Source of the DNA: Escallonia rubra
Lineage: Eukaryota; Streptophyta; Magnoliopsida; Escalloniales; Escalloniaceae
Reading direction: 5' to 3'
Assembly: GCA_033065855.1 (NCBI GenBank)
Contig: JAVXUO010002053.1
Span: 1-64,000 of the forward strand
Length of the DNA stretch: 64,000 bases
Below the pieces are notes generated by a model. That model saw only the letters and a program-made list of their open reading frames with translations, was not told the DNA's origin and searched no databases. Position 1 is the first letter of the stretch. Every line of letters begins with the position of its first letter. Shown piece after piece: positions 1-64,000 of this stretch. The position numbers were made by a program, and so were the translations under genes.

Positions 1-240
1 CAGCCCCAACCCCACTGCCACCGCCCCTACCCACACTCTCACCGCTCCACTGCCGCCCCAAAACGCACGTCCATCGCGCCACTGCCGCCGCCCAACCGGC
101 GCTCCAGCCTCAAGCCACCCAGCCACCCACCCCGCTTCTGCCACAGCCCCAACCCAGTCCCCCAACCCGCTACCGCCGCAGCCCCAACCCAGTCCCCCAC
201 CCCGCTGCCGCCGTAGCCCCAACCCACACACCCACCAAGT
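1..240. repeat. C-rich low-complexity sequence
   Basis: Tract of repeated CCCCAACCC and CCGCCGC-like words. Any frame gives a proline/alanine/glycine-rich low-complexity peptide. It resembles the C-rich interior of the MULE at the far right of the window, so it may be the inside of a similar element cut by the window edge, but no terminal repeat is visible here. A host proline-rich exon cannot be excluded. Confidence 0.4.
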
Positions 241-544
241 TTACACTAAGAAGAGGAGGCCGCTTGATCTCTCGCATTTCCTGTCATTGTTTCTGCTGTT
301 CGTCTTCTTCGAGCTCTTTGCAAAATACAATAGCGGCGGCTATCGCTCAATCTCCACCTTTGAGATTGAAGCACTCGACTCTCAGTTATAGTTCTTTCTT
401 GATCAAAATTATCTTTCCCTCTTATTTTGTAAAACTTCATCAGATCAATTATAATTTGAATTCCAAGTGCATTGGAAATTTGAGATTAGTGATTTGGGGT
501 TTTGTTAGCAAACATTCGGGGTTTTTTGAACTTTGCATCTTCAC

Positions 545-720
545 GTCTATACGAGCCGGTCGAGCTTAGCTCATGTTTGTATAGCTTTAGCGAAAACGAG
601 CTTGAGCACGGATCTAGAGCTCTTGACGAACATGAGCCGAACAAGAACACCCCCAAATTACACGAACGTGAATATGCATTAACGAGCCGAGTACTCGTTC
701 AATTACAGACCTAGCATTGC
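545..720. repeat. GAGC-rich dispersed-repeat-like segment
   Basis: A stretch full of gagc, gagccg and gctcg words just upstream of the transporter start, ending in a ctag-type junction followed by ttgcccgtgc. It reads like the remnant of a dispersed plant repeat rather than coding sequence. It may be part of the transporter gene's 5' region. The family is not recognised and no clean ends are seen. Confidence 0.25.
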
Positions 721-739
721 CCGTGCATCCTAGAAGGAG

Positions 740-3700
740 ATGCAGTGGTACGTCGTCGCTTCAGTCCTCACCGTCCTCACCAGTTCTCAGGTCCATACGT
801 ACCCTAACTTCTCACTATCTTCAGTGTTTGGTTTCGGTTGATTGAGTCACATCTGATCTGTATGCGATGCATCTAGCACACATGCGCGCACACACAAACT
901 TCTGCATAATTGTAGAACTACGTTTCCACAGCTGTATGGATTGGTACAAGCATGTAAAACATTTACCTTATTTTGCTATAAAAACACAAGAAGTAGTTCA
1001 GCTATGTTATTCAATTTATGTCCTATCTTTTGGTGAAAGTATAGTGTTGACGCCGCTAAGGTATTCTTCGATTTTGAGAATATAGAATCCCTGACATTGT
1101 CCTTCAAATGAGCGCGCGCGTGTGTGTTGAGCTCGAATGAAAGTCTGAGAGATGCTAAAAAGAACAAAGATAAAAGAGAAGCAAAGAAATTGTAATTTAT
1201 ATACTTTGTGAGCAACTATTGTGAACATGCCTTCGAGAGTTAACTTGCATAAGATTCAGTGGTTAAAGTTTTGTTTCCACGTGTTGTTTTGGTAAAATTA
1301 GAAACAGAAGTGCTAACGGAGCTTTTTGATTGTTTTCTATTTCTCTTCTCAAGAGAATTTTTGGTTTGCTCTTGGTGTTGGGGTGAGTTTTATTGGAACT
1401 TTTTTATTAGCAGTGCTGTGGAAAGTGTCGAGGATGGAAAATCATAATGCGTTTGGGGGTGGAAATTTGAAAGCAATATCTTATGGTTAAATCATAAGGT
1501 GTGCAAATGCAATTCTGGAAAGCACCATTTTGAGCCGCTTTCAGAATGTACTCTAAGCATGCCGTATGGTAACTCGAAAGGGGGCCTAGTTGCTTCAACC
1601 ATTTCAAAGGAATTATTTATCCTTGAACAGACTCACCCATTTGAACCCAGAGGTTCACATGGTATTTCGAACCGGTTATTTTCTTTGAAATATAATTCAC
1701 TTGATGTGTTGCCTAGTTTTTCGATTTTCTTTATGCTTATTGGAACCACAGTGCATAGCGTATTTTCTTATCGGTGTTATTTTTCTGTAACAATGCAGGG
1801 AATCTTGACAACATTGTCACAAACTAATGGGAGATATCGATATGATTACGCAACTGTTCCTTTTCTTGCCGAGGCTTTTAAGGTACTGCAAAGTTTCTTA
1901 AATTCAGCCATTTTGTTGTTTAGAGCACCAGAGTGCATGATATAACTAACTTGTTACTTTCACACTGCAGCTTCTTGTTTCTAGTGTGTTTCTTTGGAGA
2001 GAGTGTCAATCGTCCACTCCTTCAAGGATGACGACAGAATGGAAGAGCATTCGTTTGTACCCTATACCTTCTATCATCTACCTCATCCATAATAATGTTC
2101 AATTCGCCACGTTGATGTATGTTGATACATCCACGTATCAGATAATGGGCAATTTGAAAATTGTCACGACAGGAATATTATTCAGGTAGTGTCCCTGTTT
2201 TCTTGGATTGGGTTAAATGACTTAAATCCCTATCCCCTGCCCCATCCAGCGTGTTTTTGTTTCTTTTGTGTATTGGATCATCCTTCCCCCCCCCCAAAAA
2301 AAAAAAAATTAAACTTTGACTTCTTAGATTTTCCGGCTTTGAATTTGCAACATTATGGATTTGTAGATATATCTATCTTGTGTTGTAGGCTATTTTTGAG
2401 GAGGAAGCTTTCTAATTTGCAGTGGATGGCCATTGTTCTATTAGCTGTTGGAACAACCACAAGCCAGGTGCTACTTTGATCTAATATCCTACATTCTCTA
2501 CTCTATTTTGTGCCCAGTACATGTCACATGTTGAACTTTCTCCATTGAGAGAGAAGCTAATGGAATCATTGTAGTTGCTTTAAGGTACCCACGAAACTTA
2601 TTATAAGTAAATTAGGTGCTCGCTTTTGCCACAACAGCTTGTAGATGTTACCCATGATGTAATTGCCTGTTAAAGGATTCAGCAATAAACATGTCTGATC
2701 AACATTTGTATGCTGAAGCTAATGTGTAGCAGACTTGAGCAGTACTTGATGGATTCAGATTGCTCCGGGCTTCCTCCTCATATTACTAAACTGAATATGT
2801 GAACATAGGATCTGATAAACATAATATCTTGCTTGATGGACACAGTATACAGTAGCTTTTTGTTATTGAAGAGAAATCTTTGAGGCTGTAGGTTTACTAA
2901 CATGCATCTTCGGGCCTAGAGTGAGGGTGTTATGGCCGAATAAAGAGGATGGAATAGTCTGTTACTGTTTCCTTAAGGAGAATCAACACTATCCAAGAAA
3001 TTAAATGAACTTGGATGCAGAAGGGGTAGTCAGTAGTGGCTGAGAGGGTGACGGTTGCCAGTTGGGAGGGAACTGTCGCCGTCAGCAGTTTATTCATTTT
3101 TTTCCTTTTCTGGTCTATAAACTCTATTTAACTTTAATACCCTTTGAAGAACAAATTTAATCATGTAAACGTCGGGTAAATTTGGAAAGTCACAAAAGGT
3201 GCTCTCCCTTAGTAATAGTGTAGATATTATAGGTAGGTCAACTCTGCAACTGTGCTATTGTGTTTATTCAAAGGCTTAATTCTTGTACATATTTCCTTGA
3301 CTCTGAGTTTGGTCCAATGATTGATTGAGTGAAGAAAGAGAAGTTACTGTTGTTTTTCTCATCTCTTTGGCATTGGTGGTGATTCAGGTTAAAGGCTGTG
3401 GAGAGGCTTCATGTGACTCACTCTTTTCATCACCAATCCAGGGGTACATGCTGGGGATATTGTCTGCTTGTCTTTCAGCACTAGCTGGGGTATATACTGA
3501 ATACTTGATGAAGAAGAACAATGACAGCTTTTACTGGCAGAATGTTCAGTTATACACGTAGGTCCCCTTTTTTGGTTCAGAGTTAACAGAATGCATTTTT
3601 AACATAACTGAAAATCAAAGTTAATGTGATCATGCTCCTTCATTACATTCTAGAATCGTCTGCTAAGTGATTTTTAGTAGTTGCTTTTATTGTGTTCTCA

Positions 3701-6245
3701 GGATCCTGGCAATTGGTTATCTTAATGTCATTCAAGGCTGCTGATAACTGTTGCTTGGAAAAAATTTCATCTACAGAAGAAGGAAGAAATATAAGTAAAA
3801 TACGGAACCTGATAATTTATATCAACTGTAGGTATGTGAAGACCTTGCAAGTTGAAGAGAAAACCATCATTCTCGTGAACCATTAAAATTGGGAAGTTAA
3901 TTATGACTCAAACTTATTCTCAAAATAATCAACCTTGAATCTAAAAAGAAGGAAAAAAATGGTCGTGCTGACTATTGCAAGATGGTGAGGGGGGAGGGGA
4001 GGGGAGGGGAGAGCGGCTATTTCCTAAAGTGACGTCTTCACAGAAACTTTTTGAAAAAGAAATTATCAATTTCGTGTTCACGGTTTTCATATAAGTTGAA
4101 TCAGTTGTGTTTTTCGTCAGCGATGTTCTGTACTAAAAGATTAAACGTGTAGGTATGGCTTTAGAGATATCATAGAATTTCATGATATACATGTCATTCG
4201 AATGGTGTCCTTTACTTGTAAAACTTTGGTAACCATATTGCAGTCATTTTGCGGCAAGTGTTAATTGATCGCAATGGAATTTTTCTATATCCAGTTTTGG
4301 TGCAATTTTCAACATGGCGCGACTTGTCTTGGATGATTTTAGAGGGGGCTTTGAGAAAGGACCATGGTGGCAACGCCTTTTCAATGGGTACAGCACAATG
4401 ACATGGATGGTGGTTTTAAATCTGGGTTCCACTGGTCTTTTGGTTTCATGGTTAATGAAGTACGCGGACAACATTGTAAAGGTGTCTCCTGTTACTCTTA
4501 AATATTTGCTTCTTTTATTTGTTTGCTCTTTTACTATTCTTGTTCAATAAAAATTTAATGCATTTTGTTTGCTTGGCAATTTCAACATCAAGTTCAAGAA
4601 AATATCTTTACGCTCCTCTCTTTTATGAATGACTAATTTTTTTACGTATTTTTGTTGTTAAGCCCATAGCTATTTTTGCCAGCTAGTCGGGCATCAAGCC
4701 CCCACCCCCCACAAACCCACAGAAAGGATACAAAGATACAAACTTGTCCAAAACTGTTGCAGCTTTAAGAGCACCTTAGAGTTGAACGAAATAGTAATGC
4801 AAATTTTAAGCTGAATGCCTCATATTAGCTATTATTGCTCCTGTATTTGTAATAAGTAGAGGGTTTGCAATTAAGGCTTAGTTTGACCAAAAAAAAATAA
4901 TTTGGTTTTCAGTTTTTAAATTAAAAAAATTAAAGAGCAGCTTAAATTTTTTTTTTTTACAAAAACAAGTGGGTGTTTGAAAACCCAATTTTATTTTGAG
5001 TTTTTTTTTGTGGTGGTTTGTTGTGGCGGTGGTGGGGCGTAGCGGTGGTTGCCGGAGGTGGGAGGTGGTGTGGTGGTGGCAACCTCCGGCGAAAACCGGC
5101 AAAAAAAAAAGTCGCCAGTTTTTGGAGGGTTTTGGTTTTCCTCTACAGTTTAAAAACTGGTTTTTTAAATTGGACCAGGAAAAAAAAATGGTTACCAAAC
5201 GCGCTTTTTTTTTCCAATTTTCAAAAATGAAAAAAAAATTGGAAAAAAAATGAGCGTCAAACATGGCCTAAGTTTTTGGAGTTCATTGTCCCTTACTAAC
5301 GTTTGTGCTCTGAGTGAGAAGATTAATAAGTGTGCAGAGTTAAAACTTGCCTTAAATGGTGGCAGGTTGAACATAATTTTCCTGCAAGGAAATCTCCAAA
5401 AATGTTCTTTAAAAAAAAACAATTTGAATAGTAAAAAGGCCAACAAAGAACTTATATACACATCTTATGAGCATGGATCCTATGCTGTGATTGGAAAAAA
5501 GGATGAAAGTACTACAAATCATAGAAGTTAGGTGTAAGGTTTAGTGCTGGCTATCAACGAATGTAAATTTTTAAACCTCCTCTTTTGAATAGTAGCGGGC
5601 TTGGTGAAAATGGGAAACAAATTTGTCTCCGCAAACCCCAAAATCTTGTGATAAAGGCTTCCTTACGTTCAGCTGAGTCTAGCTGAACAAGAGTTCCTTG
5701 AATAAGAGATTTTGAACAATAAAGCAGTTATAAAATATACGATGGAACATATTAAATGCACTCCAAAATCAACAAACCCGCTTCAAAACAACTGTCATGT
5801 AATAGGATGTGGAGTGTCGTGATTTTTTTTTTCAGAATTAACTAATATCTTGAAAAGACTGTGATAACCAGTATGTCTGCTGTCACAGGCAAATCAGCTC
5901 TAGTTTTCTGTCTTACGGTCTGTTTTGACATGTGATGTCCTACTATTCCCACTGTACTTTTGATATACAATTATTTAGTCTTCAATTTTCATCAATCCTA
6001 TCCAAAGTGACTCATAAAGGGTCAGCACGCATGCTTGGTATATGCAGTTGGTCTTATTTTACCCTACACCTTTTCCATAAAAGTATTCTTTTGCCCTTCT
6101 TTTAGGTGTATTCGACGTCAATGGCAATGCTACTGACAATGGTTTTATCTGTTTTCCTCTTCAGTTTCAAGCCAACAGTGCAGGTAAGCTACCGAAAGAA
6201 GTTGTTTGCTTCTCTCTCTCTCTCTCCCCCCCCCCCCCCCTCTTA

Positions 6246-6306
<61 letters not shown>

Positions 6307-7532
6307 GTGTATAGACATGTATATACATATGTGTATACATATATATATATATATATATAAGAGCTGATCCATTGCTCGCGCGGGCAACTTCAGCGCAGTT
6401 GTCCGCGTGATCTGACCGTCCACGTGCGAGATATGGACGATCAGATCGCGCGCGGGGACGACCATTTTTTCGCCGTCCCCTACATTATGTAGTGGACGGC
6501 AAAATTTGGCCCGCTCATCGGGCCAGATGGACGGCCAGATCGCGCGGGCAACTGACGACCCTATATATATATATATACTCATTCTCTAAGAGCTCAAGCT
6601 ATTAGAGCCAATGGTAAATTAACTTGGTATTAGGGCTCCAGTTTGGCGAGGTCTTCTTCCCTCTTGCATTTGGTCCTCCGCTATGTTTCTTGTGCACTTA
6701 GTGGCGGTGTACCTTGATTTCGCTTCTCATTGATTTGTATCTCCATGTGCAACTGGGGCTTGCGCGTGAGGGGGAGTATTGAAGCATGATATACATTGTT
6801 TGGCCCATTCTCTTACATCTTAGATCTTAGTTTTTAGAGTAGATGATGACTTGATACATTAAGCAATTGTTATTGAACAGTTTCTCAGGTGTATATGGGC
6901 ATCAGTTGCACCACGGAGAAATAAAATCATCTTAGTGAAAACAGTTTTTGGCCTTTTTGCAGATGTCACAATTTAAGATTAACTTTTAATAAAGTTGTTA
7001 GAAGTGATTTTATGCCACATGGGCCCTTATATAATACACGATACACTACCCTTAGGAATAGTTGAAAATCAATTGGAAGGATCAATGTAATGCCTTAAGC
7101 CCTAGTCTCCGGACTTGGAATTTGATTATTTGAAGCTTAGATACATAGCCCGACAAACTTTCTTAGTAAGTAAATGTTTCTTCGGATGTTCATAAATAGA
7201 TAATGGTGTATAATTGTTGTTGTTTATCCCTCTGGTTTCCACTGCATTGCAGTCAAATATCATCTGAATTATGTTATATATAAATGATTATGCACATGAC
7301 ACTTCATGTAGCTCACATGTAAACGTTTTTGCCTCGATTGACGGTTACTGATTATCGACATTGTCTGTTATTTTCTTGTGTTCTGCAGCTCTTTTTGGGT
7401 ATTATTATCTGCATGATGTCGTTGCACATGTATTTTGTCCCTCTAAGCAAGCTTGTTGATTTACCTTTGACTGTTAAAATAGCTCCTGAGAGTGTCACTG
7501 AAGTTCCTGTTGATAGAAGAACAGATTCCTGA
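740..7532 (+). CDS. CMP-sialic acid transporter 1-type nucleotide-sugar transporter, 8 exons
   Basis: Golgi-membrane antiporter of the nucleotide-sugar transporter family, strongly resembling Arabidopsis At5g41760 from memory. Exons: 740-790, 1799-1882, 1971-2185, 2389-2467, 3388-3557, 4295-4481, 6106-6183, 7389-7532. All introns are GT-AG and phases match across every junction, giving 335 residues, close to the family's usual length. Visible landmarks are the N-terminal [31 protein letters not shown], the family motif [30 protein letters not shown] near the middle, and [19 protein letters not shown] followed by [19 protein letters not shown]. Multiple hydrophobic segments fit a roughly ten-helix carrier. 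Plants lack sialic acid, so CMP-Kdo or another nucleotide sugar is the likelier substrate (inference). The start is the first ATG of the conserved N terminus. No frame break was found, so the gene looks functional. Introns 6 and 7 contain transposon and microsatellite insertions. Confidence 0.95.
2287..2309. repeat. poly-C/poly-A homopolymer in intron 3
   Basis: A run of C followed directly by a run of A inside intron 3 of the transporter gene. Simple-sequence tract with no coding content. Confidence 0.7.
3988..4016. repeat. GGGGA microsatellite in intron 5
   Basis: Short G-rich repeat (ggggagggga units) in intron 5 of the transporter gene. The sense strand has G-quadruplex potential. No other feature is seen in this intron. 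Confidence 0.6.
4875..5268. mobile_element. Tourist/PIF-Harbinger-like MITE in intron 6
   Basis: About 394 bp bounded by GGCTTAGTTTG on the left and CAAACATGGCC on the right (imperfect terminal inverted repeat, GGCCATGTTTG type), with TAA on both outer sides (4872-4874 and 5269-5271). A 3-bp TAA/TTA duplication with GGCC-type ends is typical of Tourist MITEs. The interior is A/T-homopolymer-rich with a GC-rich centre. It encodes no transposase and lies wholly inside intron 6 of the transporter gene. Confidence 0.65.
6216..6360. repeat. Compound CT / poly-C / TA microsatellite in intron 7
   Basis: Begins about 30 bp after the intron 7 donor: a CT run, a C homopolymer, then a long TA run drifting into TACATATG-type repeats. 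It is the left half of a TA tract interrupted by a GC-rich foldback; the TA run resumes at about 6562-6580. Confidence 0.85.
6361..6561. mobile_element. GC-rich foldback (MITE-like) within TA microsatellite
   Basis: About 200 bp of GC-rich sequence flanked on both sides by TA repeats. 6398-6422 is a near-complement of 6528-6552, and 6434-6459 is a further near-complement, so the segment can form nested hairpins. A small palindrome also lies around 6475-6499. There is no ORF. The base composition is sharply unlike the surrounding intron. It is most likely a small TIR element inserted at a TA site; the duplication cannot be measured because the target is itself a TA repeat. Confidence 0.5.
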
Positions 7533-8771
7533 TGTATTTTCTTCATCAGATCAAACAATTCTTTGGTATGTCATTTACGCGGATGTTTGATGCAAGAAGT
7601 TCTTTCATTTGATGAAAAGCATAGCAAATCTCAAAAGAAGGGGTCCTTACAAAAGCAAAGCTTGGTATATTGTTTGAACAGAAGTAGCTAGTTGCCATGG
7701 TATAATCTTGGTATAAAATTGGGGCAGAAGCTACAGAGATAAACCTATTATGTTTCATGCCAATGGAAGAAACATAAACCGAGACCGCTCTGTATTGCGT
7801 TCCAGGTTTCAAATTAGCACTGGCAGATGCAATGAGTTTGCTTGTGCCAGAGTTGTGTATGGTGATGACTTTATCAGGAAAAGTATGCTGGCTGAGGGAT
7901 GTGACGTTGTCGGTAACGGAAAAATCTATAGAAGTTAACTGTTCATAAAAGTTCATATTTTATTAGTTAAGATTTAGTTGGGTAATTATTAGTTGGCTAA
8001 TTAGAGGTTAAGACTCTTGATATGGCTCCTCAAGTCACTTTATGTGGCATTTAGGTTAGAGGTGTTTAGGCTGTCCAGTATTCAGGTTATACGTGCTGTT
8101 ACAATGTTAATGCTTGTGATGTTAGTTGGTTCTGACCCTTCCCACGGAGTTCTGTTTAAGTTTCTTTGCATGGACTGTTTCTTCTACTAGTTCTAGTCTT
8201 ATGTAGAGGCCCAATTAAGGAACTGCAAAGACAAAAAGGGAGCTCTGGGCAATTACGTTTTTCTTTTTCTTGTTTAGTGGTGATACAGTTTATATCGGTT
8301 CAAGTTTCATAATAATCTGAACCTGACGGTAGAATCAGATGTAACTTTGTTAGAAAATGCCCAAGAACAGTCTTCTTAAGCGAAGCAAGGAGATATATTC
8401 TCCAGATGAGATCCTACCATTGTAACTTCTCATAAAAGACATGAAAATGAATTGCTACTGTTATAACAAAGATAATTGAAGTGTGTCGTTCATGGTACAC
8501 AAAATATTCAGCTAGAGCGGCTTCAGCTTATTCTTGAAATAAACTGCTCGCACACACTCCAATAATCCGCTCGCGCACACTCCTTTTCGGAAGGTGCTAT
8601 TTTTACCCTCTCACATGCTGTTCTGATTCTGCCTTTTTTTCTCTTGTGGCATACGACCCGTTTGGTTATCCTCTACTTTCTTCTGTCACAAGTTATGTAT
8701 AACTGGAGGGGCACCCGTGCTTGTTCATGCACATATTTATTGGGCATAGGGATAAATATTCGTTGATACTC
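7533..8771. other. 3' flank of the transporter gene; no further gene seen
   Basis: AT-rich sequence after the stop codon, presumably including the transporter 3' UTR. Short open frames on both strands (for example around 7546-7956) show no recognisable family and have no conserved-looking composition. No RNA gene or transposon end was recognised. Confidence 0.5.
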
Positions 8772-8773
8772 TA

Positions 8774-8910
8774 GTTACAATTTTTTATATAGCGACAATC
8801 AATGGTCGTTAAATGTGTTTACTGGCTTTTCTGCTAAAGTTTCCGTCACTAAAGAAAAGTCATTAAAAATATTTAACGATTATTAATTGTCATTATATAT
8901 GGAGTTGTAG
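8774..8910. mobile_element. Small foldback MITE (~137 bp)
   Basis: Left end GTTACAATTTTTTATATAG and right end complementing GCTACAACTCCATATATAA form ~45-bp imperfect terminal inverted repeats that include GCGACAAT / CGTTAAAT words. CTA flanks both ends (8771-8773 and 8911-8913), a possible 3-bp duplication. The GCGACAA/GTCGTTAAA words recall CACTA subterminal repeats, so a tiny CACTA derivative is possible. Confidence 0.5.
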
Positions 8911-8913
8911 CTA

Positions 8914-9613
8914 TCTTTCTTACAACTCAGGTTTACAACTCATGTAGCGGCCAATTTTTTTTTCTAACAAGTACTCCTGAAGTGTTGCATTGTCCATGAA
9001 GTAGATATGTGAAATATAATAATTGGAGTAGCACGTAACCAGTGTTCTGCTTTGAATATACACAGCCCAATGGTACACTCCCTTCGAGCTGTGAATCGCT
9101 TTGATCTGGTCTTTGGAGGATCCCCACCCCCGCGCTTCTCACCTTCTATGGCTCTGATGTCAATTGCACCGCGACAGTAATGTAAACCATCATTGTATGC
9201 AGCCCAATGCTTTCACCACTGTCTCAATGGGAGCTAAGGATCTCCTACAATTTCGCGCATTGTCCCGATCTAACTATACCTTAACTTGGTACTCTTAAAT
9301 GCGGGGTAGCCCCAATATTTGTTTTGCTTTTTTTCAAGGCCATTTTCGCCATTTTGGAGACTATCCATTTGGATGCGTTTTTCTCCCGTTTTTTTAGAAA
9401 TGGTCGTTCGGATATTGTGGTTAGGTTGTAATGATTAAGTAAATGCAGCTTGCATATGGACAAAGAGCCAAAAAAGAAAAAGGACAGAAAAAGTGAAGAA
9501 CTGCCGTCAACTTTTCAACTTTACGTCAATTTCCAAGACTTTATTATCCAACGCATAAAAACCTCTTATAATCCGTACCTGCTCCCGCCTACCGAAAGTA
9601 TGTACTCTGGATA
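8914..9613. other. Intergenic sequence, nothing recognised
   Basis: No open frame with family resemblance, no clear repeat and no RNA gene. Around 9120-9180 there is a short higher-GC stretch without recognisable features. Confidence 0.4.
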
Positions 9614-9622
9614 ATTATGGAA
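9614..9622. repeat. 9-bp target site duplication, left copy (Pack-MULE)
   Basis: ATTATGGAA directly left of the element. The right copy is ATTATGGAG at 10792-10800 (8 of 9 match). A 9-bp duplication is the signature of the Mutator superfamily. Confidence 0.8.
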
Positions 9623-10037
9623 GGGATAATACCATTTTACTCTCCTGAACTATCTTCGTTTTGTTATTTTGGTCCCTAAATTTTAAAATTCGTTAAATTA
9701 GTCCCTGTACTTTGTGCCGTTATCAATTTAGTCCCTCAGTTGGGATTTTTCGTCAAAAAAGACCACGTGACAGGCACGGGTCGTTTTTTTAGGGGTATTT
9801 CCAGAAATGGACTGAGTCCCACCCAATAATTATTCCCCCCCCCTTCTCTCTCTCTCTCTGCTTGTTTCTCTCCCTCTCCCTTTGAGTAACCCGGATCTCG
9901 AGAAAGTTGAGATCCTCAACTCGGAGGCGGCAACTGTGGAGGCTGTTGCTGCTGCTGCAGCTGAGTCGGCCGCTTCCGCTTCTTCTTCTCGTAGTTGACC
10001 CCCGGTGCTTTGGACTGCGAATCGCGAAGGTAAAGCC

Positions 10038-10202
10038 GCGCGCCCCGAACGGGTTCGACTCGGGCTTGCCTCCGTTCTCCTCGAAGGCGGCGTGGAGGCG
10101 GCCGATGAGGGCGTCGAGGCTACCCCAGACTTGGCGAAAGGGGCAGGGGCAGGGGGCGGGTGGGGAAGGGTGGCCGAAGAAAGGGCAGGGGTGGGCATGG
10201 AC
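10038..10202 (-). pseudogene. Captured ALOG (LSH/G1-type) domain fragment
   Basis: The minus-strand frame reads [15 protein letters not shown] then [22 protein letters not shown] and NPFGAR, the hallmark second half of the plant ALOG DNA-binding domain (LIGHT-DEPENDENT SHORT HYPOCOTYLS family), including the zinc-ribbon Cys/His cluster. About 55 residues are preserved without a stop. The domain's N-terminal helices and the VRLYLREVRD continuation are absent, and the frame runs into unrelated sequence after GAR. It is a transduplicated exon piece inside the Pack-MULE, not a working transcription factor. A minus-strand ATG at 10220 is present but comes from flanking sequence. Confidence 0.88.
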
Positions 10203-10382
10203 CACCGTCTCGTGGATCAAGCCGCGCGCCCTGAACGGTTGACGTAGAAGTGTCGACAGTTGGGGGTTTGGGTTGGTTGGTAGTGGTGATTGATTGAGGA
10301 GGGCTTGACAGGCTGATGACAGTGGTGACTACGATTAGTTGATGATGTCGTTAAAGGTTTTGGTCGACAGGGATGCGGCGCC

Positions 10383-10604
10383 ACGGGCCCGCTCCGGGTG
10401 GTGGCCGAGAAGATGGTGGGGATCGATCTAGGGACCACCAACTCGGCCGTGGGGGCCATGGAGGGCGGCAAGCCGATGATTATCACCAACGCCGAGGGGC
10501 AGCGTACGACGCCGTCCGTGGTGGCGTGGACCAAGAACGGGGACCGGCTGGTCGGGCAGATTGCCAAGCGGCAGGTGGTGGTCAACCCCGAGAATACCTT
10601 CTTC
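10383..10604 (+). pseudogene. Captured plastid-type Hsp70 N-terminal fragment
   Basis: The plus-strand frame reads [19 protein letters not shown], then [26 protein letters not shown] and [18 protein letters not shown]. This is the start of the Hsp70 nucleotide-binding domain with phosphate-loop motif [11 protein letters not shown]. The RVVxEK leader and the [13 protein letters not shown] wording fit the chloroplast stromal Hsp70 (cpHsc70) family better than the cytosolic one. About 74 residues are kept without a stop; the frame then runs directly into the right TIR. It is a captured 5' coding piece (transit-peptide junction plus first part of the ATPase domain), not a functional chaperone. 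Confidence 0.9.
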
Positions 10605-10939
10605 GCTTGCCGGAAATACCCCTCAAAAAATGACCCGTGCCTGTCACGTGGTCTTTTTTTACGGGAAATCCCAACGGATGGACTAAATTGATAATGGCAC
10701 AAAGTACATGGACTGATTTAACAAATTTTAAAGTTCAGGGACCAAAATAGCAAAACGGGGATAGTTCAGGGGAGTAAAATGATATTATCCCATTATGGAG
10801 TATCAAACATTGGGGACTCTTCACACGTTAGTATATATATATGTTAGCAAAGTTGTCATTATATGTGTTGTGGAGTCGACTGTTCCTTGATTATGTAGTT
10901 TTGGTTTTACTATCCGTCTTTACGAAAGAAAATGTACTA

Positions 10940-11255
10940 CTCCTTTCGTTCTAATTTAATTGCTCTATTATAATTTGACACGCATATTAAGAATATAAGT
11001 CAGATGTTGTGTGTTTTTTATTTTATCTGGAAAAAGAGATAAAGCGGGATGGGGGGGGGGGGGGGGTGGTGGTAGGAAGTGGGTCAAAACAGGTTGGTGG
11101 ATGAGCAAATGTGAAAAAAGAAATAGAATTAAAAAGTACAAAAATGGTAAACATAGAAATATACATAAATAGTCTTTTCTAATCTGGACAGTGAGCGTTT
11201 TTTTTAAGACAATCTAACAAGAAAAATTAATCTATTAAAGTGGGACAAACTATGA
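10940..11255. mobile_element. Decayed Stowaway-like MITE
   Basis: Begins with a CTCCTTTCGTTCTAATTTAA-type end after TA and ends near GTGGGACAAACTATGAG, matching in degraded form the CTCCCTCCGTCCCA...TGGGACGGAGGGAG ends of the clearer copies at 44774 and 62419. The interior shares the 'gaagtgggtc' stretch with the 62419 copy. A poly-G run (~18 G, about 11051-11067) lies inside. Boundaries are approximate. Confidence 0.45.
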
Positions 11256-11343
11256 GAAGATAATGCTAGCTTCTTCGTGCCTACCTCGACAATCTAGCTT
11301 TTTCTTGTACATCCATCCCCCTTTCTTCTATGTCAAAAACCTC

Positions 11344-11351
11344 TATAAATA
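11344..11351 (+). promoter_or_regulatory. TATA box of the DUF7722-type gene
   Basis: TATAAATA, about 95 bp upstream of the chosen ATG. This leaves room for a transcription start near 11375 and a ~65-base leader. The placement and perfect match to the plant TATA consensus support a real promoter. Confidence 0.65.
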
Positions 11352-11404
11352 GGTTGCCCAGACTAGAAAGACGCAAGTTACCAAGACAAAGTAACATTGA
11401 GACA

Positions 11405-11548
11405 ATGAGCATGCAATCAATAGGACATCCACATTCTAATGTTAAGTGGTGGCACTGGCGGCGGTGGTGCGAGTGGGCAGCAAGCCAAGGATGGATGGGG
11501 TGGCTACTTCCAAATGCCACTTCACTATCCAAGGTACACCCGTGCTGA
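11405..11548 (+). promoter_or_regulatory. Overlapping upstream ORF
   Basis: Two ATGs (11405 and 11411) lie between the TATA box and the main start in a different frame. They open a 47-codon ORF that runs past the main ATG and stops at 11548. If transcription starts downstream of the TATA box, this uORF would lower translation of the main frame. The alternative is an unseen short intron joining the upstream ATG to the main frame. Confidence 0.4.
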
Positions 11549-11669
11549 GTACGAGACCATGCCGGAGTGGAAGCTCGATTGCTTGCTCACTCAGTTCGGC
11601 CTGGCGGTCACCGGAGATGTCAACCAGAAGAGGAGGTTCGCCATTGGAGCTTTCCTGTGGCACTACTAA
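11439..11669 (+). CDS. Small plant DUF7722-type protein
   Basis: Single-exon 76-residue protein of unknown function. After a glycine-rich start (MLSGGTGGGGASGQQ) it has GYFQMPLHYPRYTRAEYE, MPEWKLDCLLTQFGL and VTGDVNQKRRFAIGAFLW, the conserved core of a small angiosperm family annotated as DUF7722. Length is typical. There is no signal peptide or membrane segment; it is likely soluble. The start is the first ATG in this frame. A TATA box lies 95 bp upstream and an AATAAA 200 bp downstream, so the transcription unit looks complete. The Pack-MULE ends about 650 bp upstream. An out-of-frame ATG in the leader is the only oddity. Confidence 0.85.
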   Translation: MLSGGTGGGGASGQQAKDGWGGYFQMPLHYPRYTRAEYETMPEWKLDCLLTQFGLAVTGDVNQKRRFAIGAFLWHY

Positions 11670-11868
11670 GCCTTCGCTCTATTTGGCCGCAAGGGGCTGG
11701 TGTTGGCAAGGAGAACTGCGGTAATGTGTCCGTGTGTTGTTAATTGTGAGTTGCCATTTCAACTAAGAGCAGAAACCATGCATGCAAAAATCTAGCAATT
11801 TCTGGCAGCTTGTAAACTTTCCTGCACTTCCATGTTTTAAATTATCTGGTATGGAAAATTTCCCAAGA

Positions 11869-11874
11869 AATAAA
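11869..11874 (+). terminator. Candidate polyadenylation signal
   Basis: AATAAA 200 bp after the stop codon of the DUF7722-type gene, in a T-rich 3' region. Placement fits a plant near-upstream element. Confidence 0.4.
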
Positions 11875-12049
11875 CTTATTACTGTTTTTTTTTTCTTGGC
11901 ATGTATTAACAATTCTACAATATAAAATTCAAAGAAAAGTGGGAACAAGAAAAATTCATTTTCCTTATCAGTCGTTGCCAATCGAAAACCTATTGTAAAA
12001 GAGTAGCCCCAAATGGTTTTGGAGTTTGTATCCGTATTTCATAGATCAA

Positions 12050-12217
12050 GATCCTCTACTGTGTCAGAGAGGTGTTGCACAACATTTAGCGACAAAAGAT
12101 TGTCACTGAAAGTGTTTTCTCGTTGTTACTGAAATTTATAATGACAGTTTCTTGTCGCTAAAAAAATATTTAATAGCATTTTCTTGGTACAACAACTCTG
12201 CTGTACAGCAGAAGATC
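12050..12217. mobile_element. Small MITE with GATCCTCT-type ends
   Basis: GATCCTCTACTG at the left pairs with the complement of CAGCAGAAGATC at the right, and imperfect complementarity continues ~30 bp inward. The interior has TTTAGCGACAAAAG and CTTGTCGCTAAA words like CACTA subterminal repeats. No ORF. The duplication was not resolved. Confidence 0.5.
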
Positions 12218-12746
12218 CTGATCCGTAGTCTACATATCATTATGAAGTATGAAAAAATGTCTCTAAAAGAGAAATGGATATAATCAGTAGTGCGAATATG
12301 ATTTGCAGTTTTCTCCTTTTTGGAAGAATTGAATACTTTACACTCTTTCACGATCCTGATCCTGATCCTGATCAGTAGTCCACCCACAACCCAATCATCG
12401 TGCACCCAGCAAACCTGAACTGCCTAACCCATCAACACCCAACGCATTCACACCCGCCGACAATAGATCCATTGCATACAATGAAGGTCATTCGTGGCAC
12501 CTTAACCACGAGAGCCATAATTGAAATATCACTCAAATCACACACACACCACACAGTAAAGGAACATTAACTTTCGAGTACTTACTTACATTGCTCGCTT
12601 TACTTGACAAAAGATATAGCCTAAACTTTTCCCAACATTGTGCATAATCCTCGATTAATGCTTGGTTTTGTCCATACATTGGTTCTTCGACGAAGAATTT
12701 ATATATCAACTTTTGGTTTTGTCCATATACATTGGTATAGAACTCC

Positions 12747-12782
<36 letters not shown>

Positions 12783-13293
12783 ACACACACACACAACACC
12801 ACCACCCACCCCTTGCATACATTAATTTTCTGTTTTATGCACTGTTTAGTAGTGGAGGAATATAAGTAAAACTGAATTATAAGAAAATTGTTATCTATTT
12901 TTGGAATTTGATGAGAACTTGATTGACTAAATTTTATTGCTTGGATATGGTCAGTGACCGAGGCAGAACAAGGGAGGGAGTTGATTTTCCTCAACTTTTT
13001 TGTGTATCATAATATTTTTGGCCGCTCAGGTCTCATTTCAAATGATTCCGAAAATTGTTTTTTGACAAATGCTCAGGTCTCATTTCAAATTCTGTTTGCA
13101 ATCAAAATGTGAATCTATATATTGTTCTTAATGTTTAACTAAACAGTAGGAGGTGCGGAGTCTCGTGTATAAGCTGTGTCTAGTTCCATGTTTACAATTG
13201 CATAGCTGTACTACATATATACTCTTATTCTATACAACTTCATTCGATTGTTATTCTTGTCCATATGTGTCAACGTCGAGCTAAATTGATGCA
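12218..13293. other. Intergenic stretch with a long poly-C tract
   Basis: Contains a CCTGAT triplet repeat at about 12355-12373, a ~34-base C homopolymer (about 12749-12782) followed by a CA repeat, and a duplicated 20-bp segment near 13024 and 13070. Proline- or histidine-rich frames here are only translations of the simple repeats. No gene recognised. Confidence 0.5.
12749..12795. repeat. Long C homopolymer plus CA microsatellite
   Basis: About 34 consecutive C residues followed by a CA run. The length may be unreliable in any assembly. Confidence 0.85.
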
Positions 13294-13488
13294 GGGGGTT
13301 GACTGGAAAGACTTTTTTTTTCTATCAAGCTGATGATCAGCACTACATACCACGAGCTTTGCTCATGGATTTGGAGCCCAGGGTGATTAATGGTATCCAA
13401 ACCAGTGAACCAAAATCTTTACAATCAGGAGAATGTACTTATTTCAAAACATGGAGGCGGCTCAGGGAGTTATTGGGTAATCACGAGG

Positions 13489-14053
13489 TCGGTACTTAGC
13501 CGATCCTTTTTTACTGAAAGGGAACCTGAGATAGATGAAGTAGCCAAGTTTAAGCACATTTTAAAGCTTGTGCATTAATTAACAGTAGTCGATCCTTAAT
13601 CACTAAATGTTAAGTTGTTGGTTATTATTTAAAGCCGGGATGGGAACTATTTGAGCACCTTGGTATTTCTGCGGCGCCTTTTCTCTTATATGCAAAACTT
13701 GCGGAGTAGAAATATCTGAACCTTCAGTCGTTTGGACACAACATGCATGCTTGAGCATAGGTTACAGCATTGGGGTCATAACAAGAGTGAGTGACGGATT
13801 ATTACTTTTTACTTGCCGAATGAATATGAAAGAGAACAGTTCTTGGGGTTTCTGCTGTAACCATGCATTCTTGCCAGGGGTCCTTTGTACCACGCAATAA
13901 CGTGATCACCTGTGAATTTCTGGCTTTTGTCATTGTTGGTTTCTAGTGATCTAGCAACAGAGATGGTTTAGAGTTAGTTTTAAAGACAGCCCACAATTTG
14001 GGGACATGCTTCCCCACCATTTGGGAACATGCTTCCCCACCCTCCGTGTTGCT
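13489..14053. other. Remnant intron/intergenic sequence of the tubulin pseudogene
   Basis: No tubulin exon recognised. A short open stretch at about 13507-13578 (FFTEREPEIDEVAKFKHILK) is not assigned to any family. The rest is AT-rich without repeats I can name. Confidence 0.4.
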
Positions 14054-14370
14054 TTTTTCTAGGGGAAAGTAGGGAATGACCCCCTCTACTATACACGTTG
14101 TGCGATTTGCCCCCCTCCACTTCAAACTTAAGCACTAAACCCCCCCACAGTTTGAGAAATTGGGCACCTTAGACGGAAACTGTTAAACTAAACAGCGCGT
14201 GGTCAACACATGCGCTGACTAAATTTTTTTTTTTAAATGACAATTTTGCCCCTTCTTCTCCTGGATCTTCAATTTCAGTTTCTTCCTCTTCACCTTTTAC
14301 CACCGCACCACCGGAACGGCGCCGGCGCCGGCGCAAAGTAGCCTTCAACTAACTACCACCGATTACCGCG

Positions 14371-14486
14371 CCGCCGCAACAGCCCCGGCAGACTCCCCGC
14401 CGCAACAGCCCCGGCAGACTCCCCGCCGCAACAGCCCGCAACATCCCCGGCAGACTCCCCGCCGCAACAGCCCCGGCAGATCGGCC
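14371..14486. repeat. 26-bp GC-rich tandem repeat
   Basis: About four copies of a CGCAACAGCCCCGGCAGACT-containing 26-bp unit inside the MULE, with one shortened copy. Confidence 0.8.
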
Positions 14487-14785
14487 ATCGATCGGCCATT
14501 CCTGTCGCAATCACCATTCCTGTCGCATGCCGTGGGCCATCGATCGGCCACCATTCCTGTCGCATGCCGTGGGCCATCGATCGGCCATCCAAAACCATCA
14601 GCCGCCGCCCAACCAAACCCAACCGCCACCAATCGCAATCACAACCACAACTACGGGGAAGGGGAAGGGGAAATGCAGAGAATGGGAAGGGGAAATGTAG
14701 AGAATGGGAAGGGGAAAAGAGTGAAGAACAGGAAGAAGAAGGGAAGGGGGGAAAAGAGTGAAGAACATGAAAAAGAATAAGAGAA

Positions 14786-14880
14786 ACCCTAATTTTCAAA
14801 TTAGGGTTTCAAAACCCTAATTTGAAAATTAGGGTTTCAAAACCCTAATTTGAAAATTAGGGTTTCGAAACCCCAATTTT
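14786..14880. repeat. Palindromic CCCTAATTT repeat array
   Basis: Alternating CCCTAATTTTCAAATTAGGG-type palindromes, about three units with a ~37-bp period, inside the MULE. Single strands could fold into serial hairpins. Confidence 0.75.
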
Positions 14881-15603
14881 TAAATCAAGGTTTCAAATCC
14901 TCTAATTTTAGGATTTCAAAAGCTTAATTTGCAAATTATTTGCTAATCCTAATGGCAATCACGGTTCCTTTTTTTTTTTTTTTGTAACTCTCGGGTGGTC
15001 GGAGAAAAAGACCAGTTGTTGTGCTCAGTGAATCACCAATTGTAGCGGGGTTGACCAGAGGAGGAGGGTCATGGGCAAAAATTGTAATTTAAATTTGAGG
15101 GGAGGAAATTGCACACCGTGTATAGTACAGGGGGTCATTAGCTAATAAAGAAATAAGGGTATTTTGGTCATTTCACGCTATTTTTAACGGATCCGTCTAA
15201 GGTGCCCAATTTCTCAAACTGTGGTAGGGTTTAGTGCTTAAGTTTGAAGTGAGGGGGGCAAATCGCACAACGTGTATAGTAGAGGGGGTCATTCCCTACT
15301 TTCCCCTTTTTCTACTTCAATTTTATGTCTTTTCCCTAACTGCAAAACCTGGGCAGGACAACGATCTCCCGGAGTTTGGTGATCTAGAGACATAATTGAT
15401 AGTTTGGTTGACGAATACACGGTTTGTGAGTCCCCAACTTACATCAAATCAGGAACAGAGGTACATACTCTACCCGTCTAATTTTTCACCCAAATTTGCT
15501 ACTCTTGTTTTTAACGGGTTCATTTCTTTTCCAGGATCCAGACCACATCCTTACAGGTGAAGGAAATGCTACAGGAACAGTGGATCCAAAGTTAGTAGTT
15601 TGA

Positions 15604-15908
15604 ACTAACCAGGCATGTTGCGGTCACCCCTTTTGATCACCAACGTAGCTTGCCTTTACTTTCTTAAAGAATATAATGTAAGCTTACCCTACCTAGTCAA
15701 ATCAAAAACTAAAAAATTGTAAGCTTACACATCTTGACGTGCATTCTCAAAGAGGAATAAAAGGTTTTATTAGATGTTGTTTGCTTGGTTGTGAACTTGC
15801 GTCATGTTTTATCCGTATAGATTTGGGGTGACATTTTCTCTCTTATGTAACCAGTATATGTATATTGTATTCGTAAAGGTATGGTTGATGACTTTGCACT
15901 GCCGCTTG
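15604..15908. other. 3' flank of the tubulin pseudogene
   Basis: AT-rich former 3' UTR sequence between the pseudogene stop and the Gypsy insertion. It continues beyond the insertion at 21144. No other feature seen. Confidence 0.5.
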
Positions 15909-15913
15909 CCACT

Positions 15914-16355
15914 TGATATAGCTAAAAATATCCCTCCAATCTACGGACGACACGTGGCAATTGTGACACGTAACTCATACTGGCTCATTACTGATATGGC
16001 ACTTACCGTATCAGTCACCGGGCAGAATCCTAAAGAGACTCTGACTCTATCAGCTCAGATTCACATGAGATCCTCTAGGATCCTAATTAGATTCTGATTA
16101 GAGTTGGTCAAAGCCCAGTCCTACTAGGACTCCTCTTTCTACAACTATATAAAGGGGTCAAGCCCATCAGGTAAAGACAAGTTCACACACATACACATTG
16201 TGTAATACTGCTTTTCAGAGTTCTACCTTGTTAGCCCTCTCTGACTTAAGCATCGGAGCGTTCTCCCGCCGGAACCCCACTCGGCGGTCACTCCGTGTTC
16301 TCTTTTGCAGGCCTGATTTCTGGTGTGGTTCCCGATCCAGTTTTTAGCTGCAACA
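15914..16355 (+). repeat. Left (5') LTR of the Gypsy element
   Basis: 442 bp, TG...CA bounded. It includes a TATATAAA box at 16146-16153 that would start transcription toward the gag region. Confidence 0.9.
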
Positions 16356-16979
16356 GATTGGCGCCATCCGTAGGACCACTACCGGGAACATAGCCAATCA
16401 TTCTTCTTCCGGTGACTCTTCACAGAGTCATTCCCAGAACCATCGTGCGCGAACTAGCAGCTCTCATCGACCAGGTCGTTCTCGTGATCGACACTCGACC
16501 CCTTTACGCCGCCATCACGCCAGTTCTTCTGAAGATGTTTACGTCAACGTAACATCTACTACTCCCGAATCAGAAACTAGACCTCGGAGAAACCGATCTC
16601 CAACGTCTACTCTGAAAAACGGTGACCTTCGCCATCGCCTGAACCGTCAGCTATTCAGAACACCACATGACAACCTTACAAAGGAAATACATGAACTGAA
16701 GGATGTTGTAAACATTCTTCAGCGAAAGCTTGACATGGCAGTGGCTCCACATTCGACAGAAAGAGGACGCCTGAGTTTTGTTCCCAAGAATGAGACTCCT
16801 GGAAGATGGTACCTAGATATCGCTCTCCAGAACGATCTCTCCCAAGGGAAGAATCTGGATATCCGTTATTCGAAACCATTGAGAAAGCAAAGCTACCTCC
16901 CAACTTCCAAATGCCTCAGTGTGACCACTACGACGGGACTGGAGATCCAGGAGAACATGTTTATCAATTTTAAACAAAC

Positions 16980-18041
16980 ATGTTACTCCTCCAAGTTTCA
17001 GATGTTGTCATGTGCATAGCCTTTCCCACCACTCTCAGAAAAGCTGCACATGCATGGTTCAAATCTCTACAACCAAGATCAATCTATTTCTTCAGCCAAT
17101 TATCGGATCTCTTCCAAAAGCACTTTGTAAGCAGTCGCTCCCGAAGAAAGAACTCGGCGAGCCTGCTAAACATTGTGCAAGAGAAAAACGAATCTTTGGC
17201 GTGCTTCCTCGGACGGTTCAACGCAGCTACTTTGGAGATTGATAACTTGGACAAATCCGTGAAGTATACTGCCTTCCTCCGAGGCCTCCGTCCGGCATCC
17301 AAGTTTGCGTTCTCTGTAAACAAAAGTCCTCCGGGTAATATGAAAGCCCTTCTCGAGAAGGCTAACAAGTATATTCAAGCTGAAGAATACTTGGAGACCC
17401 ACAGAGGAAGACGCAGAGAAGGCAAACAAGAACAAAAGAAACGATCTCGAGAAATAACTCCTCAAGGAGGGAAGTCAGCAAAACAATCTAAGCGTGATGA
17501 AAGGCGTCCGAAATACCCGTTTGCTTCTGAAAATCTAACGCCGCTCAATGCCAGACCTTCAGAGATACTGCACGAGATCAAAGACAATAAAGCTCTCAAA
17601 TGGCCAGAAAAGATGACATCTCGCCCGAACGAAAGGAATAGAAAGTTATGGTGCCACTTTCACAACGATCATGGCCACACAACTGATGATTGTGGATCAC
17701 TTAAACGAACAATCGAAGCTCTCATTAAGCATGTCCAGTTGAGAAAGTGGGTGGCGCGCAAAGAAGGACGACAAGAAACACCCCCAGCCGCTGAAGAAAG
17801 AGAACGGGAAGAGAATGCGGGTACAATCAACACTATCTCTGGGGGATTAGCTGCAGGAGGCTCATCAGGACAAGCTCGAAAAGCATATGCTAGGGAAGTG
17901 TGCATAACGAGCCAACCCCCAAGTAAGAAATCGAAGACTGTGCCCTTACCTACTATCTATTTCTCAGAAGATGATCTAAAAGATATCAAGACTCCTCATG
18001 ATGACCCCGTTAGTCATCACGATCAAAGCTGGGAACTTTGA
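16980..18041 (+). other. Gypsy gag region (fossil)
   Basis: Open frame of 353 residues resembling plant Gypsy capsid (retrotrans_gag): AHAWFKSLQPRSI near the start, the FVSSRSRRKNSASLLNIVQ segment, a basic linker, and a CHFHNDHGHTTDDC zinc-knuckle-like motif. It belongs to the element at 15914-21138 and is not a host gene. Confidence 0.85.
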
Positions 18042-18408
18042 TGTGAAGCGGGTTCTGGTCAACAATGGAAGTTCCGCAGAAGTCTTATTTTACGATGCAT
18101 TCAAGAGGATAAACATTCCAACGGACTGTCTCCGAAAGATGGATACATCGTTGTATGGATTCTCCAATCATCTAGTTGAGCTTGAAGGTATTATCGCACT
18201 CCCAGTTTCGATTGGCACACCTCCGACACAAGCCAACTTCATGCTTGATTTTGTGGTGGTAAAGGTCCCCTCAGCATACAACGCCATATTGGGACGACCA
18301 GCACTCAATCAGCTACAGGCTGTAGTGTCAACCTATCACCTCAAGATGAAGTTCCCCACGGAACACGGGATTGGAGAGGTGAAAGGAGACCAGACTACAA
18401 CTCGTTAG
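17998..18408 (+). other. Gypsy retropepsin-like region (fossil)
   Basis: Overlaps the end of the gag frame. It has the plant Gypsy aspartic-protease context: VLVNNGSSAEVLFYDAFKRI, then YNAILGRPALNQLQAVVSTY. It is part of the broken element and followed by non-coding repeats rather than polymerase sequence. Confidence 0.8.
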
Positions 18409-18730
18409 TGCTATGTCACTTCGTGCCGACCAAAGAAGACAAAGAAATTGGACTCCGGGGAAATCTTGATCTGATAGAAAAGGTTCGAACTCAAGCCCAT
18501 GAACGATCCGTTGTTCTAAAAACAACGCATCGCGCAGTAGCATCTTGCCCCGAGGCAAGACATTTCTTTTTCAGGGGGATAAGGGGCTCAAACCTTATCA
18601 AACCCCAATCTCTTGGAAATTGTCTTTAGAAGATTTTTTCGAATAAATGGGTTGTCAAGCAATCCAATGTAAACTTTATTTTTGCTTGAGCAATAAAGTT
18701 ATTTTTCTCAACATTGTTGTAATGTAAGCT

Positions 18731-19050
18731 TAGCCAAAACACTATGTCCGAACAGAGTGGTGGCCGAACACTCTACCCGAACAGAGCGATCAACTTAGCC
18801 AAAACACTCTATCCAAACAGAGTGATGGCCGAACACTCTGCCCGAACAAAGCGATCAACTTAGCCAAAACACTCTGTCCGAACAGAGTGATGGCCGAACA
18901 CTCTGCCCGAACAGAGTGATCAACTTAGCCAAAACATTCTGTCTGAACAGAGCGATGGCCGAACACTTTGCCCGAATAGAGTGATCAACTTAGCCAATAC
19001 ATTATGTCCGAACAGAGTGATGGTCGAACACTCTGCCCAAACAGAGTGTG
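18731..19050. repeat. 65-bp minisatellite in the Gypsy element
   Basis: Five tandem copies; the word TTAGCCAAAACA recurs with its core at 18731, 18796, 18861, 18926 and 18991. Each unit contains CGAACAGAGTGATGGCCGAA and CTCTGCCCGAACAGAG, themselves partly palindromic. A diverged relative of the unit recurs at about 19480-19720. Confidence 0.9.
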
Positions 19051-20027
19051 TAACTCTTGAGTTTTATAAAAATACAAGAGAAGGCCAAACGGATTAGCTA
19101 CAGATTTAAGTCCGTGAAGAAACAAAAGTTAATGGGGGCACCGTCACTCCACCAAAGCTTTTGCTTCTTCAAAGTATAGGCCGAGCGAGGGTGCTCGACT
19201 TCTTTGCCAACTCTTTAAGTGACGAATAAAGAGTTAGAGTTAAAGTAAAAATAGATAACGCTGTGTGAATGGTAGAATAAACCATAAAAACACATAGTGA
19301 ACAAAGTACCATCAATAAAACAAAAGATAGAGTACATACAATGCCCTTAAAAGGGCATCAAAATACTCAGTCTAAAAAGAAATAAAGAGCCTACAAGATG
19401 AAGACTAGATCTAAGGCTCGGAGGCAAGGCCTAAAAGACCATCCTTTGGAGGATGAGTTCATATGTGGAAATTAAAACCAACATTCTGTCCGAGCAGAAT
19501 GTTGGCCGAACACTCTGCCCGAGCAGAGTAACCAAAGCTTGGACCAACATTCTGTCCGAACAGAATGTTGGCCGAGCACTCCGCCCAAGCAGAGAACCAA
19601 CTTCATACCCTTTGTGCTCGGATGAAGCATAAAGGAACCGAAGCATCATGCCCGAACAGATTGGGAATAAACCCGTTGAGCTCGGACAAGCCATGTCCGA
19701 GCAGAATGACCACCGAACTCGTCACCCGTGTAGACATCCTAACTCCATTTCCTTTGTGCTCTCAAGAGCCCGTGGGTAAAACTCTACGGAGTTTGACTAC
19801 AGAAAGTTCTCGAGTGGAGGTCAAAAGACTTTTTTATAAGTAGAGCTTCCAAGTGAAGTCTTTTGGAGGAAAGGAGGTTTTATATGGATAGAGCTCAGAA
19901 AACTATCCAAAATAAAAAAAAAAATTCACCTCAAACAGATATCCGAGCAAAAAGTTATGGACTTTTCAAGTTCTCAAGTGATAGTACAAGTGTATTTTCT
20001 GCTCGGATTTAACAAACATGACCGAGC

Positions 20028-20095
20028 AGCCCAGTGGCGTTTCATTCTCATTCCGCGCGCGAGGTCAAGGGTTCGAATCTGCTCCGACACATGAA
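20028..20095 (+). repeat. tRNA-derived SINE-like segment
   Basis: GCAGCCCAGTGGC (box A-like) followed about 35 bases later by GGTTCGAATCTG (box B consensus), then an A/T-rich tail. The spacing fits a tRNA-derived Pol III promoter. It lies in the 3' untranslated part of the Gypsy element. It is too short and unstructured to be a working tRNA gene. Confidence 0.4.
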
Positions 20096-20159
20096 CAATA
20101 AAGAGTTCTTTACTTTTTAAACAAAGAGTTCATTAGATTGGGCCTCTCCACCATCAGGC

Positions 20160-20590
20160 CCGCGTCCGCGCAGCAAGCCCGCACAGCTTGTCCTAGCAGA
20201 TCGTGGTCCGAGCCTAACGACCGAGCAGAATGTTGGGGCTTCTCAGCTCGGGCCATAGTCCGAGCAGGCCATGGTCAGACCAGAAAAAATCCGAGCAGAT
20301 CGTGGTCCGAGCCCAATGTCCGAGCAGATCGTAGTCCGAGCCCAACAACCGAGCAGAATGTTGGGGCTTCTCAGCTCGGGCCATAGTCCGAGCAGGCCAT
20401 GGTCAGACCAGAAAAAAATCCGAGCAGATCGTGGTCCGAGCAGAACATGGTCCGAGTAGAAAAATCCGAACAGACCCATAGTCCGAACAAAACATGGTCC
20501 GAGCAGAAAAAATCCGAACAAAACTCTGCCCAAGCAGAACCGTGTCCGAACAGAACCTTGTCTGAGCAGAACAGTCTTTGAATATTTGAA
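20160..20590. repeat. CCGAGCAGA-rich tandem repeats
   Basis: A ~128-bp higher-order unit present twice (about 20219 and 20347), built from short words such as CCGAGCAGATCGTGGTCCGAG, degrading into simple CCGAACAGAA repeats up to 20590. Located just before the right LTR of the Gypsy element. Confidence 0.85.
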
Positions 20591-20696
20591 ATGTCAGACA
20601 AACAGATTCAATTATGTTTTTGGCATATTTCGCTATCACCAGTGAAAAAAGTGTGCTTTCACCCACTTCATTAACGCTGGTAAAAGCAGGGGCATA

Positions 20697-21138
20697 TCAT
20701 ATAGCTAAAAATATCCCTCCAATCTATGGACGACACGTGGCAGTTGTGACACGTAACCCATACTGGCTCATTACTGATATGGCACTTACCGTATCAGTCA
20801 CCGGGCAGAATCCTAAAGAGACTCTGACTCTATCAGCTCAGATTCACATGAGATCCTCTAGGATCCTAATTAGATTCTGATTAGAGTTGGTCAAAGCCCA
20901 GTCCTACTAGGACTCCTCTTTCTACCACTATATAAAGGGGTCAAGCCCCTCAGGTAAAGACAAGTTCACACACATACACATTGTGTAATACTGCTTTTCA
21001 GAGTTCTACCTTGTTAGCCCTCTCTGACTTAAGCATCGGAGCGTTCCCCCCCCGGAACCCCACCCAGCGGTCACTCCGAGTTCTCTTTTGAAGGCCTAAT
21101 TTCTGGTGTGGTTCCCGATCCAATTTTTAGCTCCAACA
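20697..21138 (+). repeat. Right (3') LTR of the Gypsy element
   Basis: 442 bp, about 96-97% identical by eye to the left LTR; CCACT follows immediately. Confidence 0.9.
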
Positions 21139-21143
21139 CCACT

Positions 21144-22140
21144 AGCAAGATCGGTCGCAGTGGTGTTTACCGATACTCATATTGCACAGCAGTCTGTTTG
21201 ACAAATAGAACCTTCCATTTTAGGGGCCTGATTTAAATCCTGGGATTGCTCTTTAGCTTCTCAGTGCAACTAACATTGACATGTTAGTTGATTAGCGTTG
21301 CTTATCTACTAGTGCTGGAACTTGTTGTTTAAGTTTCATTACATTAATGTGAATAGAATGACTGTTTCTTGTGCTTGGTAGTATGGCCCAAGCCTTTATC
21401 ACTGGGGTTTGGCTTCTGGATGCAGAGCTGAAATGGTTCCTTTGGCACTGTGTTTTTGAAGTAAAGAATACATTTTAAGTACTTGCAGTTTTTGAACTGT
21501 CAGTTGTGCATCAATTTCCTCTCTATACAAAACAGAATTCACTACAATATTTTGTTTTAATGCATCAGTTTGGTTTCAATTGCAGCAAAAGGATGATAGT
21601 GAAGTAAACTATATACTTCTATTTCAGTTGTTTGACTTTTTTAAGCACGGTATGGCTATTCCATTATTATCGTTCTCGCTGTCTCATTTCATATGTTTCA
21701 TCTTTGACTTCTTTTACTGTATACTAGAAAAAGTGAATGCAGATTCTCACTGTAAATTATGCCGCTTGCAATCTGGGAGATACTTGACTAGTGTGATCAA
21801 ATGCGAAAATATATATACAGTGAAAGGCATGTTACAGGTCCAATACATGCCAAATCTTCCAAAATAAAGTACCACTGTAGAAAACAAATCTTCCAAAAAC
21901 ATTGACTGCAGATCAATTGCGATGATCCGACGGTGCTTTTTACTGCAGGTTAGGCCTACCCAGTTGCGAATATGGGTAGTCATTCCAGGAAGCCGTGATT
22001 TGATTTGGCTCTTGAGAGGTTAATCCAGCTTTGATTTTTACACTCATTGTGATTAGACTACGAGGATTCTTCCAATTTTTTTTTTTTTAAAATTTATCAT
22101 TCTGGAGAAAAAAAAACATCAGAATAAAATCTCAATATCT
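21144..22140. other. Continuation of the tubulin pseudogene 3' flank; no gene recognised
   Basis: AT-rich sequence that before the Gypsy insertion was contiguous with 15604-15908. Short open frames (e.g. 21580-21867) show no known domain. A poly-T run lies at about 22078-22088. Confidence 0.4.
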
Positions 22141-22179
22141 GAAGTTCTCAATACAACATCACGTAAATAAATAATGGTA

Positions 22180-22530
22180 CATTTCAAGCTCAAGAACAAC
22201 ATCACAGTTTTAAAAATAAATCACATTCCAACACAATAGTACAAGCTCAAGATCAACCTCCCAAGCTCAAGCTTAAGATCAACCTCTCAATATCAACACA
22301 GCATTACATTCCAACACAACATCATATAGCTAAATAACATTATATATTAAGCTCAAGATCAACCTCCTAATTTTAAAACTAAATCATATTCCAAGATCAA
22401 CCTTCCAAGCTCAAGCTCAACCTCTTAATCTCAACACAACATCAAAATTCAACACAACAGTACATTTCAACCTCCCAATTTTAAAATTAAACAACCAAAC
22501 AAGCCCAAGCTCAACATCATATCCAACACA
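22180..22530. repeat. Degenerate AAGCTCAAGATCAACCTC repeat tract
   Basis: Irregular repetition of aagctcaagatcaacctcc and ccaacacaacatcat words over ~350 bp, strongly A/C-biased on the plus strand. Non-coding simple sequence. Confidence 0.6.
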
Positions 22531-22684
22531 ATTAGAAATTATTTTTGCAGCAAATTAGGAATAATTAGGATAATTAATTACTGAGCAAATCAATTAGGAA
22601 ATCAATTACTAAGCAAATCAATTAGGAAAGCAAATGAGCAAATTAGCCAAGCAGAAAATGCCTACCTCAAATTCAAGAAAATGA

Positions 22685-23080
22685 AGCCAGACTGCTCACT
22701 GTTGACTTGTTTACTGGTAATCCTCGTCGTTGTCGGCGCCTGGCAGAGCAGAGGGTTGTAAACGCCGGTAGAGTCCTCACCGAGTCGCAGGTCACTGCTG
22801 CTTCAGTTCTTCTTGTCGATGTATTCCAGATCTGAATCTGCCGGCCACCGTCCGACCTTCGCCCGTTGTCGTCGGTGTCTCGATGAGATGTTTTGTCGTC
22901 GCCAGCATCACAGCCGTTTGGGTGTGAGAGATATTTGAGAGAGTCAGGGGGCAGACCGACAAAATCGTAGCGAGAAAGAGAAAGAGGCGTTGTGTCGAGC
23001 AGAGGTGCAAAGTGATTTTTTTTTGAAGAGTTCAGAGGGTTATACTAGCCCCCCCAGTTCTAACGTGGTTCCGCCGCTGA
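22685..23080. mobile_element. hAT-like (Tip100-type) terminal fragment
   Basis: A GC-richer segment ending CTAACGTGGTTCCGCCGCTGA, which in reverse complement reads like the CAGGGGCGGAACCAC termini of plant Tip100-type hAT elements. No matching left end or duplication was found, so it is a fragment or decayed copy. No transposase. Confidence 0.4.
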
Positions 23081-23396
23081 GATAAACCCTAATCTGCCTA
23101 GAGTAGCTCCCTTATTCAGTTGAGTAGGCAACATGATCTCCCTTGTTCAGGGGTAAGCTGGGGATCTACACTGGCATAATGCTCTCTTACAACAATTTGA
23201 GTTGCTTAATAGAAATGAAATGTAGAAGATTTTGACTACAACCGTGAGAAACAACATGCTTAAAGTTAGTATTGTCAAAAAGAATAATGATGCATGTTAT
23301 TGTACTTTTCATATTCAGAGTTGCCACATGCTTTAACAACACAACTTTAGTTTGGTGTAAGCTCAATGTTATACCACTAAAATTCCACTTTACAAC

Positions 23397-23513
23397 TGTT
23401 AAAAATTTAGACATCTACCACCTTACACGTAGAGAGCTCGAGAAATTCGGACGAATGATACTTGTTGTTACGAGTTTCCAACATGCTTGATCTCTTATCA
23501 CAAGTACAGAAAA
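23397..23513 (-). repeat. Copia left LTR, outer part
   Basis: Aligns with the start of the right LTR at 46931 (shared TTTAGACATCTACCAC and CATGCTTGATCTCTTAT words). It ends at the CACTA insertion point with AAA, which is duplicated at 32884-32886. Confidence 0.85.
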
Positions 23514-23524
23514 CACGACAAGAA

Positions 23525-23870
23525 AAGACAGATTTAGCGACAGACTTTTAACTACGGAAGACATTCCGTCGCTAAAACATCTTTCAGCGACGGATTTCCC
23601 CATCGATAAAACCTCGTCGGTAAAAATATTTAACGACGGAATATTCCGTCAATCAAAGTATTTGCCAACGGATTATTACAGACGAACTTTTAGCAGCGGA
23701 TAGTACCGTTGCTAAATATTTTATAATTTTCTATGATTTTTAAAAACATATAAGCGACGGAATTATTCCGTCGGTAAAAATTCCGTCAGCGAAAGTAGGG
23801 ATTTATCGACGGACTTTTACCGAAAACCTACTCCCGTCGCTAAAAGTCTTATCTAAAATCTCAGATCCCC
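23525..23870. repeat. CACTA left subterminal repeats
   Basis: Dense TTTAGCGACGGA / CCGTCGCTAAA words in both orientations within 350 bp of the left terminus; likely binding sites for the element's TnpA-like protein. Confidence 0.8.
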
Positions 23871-23892
23871 TTTTTCTTTTCTTTCTCCCGTT

Positions 23893-23955
<63 letters not shown>
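23893..23955. repeat. CT-TA-GA palindromic compound microsatellite
   Basis: A (CT)n run, then (TA)n, then (GA)n, making one continuous palindrome of about 60 bp. Prone to hairpin formation and replication slippage. Confidence 0.85.
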
Positions 23956-23957
<2 letters not shown>

Positions 23958-24933
23958 GCGGATTCCTGCCGCCGTCAGCTCAACCATTGGTGTGTCCAGG
24001 AGTTTTAAAATTTACCTTATGCAACAATTTTAGGTTTATGTGAAGTTTGCCTTACAATGTGAAATTTGTGCTTGTTTATGCTTGTTTAGTCTTATTTTGT
24101 GAAGCTTTTTTCTTTGAAGTTGAAATTGCAATGTGAATCAGATTCCCGATGAACCCTTTTTTCCCAAAGTTGTTTACTTTTGTCTAAACTTAAGTATGCT
24201 AATATGGTTTACATGTCATAATCATGTTCACCCTAAGAGGAAATAGTCTATTTTAGACTTGTTTCCATCAATTATTGCCTGTATACTTGATAGTGGCTAG
24301 AATCTTTGCTTCTGTAAATCTTACTTTTAGGTTGTCCGAATGAATCAAAGCGACGTTAGGGTTACTAAATATATTCCGGTTCTAACTAGTTTGCTTGGGC
24401 ACTAACTTTTGCTTTTGAACGGCTATAAAGTCACATCGGTGGATGTGATTATGACCAGCTGGCATGAGCGAGCCTTTGGTAGATGTGTTTGCTACATAGG
24501 CAGTTATAGGGGGTGTGGGATGTACGTTTGGGTTCCTGGTGAGGCCGTGCAAAAAGGGTTAATTTTAAGGCTAGGGTTTAGTCCTCCCACTTCCCCCCTA
24601 GCTCAGTGTCCTTTCTGGTTTAGTTTGTTGTATGTGGTTGGTTTAGTTTTTAGGAGTGGGTGTAATTTTAGGCTAGTATTTTGTCATCCCCCATCCCCCA
24701 ACTTAGTGCATGTGTTAGTGTGTTTGAGTTTGTTTGGTGGCGGCGGTGAGTTCCCGCTATCTCATGTGGCGGCGTGATTGGGTAAAACAACCTCCTTTAT
24801 TGGTATTAGGTGGGTGGTCATGTGATGTGGTGGTGCTGCATGCTGTGAGTGGTTGTGTGGTGGTGACGTGGGTGGATGCCATAAGGTTGGGGTGATGTGA
24901 CAAGTTTGACAATGGTGCATGGTGTTTCCGTGC
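23956..24933. other. CACTA left internal region without recognised genes
   Basis: No coding region recognised. An open frame at 24409-24777 is composed of tryptophan/cysteine/glycine-rich low-complexity sequence and resembles no family I know. Probably untranslated leader or filler of the CACTA element. Confidence 0.4.
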
Positions 24934-25425
24934 CCTCTGTCAGTGTTGATTGGTTTTTCCGAGGGTATGTTATAGTGAAGGTCATAAGAGAATCCGGTTT
25001 TCATTACTTAGTTTTTTTTCAACGTTTTTTTTATGGTGGAATTCATCGATGGAATCTCACTATATGGAATAAAGTATATAGAAAGTGCAAGGAATGCATT
25101 TTTTATTGGCTTTCTTTGCTTCACATCAAAAAGGAAAAAAAATAGATTACGGGCTCTTGCCAATGGGGCTAAATAATGGGCCCATATTTAGCCCAATTGG
25201 CAAGAGCCCGTAATCTATTTTTTTCCTTTTTGATGTGAAGCAAAGAAAGCCAATAAAAAATGCATTCCTTGCACTTTCTATATACTTTATTCCATATAGT
25301 GAGATTCCATCGATGAATTCCACCATAAAAAAAACGTTGAAAAAAAACTAAGTAATGAAAACCGGATTCTCTTATGACCTTCACTATAACATACCCTCGG
25401 AAAAACCAATCAACACTGACAGAGG
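24934..25425. repeat. Near-perfect ~490-bp palindrome with no spacer
   Basis: Two ~246-bp arms in opposite orientation meet at GGGCCC (25178-25183). By eye only about three differences separate the arms (a one-base A-run change, one substitution, a one-base indel near the centre). About 40 bp of the inner arm is repeated again in direct orientation right after the right arm (25424-25463). The arms encode no known protein; the identical open frames on the two strands are simply the same sequence read from each arm. It lies inside the CACTA leader. Confidence 0.95.
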
Positions 25426-25463
25426 AAAAAAAATAGATTACGGGCTCTTGCCAATGGGGCTAA

Positions 25464-25870
25464 TTAGCCCTAACATATCTTAATAAACCCTAATTAGATT
25501 AATTAAACCCTAAACCCTATTAATCGTAATTAACCCTAATAACCCAGTTAACCCTAATTAGCCCTAATCACGACTAATCAACACTAATCCACATAATTAA
25601 ACCCTAATTAGCTCTAATTTCCCTTTATTAGTACTAATCAACCCTAATTAGTTATAATTAGCCCAAAATACTCCTAACTAACACTAATTAGCCCTGACAT
25701 ATCTTATTCAACCCTAATTAGAATAATTAAACCCTAAACCCTAATTAACCCTAGTTAACCCTTATTATGAACCTTAATTACCCTACTTATCATATTTTAA
25801 CCTACCAACCCTAATTACCTACTTAACCCTAGTACATCCCTAATTTATCCTAGTAAGCCCATGTACATCC
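25464..25870. repeat. Degenerate telomere-like CCCTAA / CCCTAATTAG repeats
   Basis: Dozens of AACCCTAATTAG, CCCTAAACCCTA and TTAACCCTAA words over ~400 bp. Related to but more degenerate than the plant telomere unit TTTAGGG. Located between the palindrome and the transposase leader of the CACTA element. Confidence 0.7.
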
Positions 25871-26602
25871 CATAATTAATCCATAATCCACAGAGACGGT
25901 TCAATTACTCGTTGTTTATAAACCCTGCATTACGAATATTCGTTGTTGTTTTGCGAAGTCCATTGGCAACGAGATGGTTCAACTCGTTGCCAACGAATTC
26001 TATTTAAAGTGAAATTGGTAACATATGCAACGATCTTTATGCAATTTTGATATTTCAGAAAGATTCTTGCGTATGTTACCAATTTCTGAACGCATGCATG
26101 CATAAAAACCCTTAGTTCCCGTTCAAAGGTACTCATTACAAAGTAATGCTTTGTAATGAACCTTTGGATGTCCAGTTTGGACAATTTGATAAAGCTATGT
26201 GTTTATAAAACAGTGTTTCGACTCATGCTATGTGTTCTATGTCGTGGATATTTGGTACACGTTCTCATGTGTTTCTCCGGGTGCATACAGATATGGTGTT
26301 CTAACATCCATCAAACCTTGCAAGGCAAGATTAGAAGAATGTTAGAATATCTAATCGATGTCGTGTACTTGGAGAAATACGGGGAGGTTCTACCGAATTT
26401 TCCACAGACATAGGACTAAGCATGAGTTCTTCACTGTTTTATAAACATGTGTTTTTTTTAATGGGATAGGACCACTACCTATTAGAGAACGGAGGGGATA
26501 TATATAGACATGTTGTCACATTCATGCATTCATATTTACATCGTCCATGCCTAATGATTGGTCATAATTGAAGGTGGTATATGGTACATTATCTCAGTCG
26601 TC
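25871..26602 (+). other. Leader region of the CACTA transposase gene
   Basis: About 700 bp upstream of the transposase ATG. It contains several short inverted repeats, such as GCAACGAG/CTCGTTGCC around 25970-25998 and CATTACAAAG/CTTTGTAATG around 26134-26159. No coding region recognised. Confidence 0.4.
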
Positions 26603-29600
26603 ATGTCGGTCGATCGAAGTTGGATGAAAAGGAAGAATGCTGATGATTTTGAGGATCGCATTGACAAATTTCTCGACTTCGCTTACGCGCATCCTGCACA
26701 TGTTGACTTTGATAAGATAAGGTGTCCGTGCAGTAGATGTGATTTGTTGCATTGGAGAAAAATATTTGAAGTAAAATGGCATCTTCTTCGGTACGGTTTT
26801 ATGGGTGGATACACAAGGTGGACGCAGCATGGGAAAATGATATTATTGTCGCCAAACTCGGCTAGTCAAACTGAAGTTAGGGAGGAGGCACGGTATGATT
26901 ACCAAGATATGATTATGGATGTTGGGCATGCTAATGTTGACTGGGGTAACGACGGCGGTGACGACAGTCCTCAACAGCCGAACGAGGGGGCTTATCAGTT
27001 TTATGAGTTGTTAAGAGCTGCGGAAGAGCGGTTATGGTATGGAGCTCCGAAACACACACGGCTGTCTGCGGTTAGTAGGTTATTACAGTTAAAATCAGAC
27101 CACGGGCTGAGTGAGAAAGGATTTAACGAGTTTATTACCTTAATCAAAGAAATTTTGCGCAAAGGTGAAAAGCTACCGCCGTCGTACTATGACGCGAAGA
27201 TGATGATGATGAAACTTGGGTTGAGCTATGAGCAGATAGATGCGTGCAATAACGATTATGTATTATTCTGGAAAGACAATAAGGAGTTGTCACAGTGTCC
27301 AGTATGTGATCATTCGAGGTACAAACCGGACAAAGGGAAGAAGAAAAATATTGCATTGAAGATATTGCGATATTTTTTTGTCACACCACGGCTTCAGAGA
27401 ATGCACTGCTCATCCAATAATGCTGAACATATGAGGGCTCACTGTGAGAGTCGTAGCAACGATGCCGATGTGCTGACACACCCAGCTGATGGAGAGGCGT
27501 GGAAGGAGTTTGACTGCAGGCATCCAGTCTTCGCTCAGGAAGTTATGAATGTTAGACTCGGTCTCGTAACCGATGGGTTCAACCCTTTCGGTCAGTCTAG
27601 CATGCCTTACTCCACATGGCATGTTATTATTCTCCCGTACAACCTTCCACCAGGCATGTGCATGAAGAAGCCGTACATGTTCTTGTCGTTGCTTATTCCG
27701 GGGCCGAAGAGTCCCGGCAAGGACATAGATGTGTATTTAAGGCCGTTGATTGATGAGTTAAAACAATTATGGAATCATGGAGTCGAAACATATGATGCAT
27801 CCCTTAAACAGAATTTTCAGATGAGGGCTGCTTTGATGTGGACTATACATGATTTCCCCGCATTGGGAATGACGTGTGGCTGGAGCACACATGGGAAGCT
27901 AGCATGCCCTGCTTGTATGGGCGTGAACCCCGGTCATACGTTAAAGCACGGCGGAAAGCCCTCGTGGTTCGGATGTCACCGTAAGCTTTTGCCACCGGGC
28001 CATCAGTTTCGTAGGCAGAAGGATAAATTTGACGGGACAATCGAGCGTGAGGTTGTCACACTGGACTACCCATCTGGTGAAGAAGTGCTCTCACACCTGG
28101 AGGCACTTGATACTGACATACCACACGGCAAGGGTGTGCCAGATCAGAAGATTTCAGGGTACGGGAAAGAGCACAACTGGAGAAAATTTTGTATTTTCTG
28201 GGAGTTAGCCTACTGGAGGACGCTCGTTATCCGAAACAACATGGATGTGATGCATATTGAGAAGAACGTTTTTGATAATGTGTTCAACACAGTGATGAAT
28301 GTCAAGGGCAAATCGAAAGATCACCTTAAAGCGAGAAGGGATCTACAACAGTTGGGTGTACGCCGTGAATTGCATCCTCGGACAGTCAGTGGGAGGACGA
28401 TACTTCCGAAAGCACCTTACTGTCTAGACAAGAAACAAGTGGAGAAGGTCTGTCAGTGGGTTAAGAATTTGAAGCTTCCGGATGGGTTTGCGTCCAACAT
28501 ATCTCGTTGTTGCAATGTATCGGAATGCAAGTTCCAAGGGATGAAGAGTCACGACTGCCACGTATTCATGGAGAGATTCATTCCTATTGCCTTTCGGGGA
28601 CTGTTGCCACGGGTTGTTTGCGAGACTTTGACTGAATTATCTCATTTCTTTCGAGATATATGTTCTTCTACGATCCGGGTGAGTAACATGGAAGTGCTTG
28701 AGAAGAACATTGTGGTGACGATTTGCAAGCTGGAGAAAATCTTCCCACCTTCGTTCTTTGATTCAATGGAGCATCTGCCTGTTCACTTGGCATATGAAGC
28801 TAAGATGGGTGGACCCGTGCAATATCGGTGGATGTATCCCTTCGAGAGGTAATCCTTAAATTGTTACAGTTGTTCGTTTACACTTAATGCGACACCTGTT
28901 ATCATTGATATTCCACCTAACTCGATTCGCTAAACTTCTAGGTTCATGTTCCATTTAAAGAAAAAAGTCCGTAATAAGGCTCGGGTTGAGGGCTCAATTG
29001 CGGAGGCTTACGTAATGGAAGAACTTGTAAACTTTTGTAGTCAATATTTCGGGCCTGATGTTGATACAAGGTTAAATCAACTAGGCCGAAATGAACCCGG
29101 ATCAAGCACAAATTTGGAAAGGGAAATTGTCAATATTCAAGCAGTCAGGTAGTACGTTCGGCCGAAACTATACTCGATGGCTAATGGATGAAGAGTACAG
29201 TGCTGCAACAATATATGCCCTTCTAAATTGCGATGAAGTTTCGGCATTCGTTGAGTAAGTTAAAGTCTTAATTCACTTACATTGTTGTACATAATTGAAA
29301 ATGTGTGATAAGCGAGTCAACTATATTGGTTTGCAGTGAGTTCGATGCGGAATCTTTAATCACTGATCCCGCTGGACTTGAATCTCATCGGAAATCACAA
29401 TTTGTACAGTGGTTCAAAAGGCGTGTAAGTCTTTAACGAAATTATATTATGTGTTATATACAGTTCTGTGGCCAATTAGTATACTGATTTATCCTTAATT
29501 TTTACCGTCATCTACAATAGGTTCAGTCAATGGATAGACCAGTGGCCTCCTGCTTGAAATTACTAGCTGAAGGCCCTAACAAACAAACATCCTGTTACGA

Positions 29601-30276
29601 AGGCTATATCATCAACGGGTTTAGGTTTAACGTAAAAGATGATGACCGAACAAAACAAACCCAAAACAGTGGAGTCTTGGTCAACGGCGACTGTTATGCC
29701 GAGAATTGCATGGACTTTTACGGAGAGCTAGATGAGATTGTTGAGCTAACATATCTGGGTTCCCAAAACCGCCTGGTAATGTTCAAGTGTACGTGGTTCG
29801 ATGTCACATGCAGTAGAGGAATCCGTGTTAGCTCTCAAGGGATTGTAGATGTCAATGTCAAGTCAAGACTTGCATCAGACGAGCCCTTTGTGTTTGCTAG
29901 TCAAGCTGTACAAGTCTTTTACGCGGAGGACGTCGCCAATCCCAAATCTCATTGGTATACAACTATCAAGTCCAAGAAATTGCCCGTGACATATGACAGT
30001 GAGCTAGACTCCTTTCAAGCCGACCAACCACGTGTCTTGTTCCCTGTTGAGGTCAACAACGAGGAGGACGATCTTCCTCTTCCAACAACACTTCTTGTAG
30101 GAGAAGAAGTCGTAGATGATGACGCGGAAGACGTGGAAAGTGTTGGAGATGATGTGACCGAGTCTACTGATGAAGAGGATGAATTAGAAGATGAAGAGGA
30201 CGACGAGTCCCACGAAGAAGAGGATGACGAGTCTAGCGATGAAGACGATGATGATTCCCAAACTGAAAATTATTGA
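26603..30276 (+). CDS. CACTA TNP2-like transposase gene
   Basis: Catalyses excision and integration of the CACTA element. Exons by splice-site inspection: 26603-28848, 28942 to ~29254, 29337-29424, 29521-30276. The N-terminal transposase-associated domain is visible as MSVDRSWMKRKNADDFEDRI followed by CPCSRCDLLHW and the WTQHG end. The central Transposase_21/tnp2 block has KEFDCRHPVFAQEVMNVRLG, LGLVTDGFNPFG, the LPP-G-C stretch and GWSTHGKLACPACM. Then DUF4218 has CHVFMERFIPIAFRGLLP and MEHLPVHLAYEAKMGGPVQY, and exon 5 has DUF4216-like TQNSGVLV followed by a strongly acidic tail (DEEDELEDEEDDE). One frame change near 29120, between EREIVNI and KQSGSTFGRN, is the only defect noticed; without it the gene would be ~1,150 residues, normal for the family. 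The start is the ATG at the conserved MSVDRSW. Confidence 0.88.
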
Positions 30277-30534
30277 CTTGTAATGTTGTAACACCACGAA
30301 AAATATGTAGTAACATTTTAGTACTTGGGTCATATTGTGTTTTTATACTGTTCATTTATATATGATATTTTCTGTAAATTATTGATGTGTTAATTTGCAA
30401 TTTATCTATATCATATGTTGTCATATACTTGGTTCATATATATATATGGTTCATATATATGCTGATATTTTTTCTGCTAAATTATTGTTTTTAATGTGTT
30501 AATGTCTTTACAATTTATCTATATGAAGTCAGAT
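30277..30534. other. Spacer between the two CACTA genes
   Basis: AT-rich 258-bp stretch with repeated TATATATGGTTCATATATAT words; likely the 3' end of the transposase transcript and promoter of the second gene. Too short to resolve signals. Confidence 0.4.
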
Positions 30535-32215
30535 ATGGATAGGATACGGGCTATTCATGGTCGGGCTGGACGCCGAGCTGCTTCCTCCCTGGTGGGTCCA
30601 ACCTTGTCATTGCCCACTGATGACGAGGCACAGGGTGCATGTACAGCAGACGGGGCCCCGGCCCCAACTCCAGCTCCAACCCCAGCCCCAGCCCCATCGT
30701 CCCCCAGCCCTAGCCTTCGCCCCAGCCCCAGCCGTAGCCCCAGCCTGACGCCGATTCCTCTCACCAAGTGCTGATTCTTCTTCTTCTGTGGGTTCCACCG
30801 CAGGTATAGTTGATAACGGTGTTTAGTCAATTTTTGCTAGCCTTATATTTAAATTATAGTTGAACTGTATTAATTAATGTCGGTTGATTATAGGATCTCG
30901 CCGAGGCCGTGGCCCGACACGCGGGGTATGCATCGACCCCTAGCGTAAACAGATAGTTACGCTCACCCAGGAGGGCTAGTAAGTAAAAAAAATCACATCA
31001 TGTCTTATATTTAAATTTTTGGGTGTCTTAATTTATATTTGAACTGTATTAATGTATTTATGTACTTCTTTGGCAGGATCTTGGAGAATCAGGCGAGGAC
31101 GAAGATCGGCGTTCTTGTGAAGGGCCGATTCTTCGAGCCACGGCTGTACTGGAAGGATTGGGATGCCGGGACGAGGGAGTCCCTATGGGAGGAATGGCTG
31201 GTACGGTTAACTATTTTTTCTGCGATAATATTTGTTTAATTAGAATTTATTATTTAAACTAATTTGTGTAATTGGATGCCTTGTAGGAGGGGTTCACGTT
31301 TGATTCGCCTGATCAGCAGGCGCTAGGACAGCAGGCCTTTTTTGCATACATCGGCAAGAATTACCGCCGATGGCTACACGACGCACGGGACCAGGCGAAG
31401 AAGATGCTGCCCGAGGGTGCCCCGATGACGGAGTTGAAGCAATATCCCATGCATTGGATATCTCCTACTGTATAGGGGCAGATGATTGATCGGTGAGTTA
31501 CGGATCCAGGATGGGATGCCAAGAGTAAGAGCGGGGCCGAGAACAGACAGAACAAAGATCCGACGCACACGGGGGGGGGGGGGTGTCGGTGGCACACGAC
31601 GTCATCCGACACATGAATGCGGTCGAGCACCCGGACCTAGAGGAGGATGAGATCGTAGCTCTGACGTATAGTCAGACGCACGTGCGAAAGAAGGACAAGG
31701 ACGAGGCGCACAGGGCGGGCGACTATGTTTCAGATATTGCCCGGCGGATCGATGTAAGTTCGAGTCAATTTGTTATTTTTTTGTCTTTCTATTCAATGTT
31801 TGTTGCGTTAATGCCCTAACATATCTTTAAATCACTATTTTTGCAGGCCTCGTATGAACAGCTTAGGGGGTCTGAGCAGCAGTCCAGACAGCCATCAGCG
31901 TCCACTAGTACGGGTGCGAGTACTGGGGCGTTGAAGCGATGGCTGGATACACCGGAGGTCATCAATCGGCCGAAAGGCCGCATACGCAGCCTGCCTAGCA
32001 CGACTGTATGTGTCGTGATTGAAGCGTCCCCACCCCCAGCTGCCCCTCTACAGACACCGGCTGTGCAACGTTCGTTGGACGAGGAGGAGATGCAGCGCAT
32101 TGCTACGGTGGTGTTGAGGATGATCAGGGAGCAGGATCAGCAAGACACTGCTGCTGGACATGCCGAGTCGGCTCCGGATCAGCAGGATCCAGATCCGAGA
32201 CTCGGCAACCCCTGA
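30535..32215 (+). CDS. CACTA second gene, TnpA/Transposase_24-like
   Basis: Likely DNA-binding accessory protein of the CACTA element. The first part (MDRIRAIHGRAGRRAAS, then a PAPTPAPTPAPAP proline tract) is at 30535-30774. Later exon-like pieces are 31078-31199 (LENQARTKIGVLVKGRFFEP, LYWKDWDAGTRESLWEEWL), 31287-31476 (GFTFDSPDQQALGQQAFFAY, IGKNYRRWLHDARDQAKKML), 31580-31753 (NAVEHPDLEEDEIVALTYSQ) and 31847-32215 (coiled-coil-like end DEEEMQRIATVVLRMIREQD). The pieces share GT-AG borders and strand, and the order fits plant Ptta/En/Spm proteins. A poly-G run at 31570-31583 breaks the frame and two frames are needed around 30740-30790, so the gene may be defective or the homopolymer miscounted. 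Confidence 0.65.
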
Positions 32216-32449
32216 TGAGCCCCTTCTCATGCCCTCCCGGCTTGTACCCCCCTGTCTTCTCCCCTCCCCTAACCGGTTGTATCCGGTTCCCGGCTTGTAC
32301 ATTTTATTTTTCGTTGGAGTAAGCATTTTTTAAAGTTATGTATAGTTGTTTTATGTCTGTTGTAGGGTTAAATAATTGCTGATCGATCAGAAATTATTTA
32401 ACCCTAATGTACATTTGAGACTTGACTTTTTGTTTACAGGTTTGGGCAT

Positions 32450-32870
32450 TAAAAAAATAAAAAAATTGACTTTTAGCGACGGATTAATTTCGTCTCTAAA
32501 GAGTATACATAATTCTGAACTTTTAACGACGGAATATTCCGTCGTTAAAAAGGACATTTAGCGATGGAATATCCGTCGCTAAAAAGTTTATTCCATCGCT
32601 AAATATTTATCGATTAAATTTTTTTCAGAAAAAAGAAAATAAATTAAAATACGAAAAATACATTTAGCGACGGAAATTCCGTCGCTAATGTATAAAGAAA
32701 CCCGTCGCTGAATGTCCAACAATAGACAACGGATTTTGAAATTCTGTCGTAAAAGTTTTAGCGACAAACTTTTATACGAGGGACTTTTAGTGACGGTGAT
32801 TTCGTCGCTAAAAGTTTTAGCGACGAAATGCAGGCTTTTGGCAACGGATTTCCCCGTCGCCAAAGACCTT
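32450..32870. repeat. CACTA right subterminal repeats
   Basis: About 420 bp of TTTAGCGACGGA / TCCGTCGCTAAA words in both orientations ending 13 bp before the CCTTGTAGTG terminus. Mirrors the left subterminal block. Confidence 0.85.
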
Positions 32871-32886
32871 ATTCCTTGTAGTGAAA

Positions 32887-33217
32887 CGGCTACTAGGGTC
32901 GAGTTCTTCGTTCACGAATCAAATCCTAGAGCTTGGCAATGCTCTATAGAGTTTAATGGGGGAGGGAATTTTTCTTTGCATGGAAGAATTATGTGTCATG
33001 ACTTATGACTTCTCTTTCACTGGCATATCTCTAACCATTATTTAGAGATATTATTAGAGACTGACTTTATCTCAAACACTTAGGAGATAAAGACTATATT
33101 TGTCTCAAACACTTAGAAGATAAATATGATATTCTCTAATTAATTATAATTATTCTGCCTAACAAATAGTATATGTTAGTGGGTGGATAATAGGTCCACC
33201 GACCCAATCTATTAACA
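32887..33217 (-). repeat. Copia left LTR, inner part
   Basis: Continues the LTR interrupted by the CACTA element; matches 47075-47294 (GGCTACTAG, AATCAAATCCTA and AGGATAATAGGT-type words) and ends TTAACA at 33217. Confidence 0.8.
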
Positions 33218-34289
33218 GTTCATACTCGCCCGCATAGAGCAAATAAATCATGTAGTCCCTCATCATCTCTTGTTCACTCATCTCCTCATACAGAAATTAG
33301 AACATGCGACCTATGAGAAGGATGTCCAACGTTGATGAGTATTATATTAAGTTATCACCAAACTAACTGAAAACATCAGTCAAAAATCTCTTATGTATCC
33401 CAGATAGTTCAACTATACCAGATTAAATACTATCAAACCCTCATAGTGAGCAGTGTTAAACATTTCATATATTATGTGCTCATGACTCGTATCGAAACAA
33501 AAATAGACAAAGTCACCCAGGCTATAAATCACATAACATGGTGTAATATTGGACTTTCTTCCCAAACCCCTCATGGCATTCCAATTAGGCCCAACCGCTT
33601 TCTTAAAAATACCCCATGAGACCGCGTCATCCATGATTCAAGGGTACATACTAAAGTAGCGACATCGTTTATCCTCTTCATGACATAGTCTAGGTAAAAA
33701 AAGGGTACTATTATATGGGATCAAAAATATATCAACCCACGTGACTCACACAGTGATGAAGCAAGGCTCATTCATCACTCCCACTGTCGGTCTACATTTA
33801 GCACATGCAATATGATTTGCATGTTACCGCGTAATCTGCAAAGGCGTGTCACATAAATGTATAATAAAATACACAATACAAATCTGAGTCTAGTCATTGT
33901 ACGAACGCCTAACCTGAGTTTTTCAGCCCAGACACTCTCATAGTGCATGTTTGGAATCTCACATTCGGCTGTAACAGGCTACATAGAGTTATAGAGATAC
34001 TCTATAATCGACCTACCTTTTTTGGTCTCATCTTAGCTCCAACTAAGGCGACATGTTTGCATTACTAGCTATATCATCTTATTCACCCTCTCGGCGCCTT
34101 AGACAATTATGTCTCGTCTTGCTCGCTAACTTAGCACCAAGGTGAATTACTTATGTGAATGGGTTAATTCAAGCCTAGTGACACCCTCAATAATGATGTA
34201 TATGTAATCACAAAAATAATCCATTCATTCCAAAATAAATTCAAATCAAGAAATGAAAAATATAATAAATAATGTCAAATATGTAAGTT
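33218..34289 (-). other. Copia 3' untranslated part
   Basis: About 1.07 kb between the end of the pol remnant and the LTR on the minus strand. No coding match recognised; short frames are not supported. Confidence 0.4.
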
Positions 34290-34882
34290 GCCACAAACAT
34301 GTCAAACCCTACATAATCACATACTCCTAATATTAGAAAGGAAAATATCTCTAGCAATAGGCTTGGTCAAAGGATCAGTCACCATTCTGCTAGTAGGTAT
34401 ATGTCTCAGGGTCACATCTCCTTGCGTAACTAAAGTTCTAATGAAGGCCTATGAGTTTGGCCTTCCCATGATATTTGGGGTCCTTTACAACATCTTGGGC
34501 AGCTATGTTGTCACAGTAAATGGTGACAGACTCATCTGCATAAGATGTATCCCCTAGAACCTGTAAGAATGTCCTTTACCAAATAACTTCTTGAACTGCT
34601 ATTGAACAAGCAAGATACTCCAACTCCATCGTGGATAGGGCGATGCAAGTTTGTTCCTCGTTGCACCAATAAATAGCTCCACCTCTTAGTTTGAATGCAT
34701 AACCTAAAGTGGATATGCGCTCATCTCTATCACCGCCGTAATCAACATCAATGTATCCTCTCAGTCTCAAGTTTTCACTATGAGTAGGTATTGATGAATC
34801 CTTTTCTCAGCATTCCAATGAGCGGGTCCAGGATTACTCTGATAACGAATCACCATTCCAAATGCATAGCAGATGTCTGGAC
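34290..34882 (-). other. Copia RNase H and C-terminal remnant (fossil)
   Basis: On the minus strand, GYIDVDYGGDRDERISTLGY then AIYWCNEEQTCIALSTMELE and EYLACSIAVQEVIW mark Copia RNase H; the plus-side end gives the family's DPLTKPIARDIF-type C terminus. It is separated from the reverse transcriptase remnant by the hAT insertion. Confidence 0.85.
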
Positions 34883-35525
34883 CTTAGTTGCACGAGATAG
34901 GGGCGGGGGAGCGTAGATGCCTAGAAGAACTTAAGGTTGGGAGCGGCTCGAATAAATAAGTATATAAATATTATTTAAATTATTAAAACTCAAAAGGAAA
35001 GAAAAGAAACTAAATGTATAAATGAAAAAGACATAAAGTAGTAGTGCAAGACTGCAGTAAATAGAATAATAGATTAAAAAGTAAAAACATAGCTCAATAA
35101 CATAGTCTTACAAACAAAAGGGTACTGCATAGCTCCATAACATACTTTTACATACAAAAGGCTGTAACAGGGTACTAATGACAAAAGGATATTCATTCTA
35201 ATTACAAAGACTTAAGTTACTTCAAAGTTCAAACAAAATGCTGGAAGCTAGATTGCTGAAGTTCTGCAATCTGCACTTCTGCCACTTTTTCTTTCATATG
35301 TTATGTTTAACACTTTAACATATGAACCAAAAACTAGAGAATAATGGAGAAAGAAAAACTGAAAAACACAACAGCCTGGTTATTTCAGTTTCCTTTTAGT
35401 CCTTGCAAGGCGTAGACGCCTCTGAACTTCTTGATCTTGAGCTGGTGGAGTGGATGAATGAGGTGTTGAGGTGGTTGATGTTGGAGTTACGGATGTTGAG
35501 CTTAGGGTTGATGAACGACTAGGAG

Positions 35526-37642
35526 TCATTGGGTTTGTGGTGGCAATATCATCATCATTTCCTTATCAACATCATCATCATTCTCATAAGCTTCTATTGC
35601 CTCCAAGGAAGGTCCAGATTGTTCAATGTTCGTAATTTTTGGATTTGCATCCCAATTCTTGTACTTTGACTCATAATCCTCCCTAAATCTTGTTAATAGC
35701 CTCCCATTATAGTGCACAAATACCAACTTCTCAGCCCTAGCAGCACCTAGCATGTTCCTTTTCACATTGTGAATATAGGAGTATGTACTCCAGTACCTTT
35801 CGACACAAGAACTATTGACACTCTGAGATAAAACCTTTAGAGCTAAACAATGCAACTCAAGTGCTCCGCCATCATACATGTCCCACCATGCCATAGCTTC
35901 CATTGTTGCTCTATCGGCAACGGCTTGAGGTTGAGAAAAAACACCCATGTAACTTACGAAATCAGATATTTGCTGCCTTACCAAAGCAGATTCTGTTGGA
36001 TCAGTAATCAACCTGTCAAGTGCTTGAAAGTACCCTTTCTGAACCTCAATGTCAAAGTGAGGTTTTTTCCTTCTTTCGCCCCCTGGAGTAGGCTTAGAAA
36101 GCCAAGAAGAAGTGTAGTACTTAGGGACCAAAACATAAGCAAGACAATGCAATGGTAGATTCATTTTATCCCACCTTTCAACAACAAAATCATGAACTAG
36201 ATCATAGACCAAGAGATCATCATGAAGTTCATCTTTAATTAGCCCTAGCATTGTATCCATCTGTTCATATACCTCTCCAATGATTGCTTTATCGGAATCA
36301 AATAACCTTATCATCTTGTACATAGGCTTGGTGAACTTAACTAATCTCTCATATTTCCTCCAGAAATCATCGTCCATAATATTCTGTTGAGTGTTATCGT
36401 GCTCCTCCCTTACCCCACTTTTTCTCAAATTCTCCCATTGCTTACTTAACACCATAGAAACCAGCCTAACTCTAACTGTTATAAGTCTAGTAAGAACAAT
36501 GAAATGGTGGCCAAATCTAATTTTTTTTACTTGGAGAAGCTCTAAAGAATGGAATGTCTTGAATAAAGATTGGCAAGAACTCTGGTTGTTAATATATTAC
36601 ACAACTGATTTTGCTCTCTTATATGTCTCACTAACAAATGAAAGTCTTAAATCTGAGCATTTGGCTATATCTTTCATCAGTAAGTTTAACGTATGAGGTA
36701 GGAATCCTGACCAAAATATCCAAGGCTATTTCTTCTCTATAATGCTGCCTGCAAGCTTGTAATTAGCAGCATTATCGGTCACAACTTGAACTACTTTTTC
36801 AGGGCCAATACTCTATATTTCCTTCAACAATATCTCAGCAATATTTAAACCACTTTTTTCAATTGAAGAACAATTATGTGCACTCAAGAACATGGCCTTA
36901 CCCTTTGAGGCAGCCATAACATTGATGAGTGATTGATTTTTGCAATTTGAAAATCCATCAGAGATCATTGACAACCCATAGATATCACAATCATCCATTA
37001 AAGGTTTAAGATTTTACTTCACCTTATTGTATTCTCTATCTAATAGGGTTGTCCTAACCTTCTCATAATTTGGACACACATATCCTGCAGGTGCTAATCG
37101 AATAGCAGAAATCATATCATGCCAAAGTGGTAATCTCACAACATTAAAAGGTATTCCATTTACATACATACACCTAGCAATCTGTTGATCAACATATTCT
37201 CTATGGTTAATCCTAAATATCTTATCTATATCATTTCTAGGATGAGGAAGTACAGCTGACGTACCCGCAGGAAGCTTGCGAGCCTTGGAATTACCCCCAA
37301 AAAGTTAGAATTACCGCCAAAAAGGTGATTTGCTGCCACTTCTTCTTGCATCAAATCCTCTCTTTCAGACCTTGTGATTTTAGAACGCATATTGATTCAT
37401 GTCTTCTTCTTCAACCCCACTATGCCAGGTACTGTGCCAATCAAATCGTATCGAACTCTTGTGTAAGACCCAGAGTAGGGCTCTAATCTACAACCAAAAT
37501 TACAAATAAATGTGTTTGAGCCTCCACCACCTTTAGCTGAAGATTCAGCAGAAATTTTGGTAACATACTTCCAAAGTAGGGTTGCACTTGGCTCCTCATT
37601 CTTATCCTCATCAGTTAACTCTTCGCATTCAGGGGTCACCAT
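35526..37642 (-). pseudogene. hAT transposase remnant (BED, DUF659, hATC)
   Basis: Read on the minus strand from 37642. A BED-type zinc finger comes first (ATLLWKYVTK, FICNFGC, GSYTRVRYDLIG; 37642-37397). A DUF659-like block follows at about 37100-36780 (LMDDCDIYGLSMISDGFSNC, LLKEI, VVQVVTDNAANYKLAGSII). The C-terminal half is 36455-35526, with FTKPMYKMIRLFDSDKAIIG and the hATC dimerisation motif SSCVERYWSTYSYIHNVKRN. Order and total length (~700 codons) fit plant Ac-like DUF659 transposases. Several stops and frame changes separate the blocks (for example around 36456-36800 and 37010-37400), so it is inactive. The last 309 residues remain open. Confidence 0.85.
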
Positions 37643-39392
37643 GGTTAACTATTTGATTTTGTAGAAGGAAAATGAAGATGAAGAAGGGTAAGAAGTTTCA
37701 GAATGAACGAGAGAAGTGCGAACTTGCCTTTGTTGAACTGAGTATATGAAGGAAAATAATTGTCTCCGTGAGTCTGTGGTAGTTGTAGATGTTGCAGATT
37801 GGATCACTGTACAGTCTACAGTGCACACGCATGGGCTAAGAGGATTTAACTTGAGGGAAACTGAGAAAGCATGGCTGGAAGTTGTATTTGTAGGCTGAAA
37901 TTGTTCTTTGTAGGCATGTGTAGGTGTAGTGTGTACTATCAAATAAATCATTATACGCATGGCTGGTCACTGGTGGTTGGAACTTGGAAACTTTAAAGTG
38001 TAGATTTGAGGATATGGCTTAGATTTGAGTCATTTGACTTTGGTTTCTCAGACTTTTTTGCTACACCTTTTTTTTTCTTTGTCTCAAGTGGCATTAAAGT
38101 ATTAAACCCATTACATTCTAGTTAGTGTACATGAATATTGTGATAATCTTTTTTAAATTTCTCTTTATTATTTTAGAACTTAATTAAATATACATGTAAA
38201 GCCTCTAGGCAAGAAAGTTTACAAATGACGCTTTTTGCATAACCATTTTTGTAAGAAAATGATTAAGCGTGTATATATGTAAGTTATGCATTAATCGATT
38301 GTACTAGGAAGTGGGATGATGATTTAAATCGGTATCAAGAAGACTATTCTTGTATAAGTTGCATCAACATATGATTAGCCATATGCATATAAAAAAGATA
38401 TACATATGTCTAGGTGTATTTGTTTACTTTAGACTTATCGAGAATAAGATGTACATGAGTTTGATCCCAAATGAGTTTATGACCTATAGTTATATCATAT
38501 ATGCTTATTTAGTCAAGCTCGTAATGTGAAGGTTACTCCATCTCGTCAATCGATCTCAAATGAGTGCTTAAAGAATGAAGAAGATTAAAGATTTTTGCAT
38601 CTAAAGTAAAATGGAGTATGAGTTTACTAAGCCTACTTTGATCCAAGCTCATAGGAAGACAATTAGTCCATCTTGCCAATCGATCTCAAACAAGTGCTTA
38701 AAGAATGAAGAAGATTAAAGATTTTTGCATCTAGAGCCAAATGGAGTATGAGTTTACTAAGCCTACTTTGATCCAAGCTCATAAGATGACAATTAGCTCA
38801 TCTCACGATCCAATCTTCAACAAGCACGAAAAAGAACGAAATAGAGTCATCTTGAAGATTTTCACATGTAAGGTCATACTCACAGTAGAATAATGCTTTG
38901 GCTAGGCTTGCTTAGCGAAGTGTAATTATTATTATTTTTTTCCATTCACATGGTGCTACAATAGAGTTATATGAAAGTTGTACATTGTGATAAAAGTTTC
39001 CGAAGAGATATATCCCTGCGTGCACTGTGCTATTGGTTAGAGCCGCCCGAAGAAGGACTTTATAACTCGATCTTTGGCTCCAATGTGAATTATAAGTGGA
39101 GAAGACTTCGACTGATTTCAAAAGATCATAAACTTTGCAATGTTTGAAAGCTTGAAATGTCGTAAGTCATAACAGCTGGAATAGAGAACTGCAAGAAAAA
39201 TGAGAGTAAGATGAGACCTTAAGTAACTTGTATAACTAAACATAAAGATCAAAACAAAATTAATTGTTTGATTGCATAATCTAGTCACCGCGTATCAATT
39301 TCATTGAAGAGAAAAGAGTTTCACTAATTCCATGAATTTATCTAACATACTTATGCATTTCATATGAAGGTCAAAACACATCGATTTGTAAA
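37643..39392. other. hAT 5' region with tandem repeat; no gene
   Basis: Upstream (minus-strand sense) of the transposase start. Apart from the 130-bp tandem repeat nothing is recognised; small frames at 37649-37960 and 38912-39121 have no family match. Confidence 0.4.
38513..38850. repeat. 130-bp tandem repeat, ~2.6 copies
   Basis: The word CGATCTCAAA recurs at 38551 and 38681 and ATCCAAGCTCATA at 38641 and 38771, giving a 130-bp period. Units share a GAAGAAGATTAAAGATTTTT core. Located inside the hAT element. Confidence 0.9.
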
Positions 39393-40009
39393 TCTAATTA
39401 TATATAGTCATATATAGTAAAGCTGAGAGAATTTTCTTGACTCATCGTCTACTTGTACATTTTCTTCTCCCGCCACGTGGATTTAAAGTAATTTCTACTG
39501 ATAATATATTTTTTTCCGCTTCTCTTCCATAGTTTTCAATTTTTGAGTTCCTAAAATCTTTCACTTTAATTTTTCTGTCCTGTTTTCTAGGTATTGTCCC
39601 ATGTTTTTTCCTCAAATATTATCAATTTTATATCAACAAACAAATTTAAATGTACCTAAATATCTATATCTCATATTGATTTTTAATTTATTACTTTACT
39701 TTTTAAAATTTCATATCTGAATGCTTCATGCATCATTTAACTATTTTACATTATACATAATTCTTTGACGTCTAAATGGAAAATTATGCATTTTAATCAT
39801 TTTCTTTAAAAATTGTTCAAGTACAAATTGAATATGGCGGGTTTGCTTTTAATTCCAATTGTTGGTGAGTTGGTGAAGATCCTAATTTGTACTCTTACAT
39901 TTATTTACATTATTATAAAATATCATTGTTAGTTATTAATATGGCTTTTAATAATAATGTGTGATAATTATATAGGAATCTCATGTGCAAAGCACGAGAT
40001 AAAAACTAG
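39393..40009 (+). mobile_element. Short non-autonomous Helitron
   Basis: 617 bp. The 5' end begins TC (TCTAATTATATATAGTCATA) after an A, with the AAAGCTGAGAGAATTTTCTT and CGCCACGTGG words typical of plant Helitron 5' regions. The 3' end has a hairpin (CTCATGTGC aaa GCACGAG) followed about 10 bases later by CTAG and then the host T, so insertion was between A and T without duplication. No Rep/helicase gene. It lies inside the hAT element. Confidence 0.75.
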
Positions 40010-41290
40010 TACATATTAATACACAATATTCCTTGACTTCCAATACTTAATAACAATTGACGTATTTGTTATTTACAATATTTTGTAACTTATATTTTAA
40101 ATATTTTCATGTTAGTTATTAATTATGAAAGAATATTTATGTATCACACATAGTGTGCCCATCATATTATCATGATATATGGTAAAAGTTATATTACATA
40201 CCGACAAGGCATTTTTCACATTTCATGCAAGTCATTATCAAAATACATGACTTAAGATAAAATACATTTCAAAAGAACAACAATCATAGCATGTATTAAA
40301 ATTTTGAAATTAGTAATTGTAGTACGCTTAAACCAAATTCCAAATTTTAACTATAAAATTATTCAACACATTATGACACAATATTAAAAATTTTATATTA
40401 AAATCTGTCATTTCTACGTCAATCTACATAAATTGTGTAATAAGCAAAGCAAAGTAAAAAAAAAAAAAAATTTGAACACGTCACTTCATCCCTTGGAAAT
40501 GTGAGCACCACTAGCTTGATACTCAAACACACTTATCAAGAATCCATATTTCCTAGGCTGAAACTCGCGCCAACTGCACATGGGGGCTGAAAGTGAAATG
40601 TTGAATTCACATGGGCCAAAAATAAAAATAACTACTTCTGTGAGATGGCCTCAAAGATAATAGCTTTCACTTACTGGAACCTCTCCTCCGAGAAAGAGAC
40701 ATCAGCTAGAAGTCTCCAAGCATTTTCATCGGATTGCTCCTCATAGTCCTTCTTCCTCTTTAACACCATGTGCCCACTGATTTCCCAAACTGCTGGGTTC
40801 ACTTGGGTGTCCAAACATAGTTACATAAGGCTGGATTCTAGAGGGAGAAGAAACAGAGCGCCAAAAGACGAACACCTACGCTCTTCTCCTTCTCTCGTCA
40901 GACTTGGAAGGAAGAAGGATACGCGGCCATGGGGAAGCGGGAGAGCAAAATCGATGCTCTTCTCAATTCTCTCATGTCTCGTCAGTTAAAAAAATTTGGA
41001 GGAAGATGGGATTAAAGGAAGGGGGAAGTTAGAGGAGACCAATGACCAATCTCATTCTCTATTCTCTCTCGTCTTGAAGATAGGAATCGAGATTCCAGGT
41101 AACGCTTTTTCATCTTGTCCATCCTTTTAATTCTGAGATTTAGATTGACTGACTTGCGTCTCTTGCGGCCAACGGGATGGAGCTCCCATGTCCGATTGGG
41201 ACGCGTTCCCATGGAGTTCTTGTCATGGGATCGCAAAACCGCGGTTCTAAGAGAGAACCGTCGGCAGATATGGTGTTTCCTGCAACTAAG
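40010..41290. other. Right part of the hAT element; no gene recognised
   Basis: AT-rich to 40480, then mixed composition. Open frames at 40768-40989 and around 41115-41404 are unassigned. The terminal TGCAACTAAG marks the element's end. Confidence 0.4.
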
Positions 41291-43640
41291 ATATGGACAC
41301 ATACACAACATAACGTACATCAGACTCCCTACTGCAGCAGCGTAAGGCACTTTGGACATCCAATTATTTTCCTCATTATTCGAAGGGCACTGATCTATGT
41401 TTAAAGTACACATCTTGTCCATTGGTGTGTCCATGGGTTTTGAGTTATGCACACGAAAACATTCAATGACTTTCTTGATATATGTCTCTTGAGACAAAGT
41501 GAGAATTGACAATCATGTATGATTTTAACCCCGAGCACATAATTAGCTTCTCACATATCCTTCATCTCAAAAGTTGAGGACAACCACTGCATAATGGCGA
41601 CGATGGAACTCATGTCATTCCCGGCTAAAAGAATGGCATCCACATCAAAGAAAAAATTTGAATACTTTTCTTCAATCGTTTTACATAAATGCAATGGTTT
41701 TGTTCAATCGTCTCAAAACCTATGGAGGTAATGGCATGATGAAATCTAAAGTACTAATGTCTAGACAATTGTTTGAAACCATATAGAGAACGTTTGAGTA
41801 TGCAAACTTTGTGCTCATGCCCCTTGACTTCAAAACCCTCATGTTGAGCCATATAAACCTCTTCGTCTAGTCTTCCATTGAGAAACACAGTTTTAACATC
41901 CATCTGAAAAGGTTCTAAATCATGTAGGGTGACAATAGCTAGGATCAGGTGAATTGAAGCAAATCTTACCACCGAGGAGAATGTACCTTCATAGTCCACA
42001 CCCCAATGTTAGGTATATCCTTTCATCACAAGACGTGCCTTATACTTGTCAATTGACCCATCTGCCTTGTACTTGACTTTTGAAACCCACTTGTTTCCAA
42101 TAGTCATGCGCCCTGACAGAAGGTTAACTAACTCACAGACCTGATTCTTCTCCATTGAGCTCAACTCATCCTCCGTTGCAGTCATCTATTCATTGCTAGC
42201 ATATGAAGATATCTACAGAAGTGGGCTCATCTTCATCAGTCGGAGTGCACATAAAAACTTCTCTATTAATCTCAAAACGACAATGTGGAACTCTTTCCCT
42301 TGCACCTCTACGTAGTTGAAAATCTTATTGACCTGACGATCTTGGTGGTGTGCTCCCACTGTCTGGATGCTCCCAATAGGTTGAGGGTCATTTATATTAC
42401 CTTCAGTGACAACCAAATGGGAAATTAATTCCCCACCTTCGATTAGAGATAGTAAAGTGGCTTTAACCTCCTCTAACTCATAGAGGTCAAGATTCTTACT
42501 CGCGTCTCCAATGCTAGGAAAATCACTCTATATGAAATTGACATCACGAGACTTTATTTCATTCTTTCCACCATTTAGATGTTCATCATACATCATTTAG
42601 CCTTTAGAGTTTTCAGAATATCTTAAGAAGATATTCTTTTTAACTCTAGGCTCTAGTTTCATAATCTTCATCGCCTTGACTAATTGTGAAGGCACATGAT
42701 TAAGTATTTAAGCTACAATCAAAATGGCATCCCCTTAAAATGATATTGAAGGTTTACTTGCACCATCATAGACCTTACCATATCCAAAAATCTTATGTTT
42801 CTTCTTTTTGCGACACCATTTATATGGAATATGAGGAATAGTAAGTTGCTTGTTTATCCTTTTTTCCTCACAAAACTTTTTGAACTAATCGAACAAATAT
42901 TCGGGTCCCCGGTTAGTGCGAAAAGTTTTGAACTATTCTCCTTCTTATTCTCAATCTCTACGATAGAGCGTTTTAAACAATTCAAAGCTTCATAGCAGTG
43001 AGATATCAGATACGTGTAACCATATAGAGTATAATCGTCTATTAGTATAAGGAAATAAGAGGCACCATGTCATGCATTTATGCTCATATGTCCACATATG
43101 TCAGAGTGAACTAACTCAAATGGCTAAGTTGCTCTCACAACCTTTCCAAAAGGCTTCCTGCATGCTTTACCAACCAAACAAGCTTCACATGTTTGTAAAT
43201 TAACTTTTTCTAGTGGGCCCAAAAGGCCTAGTCTAGCCAAACGAGTCATGGTATATTGGCCTATGTGGCCATGTCTTGTATGCCAGTTTGTAGAATTATT
43301 CATAATATTATCATTTATAACATAAGAATAAGAGGACTGAAATCAATTAAATCCAATTGAAATAAACTATCCATGCAAAAACCATGTTCGCACAAAACAT
43401 TATCCAAAAAGATGTCCAAATTATTACCCTAAAACTAAGGGAAAACCATTGTCTAACAAAGCTGTAACTTAGATTAAGCCGAACAGTATGTGCATATCGC
43501 ACATCCTCAAGAAGTAACATGTGTGCATTACACAACTTGAGTTGATATGAACTAATCCCTAGCACCTCCTCGAAGCAGTTGTATCCCATAAAGATATGTT
43601 TGCTTCCCATTGAAATCTGATGGTAATCTACGAACCCATT
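41291..43640 (-). other. Copia pol remnant: reverse transcriptase and integrase side (fossil)
   Basis: Minus-strand blocks include the Copia reverse transcriptase wording MDVKTVFLNGRLDEEVYM (about 41999-41754), VPYAAAVGSLMYVM (about 41350-41300), and a gag-pre-integrase-like piece around 43610-43347. It is heavily decayed. Parts are listed only to show the element's order. Confidence 0.8.
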
Positions 43641-44572
43641 TCAATCACGTGCTACGTGTTTTGTTGCACCTTTATCCACAAGCCACACAAATAGGGAATC
43701 AGTAACCATCACATGTGAGGAAACATATATTTGAGAGAGAGATTCAGAAGGTAACCTCTTCGGCTTAACACTGTCACGAGCTAAGTGTCCTTGCCGTTGA
43801 CAGTTGTAGCATTTGATTTTAAACAAATCCTTTTTTCCACCATGTTTTTCTCTCTTGCGATTCTTTATTTTCTCTTCCTTTGGTACAAAAGTTCTAGCCT
43901 CACCTTTCTTGCCTTTCTTATTTTGTCTTCCACGCTCACCATTTGCATTGTGTAATCCCTCTTGGTCGACATAAGTAAGGCTCTCATCAGCATCGCGAGT
44001 CTCAGCCTCAAGGATGACATATTGTGAAACATCAGAAAAGTATTTGATTTTTCGGTATGAGTGAATATATGTTTCATATTGGCCCATGAGGCACGAATGG
44101 ACCTATATGACAGCCCTGACTTGCTGCTTATCTATGAGTGCATGATCAGCATCCCTTAGCTTACCAATCATGTTGGATATCACACTTAAATATTCATTCA
44201 TGGTATGCGTAGGTTCTTTTGTGTATTGCTCAACAAGGCTAGGAAGCCGCGTAATTGAGGTTTCATAAAAAGAACTTGGGCTGATCCCATAAGGCTTTAC
44301 AAGTAGAAAGTTCATCAAACTGTCTGATTAGATCTTTTTGCAATCTTCTGAACAAGGTATAGCGTGCACTGTGATCTTTCTCATGCCATTTCGGGTAGGC
44401 AGTGTGGTCTCTTAGGGTTCCCCTTAGTGGACCCGACCATCTCTTTGGTCAAGTGCTTCTCCAGCTCTTGTTCGTACAACATGAATTTTATTTTTTTGTG
44501 CCAAACGTAATAATTATCTCCATTAAGTTTTCCACCCTTAACGAGATCAGGTATGACATTCTTGGTGGCCAT
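43641..44572 (-). other. Copia gag remnant (fossil)
   Basis: On the minus strand it starts with MATKNVIPDLVKGGKLNGDN (44572), has a UBN2-like middle (44318-44103) and a CYNCQRQGHLARD zinc knuckle (about 43780). Typical Copia gag layout, broken. Confidence 0.82.
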
Positions 44573-44773
44573 ATGTTAATTACATTAGTTTCCGCAAAGA
44601 AAACGACATTAATTTTACATCCTTTTATATATGTCAAAATTTTCAAATGAAAGATATAATTCTTCCTCACATCATGAAATCGAAAATTTTCTAAGCTCAT
44701 AATCATCTCTCATGTATGTGAGTTGGGATAATATTTTCTAAGTAATTTTTCGCAATAAATTTTATATCATATA

Positions 44774-45144
44774 CTCACTTCGCCCCACATAAATTGATCA
44801 TATTTTATTTTTGGCCGTCTTACAAAAATTGATCACTTCCAAATTAAGAAAGATTATGTATGTATTTTTACGTATTTACCCTTTTTATATTTTTTTTATT
44901 CTATTTCTCTCTCCACATCTAATTCTCCTCCAACTCATTTTCTTTCTCCGGGCCCATCTTCTTACAGTTTTTTATTCTATTTCTCTCTCCACATTTAACA
45001 CTCCGTTAACCAATTTTCTCTTTTATAGCCCATTCTTTCCCCCCTCTCTCCTTAAAAGGTAAAATGAGAAATATATAATATATAGCCTAAATTCTTAATA
45101 TGCGTGCAAAGTTAAACTGAGCGATTTATGTGGGACGGAGGGAG
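44774..45144. mobile_element. Stowaway-like (Tc1/mariner) MITE
   Basis: 371 bp with ends CTCACTTCGCCCCACATAAA and the complement of TTTATGTGGGACGGAGGGAG, flanked by TA on both sides (44772-44773, 45145-45146). No ORF of its own. Inserted in the Copia leader. Confidence 0.85.
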
Positions 45145-46917
45145 TAATCCATAATGTAATAAATCATCAACATGATAATTTGGAACAATATAAAATTGCA
45201 CGATACAACAATGTGCATAAGGACTCTAATGAGCCCTATTGGCATTTTAAAAATTATGCTAAGAAATTTTTAATTTAAATAATGTGCATGCAAAATTACA
45301 TCACTGTACAAGGCTTTCTGGAAAGATACAAGGAAATTATTCTATATCTTTGAGAATCCTACTACAAAGCTACTCCAATAAAACAAATAGAAGTGTCGCA
45401 CAACACATTATTCTCAAAAGAACTTTCTTTAAAAAATAGTAAACAATAAACATAAGTTTATTTAGAATTCTAATGCAATATTCATCCACGTATCCTAAAA
45501 CAAGCATGCTCAATAACAATTTAAAAAGGCAATTAAATGAATGAATAGACTACATTTTCCTTCCAAGAAAATGAGCGACAAGGCCTTAAAAAATTAATTT
45601 CAAATTGTGTGGACTTAGCAAAACCCAATTTACAATTATACCAGCAACAAAGATATAGTTAAACCATAATGCCAATAAAGACATGCTCATTAAACAAAAT
45701 TCATCTATATAGCACTTCAAAATATTTATTTCAGCCCATGAAGTGCAAAAATCAATATTTACGCATTATTCGCATTTTTTAGGATCACAAAATACCATAA
45801 AATACTCACAAATAGCCAATAATAGAGAGATAAATTCTAAACAGTAACTCATACCTAATACGCCTTCTGGAATTTAAGAAAAAATTATGTGTGTCAAACA
45901 AAAATTTAAAACTAATTACTTTGTAAAAAGTCGTCTAGAAATTAAATAAAATACATACAGAGCGTATATAGGTATTTTTTGACTCCATAAAAAAAATTTA
46001 AAAAGCCAAAACAAATCTCCACTCGCAGGCGATAGGGTAAAACCGGCCAAAAAACCAACCCCACGAGCCACCTTGCGCGTGGGGTAGCGTCTAAAGCTTC
46101 TAGAGTATGGCGCGAGTGTAGCACGTGCGCGTGTCATCATTATGTAACTATTCTAGTAAGGAGTGAGTGAACGAACTGTATGTTGACATCACAGGATCGG
46201 GATTGAATTGACCTGAATTGCCTTGCTTGCTAACTTCTTTAGTTGCATGGCTCTGCTTCTCGAGCGTGAGCGGCTGAGCTTGGCACTGCGTGTCGCGTAT
46301 GCTCACATTTGTGACTCGGCTTCGTGCGTGTGCGACACGTGTGCGGCTTAGCCTTGCTAGAGCGTGATGTGCGTACGTGGCTCGGCTTGACACATGGCGC
46401 GCGTGCGCTGACTTACTTGGCGCGTGTGCGCGGCTTGGCTGGCATGTGGCAGCTCGGCTTGAGTGCGTGACGCGTGTGGGACTGTTCATCTTCTTCCCAG
46501 AAACCTTAATTTTTTTAAGCAGCGGCCATGCTACGAGGCTAACTTTCAAAGGCAATATCTCTCTTGTTTTTAAGAATAATGGGTGTTTTAAATCGTTGGG
46601 AAACTTATGCGACATAGATTAACTCCATATTAACCAATCATAATAAAAACCAAATATCATGCACGGAATTTGAGTCCCAAAACTAAAAAAAAATAAAAAT
46701 ATTTTTCTAAAAACTAAAGTTGTGATTTCTCATAAATCATGCATCCAATGATCACGAAATTTTATGAAGTTCATCCTCAAGCATACAGGAACAATACCAT
46801 ATAGCTATTTTTTAGAATAACATGTTTTTCTTGGTTGCATTCATGCGAATCGGAAAAAATCACAACATAGACATAAATTATACTAGCATGTCAGAAGGCA
46901 AAATTAAAAGTAATCAT

Positions 46918-46930
46918 GTCATGATACCAA
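46918..46930 (-). other. Copia primer-binding site
   Basis: The minus strand reads TTGGTATCATGAC immediately after the LTR end, matching the start of the initiator tRNA-Met complement (TGGTATCA) used by plant Copia elements. Confidence 0.8.
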
Positions 46931-47294
46931 TGTTAAAAAAATTTAGACATCTACCACGTAATATGTAGTGTGTTCGGGAACATACTGCACAAGGTATTCC
47001 AAAAATTCTGAGGAAGGACATTTGTTATTACGAGCCTCCGACATGCTTGATCTCTTATTGCAAGTACAGAAAAATGGCTACTAGCTAGAGTCGAGTTTCT
47101 CGTTCATGAATCAAATCCTAAAACTTGGTGATGCTCTAGAGAGAGTGCAAAGGGGGGAGGAATTTCTTTCTCTCAAACACTTAGGAGATATATATGATAT
47201 TATTAGAGAGACTTTCTCTCAAACACTTATCCTGTCTAACACACACTATCTGCTAGTGGGAGGATAATAGGTTCACCAACCCAATTTATTAACA
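46931..47294 (-). repeat. Copia right LTR (5' LTR in element sense)
   Basis: 364 bp, TGTTAA...TTAACA. It is the uninterrupted counterpart of 23397-33217 and carries the CACTA empty site at about 47066-47076. Confidence 0.85.
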
Positions 47295-47299
47295 ATAAC

Positions 47300-49075
47300 A
47301 ATACTAGAAGCCGCCCTTTCCATTGGTATGGAGATTCAAATTTGGGATCTTGAGTTTATTCTTCAAGGTTTTTGCCATTTCACCCACTCCTTGGGGAGAT
47401 TAAATAATTGTATATTCTCTTTTTCTTAATTAAGGTCATGAAGAATATCTATAAGCTCATGAAACTAGTAACACTAACCAAGTGAGTATAGAAGATAGAC
47501 AAAGATTGCCACTCACATGTACCCCTTAAAGACATTTTACAAGGCAATTGTATTTTTCTCTGGAAACAGAATCATAATGGCCTTACATAAAGTCTTTCTA
47601 AGCATACCGATGACTATAGACGAATGCAGCGTCTCATAGGGTCTCACGAGACAACGCACAAAGATCTTTTCGTCATACCCACATGTGAGCTCAAAGCGAC
47701 CAACGACACACCATACATAAAGCCCGATGCTGCCAATAAGCATGTCACTGGTGCTAACCGCCTAGTGGATGTGTCAAACCAAGACAGTGCCTACTTTAGC
47801 TCATGGTGCGCGAACACGCCAATAGCCCAATTAACCATAGTTGCATGCCCAATATTATGTAGGATAAGTCTAGGGCATAACTGGTGCATATAGCCTCACC
47901 GTCCATTGATGCGCTTCCAAAAAGTGTTTCATATGTAGGAGCTCTCAAGTAGGTCTTCTATATTTTTAAGTTTTTCCAAACTCCCCTTGAATCCCTCGCT
48001 TAATGCCTATGAAGGTACATGGATCTTGAATCAGTGCCTGCACACTATCATGCCCCCTTATAGTCCCGCTAGGATCATAGAATCAGTGCCTGCACACCAC
48101 CATGCATGCTCCCCCATAGTACCGCTAAGAGCATAACCAAAAGCTGAGGTGATAAACATCCATTTACTTGAGGAGTTATGATGCTCTTTGTTGACTCTAC
48201 ACATCTCGATGTTGCATTCCTCAAAACCCTGCGTACTCGTAGTTTGTTCATAACGATCTAATGAATGTAAAAAGAGATTCTTGCCCAAATCTTGTCTAGG
48301 CCAAGAAGCACATTACATGCTCCCGTTACTCACCACCAGTCCGGCAGTCCATGAGGACCGGTGATTGACATATATATATGCCAAAAAAAACCCATGACAC
48401 ACTGCAACAAAAAATACTCAAGATCTAGCTCTTTTCTTAGGAGAAGAAACTCTTAACTAGCCGCTAATCTCCTCGGTGCTATGTTGAATCTGTTAATGAA
48501 GATGCTTTGACTAACTAGCGGGCCATGGCCCTTCCCTAGTTCCTACTAGAGTAAGGTACTGAGCCGAGTGATTGAGCTATCGGGTTATATAACATATTTG
48601 ATGTCTGACACTGTTCTTCATGTACGAACCTTGAATTCTTGAATGTGTTTTTCCTGGGCAGCTCTTTGAGCTTGAGCAATTTCAAGCTATTCTAATTCAC
48701 TCCCTTGCTTTCGGTTTTTATTCGTATAACCAGTTATGTAAGATGAAAAGAGGTAAAACAGGGAAGCTGCTTACGCTTGAGCTGTCTTTAAGCCTTAAAA
48801 ATATTAGGTGGTTCGGGAATGATAGTTTCAAGTGTTGATCCATGTCTCTTGGTTAAGAATGCATTTGACATTTTTACTTGTACTACCTTTAGGCTAGTCT
48901 TCTTGCCAAGGTAGTTTTGATTCTTGTTAATACAATATTTGCTTTGGGACAGATGTACGCCCTGCTTTTTTGAGCGTTTGTACCTTATTCGCTACTTTGA
49001 CAAAAATTACATGGACTTTGGCTAGAATACTTGGCTACTTTAAAAGTTAGGGTGTTTTACACACCCCTTTTCATT
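47300..49075. other. Intergenic sequence, no gene recognised
   Basis: Open frames on both strands (47537-47743 minus, 47624-47893 plus, 48058-48288 minus) overlap each other and match no family I know. Could be an older, unrecognised retroelement remnant. 48560-49020 is T-rich on the plus strand. No RNA gene seen. Confidence 0.4.
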
Positions 49076-49084
49076 ATTTAGTTA
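49076..49084. repeat. 9-bp target duplication, left copy (long-TIR MULE)
   Basis: ATTTAGTTA; the identical right copy is at 52223-52231. Confidence 0.9.
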
Positions 49085-52000
49085 GGAAAAATTAGGAAAA
49101 AGTGGGTTTTTGGGTAAAATTTTTGGGGATGATGGGTTTGTTTTGAAAACTTGTGAAAAAGTGGGGCAACTTTTAAAAACTTCTGAAAAAGGGGATGACT
49201 TGTGAAAAAATGGTTTTTCTTCTAATGATGACTTTTCATTTCCCATGCTATCCCTCCTCCTGTTTTGTCCCTTTCTTGATGGGAAGACGCGTTGGTGAAA
49301 ATGTCACCAAGAGAAAACAAAAGGCATGAAGAAGAAGAAGAAGAAGATGGGTAAAGGTTAACAAGTCTGTGCAGTGGGAGTGGTACACTGTGCTTGCACA
49401 GTTGTACCACGTAGCTATGGGGCATCGTGCAAATCTCATAAAATTCTGAAACTTTACAGGAATATTTTTAGGACAATTATAGAATTACTGTTAAAATTTC
49501 AGATTTTTCTGATATCGTTTAATGTTTTCAATATGTTTTGAAAGTTCAGTTACTCTAAAATTAATTTGGAGCTCTTAAAATTCTTAATAAATTCTGGAAA
49601 ATTTACTTTAATGATTTTATGATGTAAATAAGGTTCTGTTTAAGTTTCGTAATTTTTAGAGTTGATTTGATACTAATTCCATATCGCATTTGATTTAGAA
49701 AAATGGATGATTTTAAAATGGTTTCGTTACTTTTTAAATCCTAATTTCTGTTTCGCTATTTTTCTTATATATTTTGAAGCTATCATGAAAATTATGGGAC
49801 TCTGATTTGGGCTAGAAGCATTAATTGCTCTTTTTGGGTTTTTTTTTATTGTATTTAAGAAAATCGTTTTTAATTTGAAAATATTCAAAAATTCAGAAAA
49901 TTTATATTGTAACTTGTTATGCTATTTTAAGGTACAAAACCATTTTATAAGAATTTATTATCATTCTAGAGTGTCTTAATGCGTTACAGAGTGTGCAAGG
50001 TTATCGGTTAGCTAGGTTTAGCTGCTCGAGCAATCCGGTTCGTTTTCGTTTACTTTAAGAGTGTCAGAGTGAGCAATGATTAAGATTAAGCATTATATTA
50101 ATAGTTTGCGAGCAATCCGGATCATTTTCTCCTCGGCACCAACGTGTATATTTGGGTCGAAAAAATGCGGCCTAATTGAGAGGTGACAAAACGCGGCGCT
50201 TTTCATCACAAAATGGCTAAACCGCATCCGTTTCTTCAATCCCAACCCCCTTAGCGAGGTCCTCTTTTTTTAGGAGTCCCACCAAAGCAAAAGCAACACT
50301 TGTGCCCCCCGTAATTTTTACATAAAAAGACTGGGGCATTGGCAGAATCCGACATGCACTTTTGCATAAAATGACTTGTGTTTCTGCAGAAAGTGACTTG
50401 TGTTTCTGCAGAAAGTGACTTGTGTTTCTGCAGAAAGTGACTAGTTTCACCCAGACCGTGCTTCTACACCGTTCTTCTATGATTGATCGATAAACACACT
50501 CCGAAGCGGATCATTTTCTCCTCAGCACCTACATGTATATTTGAGCCGAAAAAATGCGGCCTAATTGATAGGTGACAAAACGCGGTGCTTTTCATTACAA
50601 AATAAGTTCATATATGATAAAAATTCTAACTTCTAAACATGCTTCATTTTGCTAACTGAAGTTCTAATGCTTAATTAATATGAGGTCAATTGATGGAAAA
50701 ATGACATTCATCAAAATACGCATATTGATTGGCACAAGAGTCCGAGATCATAGTATTTTTTGTCCTATATTAACCCATGCACCCTCACTCTCGATGCCCA
50801 ATTTTTAAGTGGCACATGTATGCTGATTCTCATCGATACATGACATTAATGACGTGATGAAAAGTCTCTAAGCCTATTGATAGTACAATGATTAAATCGA
50901 TGCACAACGAGAAATAAACACTGAGCATCGAATAGGATTTTCAATAAACGTGTAAGGCTCAAAACAGGGTTTTCAAGGCAAACAATGCGACTTTATGAAA
51001 ATAACATAATCCAAAAGAATAGCGATAACAAATCAAGAGAATGTACGAAATCAAATATGAAGAGTTTGGTTCGGATAAAAATCCCTTAATACGATCCAGG
51101 TTATGCGCTCGCTGTTATTCAACTTTGTTCAAACCTCGAATTAACCTAAATGGAAAAATTAATTATTATAATTCAGTCTAACCTCACAAACTATTAATAT
51201 AATGCTTAATCTTAATCATTGCTCACTCTGACACTCTTAAAGTAAACGAAAACGAACCGGATTGCTCGAGCAGCTAAACCTAACTAACTGATAACCTTGC
51301 ACACTCTGTAACGCATTAAGACACTCTAGAATGATAATAAATTCTTATAAAATGGTTTTGTACCTTAAAACAGCATAACAAGTTACAATATAAATTTTCT
51401 GAATTTTTGAATATTTTCAAATTAAAAACGATTTTCTTAAATACCATAAAAAAAAACCCAAAAAGAGCAATTAATGCTTCTAGCCCAAATCAGAGTCCCA
51501 TAATTTTCATGATAGCTTCAAAATATATAAGAAAAATAGTGAAACAGAAATTAGGATTTAAAAAGTAACGAAGCCATTTTAAAATCATCCATTTTTCTAA
51601 ATCAAATGCGATATGGAATTAGTATCAAATCAACTCTAAAAATTACGAAACTTAAACAGAAACTTATTTACATCATAAAATCATTAAATTAAATTTTCCA
51701 TAATTTATTAAGAATTGTAAGAGCTCCAAATTAATTTTAGAGTAACTGAACTTTCAAAAAATATTGAAAACATTAAACGATATCAGAAAAATCTGAAATT
51801 TTAACAGTAATTCTATAATTGTCCTAAAAATATTCCTGTAAAGTTTCAGAATTTTATGAGATTTGCACGATGCCCCATAGCTACGTGGTACAACTGTGCA
51901 AGCACAGTGTACCACTCCCACTGCACAGACTTGTTAACCTTTACCCATCTTCTTCTTCTTCTTCTTCTTCTTCTTCTTCATGCCTTTTGTTTTCTCTTGG

Positions 52001-52222
52001 TGACATTTTCACCAACGCATCTTCCCATCAAGAAAGGGACAAAACAGGGGGAGGGATAGTATGGGAAATGAAAAGTCATCATTAGAAGAAAAACCATTTT
52101 TTCACAAGTCATCCCCTTTTTCAGAAGTTTTTAAAAGTTGCCCCACTTTTTCACAAGTTTTCAAAACAAACCCACCATCCCCAAAAATTTTACCCAAAAA
52201 CCCACTTTTTCCTAATTTTCCC
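49085..52222. mobile_element. Long-TIR MULE, non-autonomous
   Basis: 3138 bp. Left arm about 49085-50112 and right arm about 51188-52222 are inverted copies of each other for about 1.03 kb with scattered differences. The ends read GGAAAAATTAGGAAAAAG (left) and GGGAAAATTAGGAAAAAG (right, complement). A perfect 9-bp duplication ATTTAGTTA flanks it, diagnostic of Mutator-like elements. The arms contain a GAA/TTC microsatellite. The ~1.08-kb centre has no transposase or other coding region. The leucine-rich frames inside both arms are mirror copies produced by the TTC repeat and are not genes. Confidence 0.92.
50118..50603. repeat. Direct repeat pair and 22-bp triplication in the MULE centre
   Basis: A ~97-bp segment beginning GGATCATTTTCTCCTC occurs at about 50118-50214 and again at about 50507-50603. 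Between them lies a 22-bp unit (AAAGTGACTTGTGTTTCTGC plus AG) tandemly repeated three times at about 50372-50440. Confidence 0.8.
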
Positions 52223-52231
52223 ATTTAGTTA

Positions 52232-53417
52232 CCCTTTAAAACTGTCTTTTGCTAAATGAAAACATTGCCCGCAATACATATTTTTGAGCAACGATTTACA
52301 GATACGATGGACAGATTGTATTCAAAACTTTTAAACATTAAACTTATGTCTACTATAAGAATTAAAATTAATGTTTATACAATTATGTCAACTATAAGAA
52401 TTAAAATTAATGTTTGGATATATAAATTCTACTCAAAGAAGTTATAAAACATTAAACTTACGATGCTCAGAAACTCACTTTAGTTTTATGATTATCAGCC
52501 ACTTTTATTCGTCACTAAAAAGTGTATCGGAGACAGTTCACTACACTTCTTAACAACAAATAAAGTATAAATAAATACGGTATGTAAGAGTGTGATAATT
52601 AAAGTTTCTGTTACACAAGGCAACTTGACAAGACTCTCGAATACTCTATTTCCCAAATTCTAGAAGCCGAATAGATAGATAAGCACAAACTCAAATTAGT
52701 GGTCCAACCATGAAGTTTGAAATCCCAAGTGTTTCAAGACTAATCGAAATCTTATTTTTTAATGCAGCAGATACGAATTGTATCGTGAGTTAGGCATCTG
52801 CTTCCTTTCATATAGTTAGTGGCGCAAATGTCACTGCAAGAAAGCATGTACTTGGACCATGATTTGTTGATGAAGATGAAGGAATGTAGTGACGACGGTT
52901 TTGCTTGAAAGTCAATTGCAAGACATGACCTGTTATGTTTTTTGTAGAAATATTGTCTTGTCCTTAAAAATAAGAAGCAAGGTCATGATCAACTTCGTTT
53001 CGTCTTTCTTAGTGGAGTATCACCAAAGGGTTGCCATTTAAAGATTACAGCATTGGCCAAAATATTCAAGTCAGTGAGTAGCCATGCTGACAAAAGATTT
53101 ATATGGGAGCATCCAACGAATCTGATGATACTGACATCTCAAGATAAGGGTAGTTCTAGTTCACTTGATATAGAATTTGGCTTCTCTCATTTATTTGGCT
53201 TATCTTATTAGTGTTTTTTTTTTTTTTTTGGATATTTTTATTACAACTTTTGATGCTTTGATTCATGAAAGTGACTATCATCATCATCATAAGAACGAGA
53301 TCTTTGGATGGATCTTTGGATGTAAAGTGAACGATGTGCTTTGCCATGTTAGATCCAATGATACAATTTAAGTGCCTTAACGCCCACCTCACTTACAAGA
53401 ATAATTTTTTTTTTAAA
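52232..53417. other. Intergenic sequence, no gene recognised
   Basis: AT-rich. A ~49-bp duplicated segment (ACTATAAGAATTAAAATTAA) lies at about 52350 and 52400. An open stretch near 53030-53210 (RFIWEHPTNL) looks exon-like but is not recognised. Confidence 0.35.
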
Positions 53418-54675
53418 ATCAATTGCACTTGGCACCCCAAGTTCTTTCGATGTAACTCACGGCGCCCCAAACTTCATTTTAACTATCCAACACCACAAAC
53501 TTTTATAAGTGTGGTGCAGAACACCCTTCAATCAAATTCCAGCCAAATCTTAGGAAAAAAAAATTGAATACACTAAACTTAGGGGGCATTTTTAGAATAT
53601 CAACTTTTAGGCGGCCAATTGATGTGGGCGCCCCAAGTTTGCTCACAGTAGTACTTAGCGTCTCAAAGTTCATTTTAACTATCTCACACCACAAACTTGC
53701 ATTAATGTGGCACCGAACACCCTTCTTCTATTATCTAGCCAAGAGCCTCGCGCGGAGAGGTCATTTAAGTTAAATGGGAAAGGGGGGGGGGGGGCGATTT
53801 TTGTCATGCACTTAATTGTGGGTAGAGGATGGAGGTGGAGGAGGAGGTGCAGGCGGGAAGTGGGTATAGAGGGTGGAGGTGCTGGTCAGAAGTGGAGGTG
53901 GTCGGTATCAATTCGGTTGTGGTGGCGGTGGTTGAAACTGATATTTCTCAGTTGAAGACCACCGTTACCGCCTCCTTTCTCGACTGCTACCACCACCGCC
54001 TTTCAAAAAGACTGTCGTCGCTACCTCATTTATCTACTGCTGTCGCCATCTCCTTTCTCGACTATCGTAGCATATAGACCACCCACCACCCCCACCATCA
54101 TAAACCATAGCCACCATTATTGAAACTCATCGCTGTAAAACTATTCATAAACCCACCACAGCCATGAATTTCTATCATACACGAACCCTAGATCCCATTT
54201 TCCTCGATTTTGAACACAATGAATCCTAGATCCCCTTTTTTTGTAAAGTCCTCTACTTTTCTTTGAGAAAGAATAATATTTGAGGGTTATTTTGGCTTGA
54301 TATTCCAAAAATGCCCTCTTGAATTCAATCACGTTAAGACTTTTACCGGGAAAATTTTGGTCGTAATGTGGTCGGAAGGTTTCTGATGTCACACTTATAC
54401 AAGTTTGTGGTGCGACTGTGCGAAATAGCTAAAAACCTTTGGGCCACCGAACGCTATTGTGGGCAAACTTGGGGGCGCCTCAAGCTACTGTAATCGCAAC
54501 AAACCCTTTTTTTTTATCATTCTGACCAAAATGCCCCCTTGTTTGAGTTAAATGACTTCTCTGCATGGGTACTCTGCACCACACTTATAAAAGTTTGTGG
54601 CTCCAGATAGCAAAATGAACTTTGGTGCTCTGTGAGCTACCGCGGGAAAACTTCGGGGTGCGGAGAGCAGTTGAT
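53418..54675. mobile_element. MULE-like element with doubled ends at both sides
   Basis: Ends ATCAATTGCACTTGGCACCC (left) and the complement of GGTGCGGAGAGCAGTTGAT (right) give ~110-bp imperfect inverted repeats sharing CAAACTTTTATAAGTGTGGT. A second copy of each terminus lies inward in the same orientation as its neighbour (about 53612-53720 and 54387-54505), so the element is two terminal pairs deep. The interior has a poly-G run and GGTGGCGGTGG-type GC-rich sequence. No transposase, and no convincing duplication found. MULE assignment rests on the similarity of layout to the element at 14062. Confidence 0.65.
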
Positions 54676-54929
54676 CCATTTCTTCTTCTTCTTTCTTTTT
54701 TGTGCCAAACATAAAGAATGGTGAAATTTTGACAAAAACTATCATCCGTAACCTAAGAGGGCCAAATAACCATGAGGGCATATATGATCGATCCCAAGTC
54801 ATTTCTACTGAGTCGCCCCTGGCAAAGTCAGTAAGAGAATTAATTACCTCATTAATCGTCTGACCACCAAAATGTATCTACATTTGATAAGGCTCCATTC
54901 TGAGAGGGCTAGAGCATCAAAAATGCAAA

Positions 54930-55085
54930 ATTTTATGCAGTGGCGGGGGGAGGGGTAGGCAGGCAAGGCGAGGCCTTCGCCCTTGCAAACTCCTGATAAA
55001 AATCATGTGATATATGGGGGTTGATATGTAGTTAGTAGAAGCAATGGCGGATTAAGAACTTTGTTACAGAGGGGGCCGATGTATA
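54930..55085. mobile_element. hAT-like terminal fragments
   Basis: CAGTGGCGGGGGGAGG at about 54938 and CAATGGCGGATTAAGAAC at about 55042 both resemble CAGTGGCGGAnCCAG-type hAT termini; they look like two left ends about 105 bp apart. No matching right ends were identified. Confidence 0.3.
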
Positions 55086-58000
55086 CCTGTAATCTTAAGA
55101 AAAAACATTTAGTTTTAAAGAAAAAAGTAAAGTTAAAAATAGATAGACCTTGAGAAACGATGACTCGTCGAAATAAAGTGCATCTAGGCCTTTAAAATTT
55201 CATAGCGAAGTGAAGGAGACCCATTTTAGTATCTTTCTTGTATGTTTTTTTTAGGTATATTCAAATTGAAATCAAGAAATAGTGTAAGTGCTCAAGTTTG
55301 TAGAGGCCAATTGTAATTTTGCTGAGCATTTTCTCTACATTTATGGATAACAACACCTACAGCTCCCCTCACTGAAATGAATAACCTAGCTGCCATCACA
55401 ATTCATCATTACAAAACCCTCTATGTTGTCTGCTATGACGCTAACGGCGTGATTGGTCGACTAACTTGGGGTAGCACGGCCCGGTGCATTTGCTTGTTTA
55501 AACTTCAAAAGCTGCTTCATGGTGACCAAATTAGCTTGAACGTGCACAATACTTGTCCTTCGGCCACTATCGTGTACACCACACATATGAGAAAACAAAT
55601 TTCACAAAATTTGGATTTAATTCCATCATCCCTTTGTGAGCCGACCAAGCTACTTCACCACGCAGCAACGAGTGTCACCTAGGCTTGTAGAATCAGATCA
55701 ACTTGAAATTGGGAATAAGAACCAAAAGGCTCGAGTAAACTCACAAAATTTAGAAACATGGATCACTAAGTAAAAGGCTTGAGCAAACTCGGAGAGTTTA
55801 GAACGATGGATCACCGGTTTAACCATCAAGCCAGACAATCAGTGAAATTCATAACTGGTATACCTTTTTTTATGAGAATGTCATTAGCGGTAGAATGTAT
55901 AATGCCTGGATCGGTCTCCAAATGCCTTAAAGTCTTCTTTGAATGATGACTCCCCATGGCAAACTTTCGAGCTAGACACCATTTTTTTCTAGAGAGCATC
56001 CCAGCGATTTCGTACCCCATGCTCACTAAGCTGAGTAAGCACCATTCTTAGTAAAATACTAGATTAAGATATCTTTAACACATTTACTTGGAAAGAATGA
56101 TTTGATAATCTTATCAAAATTGCTTCGGGTACAAATATACTTCACTTTCAAATAATTCCATCCCAGCATGGTTGTGTTAACAAGTTCTTTCACTTTTGTC
56201 ACTAGAACTTCCCTTCTCTTGATGTTTGGTCTTGAGGATGACGCGGTGTAGTAGGGCGAAGTCAAGAGTGAAAGACCGTAAATGAATTCAATGGTCTAAG
56301 TGTCGTAATAACTTCCCATGACTAGTTGACCAAAAGAAAGACAGGACGCAAGGCTAACACTGCTAAGTTAAAACTCAAGTAATTCCTTAAGGCTCAATAG
56401 CCCCGAGATTCCCTTACAATCAAGCCAAGCACAATCACGACTATGATTTTTGAAAATTAATTAGGAATTTAAACTAAGCACAATCACGAATCTCAATCAA
56501 ACCAAGTAATACTTTAATGAGATACTAACTAAACAATCTCAAGCAATTATAGAGCAATAAGTAAAGAGATTGAGTTAGAGATACTTGACAATGAGATTTA
56601 AATTGTTCGGCTTGAACTACCCTCAAGCCTACATCCACCTCTTCAAGGAAGCCCCTTGCAAGAGCACTAGAATTCACTAGCAACAATCTTCTTCCGGGTG
56701 AAGATGAAAACCCTTACAACACTTGGTGATATCCCCACACCAAGCCACAAAGCTCACCTAAGACTTAACAAACCCAAGCCTTGATCACAATCATTTTACA
56801 AAGATCAATTGTGTACAAAGAAACCCTCTTGAAAGGAAATGAGTACAAATGAATCTCTAGTACAATAGAGATATGAGAGAATTGATGACTTGAAAAATGT
56901 TCACTCTCAATTAAAGAATTGCTCACAAAGATGCTCTCTTTAATGATGTAAAACCATGAAGATGAAGAGAAAAAAAAAATAATCTATGAGCCTTGATGTT
57001 TCTCTAATAAATAGAGACTTAGAATGTGGTTTCCATGGTGTATGATGAAGTCTCAAATCATTTATATAGAAAAGATATGGAATATAGCCATTAGAGGCAT
57101 TATATAAGCAAAACTGTCATTGCAGTCGACTGTATTCACAATGCAGTCAACTGGGTTCCCTCTAAACTAGTCGTTGCAGTCTTGTCCTTGAAAATAACCG
57201 TTGAAACTATTTTTTTACCAATGCAGTCGACTGTATTGCATTACCCTACTGCCTATCAACTGCCTCATAGAATCCCATTTTCTATTTTGGACATAACTTT
57301 CTCTAGAAAATTTGGATTGAGGTGCCGTTTTTTGTGTTGAAAAACTATGAAGTTTTTATCAAAATATGAAAAGTTTAGCACCAGAATTTTTTTTGAGAAA
57401 ATCTGAGTAAGCTCCAAAGTTCACTCATTTTCAAGAACCACGCTTGTGTGAATCGTTATGAACTCACATGCAATGCACAATATGTCATAAGGTCTTTTTA
57501 GGTCATAGTCATCAATCCAAGCATCAAACCAAGACTAGTTACATAATAGTAAAGATCAATCATAATCAATAATAACTTAGTCTATGCATTCTTTCTTACT
57601 CTTTGACATTGGACTTGATGAAGCTTTCATAGCATATCCATTATAGCTTTAAGCTTCTTTGTCTTTAATCCATCTACCCAACTTCTCAAATGTGTCTTCA
57701 TGAGTGTGTATGTATGTACCTACTAAGAATCTACTCAAAGCACACATTAGAACATAATCAATGTGCAGTTATCATCAAAACAAGATGTAAGCATAGGTTA
57801 TCCAATCCTAGGGCTAACAATATCTATTGCATGTCAGTCCAGCCCATCAGCCCAGTTTACTGCATTATTCCAGTCAATTTAGGTCAAGTCAAGTCCATAT
57901 TCTAGATTATCGTAATTGGTGTAACTTATCTAGATAATTTGGAAAATAATTCATGATTTATCCTTGATAGAAAGAGCAAATAAATCTATTTTTTTGGTTA

Positions 58001-58574
58001 GGAAGTGACTTATCCTGAATCTGGTCATCTCATTTGTGATTTTAGAGATAATTACCGAAAATAAGGTCAGATAATATCCCGAAATTTGAAAAAAAATATT
58101 TTTAATTAATAAGGTGAACCGCCCGGTTCTTGACTAACTGGCCGTTTAGTTCTGACTTATCTCCAGCCATGGAGATTGGCATTGCCAATCTTTCATATTC
58201 TACAACCCTGATCACTTTAAAAAGGGGTCTTGGCTTTCATTTTCAAGGGTCGATCTTTGCTAAGTCCATAAGTTTATTCTCTTTAGAGCTTGCATGTCAT
58301 TTCTTTGTAAAGTGACATATAGCCTCTTTCGAGAATCTTAGCCATCTATATCACTCAAAAAACTTATTTTTATTTGTTCTTTCACATCGAGGATACCACA
58401 GAGAATATCCCTGAGTCATCAAGGCAAGCTACAGTACGAGGTAACTTTTATCAGTTTTCTTAGGGTAGAAATCGTATAGACCTATCTTCTGTAGTCACAT
58501 TTCATTTTAAAAATAACAAAAAAAATAGTCTTTTCCAGTTATTTTCTTTGTCTAAGTCTAGATTCAAATTGTGG
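55086..58574. other. Intergenic sequence, probable old retroelement debris
   Basis: No gene recognised. A 101-codon open frame at 55377-55682 has no known motif. There is a ~50-bp imperfect duplication at 55735-55820. 56300-57480 is A-rich and contains three TGCAGTCGACTGTATT-type words (57123, 57145, 57223 region), suggesting a decayed retroelement, but no LTR pair, gag or pol was found. Confidence 0.4.
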
Positions 58575-58980
58575 ACTGCATCCCGTAAGACATGTGTCAA
58601 ACTACGGTGGTTTTTATTCTGATTAGATACGTAGGCCACTTGACCCATGTTGTCAAGTTCAAGCCAAAACAATAAAAGTTAACTTAGGATGAGTTTTGTT
58701 GTATTTTGCATGCTACTTGTTCTCTAGGCCAAAAATCATTAAAAACGAGCGGGTGCTTAACACCTTCATGTTGTGTAACTCAGTCCACGGACCCCTCTTT
58801 CAGTTTCAATAGATTAGTCGTCGTTTTGGACAATTTTGAGTCATTTTCAGGATTCTTCTTATTTTTCCTTATTAAATAAGATGGCGACTCTATAAAATCC
58901 TTCTGGGGATTTTTTTTGAGGTGGTGCGCTACACCTGCCTTAGACACAAAAAAAGGAGAGAACAATATAAAGAGAAATAG
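58575..58980 (-). mobile_element. Tat/Ogre-like Gypsy leader remnant (fossil)
   Basis: Contains GATTAGATACGTAGGCCACT, then AAACGAGCGGGTGCTTAAC, GTTGTGTAACTCAGTCCACG and TAAGATGGCGACTC, a word order I associate with the LTR end, leader and primer-binding region of plant Tat/Ogre Gypsy elements. Only this fragment is visible; no coding part or second LTR was found. The word order reads on the plus strand, but orientation is not firmly established. Confidence 0.5.
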
Positions 58981-59818
58981 CCACTTAAAATTGCCTCGTT
59001 AAATCCCCTCTTTCTCGATGATATAGCCAAAACATTTATAGTATCCTTATTTTGAAGAGATGAGAGAAATCTCATCCCAACCAACTCATTTTCCCCCTCG
59101 CTCGTGTCTCAGATTGGACCTGGTCTTCACCCTTGTTGTCCGTCCTCCTAGTGGCATGTATCCTTAAGGTGTCATGGGAGCAGCCATTCACAGGCATACA
59201 CATGATGCTCTCACCACGTCATCAAAAAGGACCCTAAATAATTGGTTTGAAGGTAACATCATTGATAAGCCAAGTATAGATCGTACTATGTAACTATTAT
59301 TATCCCATACATCGATACGCCATCTCATACCTGCCTTTAGAATACCACACCAATCCTTCCATTAAGATTCACCATGTTTAAAAGAGATCAGAGCCTAACT
59401 TTGCGGTCAACAAGTGACTTGTTTTAAAGAACTTACCTTTAAGAACTTTCTTTCAAGTGTTTGTTGTCATGTCATTAGCCTCGAACGTTTTCCTGCAAGA
59501 AGTAAAGTAATTCTAGATTTGTAAACCCTAAACAACATGTAGATTTATTATCTAAGTAAACGTAATTATAGATTTGTAAACCCTAAACAACATGTAGATT
59601 TGTCATCCAATTAAACTATCCTTGACTTTTGATGAATACTTTACCTAGTTGGAAGCTAATTTATCCGACGTTATTCATAACATAGTAAAGCTCTTCACAC
59701 AACCTTTTTGAAGATCAAACATGACATTGTAAACATAGGCAAGGCTGAAGCTAAAGATCGATGAAGAACCTTTTTACCTACCACAAAAAAATTTGTTCTT
59801 ACCAGCCATTGATTTTGT
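58981..59818. other. Intergenic sequence with a short duplication
   Basis: A ~57-bp segment (GATTTGTAAACCCTAAACAA) is repeated at about 59515 and 59572. No gene recognised. Confidence 0.4.
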
Positions 59819-59827
59819 GTCACTCTC

Positions 59828-60502
59828 ATAGTTATTAAAGGCGCATGTGTACCTAAGGTGCAAAGGGTTCCTGGAGCCTAGGCGCAAGGCGCAGGCACGC
59901 GCCTTTTCGAAGTGAGGCGCAAAATAAAAATAAATTGATATTAGTGCATTAAACCAATAAAATCACATAAATTTTTCAAAACATGGCAATTTAACAAAAT
60001 TTGAATACTAGAAAAAGTTTCAAATCCGATTAAAAGTAGTTAATCCTAAGTGAATATGACAACGTCATCCTCACTGTTTTCTTCAAAAGAGAATCATAGG
60101 CTCCAAGTCTTGTAGAGATTTCTTCTCAATTTTATCTTCTTCTTTGTCTATAAGATGAAGTGACGAAGTTGATTTACTTAAAAAGGAATAACAATTGGAG
60201 ACAGGACGCTAGCACAATGAACAACACTACGAGAATTGATGGATTTGGGATTTGGGATTTTAGATTTTTTTCTGATTTAGATATTGATTTATTATGTTAT
60301 GAAACAAAGAACAAAAGATAATGAACGGTTGAGATGATGTCACGATGCAAAAATCAAAAATTAGGATTTTTGGGCTTTTTCTGCCTCCACAACCGCCTTG
60401 TCCCTTGCTCTTAGGCTCCTAAGCGCGCGCCTTTTCGAAGGGACTGCGTCTAGCCCTAGGCGAATGTATGGAGTACGCCTAGGTGCGCCTTTGATAACAC
60501 TG
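59828..60502. mobile_element. GGCGC-rich TIR element
   Basis: 675 bp with ends TAGTTATTAAAGGCGCA and the complement of TGCGCCTTTGATAACACTG. It is flanked by GTCACTCTC (59819-59827) and GTCCCTCTC (60503-60511), an 8 of 9 match that suggests a Mutator-like element. Subterminal parts are rich in GGCGC, CTAGGCGC and GCGCGCCTTTTCGAAG words; the interior is AT-rich and non-coding. Confidence 0.65.
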
Positions 60503-60511
60503 GTCCCTCTC

Positions 60512-61698
60512 AATCTACAATGTAAGCGAATAGTTCTTTCTTGTAGTGACTATTAATATATGTAGGCAAACCAAGATATTTTCCAATGTTGATGTCAAGT
60601 GGAATGACCAAGATATGCACATAGAAGGGGGAGTATTCATAGTTAAATGAGTAATATAAAAATGTTTTACAAAAGATCTTTACATGCTCCTTCCACCGCC
60701 GTCTTGATAGCAGTGGTATAATAGTGGTTGGACTTGTATGTTCTTGCAATTAAAAAGATAATTGGAGTTGTCTCTCCCATAATGGCTATATATTGGCTAA
60801 GGTTGATTGGACCAGTATCCAACTAGCCGTTAGGCCCAACTTTCTTGAGTCGCGACCATCGCTTGCAACTGTGTTCGGTTGGCACCGATCTCAGAAGCAG
60901 GAATTGATTATTGAAGCATAAGTCCCAAATCAATATGGCATTGATTGCTCTTCACATATAGGGACCTCGATCACCGTTTATCAAGGCAGAATACTGATCG
61001 TATCAACAAATCTTAAAGGTTTCTTAAAACTCAATATACTTTGCAATGTAGTTTCAAGTTTTTGGTGCAAGTTTGAAATAAGTTTCAAAAACCTGCTAGG
61101 TATTAACCTCAACCTAGTTGAGCAAATGCAAAACTACTTGCTTACTAAAATTTACAGCAATGAAGCCCTAGAACTAGTCGTAAAAACTCTACACTATATG
61201 GTTGGAATCGGCTCTTGCTAGGTGGTTATGTCGTCTCCTCTTTACAATTTTATATCACTTGCTTTCTAACAATTGATGTAGCTCTACTGGCTTTTTTAGC
61301 TTGAGCTTGGTGACGAGTTTAAGTGGTTATGTGACACCTTGAGGTTACGTGGTTGCTGAAAAAGAAGGAGAAGAAAAAAGAAAGCAAAAAATAAAAAAAG
61401 AATTTTTTAATAAATGCAAAAATAGTGTGCGTGTTGCATTTTTTTTAATAAAAATGTAAATATCTTTTATATTCCAACACTGTCTTGCCAAATCTCATAT
61501 AAGAATGAAAATTTGGGTTCCATTAGAATTATTATACCACTTCAAGGTCAAGGGTTTAATCGCACTTTAAACCATAGGAATTACTGTTAATTTAGACAAA
61601 AATCAAGTTTTAAATTTTGATGTAAGCGCGCTCGCGCACACGCACGCACACGTATATATATATACACACACACACACACCACACGCACGCACGCACAC

Positions 61699-61736
<38 letters not shown>

Positions 61737-61750
61737 CACGGACACGTCCG

Positions 61751-61808
<58 letters not shown>

Positions 61809-62093
61809 TTTAATCAAGAGACTTGCATTATTAGTAAAAGTTTATGCACAACAAAGTTAACCAATATTGCACAATCCCGAATAAAGACAACAACATCAAA
61901 ACCTATTACAGAACAACCTTAGAAAGCTTTACCACTTTAACCTAACTTCACCACCTAATATGATAGGCCTCCTCTATGACAGGCCTCCTATGTTAGATGT
62001 TGTCATTTATTGTATGGGTTGTAGTAGCAAGAGAAATAACCATTTTAAACAAGTTCTTATGTTGCTTTAACAAACTGTAGCTATGAAACTCCA

Positions 62094-62128
<35 letters not shown>

Positions 62129-62418
62129 CAAAAAAAATTGGGCATGTATAGAGATGTTTACTTCTACCATGGCCCACACTCAGTTGTAAACACAAAGAAT
62201 TCAATTCGAGTCAATATAGATCATAATACGTAGAAAATTACGAGAGCTAACACATGTGCATGCCATGAAAAGAGTGATGGCTTGGGTTGAATGGTTATCG
62301 GCTTTCTATTGTTTCACCAACAAGGAACTAATGCGATGATTGTTTTGATATCAAGCTATTAATTCAATATCCACCTTCTTACCTCCTGCATCATATCAAT
62401 ATGCTACGTAGAGATATA
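60512..62418. other. Intergenic sequence with microsatellites; no gene
   Basis: Open frames such as 60510-60749 (minus) are unsupported. Contains the compound microsatellite at 61630-61804 and a TA run at about 62097-62126. Confidence 0.4.
61630..61804. repeat. Compound CG/CA/TA microsatellite
   Basis: Alternating GCACACGCACGC, CACACACA and TATATATA blocks, three cycles, ending in a long TA run. The cysteine/valine and tyrosine/isoleucine repeat frame across it is only a translation of the microsatellite. Confidence 0.9.
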
Positions 62419-62776
62419 CTCTCTCTGTCCCATATCAATTGATCACATTTAACTTGACACGCATATTTATGATTTATGTCATATATTGTGTATTTTATAT
62501 TATACCTTTTAGAGGGGGAGGGGGAAAGAAAGTGGGTCATAAGAGAAAAAATTAGTTGGTAGAGTGTTAAATATAGAGAGAGAAATAGAATAAAAAAAAG
62601 AGTAAAAAGTGGGGCAAGAGAGAGAAAATGAGTTGCAGGAGAGTTAAATGTGAAGAGAAAAATAAAATAAAGTGTAAGAAGGGCACGTACGAGATCTTTC
62701 TTAATTTGGAAAATGAACAATTTTTGTGGGACGGTCCAAAAAGATAATATAATCAATTTTTGTGGGACGGAGGGAG
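62419..62776. mobile_element. Stowaway-like MITE
   Basis: 358 bp, ends CTCTCTCTGTCCCATATCAA and the complement of TTTTTGTGGGACGGAGGGAG, flanked by TA (62417-62418, 62777-62778). Same family as the copies at 44774 and 10940. The neighbouring MULE begins only 16 bp beyond. Confidence 0.88.
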
Positions 62777-62783
62777 TAGGTAA

Positions 62784-62792
62784 CTAAAGGAT
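62784..62792. repeat. 9-bp target duplication, left copy (MULE)
   Basis: CTAAAGGAT; identical copy at 63807-63815. Confidence 0.92.
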
Positions 62793-63806
62793 GGGATAAT
62801 TGCGTAAAATACCTCTGTGGTTTGGGGTCGTTGCAAAAAAGCCCCTGTTGTTACAAAAAGACACCGGAGATTGCAAAAGTGTTGCAACCGTCAAAAAAAT
62901 CGTTCAAAGTGACGGCGTGTGATGTTCACGCTCCTGAAGAGTGCGTTTGGTAAAGATTAACTTAACGAAATGACAAAAATGCCCTTTATTTCTTCTTCCT
63001 TCCCCAAATCCTAAACCAACCACCACTCATTTCTGCCACCGCCGCCGCCTCAGCACAGTCACCAGCATCGCAGTCGCTGGCATCGCAGCTGCCTGCTCTG
63101 CCCAATCGCCGCCGCCTCAGCCCCCTCAAGCCAAAACCCTAGCCGCCACCTTTATCAGGCCCCATCGACCACCACCACCCTTTTTTTTTGCCACCGCCCG
63201 TTCTGCCACCACCGTCCAGCCCCATGTACCTCCGAAGCCACTAGCCCCAACCACCCACAGAGACCCTTATGCCGCCATCGCTAGCCCCTTCATCAACCCA
63301 AGCCAAGTACACCGCCCCCACCGGTGCCTTCCACCCACCGCGAACTCCATGTCGCCATCGCCTTCATCACCCCCAACCTCTTGTACCGCGGCTAGCCTCG
63401 CCATCAACCCCTGCAATCACTGGCCCTAGATCTACAATTAGGGCCAACCCTAGATCTACAATTCGGGCCAACCCCAACCCCGCCAGGCGCTGCCACCACT
63501 TGCCATGTCCACCCTCCATGAACCTACGTCGCCGTCGGCCAGCCCCGCCATCAACCCCATCCACATGCGCCGGCGCCGCCACCACGAGACCCTTATGCCG
63601 CCGTCGCTAGCCCCTTCATCAACCCAAGCCAAGATCTACAAATTACAGTATATATAAAGGGCAATTTAGACATTTTCATCATTCTGTTACGGGAATCGTC
63701 GGTTGCAACACTTTTGCAATCTCCGGTGTCTTTTTGCAATTTTTGTAACAGTAAGGGCTTTTTTGTAACGACCCCAAACTACAGGGGTATTTTACGCAAT
63801 TATCCC
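62793..63806. mobile_element. Non-autonomous MULE with GC-rich interior
   Basis: 1014 bp, perfect 9-bp duplication CTAAAGGAT, and ~100-bp inverted repeats starting GGGATAATTGCGTAAAATAC. The interior (about 63010-63640) is C-rich with CCGCCGCC words, and a ~50-bp segment (about 63260-63307) recurs at 63587-63633. A further local duplication, ACCCTAGATCTACAATT, lies near 63424-63464. The proline/alanine/arginine-rich open frames here have no recognisable domain; captured host sequence is possible but unproven. Confidence 0.92.
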
Positions 63807-63815
63807 CTAAAGGAT

Positions 63816-64000
63816 TAATACATATGCAATAACAGTTTTACGTTCTTAATACTTTTTATATATGTTTTTTACCCTCTTAATGATTACCTTTTTTTAACCC
63901 TTTAAATGTTTTTTATGCTTAGGATGGTTATTTTTACACCATGCTAGTCTTGTTCACAAAACGTATGACACAGATAGATATCTTTTTTTGGTACAAAAAA
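63816..64000. other. AT-rich window end
   Basis: No feature recognised in the last 185 bases. Confidence 0.4.

Follow-up and report, generated by a model that had tools for sequence, protein, structure and literature searches.

The window, i.e. the whole stretch of 64,000 nucleotides analysed here (Escallonia rubra, contig JAVXUO010002053.1, positions 1 to 64,000), holds at 9623-10791 a Mutator-like element of 1169 bp in which a piece of an ALOG gene and a piece of an Hsp70 gene lie between long TIRs. The original prediction, made from the letters of this stretch, had already placed two gene pieces here; their limits were redrawn from the matches to the putative parent genes L067 and L054 (see below), and the element and its flanks are now divided as follows:

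9614..9622, no strand: left target-site duplication ATTATGGAA, matching the right copy at 8/9 positions
9623..9807, plus strand: left TIR, with the start GGGATAAT, identical to the inverted right TIR at 165/185 positions
9808..9903, no strand: subterminal block U, common to some ALOG-only elements of the family of the window element
9904..10203, minus strand: frame-shifted fragment of an ALOG gene, from the 3' part of its coding region, 86.3% identical to L067
10204..10365, no strand: linker of 162 bp between the ALOG and Hsp70 pieces, its limits taken from the parent-gene matches
10366..10604, plus strand: fragment of Hsp70 exon 1, frame open, 94.1% identical to L054
10607..10791, minus strand: right TIR, 165/185 identity with the left TIR
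10792..10800, no strand: right target-site duplication ATTATGGAG, matching the left copy at 8/9 positions

The ends agree with the TIRs of about 180 bp and the 9-bp duplication that had been claimed, in that the two TIRs align over 185 bp ungapped (K2P 0.118) and are flanked by a duplication matching at 8/9, for which the chance of a match of at least 8/9 between flanking 9-mers at one fixed position pair is about 1.5e-4. A chance inverted repeat was ruled out by the length of 185 bp, the flanking duplication and the recurrence of the structure in 65 other complete elements. The right TIR is preceded by TTCGCTTGCCGG, the interior of the element has a GC content of 62% as against 39% and 42% in the 1-kb flanks, and block U yields simple-sequence matches only when compared with the two parent genes.

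A Pfam scan of four internal frames of the element identified one ALOG and one HSP70 domain, while two frames were without a match and no transposase was detected, so that the element is classed as non-autonomous. The ALOG match (PF04852, E 1.8e-25, profile positions 58-122) lies in the minus frame 9789-10328, for which LSH3 was the PDB match (E 5.5e-31), and the HSP70 match (PF00012, E 2.2e-26, profile positions 2-67) lies in the plus frame 10329-10691, with DnaK and mitochondrial Hsp70 as the best PDB matches of this piece. The predicted ALOG-domain fragment on the minus strand and Hsp70 N-terminal fragment on the plus strand are thus both recovered, and the two domains and the separate putative parents bear out the description of the element as a Pack-MULE that holds fragments of two unrelated host genes. 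The Hsp70 piece is presumably of the plastid type, as labelled in the original prediction, judging from plastid Hsp70 sequences and from the N-terminal extension of the parent. Bacterial DnaK was rejected as a source, as the nearest sequence is a gene of the host assembly with an N-terminal extension and a further exon. Both pieces had been described as still open, which is correct for the Hsp70 frame; the ALOG frame, however, is shifted inside the domain, since relative to the parent protein it is lost after ...NPFGAR and the remainder of the domain is found in another minus-strand frame (9916-10119). Similarly, the two pieces had been described as convergently placed, whereas the ALOG piece (minus) at the left and the Hsp70 piece (plus) at the right are divergent, with their 5' sides facing each other.

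Other features of the window

Several further features were observed in the window. At 11424-11669, starting approximately 630 bp to the right of the element described above, a short reading frame encodes a DUF7722 domain (E 6.4e-27). A second MULE-like element of 1014 bp occupies 62793-63806, with the ends GGGATAATTGCG...CGCAATTATCCC and with CTAAAGGAT at both flanks; its 151-aa frame gave no Pfam match, 40 of 1048 candidates for it in the genome were scored, and contig C480 carries two full copies and one partial copy of it in a row. Additionally, very large inverted repeats (98% identical, with arms of 785 and 263 nt enclosing approximately 1 kb) are present at 49085-52222, and inverted repeats of 57 bp (100%) and 80 bp (88%) surround approximately 1 kb at 14061-15307, with the ends AGGGGAAAGTAG...CTACTTTCCCCT. 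Frames with Transposase_21 (tnp2), DUF4218 and DUF4216 domains at 26558-30276 belong to what we take to be a CACTA-type element.

The element belongs to an amplified family

The host assembly searched comprises 566,129,122 bases in 3222 contigs, and within it the window element is one of the many copies that make up a large amplified family. The search with the ALOG piece (40 scored of 119 candidates, 91-100% identity), the search with the Hsp70 piece (40 scored of 68 candidates, 91-100% identity) and the Pfam ALOG model (122 stretches matched) were merged to give at least 112 distinct places, comprising at least 104 with ALOG, at least 40 with Hsp70 and at least 32 with both. In the TIR search 40 of 902 candidates were scored, and all of these place counts are lower bounds.

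A complete TIR pair was present around the cargo at 66 of the 81 non-duplicate loci tested, L006 and L007 having been left out as second copies of L009 and L010; the remaining 15 loci consist of eight ALOG loci, three Hsp70 loci and four elements that are incomplete in the fetched stretch. L008 and L010 have the same target duplication, one being located at the end of C1447 and the other close to the start of C1448, and the two may represent an assembly overlap. The complete elements are 941-1314 bp in length (n=66) and carry target duplications that match at 9/9 in 47 and at 8/9 in eight cases. These duplications are strongly A/T-rich (mean GC 0.13, 55 elements), and 51/55 are distinct, indicating that the family members are mostly independent insertions. 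Classes were assigned by cargo and length, some loci and class boundaries being set by hand and a few copies being damaged; as the elements studied are mostly the best matches to the window pieces or to the ALOG model, the following class sizes are not genome frequencies:

window-like class, ALOG plus short Hsp70: 17 of 66
shortened versions of the window-like class: 7 of 66
long chimeras, with about 131 bp more Hsp70: 8 of 66
Hsp70-only elements: 4 of 66
ALOG-only elements: 17 of 66
part of ALOG plus other sequence: 8 of 66
ALOG plus part of Hsp70 plus a third piece: 5 of 66

Seven further elements were retrieved by TIR similarity; some of block U is present in every one of them, and four contain the first half of the Hsp70 piece. 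Furthermore, on contig C1889 an ALOG-only element and a long chimera have the same orientation with a gap of 44 bp between them, and a separate 9/9 duplication flanks each of the two. The abundance of the family carries a warning for annotation: ALOG matches occur at at least 104 places, yet only 8 of the 20 high-ranking ALOG loci that were fetched are without family TIRs.

Putative parent genes

The candidate parent of the ALOG piece, L067 (contig C1655), has an intact ALOG frame (PF04852, 2.8e-65), and its identity to the ALOG-only element L027 reaches 94.4% over 532 bp. It is the nearest to the window piece among eight ALOG loci without a family TIR (L064-L071); of the other seven, six show 72-75% identity to this piece along shorter stretches and one shows no match. 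For the Hsp70 piece the candidate parent is L054 on contig C2556, a locus whose first exon is open and includes an N-terminal extension and which has another Hsp70 exon downstream. Family TIRs were not found in the 3-kb stretches fetched for L054 and L067. The Hsp70-only element L049 is 91% identical to L054 over 798 bp, as compared with 80-82% to the gene copies L058 and L059, and on this sequence comparison the L054 lineage is the likely donor of the Hsp70 piece.

The original prediction had called for parental loci above approximately 75% identity, and both candidates exceed this value (86.3% for L067 and 94.1% for L054) and lie on different contigs. By its own account it would also have been contradicted by an ordinary ALOG-Hsp70 gene pair outside any TIRs; at each of the 37 loci fetched with both pieces, however, family TIRs flank the two sides, and an ordinary gene pair was rejected on these grounds together with the location of the parents on different contigs.

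Shared capture ends and near-constant breakpoints

Breakpoints were determined using the whole L054 and L067 loci as queries, an earlier run with queries cut at the breakpoints having given the same ends. The outer end of the Hsp70 sequence is L054:1879 in all eight long chimeras and in all four Hsp70-only elements, and the letters past this position are alike in all 12 elements, while L054 itself differs; in the window element these letters (TTCGCTTGCCGG) stand directly ahead of the right TIR. In all 24 window-type and shortened elements the Hsp70 match stops at L054:1747 or 1748, the last 131 bp being gone. The outer end of the ALOG sequence is L067:1794 in 16/17 window-type, 2/7 shortened and 7/8 long chimeric elements and in three ALOG-only elements, with two more ALOG-only elements ending at 1788 and 1789; beyond this shared end (approximately L067:1794) the elements have common letters from which L067 differs. 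Block U is located next to the left TIR in four of the five ALOG-only elements with the shared ALOG-side end, and the other 12 of the 17 ALOG-only elements end at L067:1716 or 1729.

On the inner side, the ALOG breakpoint is L067:1473 in 41 of the 45 chimeras and derivatives, with 1465, 1466 (twice) and 1477 in the remaining four, and the Hsp70 breakpoint is L054:1510 in 35/37 (1511 and 1556 in the others). The near-constancy of these inner breakpoints across the chimeras points to one joining event. The single-gene elements extend further into each gene: ALOG-only elements start at L067:1263, 1314 or 1357, and Hsp70-only elements at L054:1109 (1322 in L057). When the upstream region of the Hsp70-only elements was used as a query, all nine candidates were scored, three of them at Hsp70 gene loci and six elsewhere; among these six, four are the Hsp70-only elements studied here and one is the partly fetched L063.

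A source for the linker was not found among the 40 of 41 candidates scored, all 40 of which lie at places known from the ALOG or Hsp70 searches, and the linker stretch 10239-10380 matched only at places already known for the family. In the search with the third piece, 40 of 169 candidates were scored and 33 of these 40 lie within 1.5 kb of known family places; Pfam gave this piece no identity in L018 and L026, where the ALOG part alone was matched.

Trees and comparison of the TIRs

In the ALOG tree (63 sequences) the chimeras and their derivatives form one clade (UFBoot 93); the nodes that nest this clade among the ALOG-only elements have values of 61-80. From the 39 Hsp70 sequences a poorly resolved tree was obtained, in which one long chimera lies beside the parent and the Hsp70-only elements do not come out in an ancestral position.

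Identity between the two TIRs of an element averages 85.0% in the long chimeras (n=8), as compared with 91.3% in the Hsp70-only and 89.6% in the ALOG-only elements (n=21 together), so that the TIR pairs differ more in the long chimeras than in the single-gene elements (one-sided Mann-Whitney p 0.0013). The left TIRs of the long chimeras are nearer to the ALOG-only group in five of eight cases by mean and in eight of eight by best match, a measure that favours the ALOG-only group since this group has more sequences. Their right TIRs are nearer to the Hsp70-only group in eight of eight cases by mean; by best match, four of eight are nearer to the Hsp70-only group, with two ties and two the other way. 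The TIR pairs of window-type elements are 90.2% alike, i.e. above the value for their presumed ancestors, the long chimeras, and homogenisation or an exchange or replacement of ends must therefore be assumed.

Origin of the chimeric elements

Within one family with MULE-like TIRs, some copies carry the ALOG sequence of L067 and others the 5' end of L054, and the chimeras of the family consist of a left end of the ALOG kind and a right end of the Hsp70 kind, the likeness of the right end to Hsp70-only elements being seen in the long chimeras. We consider it probable that two single-gene Pack-MULEs were joined once, that the middle was lost, that the hybrid was amplified and that some of its descendants gained a third piece. 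In this scheme, one ALOG-carrying and one Hsp70-carrying element would have been joined in a single event that left the 162-bp linker; the resulting chimera would subsequently have lost approximately 131 bp of Hsp70 to give the window type and would have spread by transposition in trans by a MULE transposase, while in sub-lineages a third piece would have been added or the Hsp70 piece deleted. The window copy itself is most likely an inert, decayed passenger.

The joining may have occurred by either of two routes. Neighbouring insertions may have been mobilised via their two outer TIRs with an internal deletion at a later stage, in line with the model of PMC8903248, or template switching between two elements may have taken place during repair. 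The second route, in which template switching or gap repair would act in trans and neighbours would not be physically fused, is a plausible though not a favoured form of the joining. It would suit a linker for which no source was found, and the linker stretch 10208-10238 resembles the nearby ALOG stretch 10022-10052 (81%) in the manner of filler DNA; moreover, the model put forward for Pack-TIRs in PMC8277862 invokes gap filling or fork-stalling template switching. However, the same-orientation neighbours 44 bp apart show that a substrate for fusion can exist, and the two routes are inseparable with the present data.

Alternatively, a single element may have captured both genes successively, with the ALOG-only and Hsp70-only elements as its deletion derivatives. 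Such a history would explain the shared ends equally well, and internal deletions clearly happen in the family, but every chimera seen contains less of each gene than the single-gene elements do, the chimeras nest inside the diversity of the ALOG-only elements, and the deletions behind both derivative classes would have had to spare an intact inner TIR of approximately 185 bp. Successive capture is therefore regarded as unlikely.

The points that speak against the joining of two single-gene elements are the poor resolution of the Hsp70 tree, the likeness of the window-type TIRs, the mixed outcome when the TIRs of long chimeras are compared with those of the two single-gene groups, the linker for which no source was found and the 12/17 ALOG-only elements without the shared end. 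Additionally, the close pair on C1889 is not the combination of an ALOG-only with an Hsp70-only element expected of fusion partners, and no compound intermediate with both inner TIRs is present among the 66 complete elements (941-1314 bp). MULE transposase domains are abundant in the genome, where 150 of 3309 candidates were scored and many lie within long open frames. A transposase gene with family TIRs was not found at the one inspected place among the 150 scored; this locus, L092 (C85:85500-91500), is without a TIR like that of the window element and has short matches at a spacing of 78 bp near one end. It was also observed that MULE transposase domains occur at many places in open frames of approximately 777-783 aa.

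An ALOG-only element with an uninterrupted frame and possible effects on the parent genes

The ALOG-only Pack-MULE L027 (contig C1826), which has a 9/9 target duplication, contains on the minus strand at 1157-1813 an uninterrupted ALOG frame of 182 codons from ATG to stop, the ATG being located inside the frame of the parent. Compared with L067, this frame has a pairwise dN/dS of 0.14. The changes private to L027 are six synonymous and two non-synonymous, against 16 and 24 pooled over four other copies, a difference that is not significant (Fisher p 0.12), and selection on this frame is not established.

With respect to the parents, an effect of the window element on both of them by antisense or chimeric transcripts, as had been put forward in the original prediction, is possible as a hypothesis. 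The element would then act in trans on the ALOG and Hsp70 genes through antisense RNA or siRNA. Some rice pseudogenes are reported to give antisense small RNAs (PMC2708354), and pieces present in many copies at 86-94% identity could yield small RNAs; nevertheless, with the divergent layout a read-through transcript would be antisense to just one parent, and trans-regulation of this kind is considered very unlikely.

Relation to known elements and significance

Jiang et al. reportedly described in 2004 rice Pack-MULEs with captured pieces of host genes, sometimes from several loci. The window family resembles rice Pack-MULEs in its long TIRs, its duplication of approximately 9 bp, its lack of a transposase and its host-gene pieces; it differs from them in that a two-gene chimera is here present in dozens of copies and that single-gene relatives with shared capture ends have been identified.

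Capture from multiple loci is established for Pack-MULEs (PMC9168764 and PMC13317346, in the passages available), and it is also reported for Pack-TYPE elements in the available text of PMC8903248; the novelty that had been attached to two gene pieces in one Pack-MULE is consequently weak. The same excerpt describes fused elements for Mariner and PIF and mentions similar cases for CACTA and hAT. Its Os-Pack-Mariner cluster 217 (groups A, B, AB and BB) and Zm-Pack-PIF cluster 18 combine two smaller relatives with similar TIRs, as in the present family, and the AB group of cluster 217 contains extra DNA of unknown origin between the partners, comparable to the linker observed here. In the Mariner case, as far as that excerpt of PMC8903248 goes, a gene piece is present in one partner only, whereas here both partners carry one, and the TIRs are MULE-like with a 9-bp duplication.

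Animal Pack-TIRs, according to the portion of PMC8277862 at hand, likewise hold host sequence between TIRs and are multicopy by transposition, and capture by template switching has been proposed for them (gap-filling and FoSTeST models); unlike them, the present family is from a plant and has two gene captures joined. The barley Hvu_Abermu MULEs (PMC9168764, from its available sections) share with it GGG...CCC ends, long TIRs, a high copy number and target duplications that are mostly of 9 bp and A/T-rich; in contrast, Hvu_Abermu is 8,176 bp in length and apparently autonomous, while the window family is of approximately 0.9-1.3 kb with no transposase seen. In the open-licence literature searched, neither an ALOG-Hsp70 Pack-MULE nor a MULE case in which both single-gene partners are kept was found. 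Multi-gene Pack-MULEs and the fusion of Pack-TYPE elements are already published, and the ALOG-Hsp70 family is an unusually well-resolved and complete case.

A broader reading would be that the joining of single-gene siblings, more than repeated capture, is the main source of multi-gene Pack-MULEs, that the hybrid became more widespread than its Hsp70-only partner and went on exchanging internal modules (the third piece being present at at least 40 places), and that L027 may be a mobile functional transcription-factor gene; taken as a whole, this reading is speculative and rather unlikely. The family nevertheless bears on the open mechanistic question of how Pack-MULEs gain pieces of several genes. 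One genome holds the putative parents, both single-gene classes, long and short chimeras and tripartite derivatives, with breakpoints that are shared at base level, and as all of these are present together, the joining route is testable for MULE-like elements by means of related genomes.
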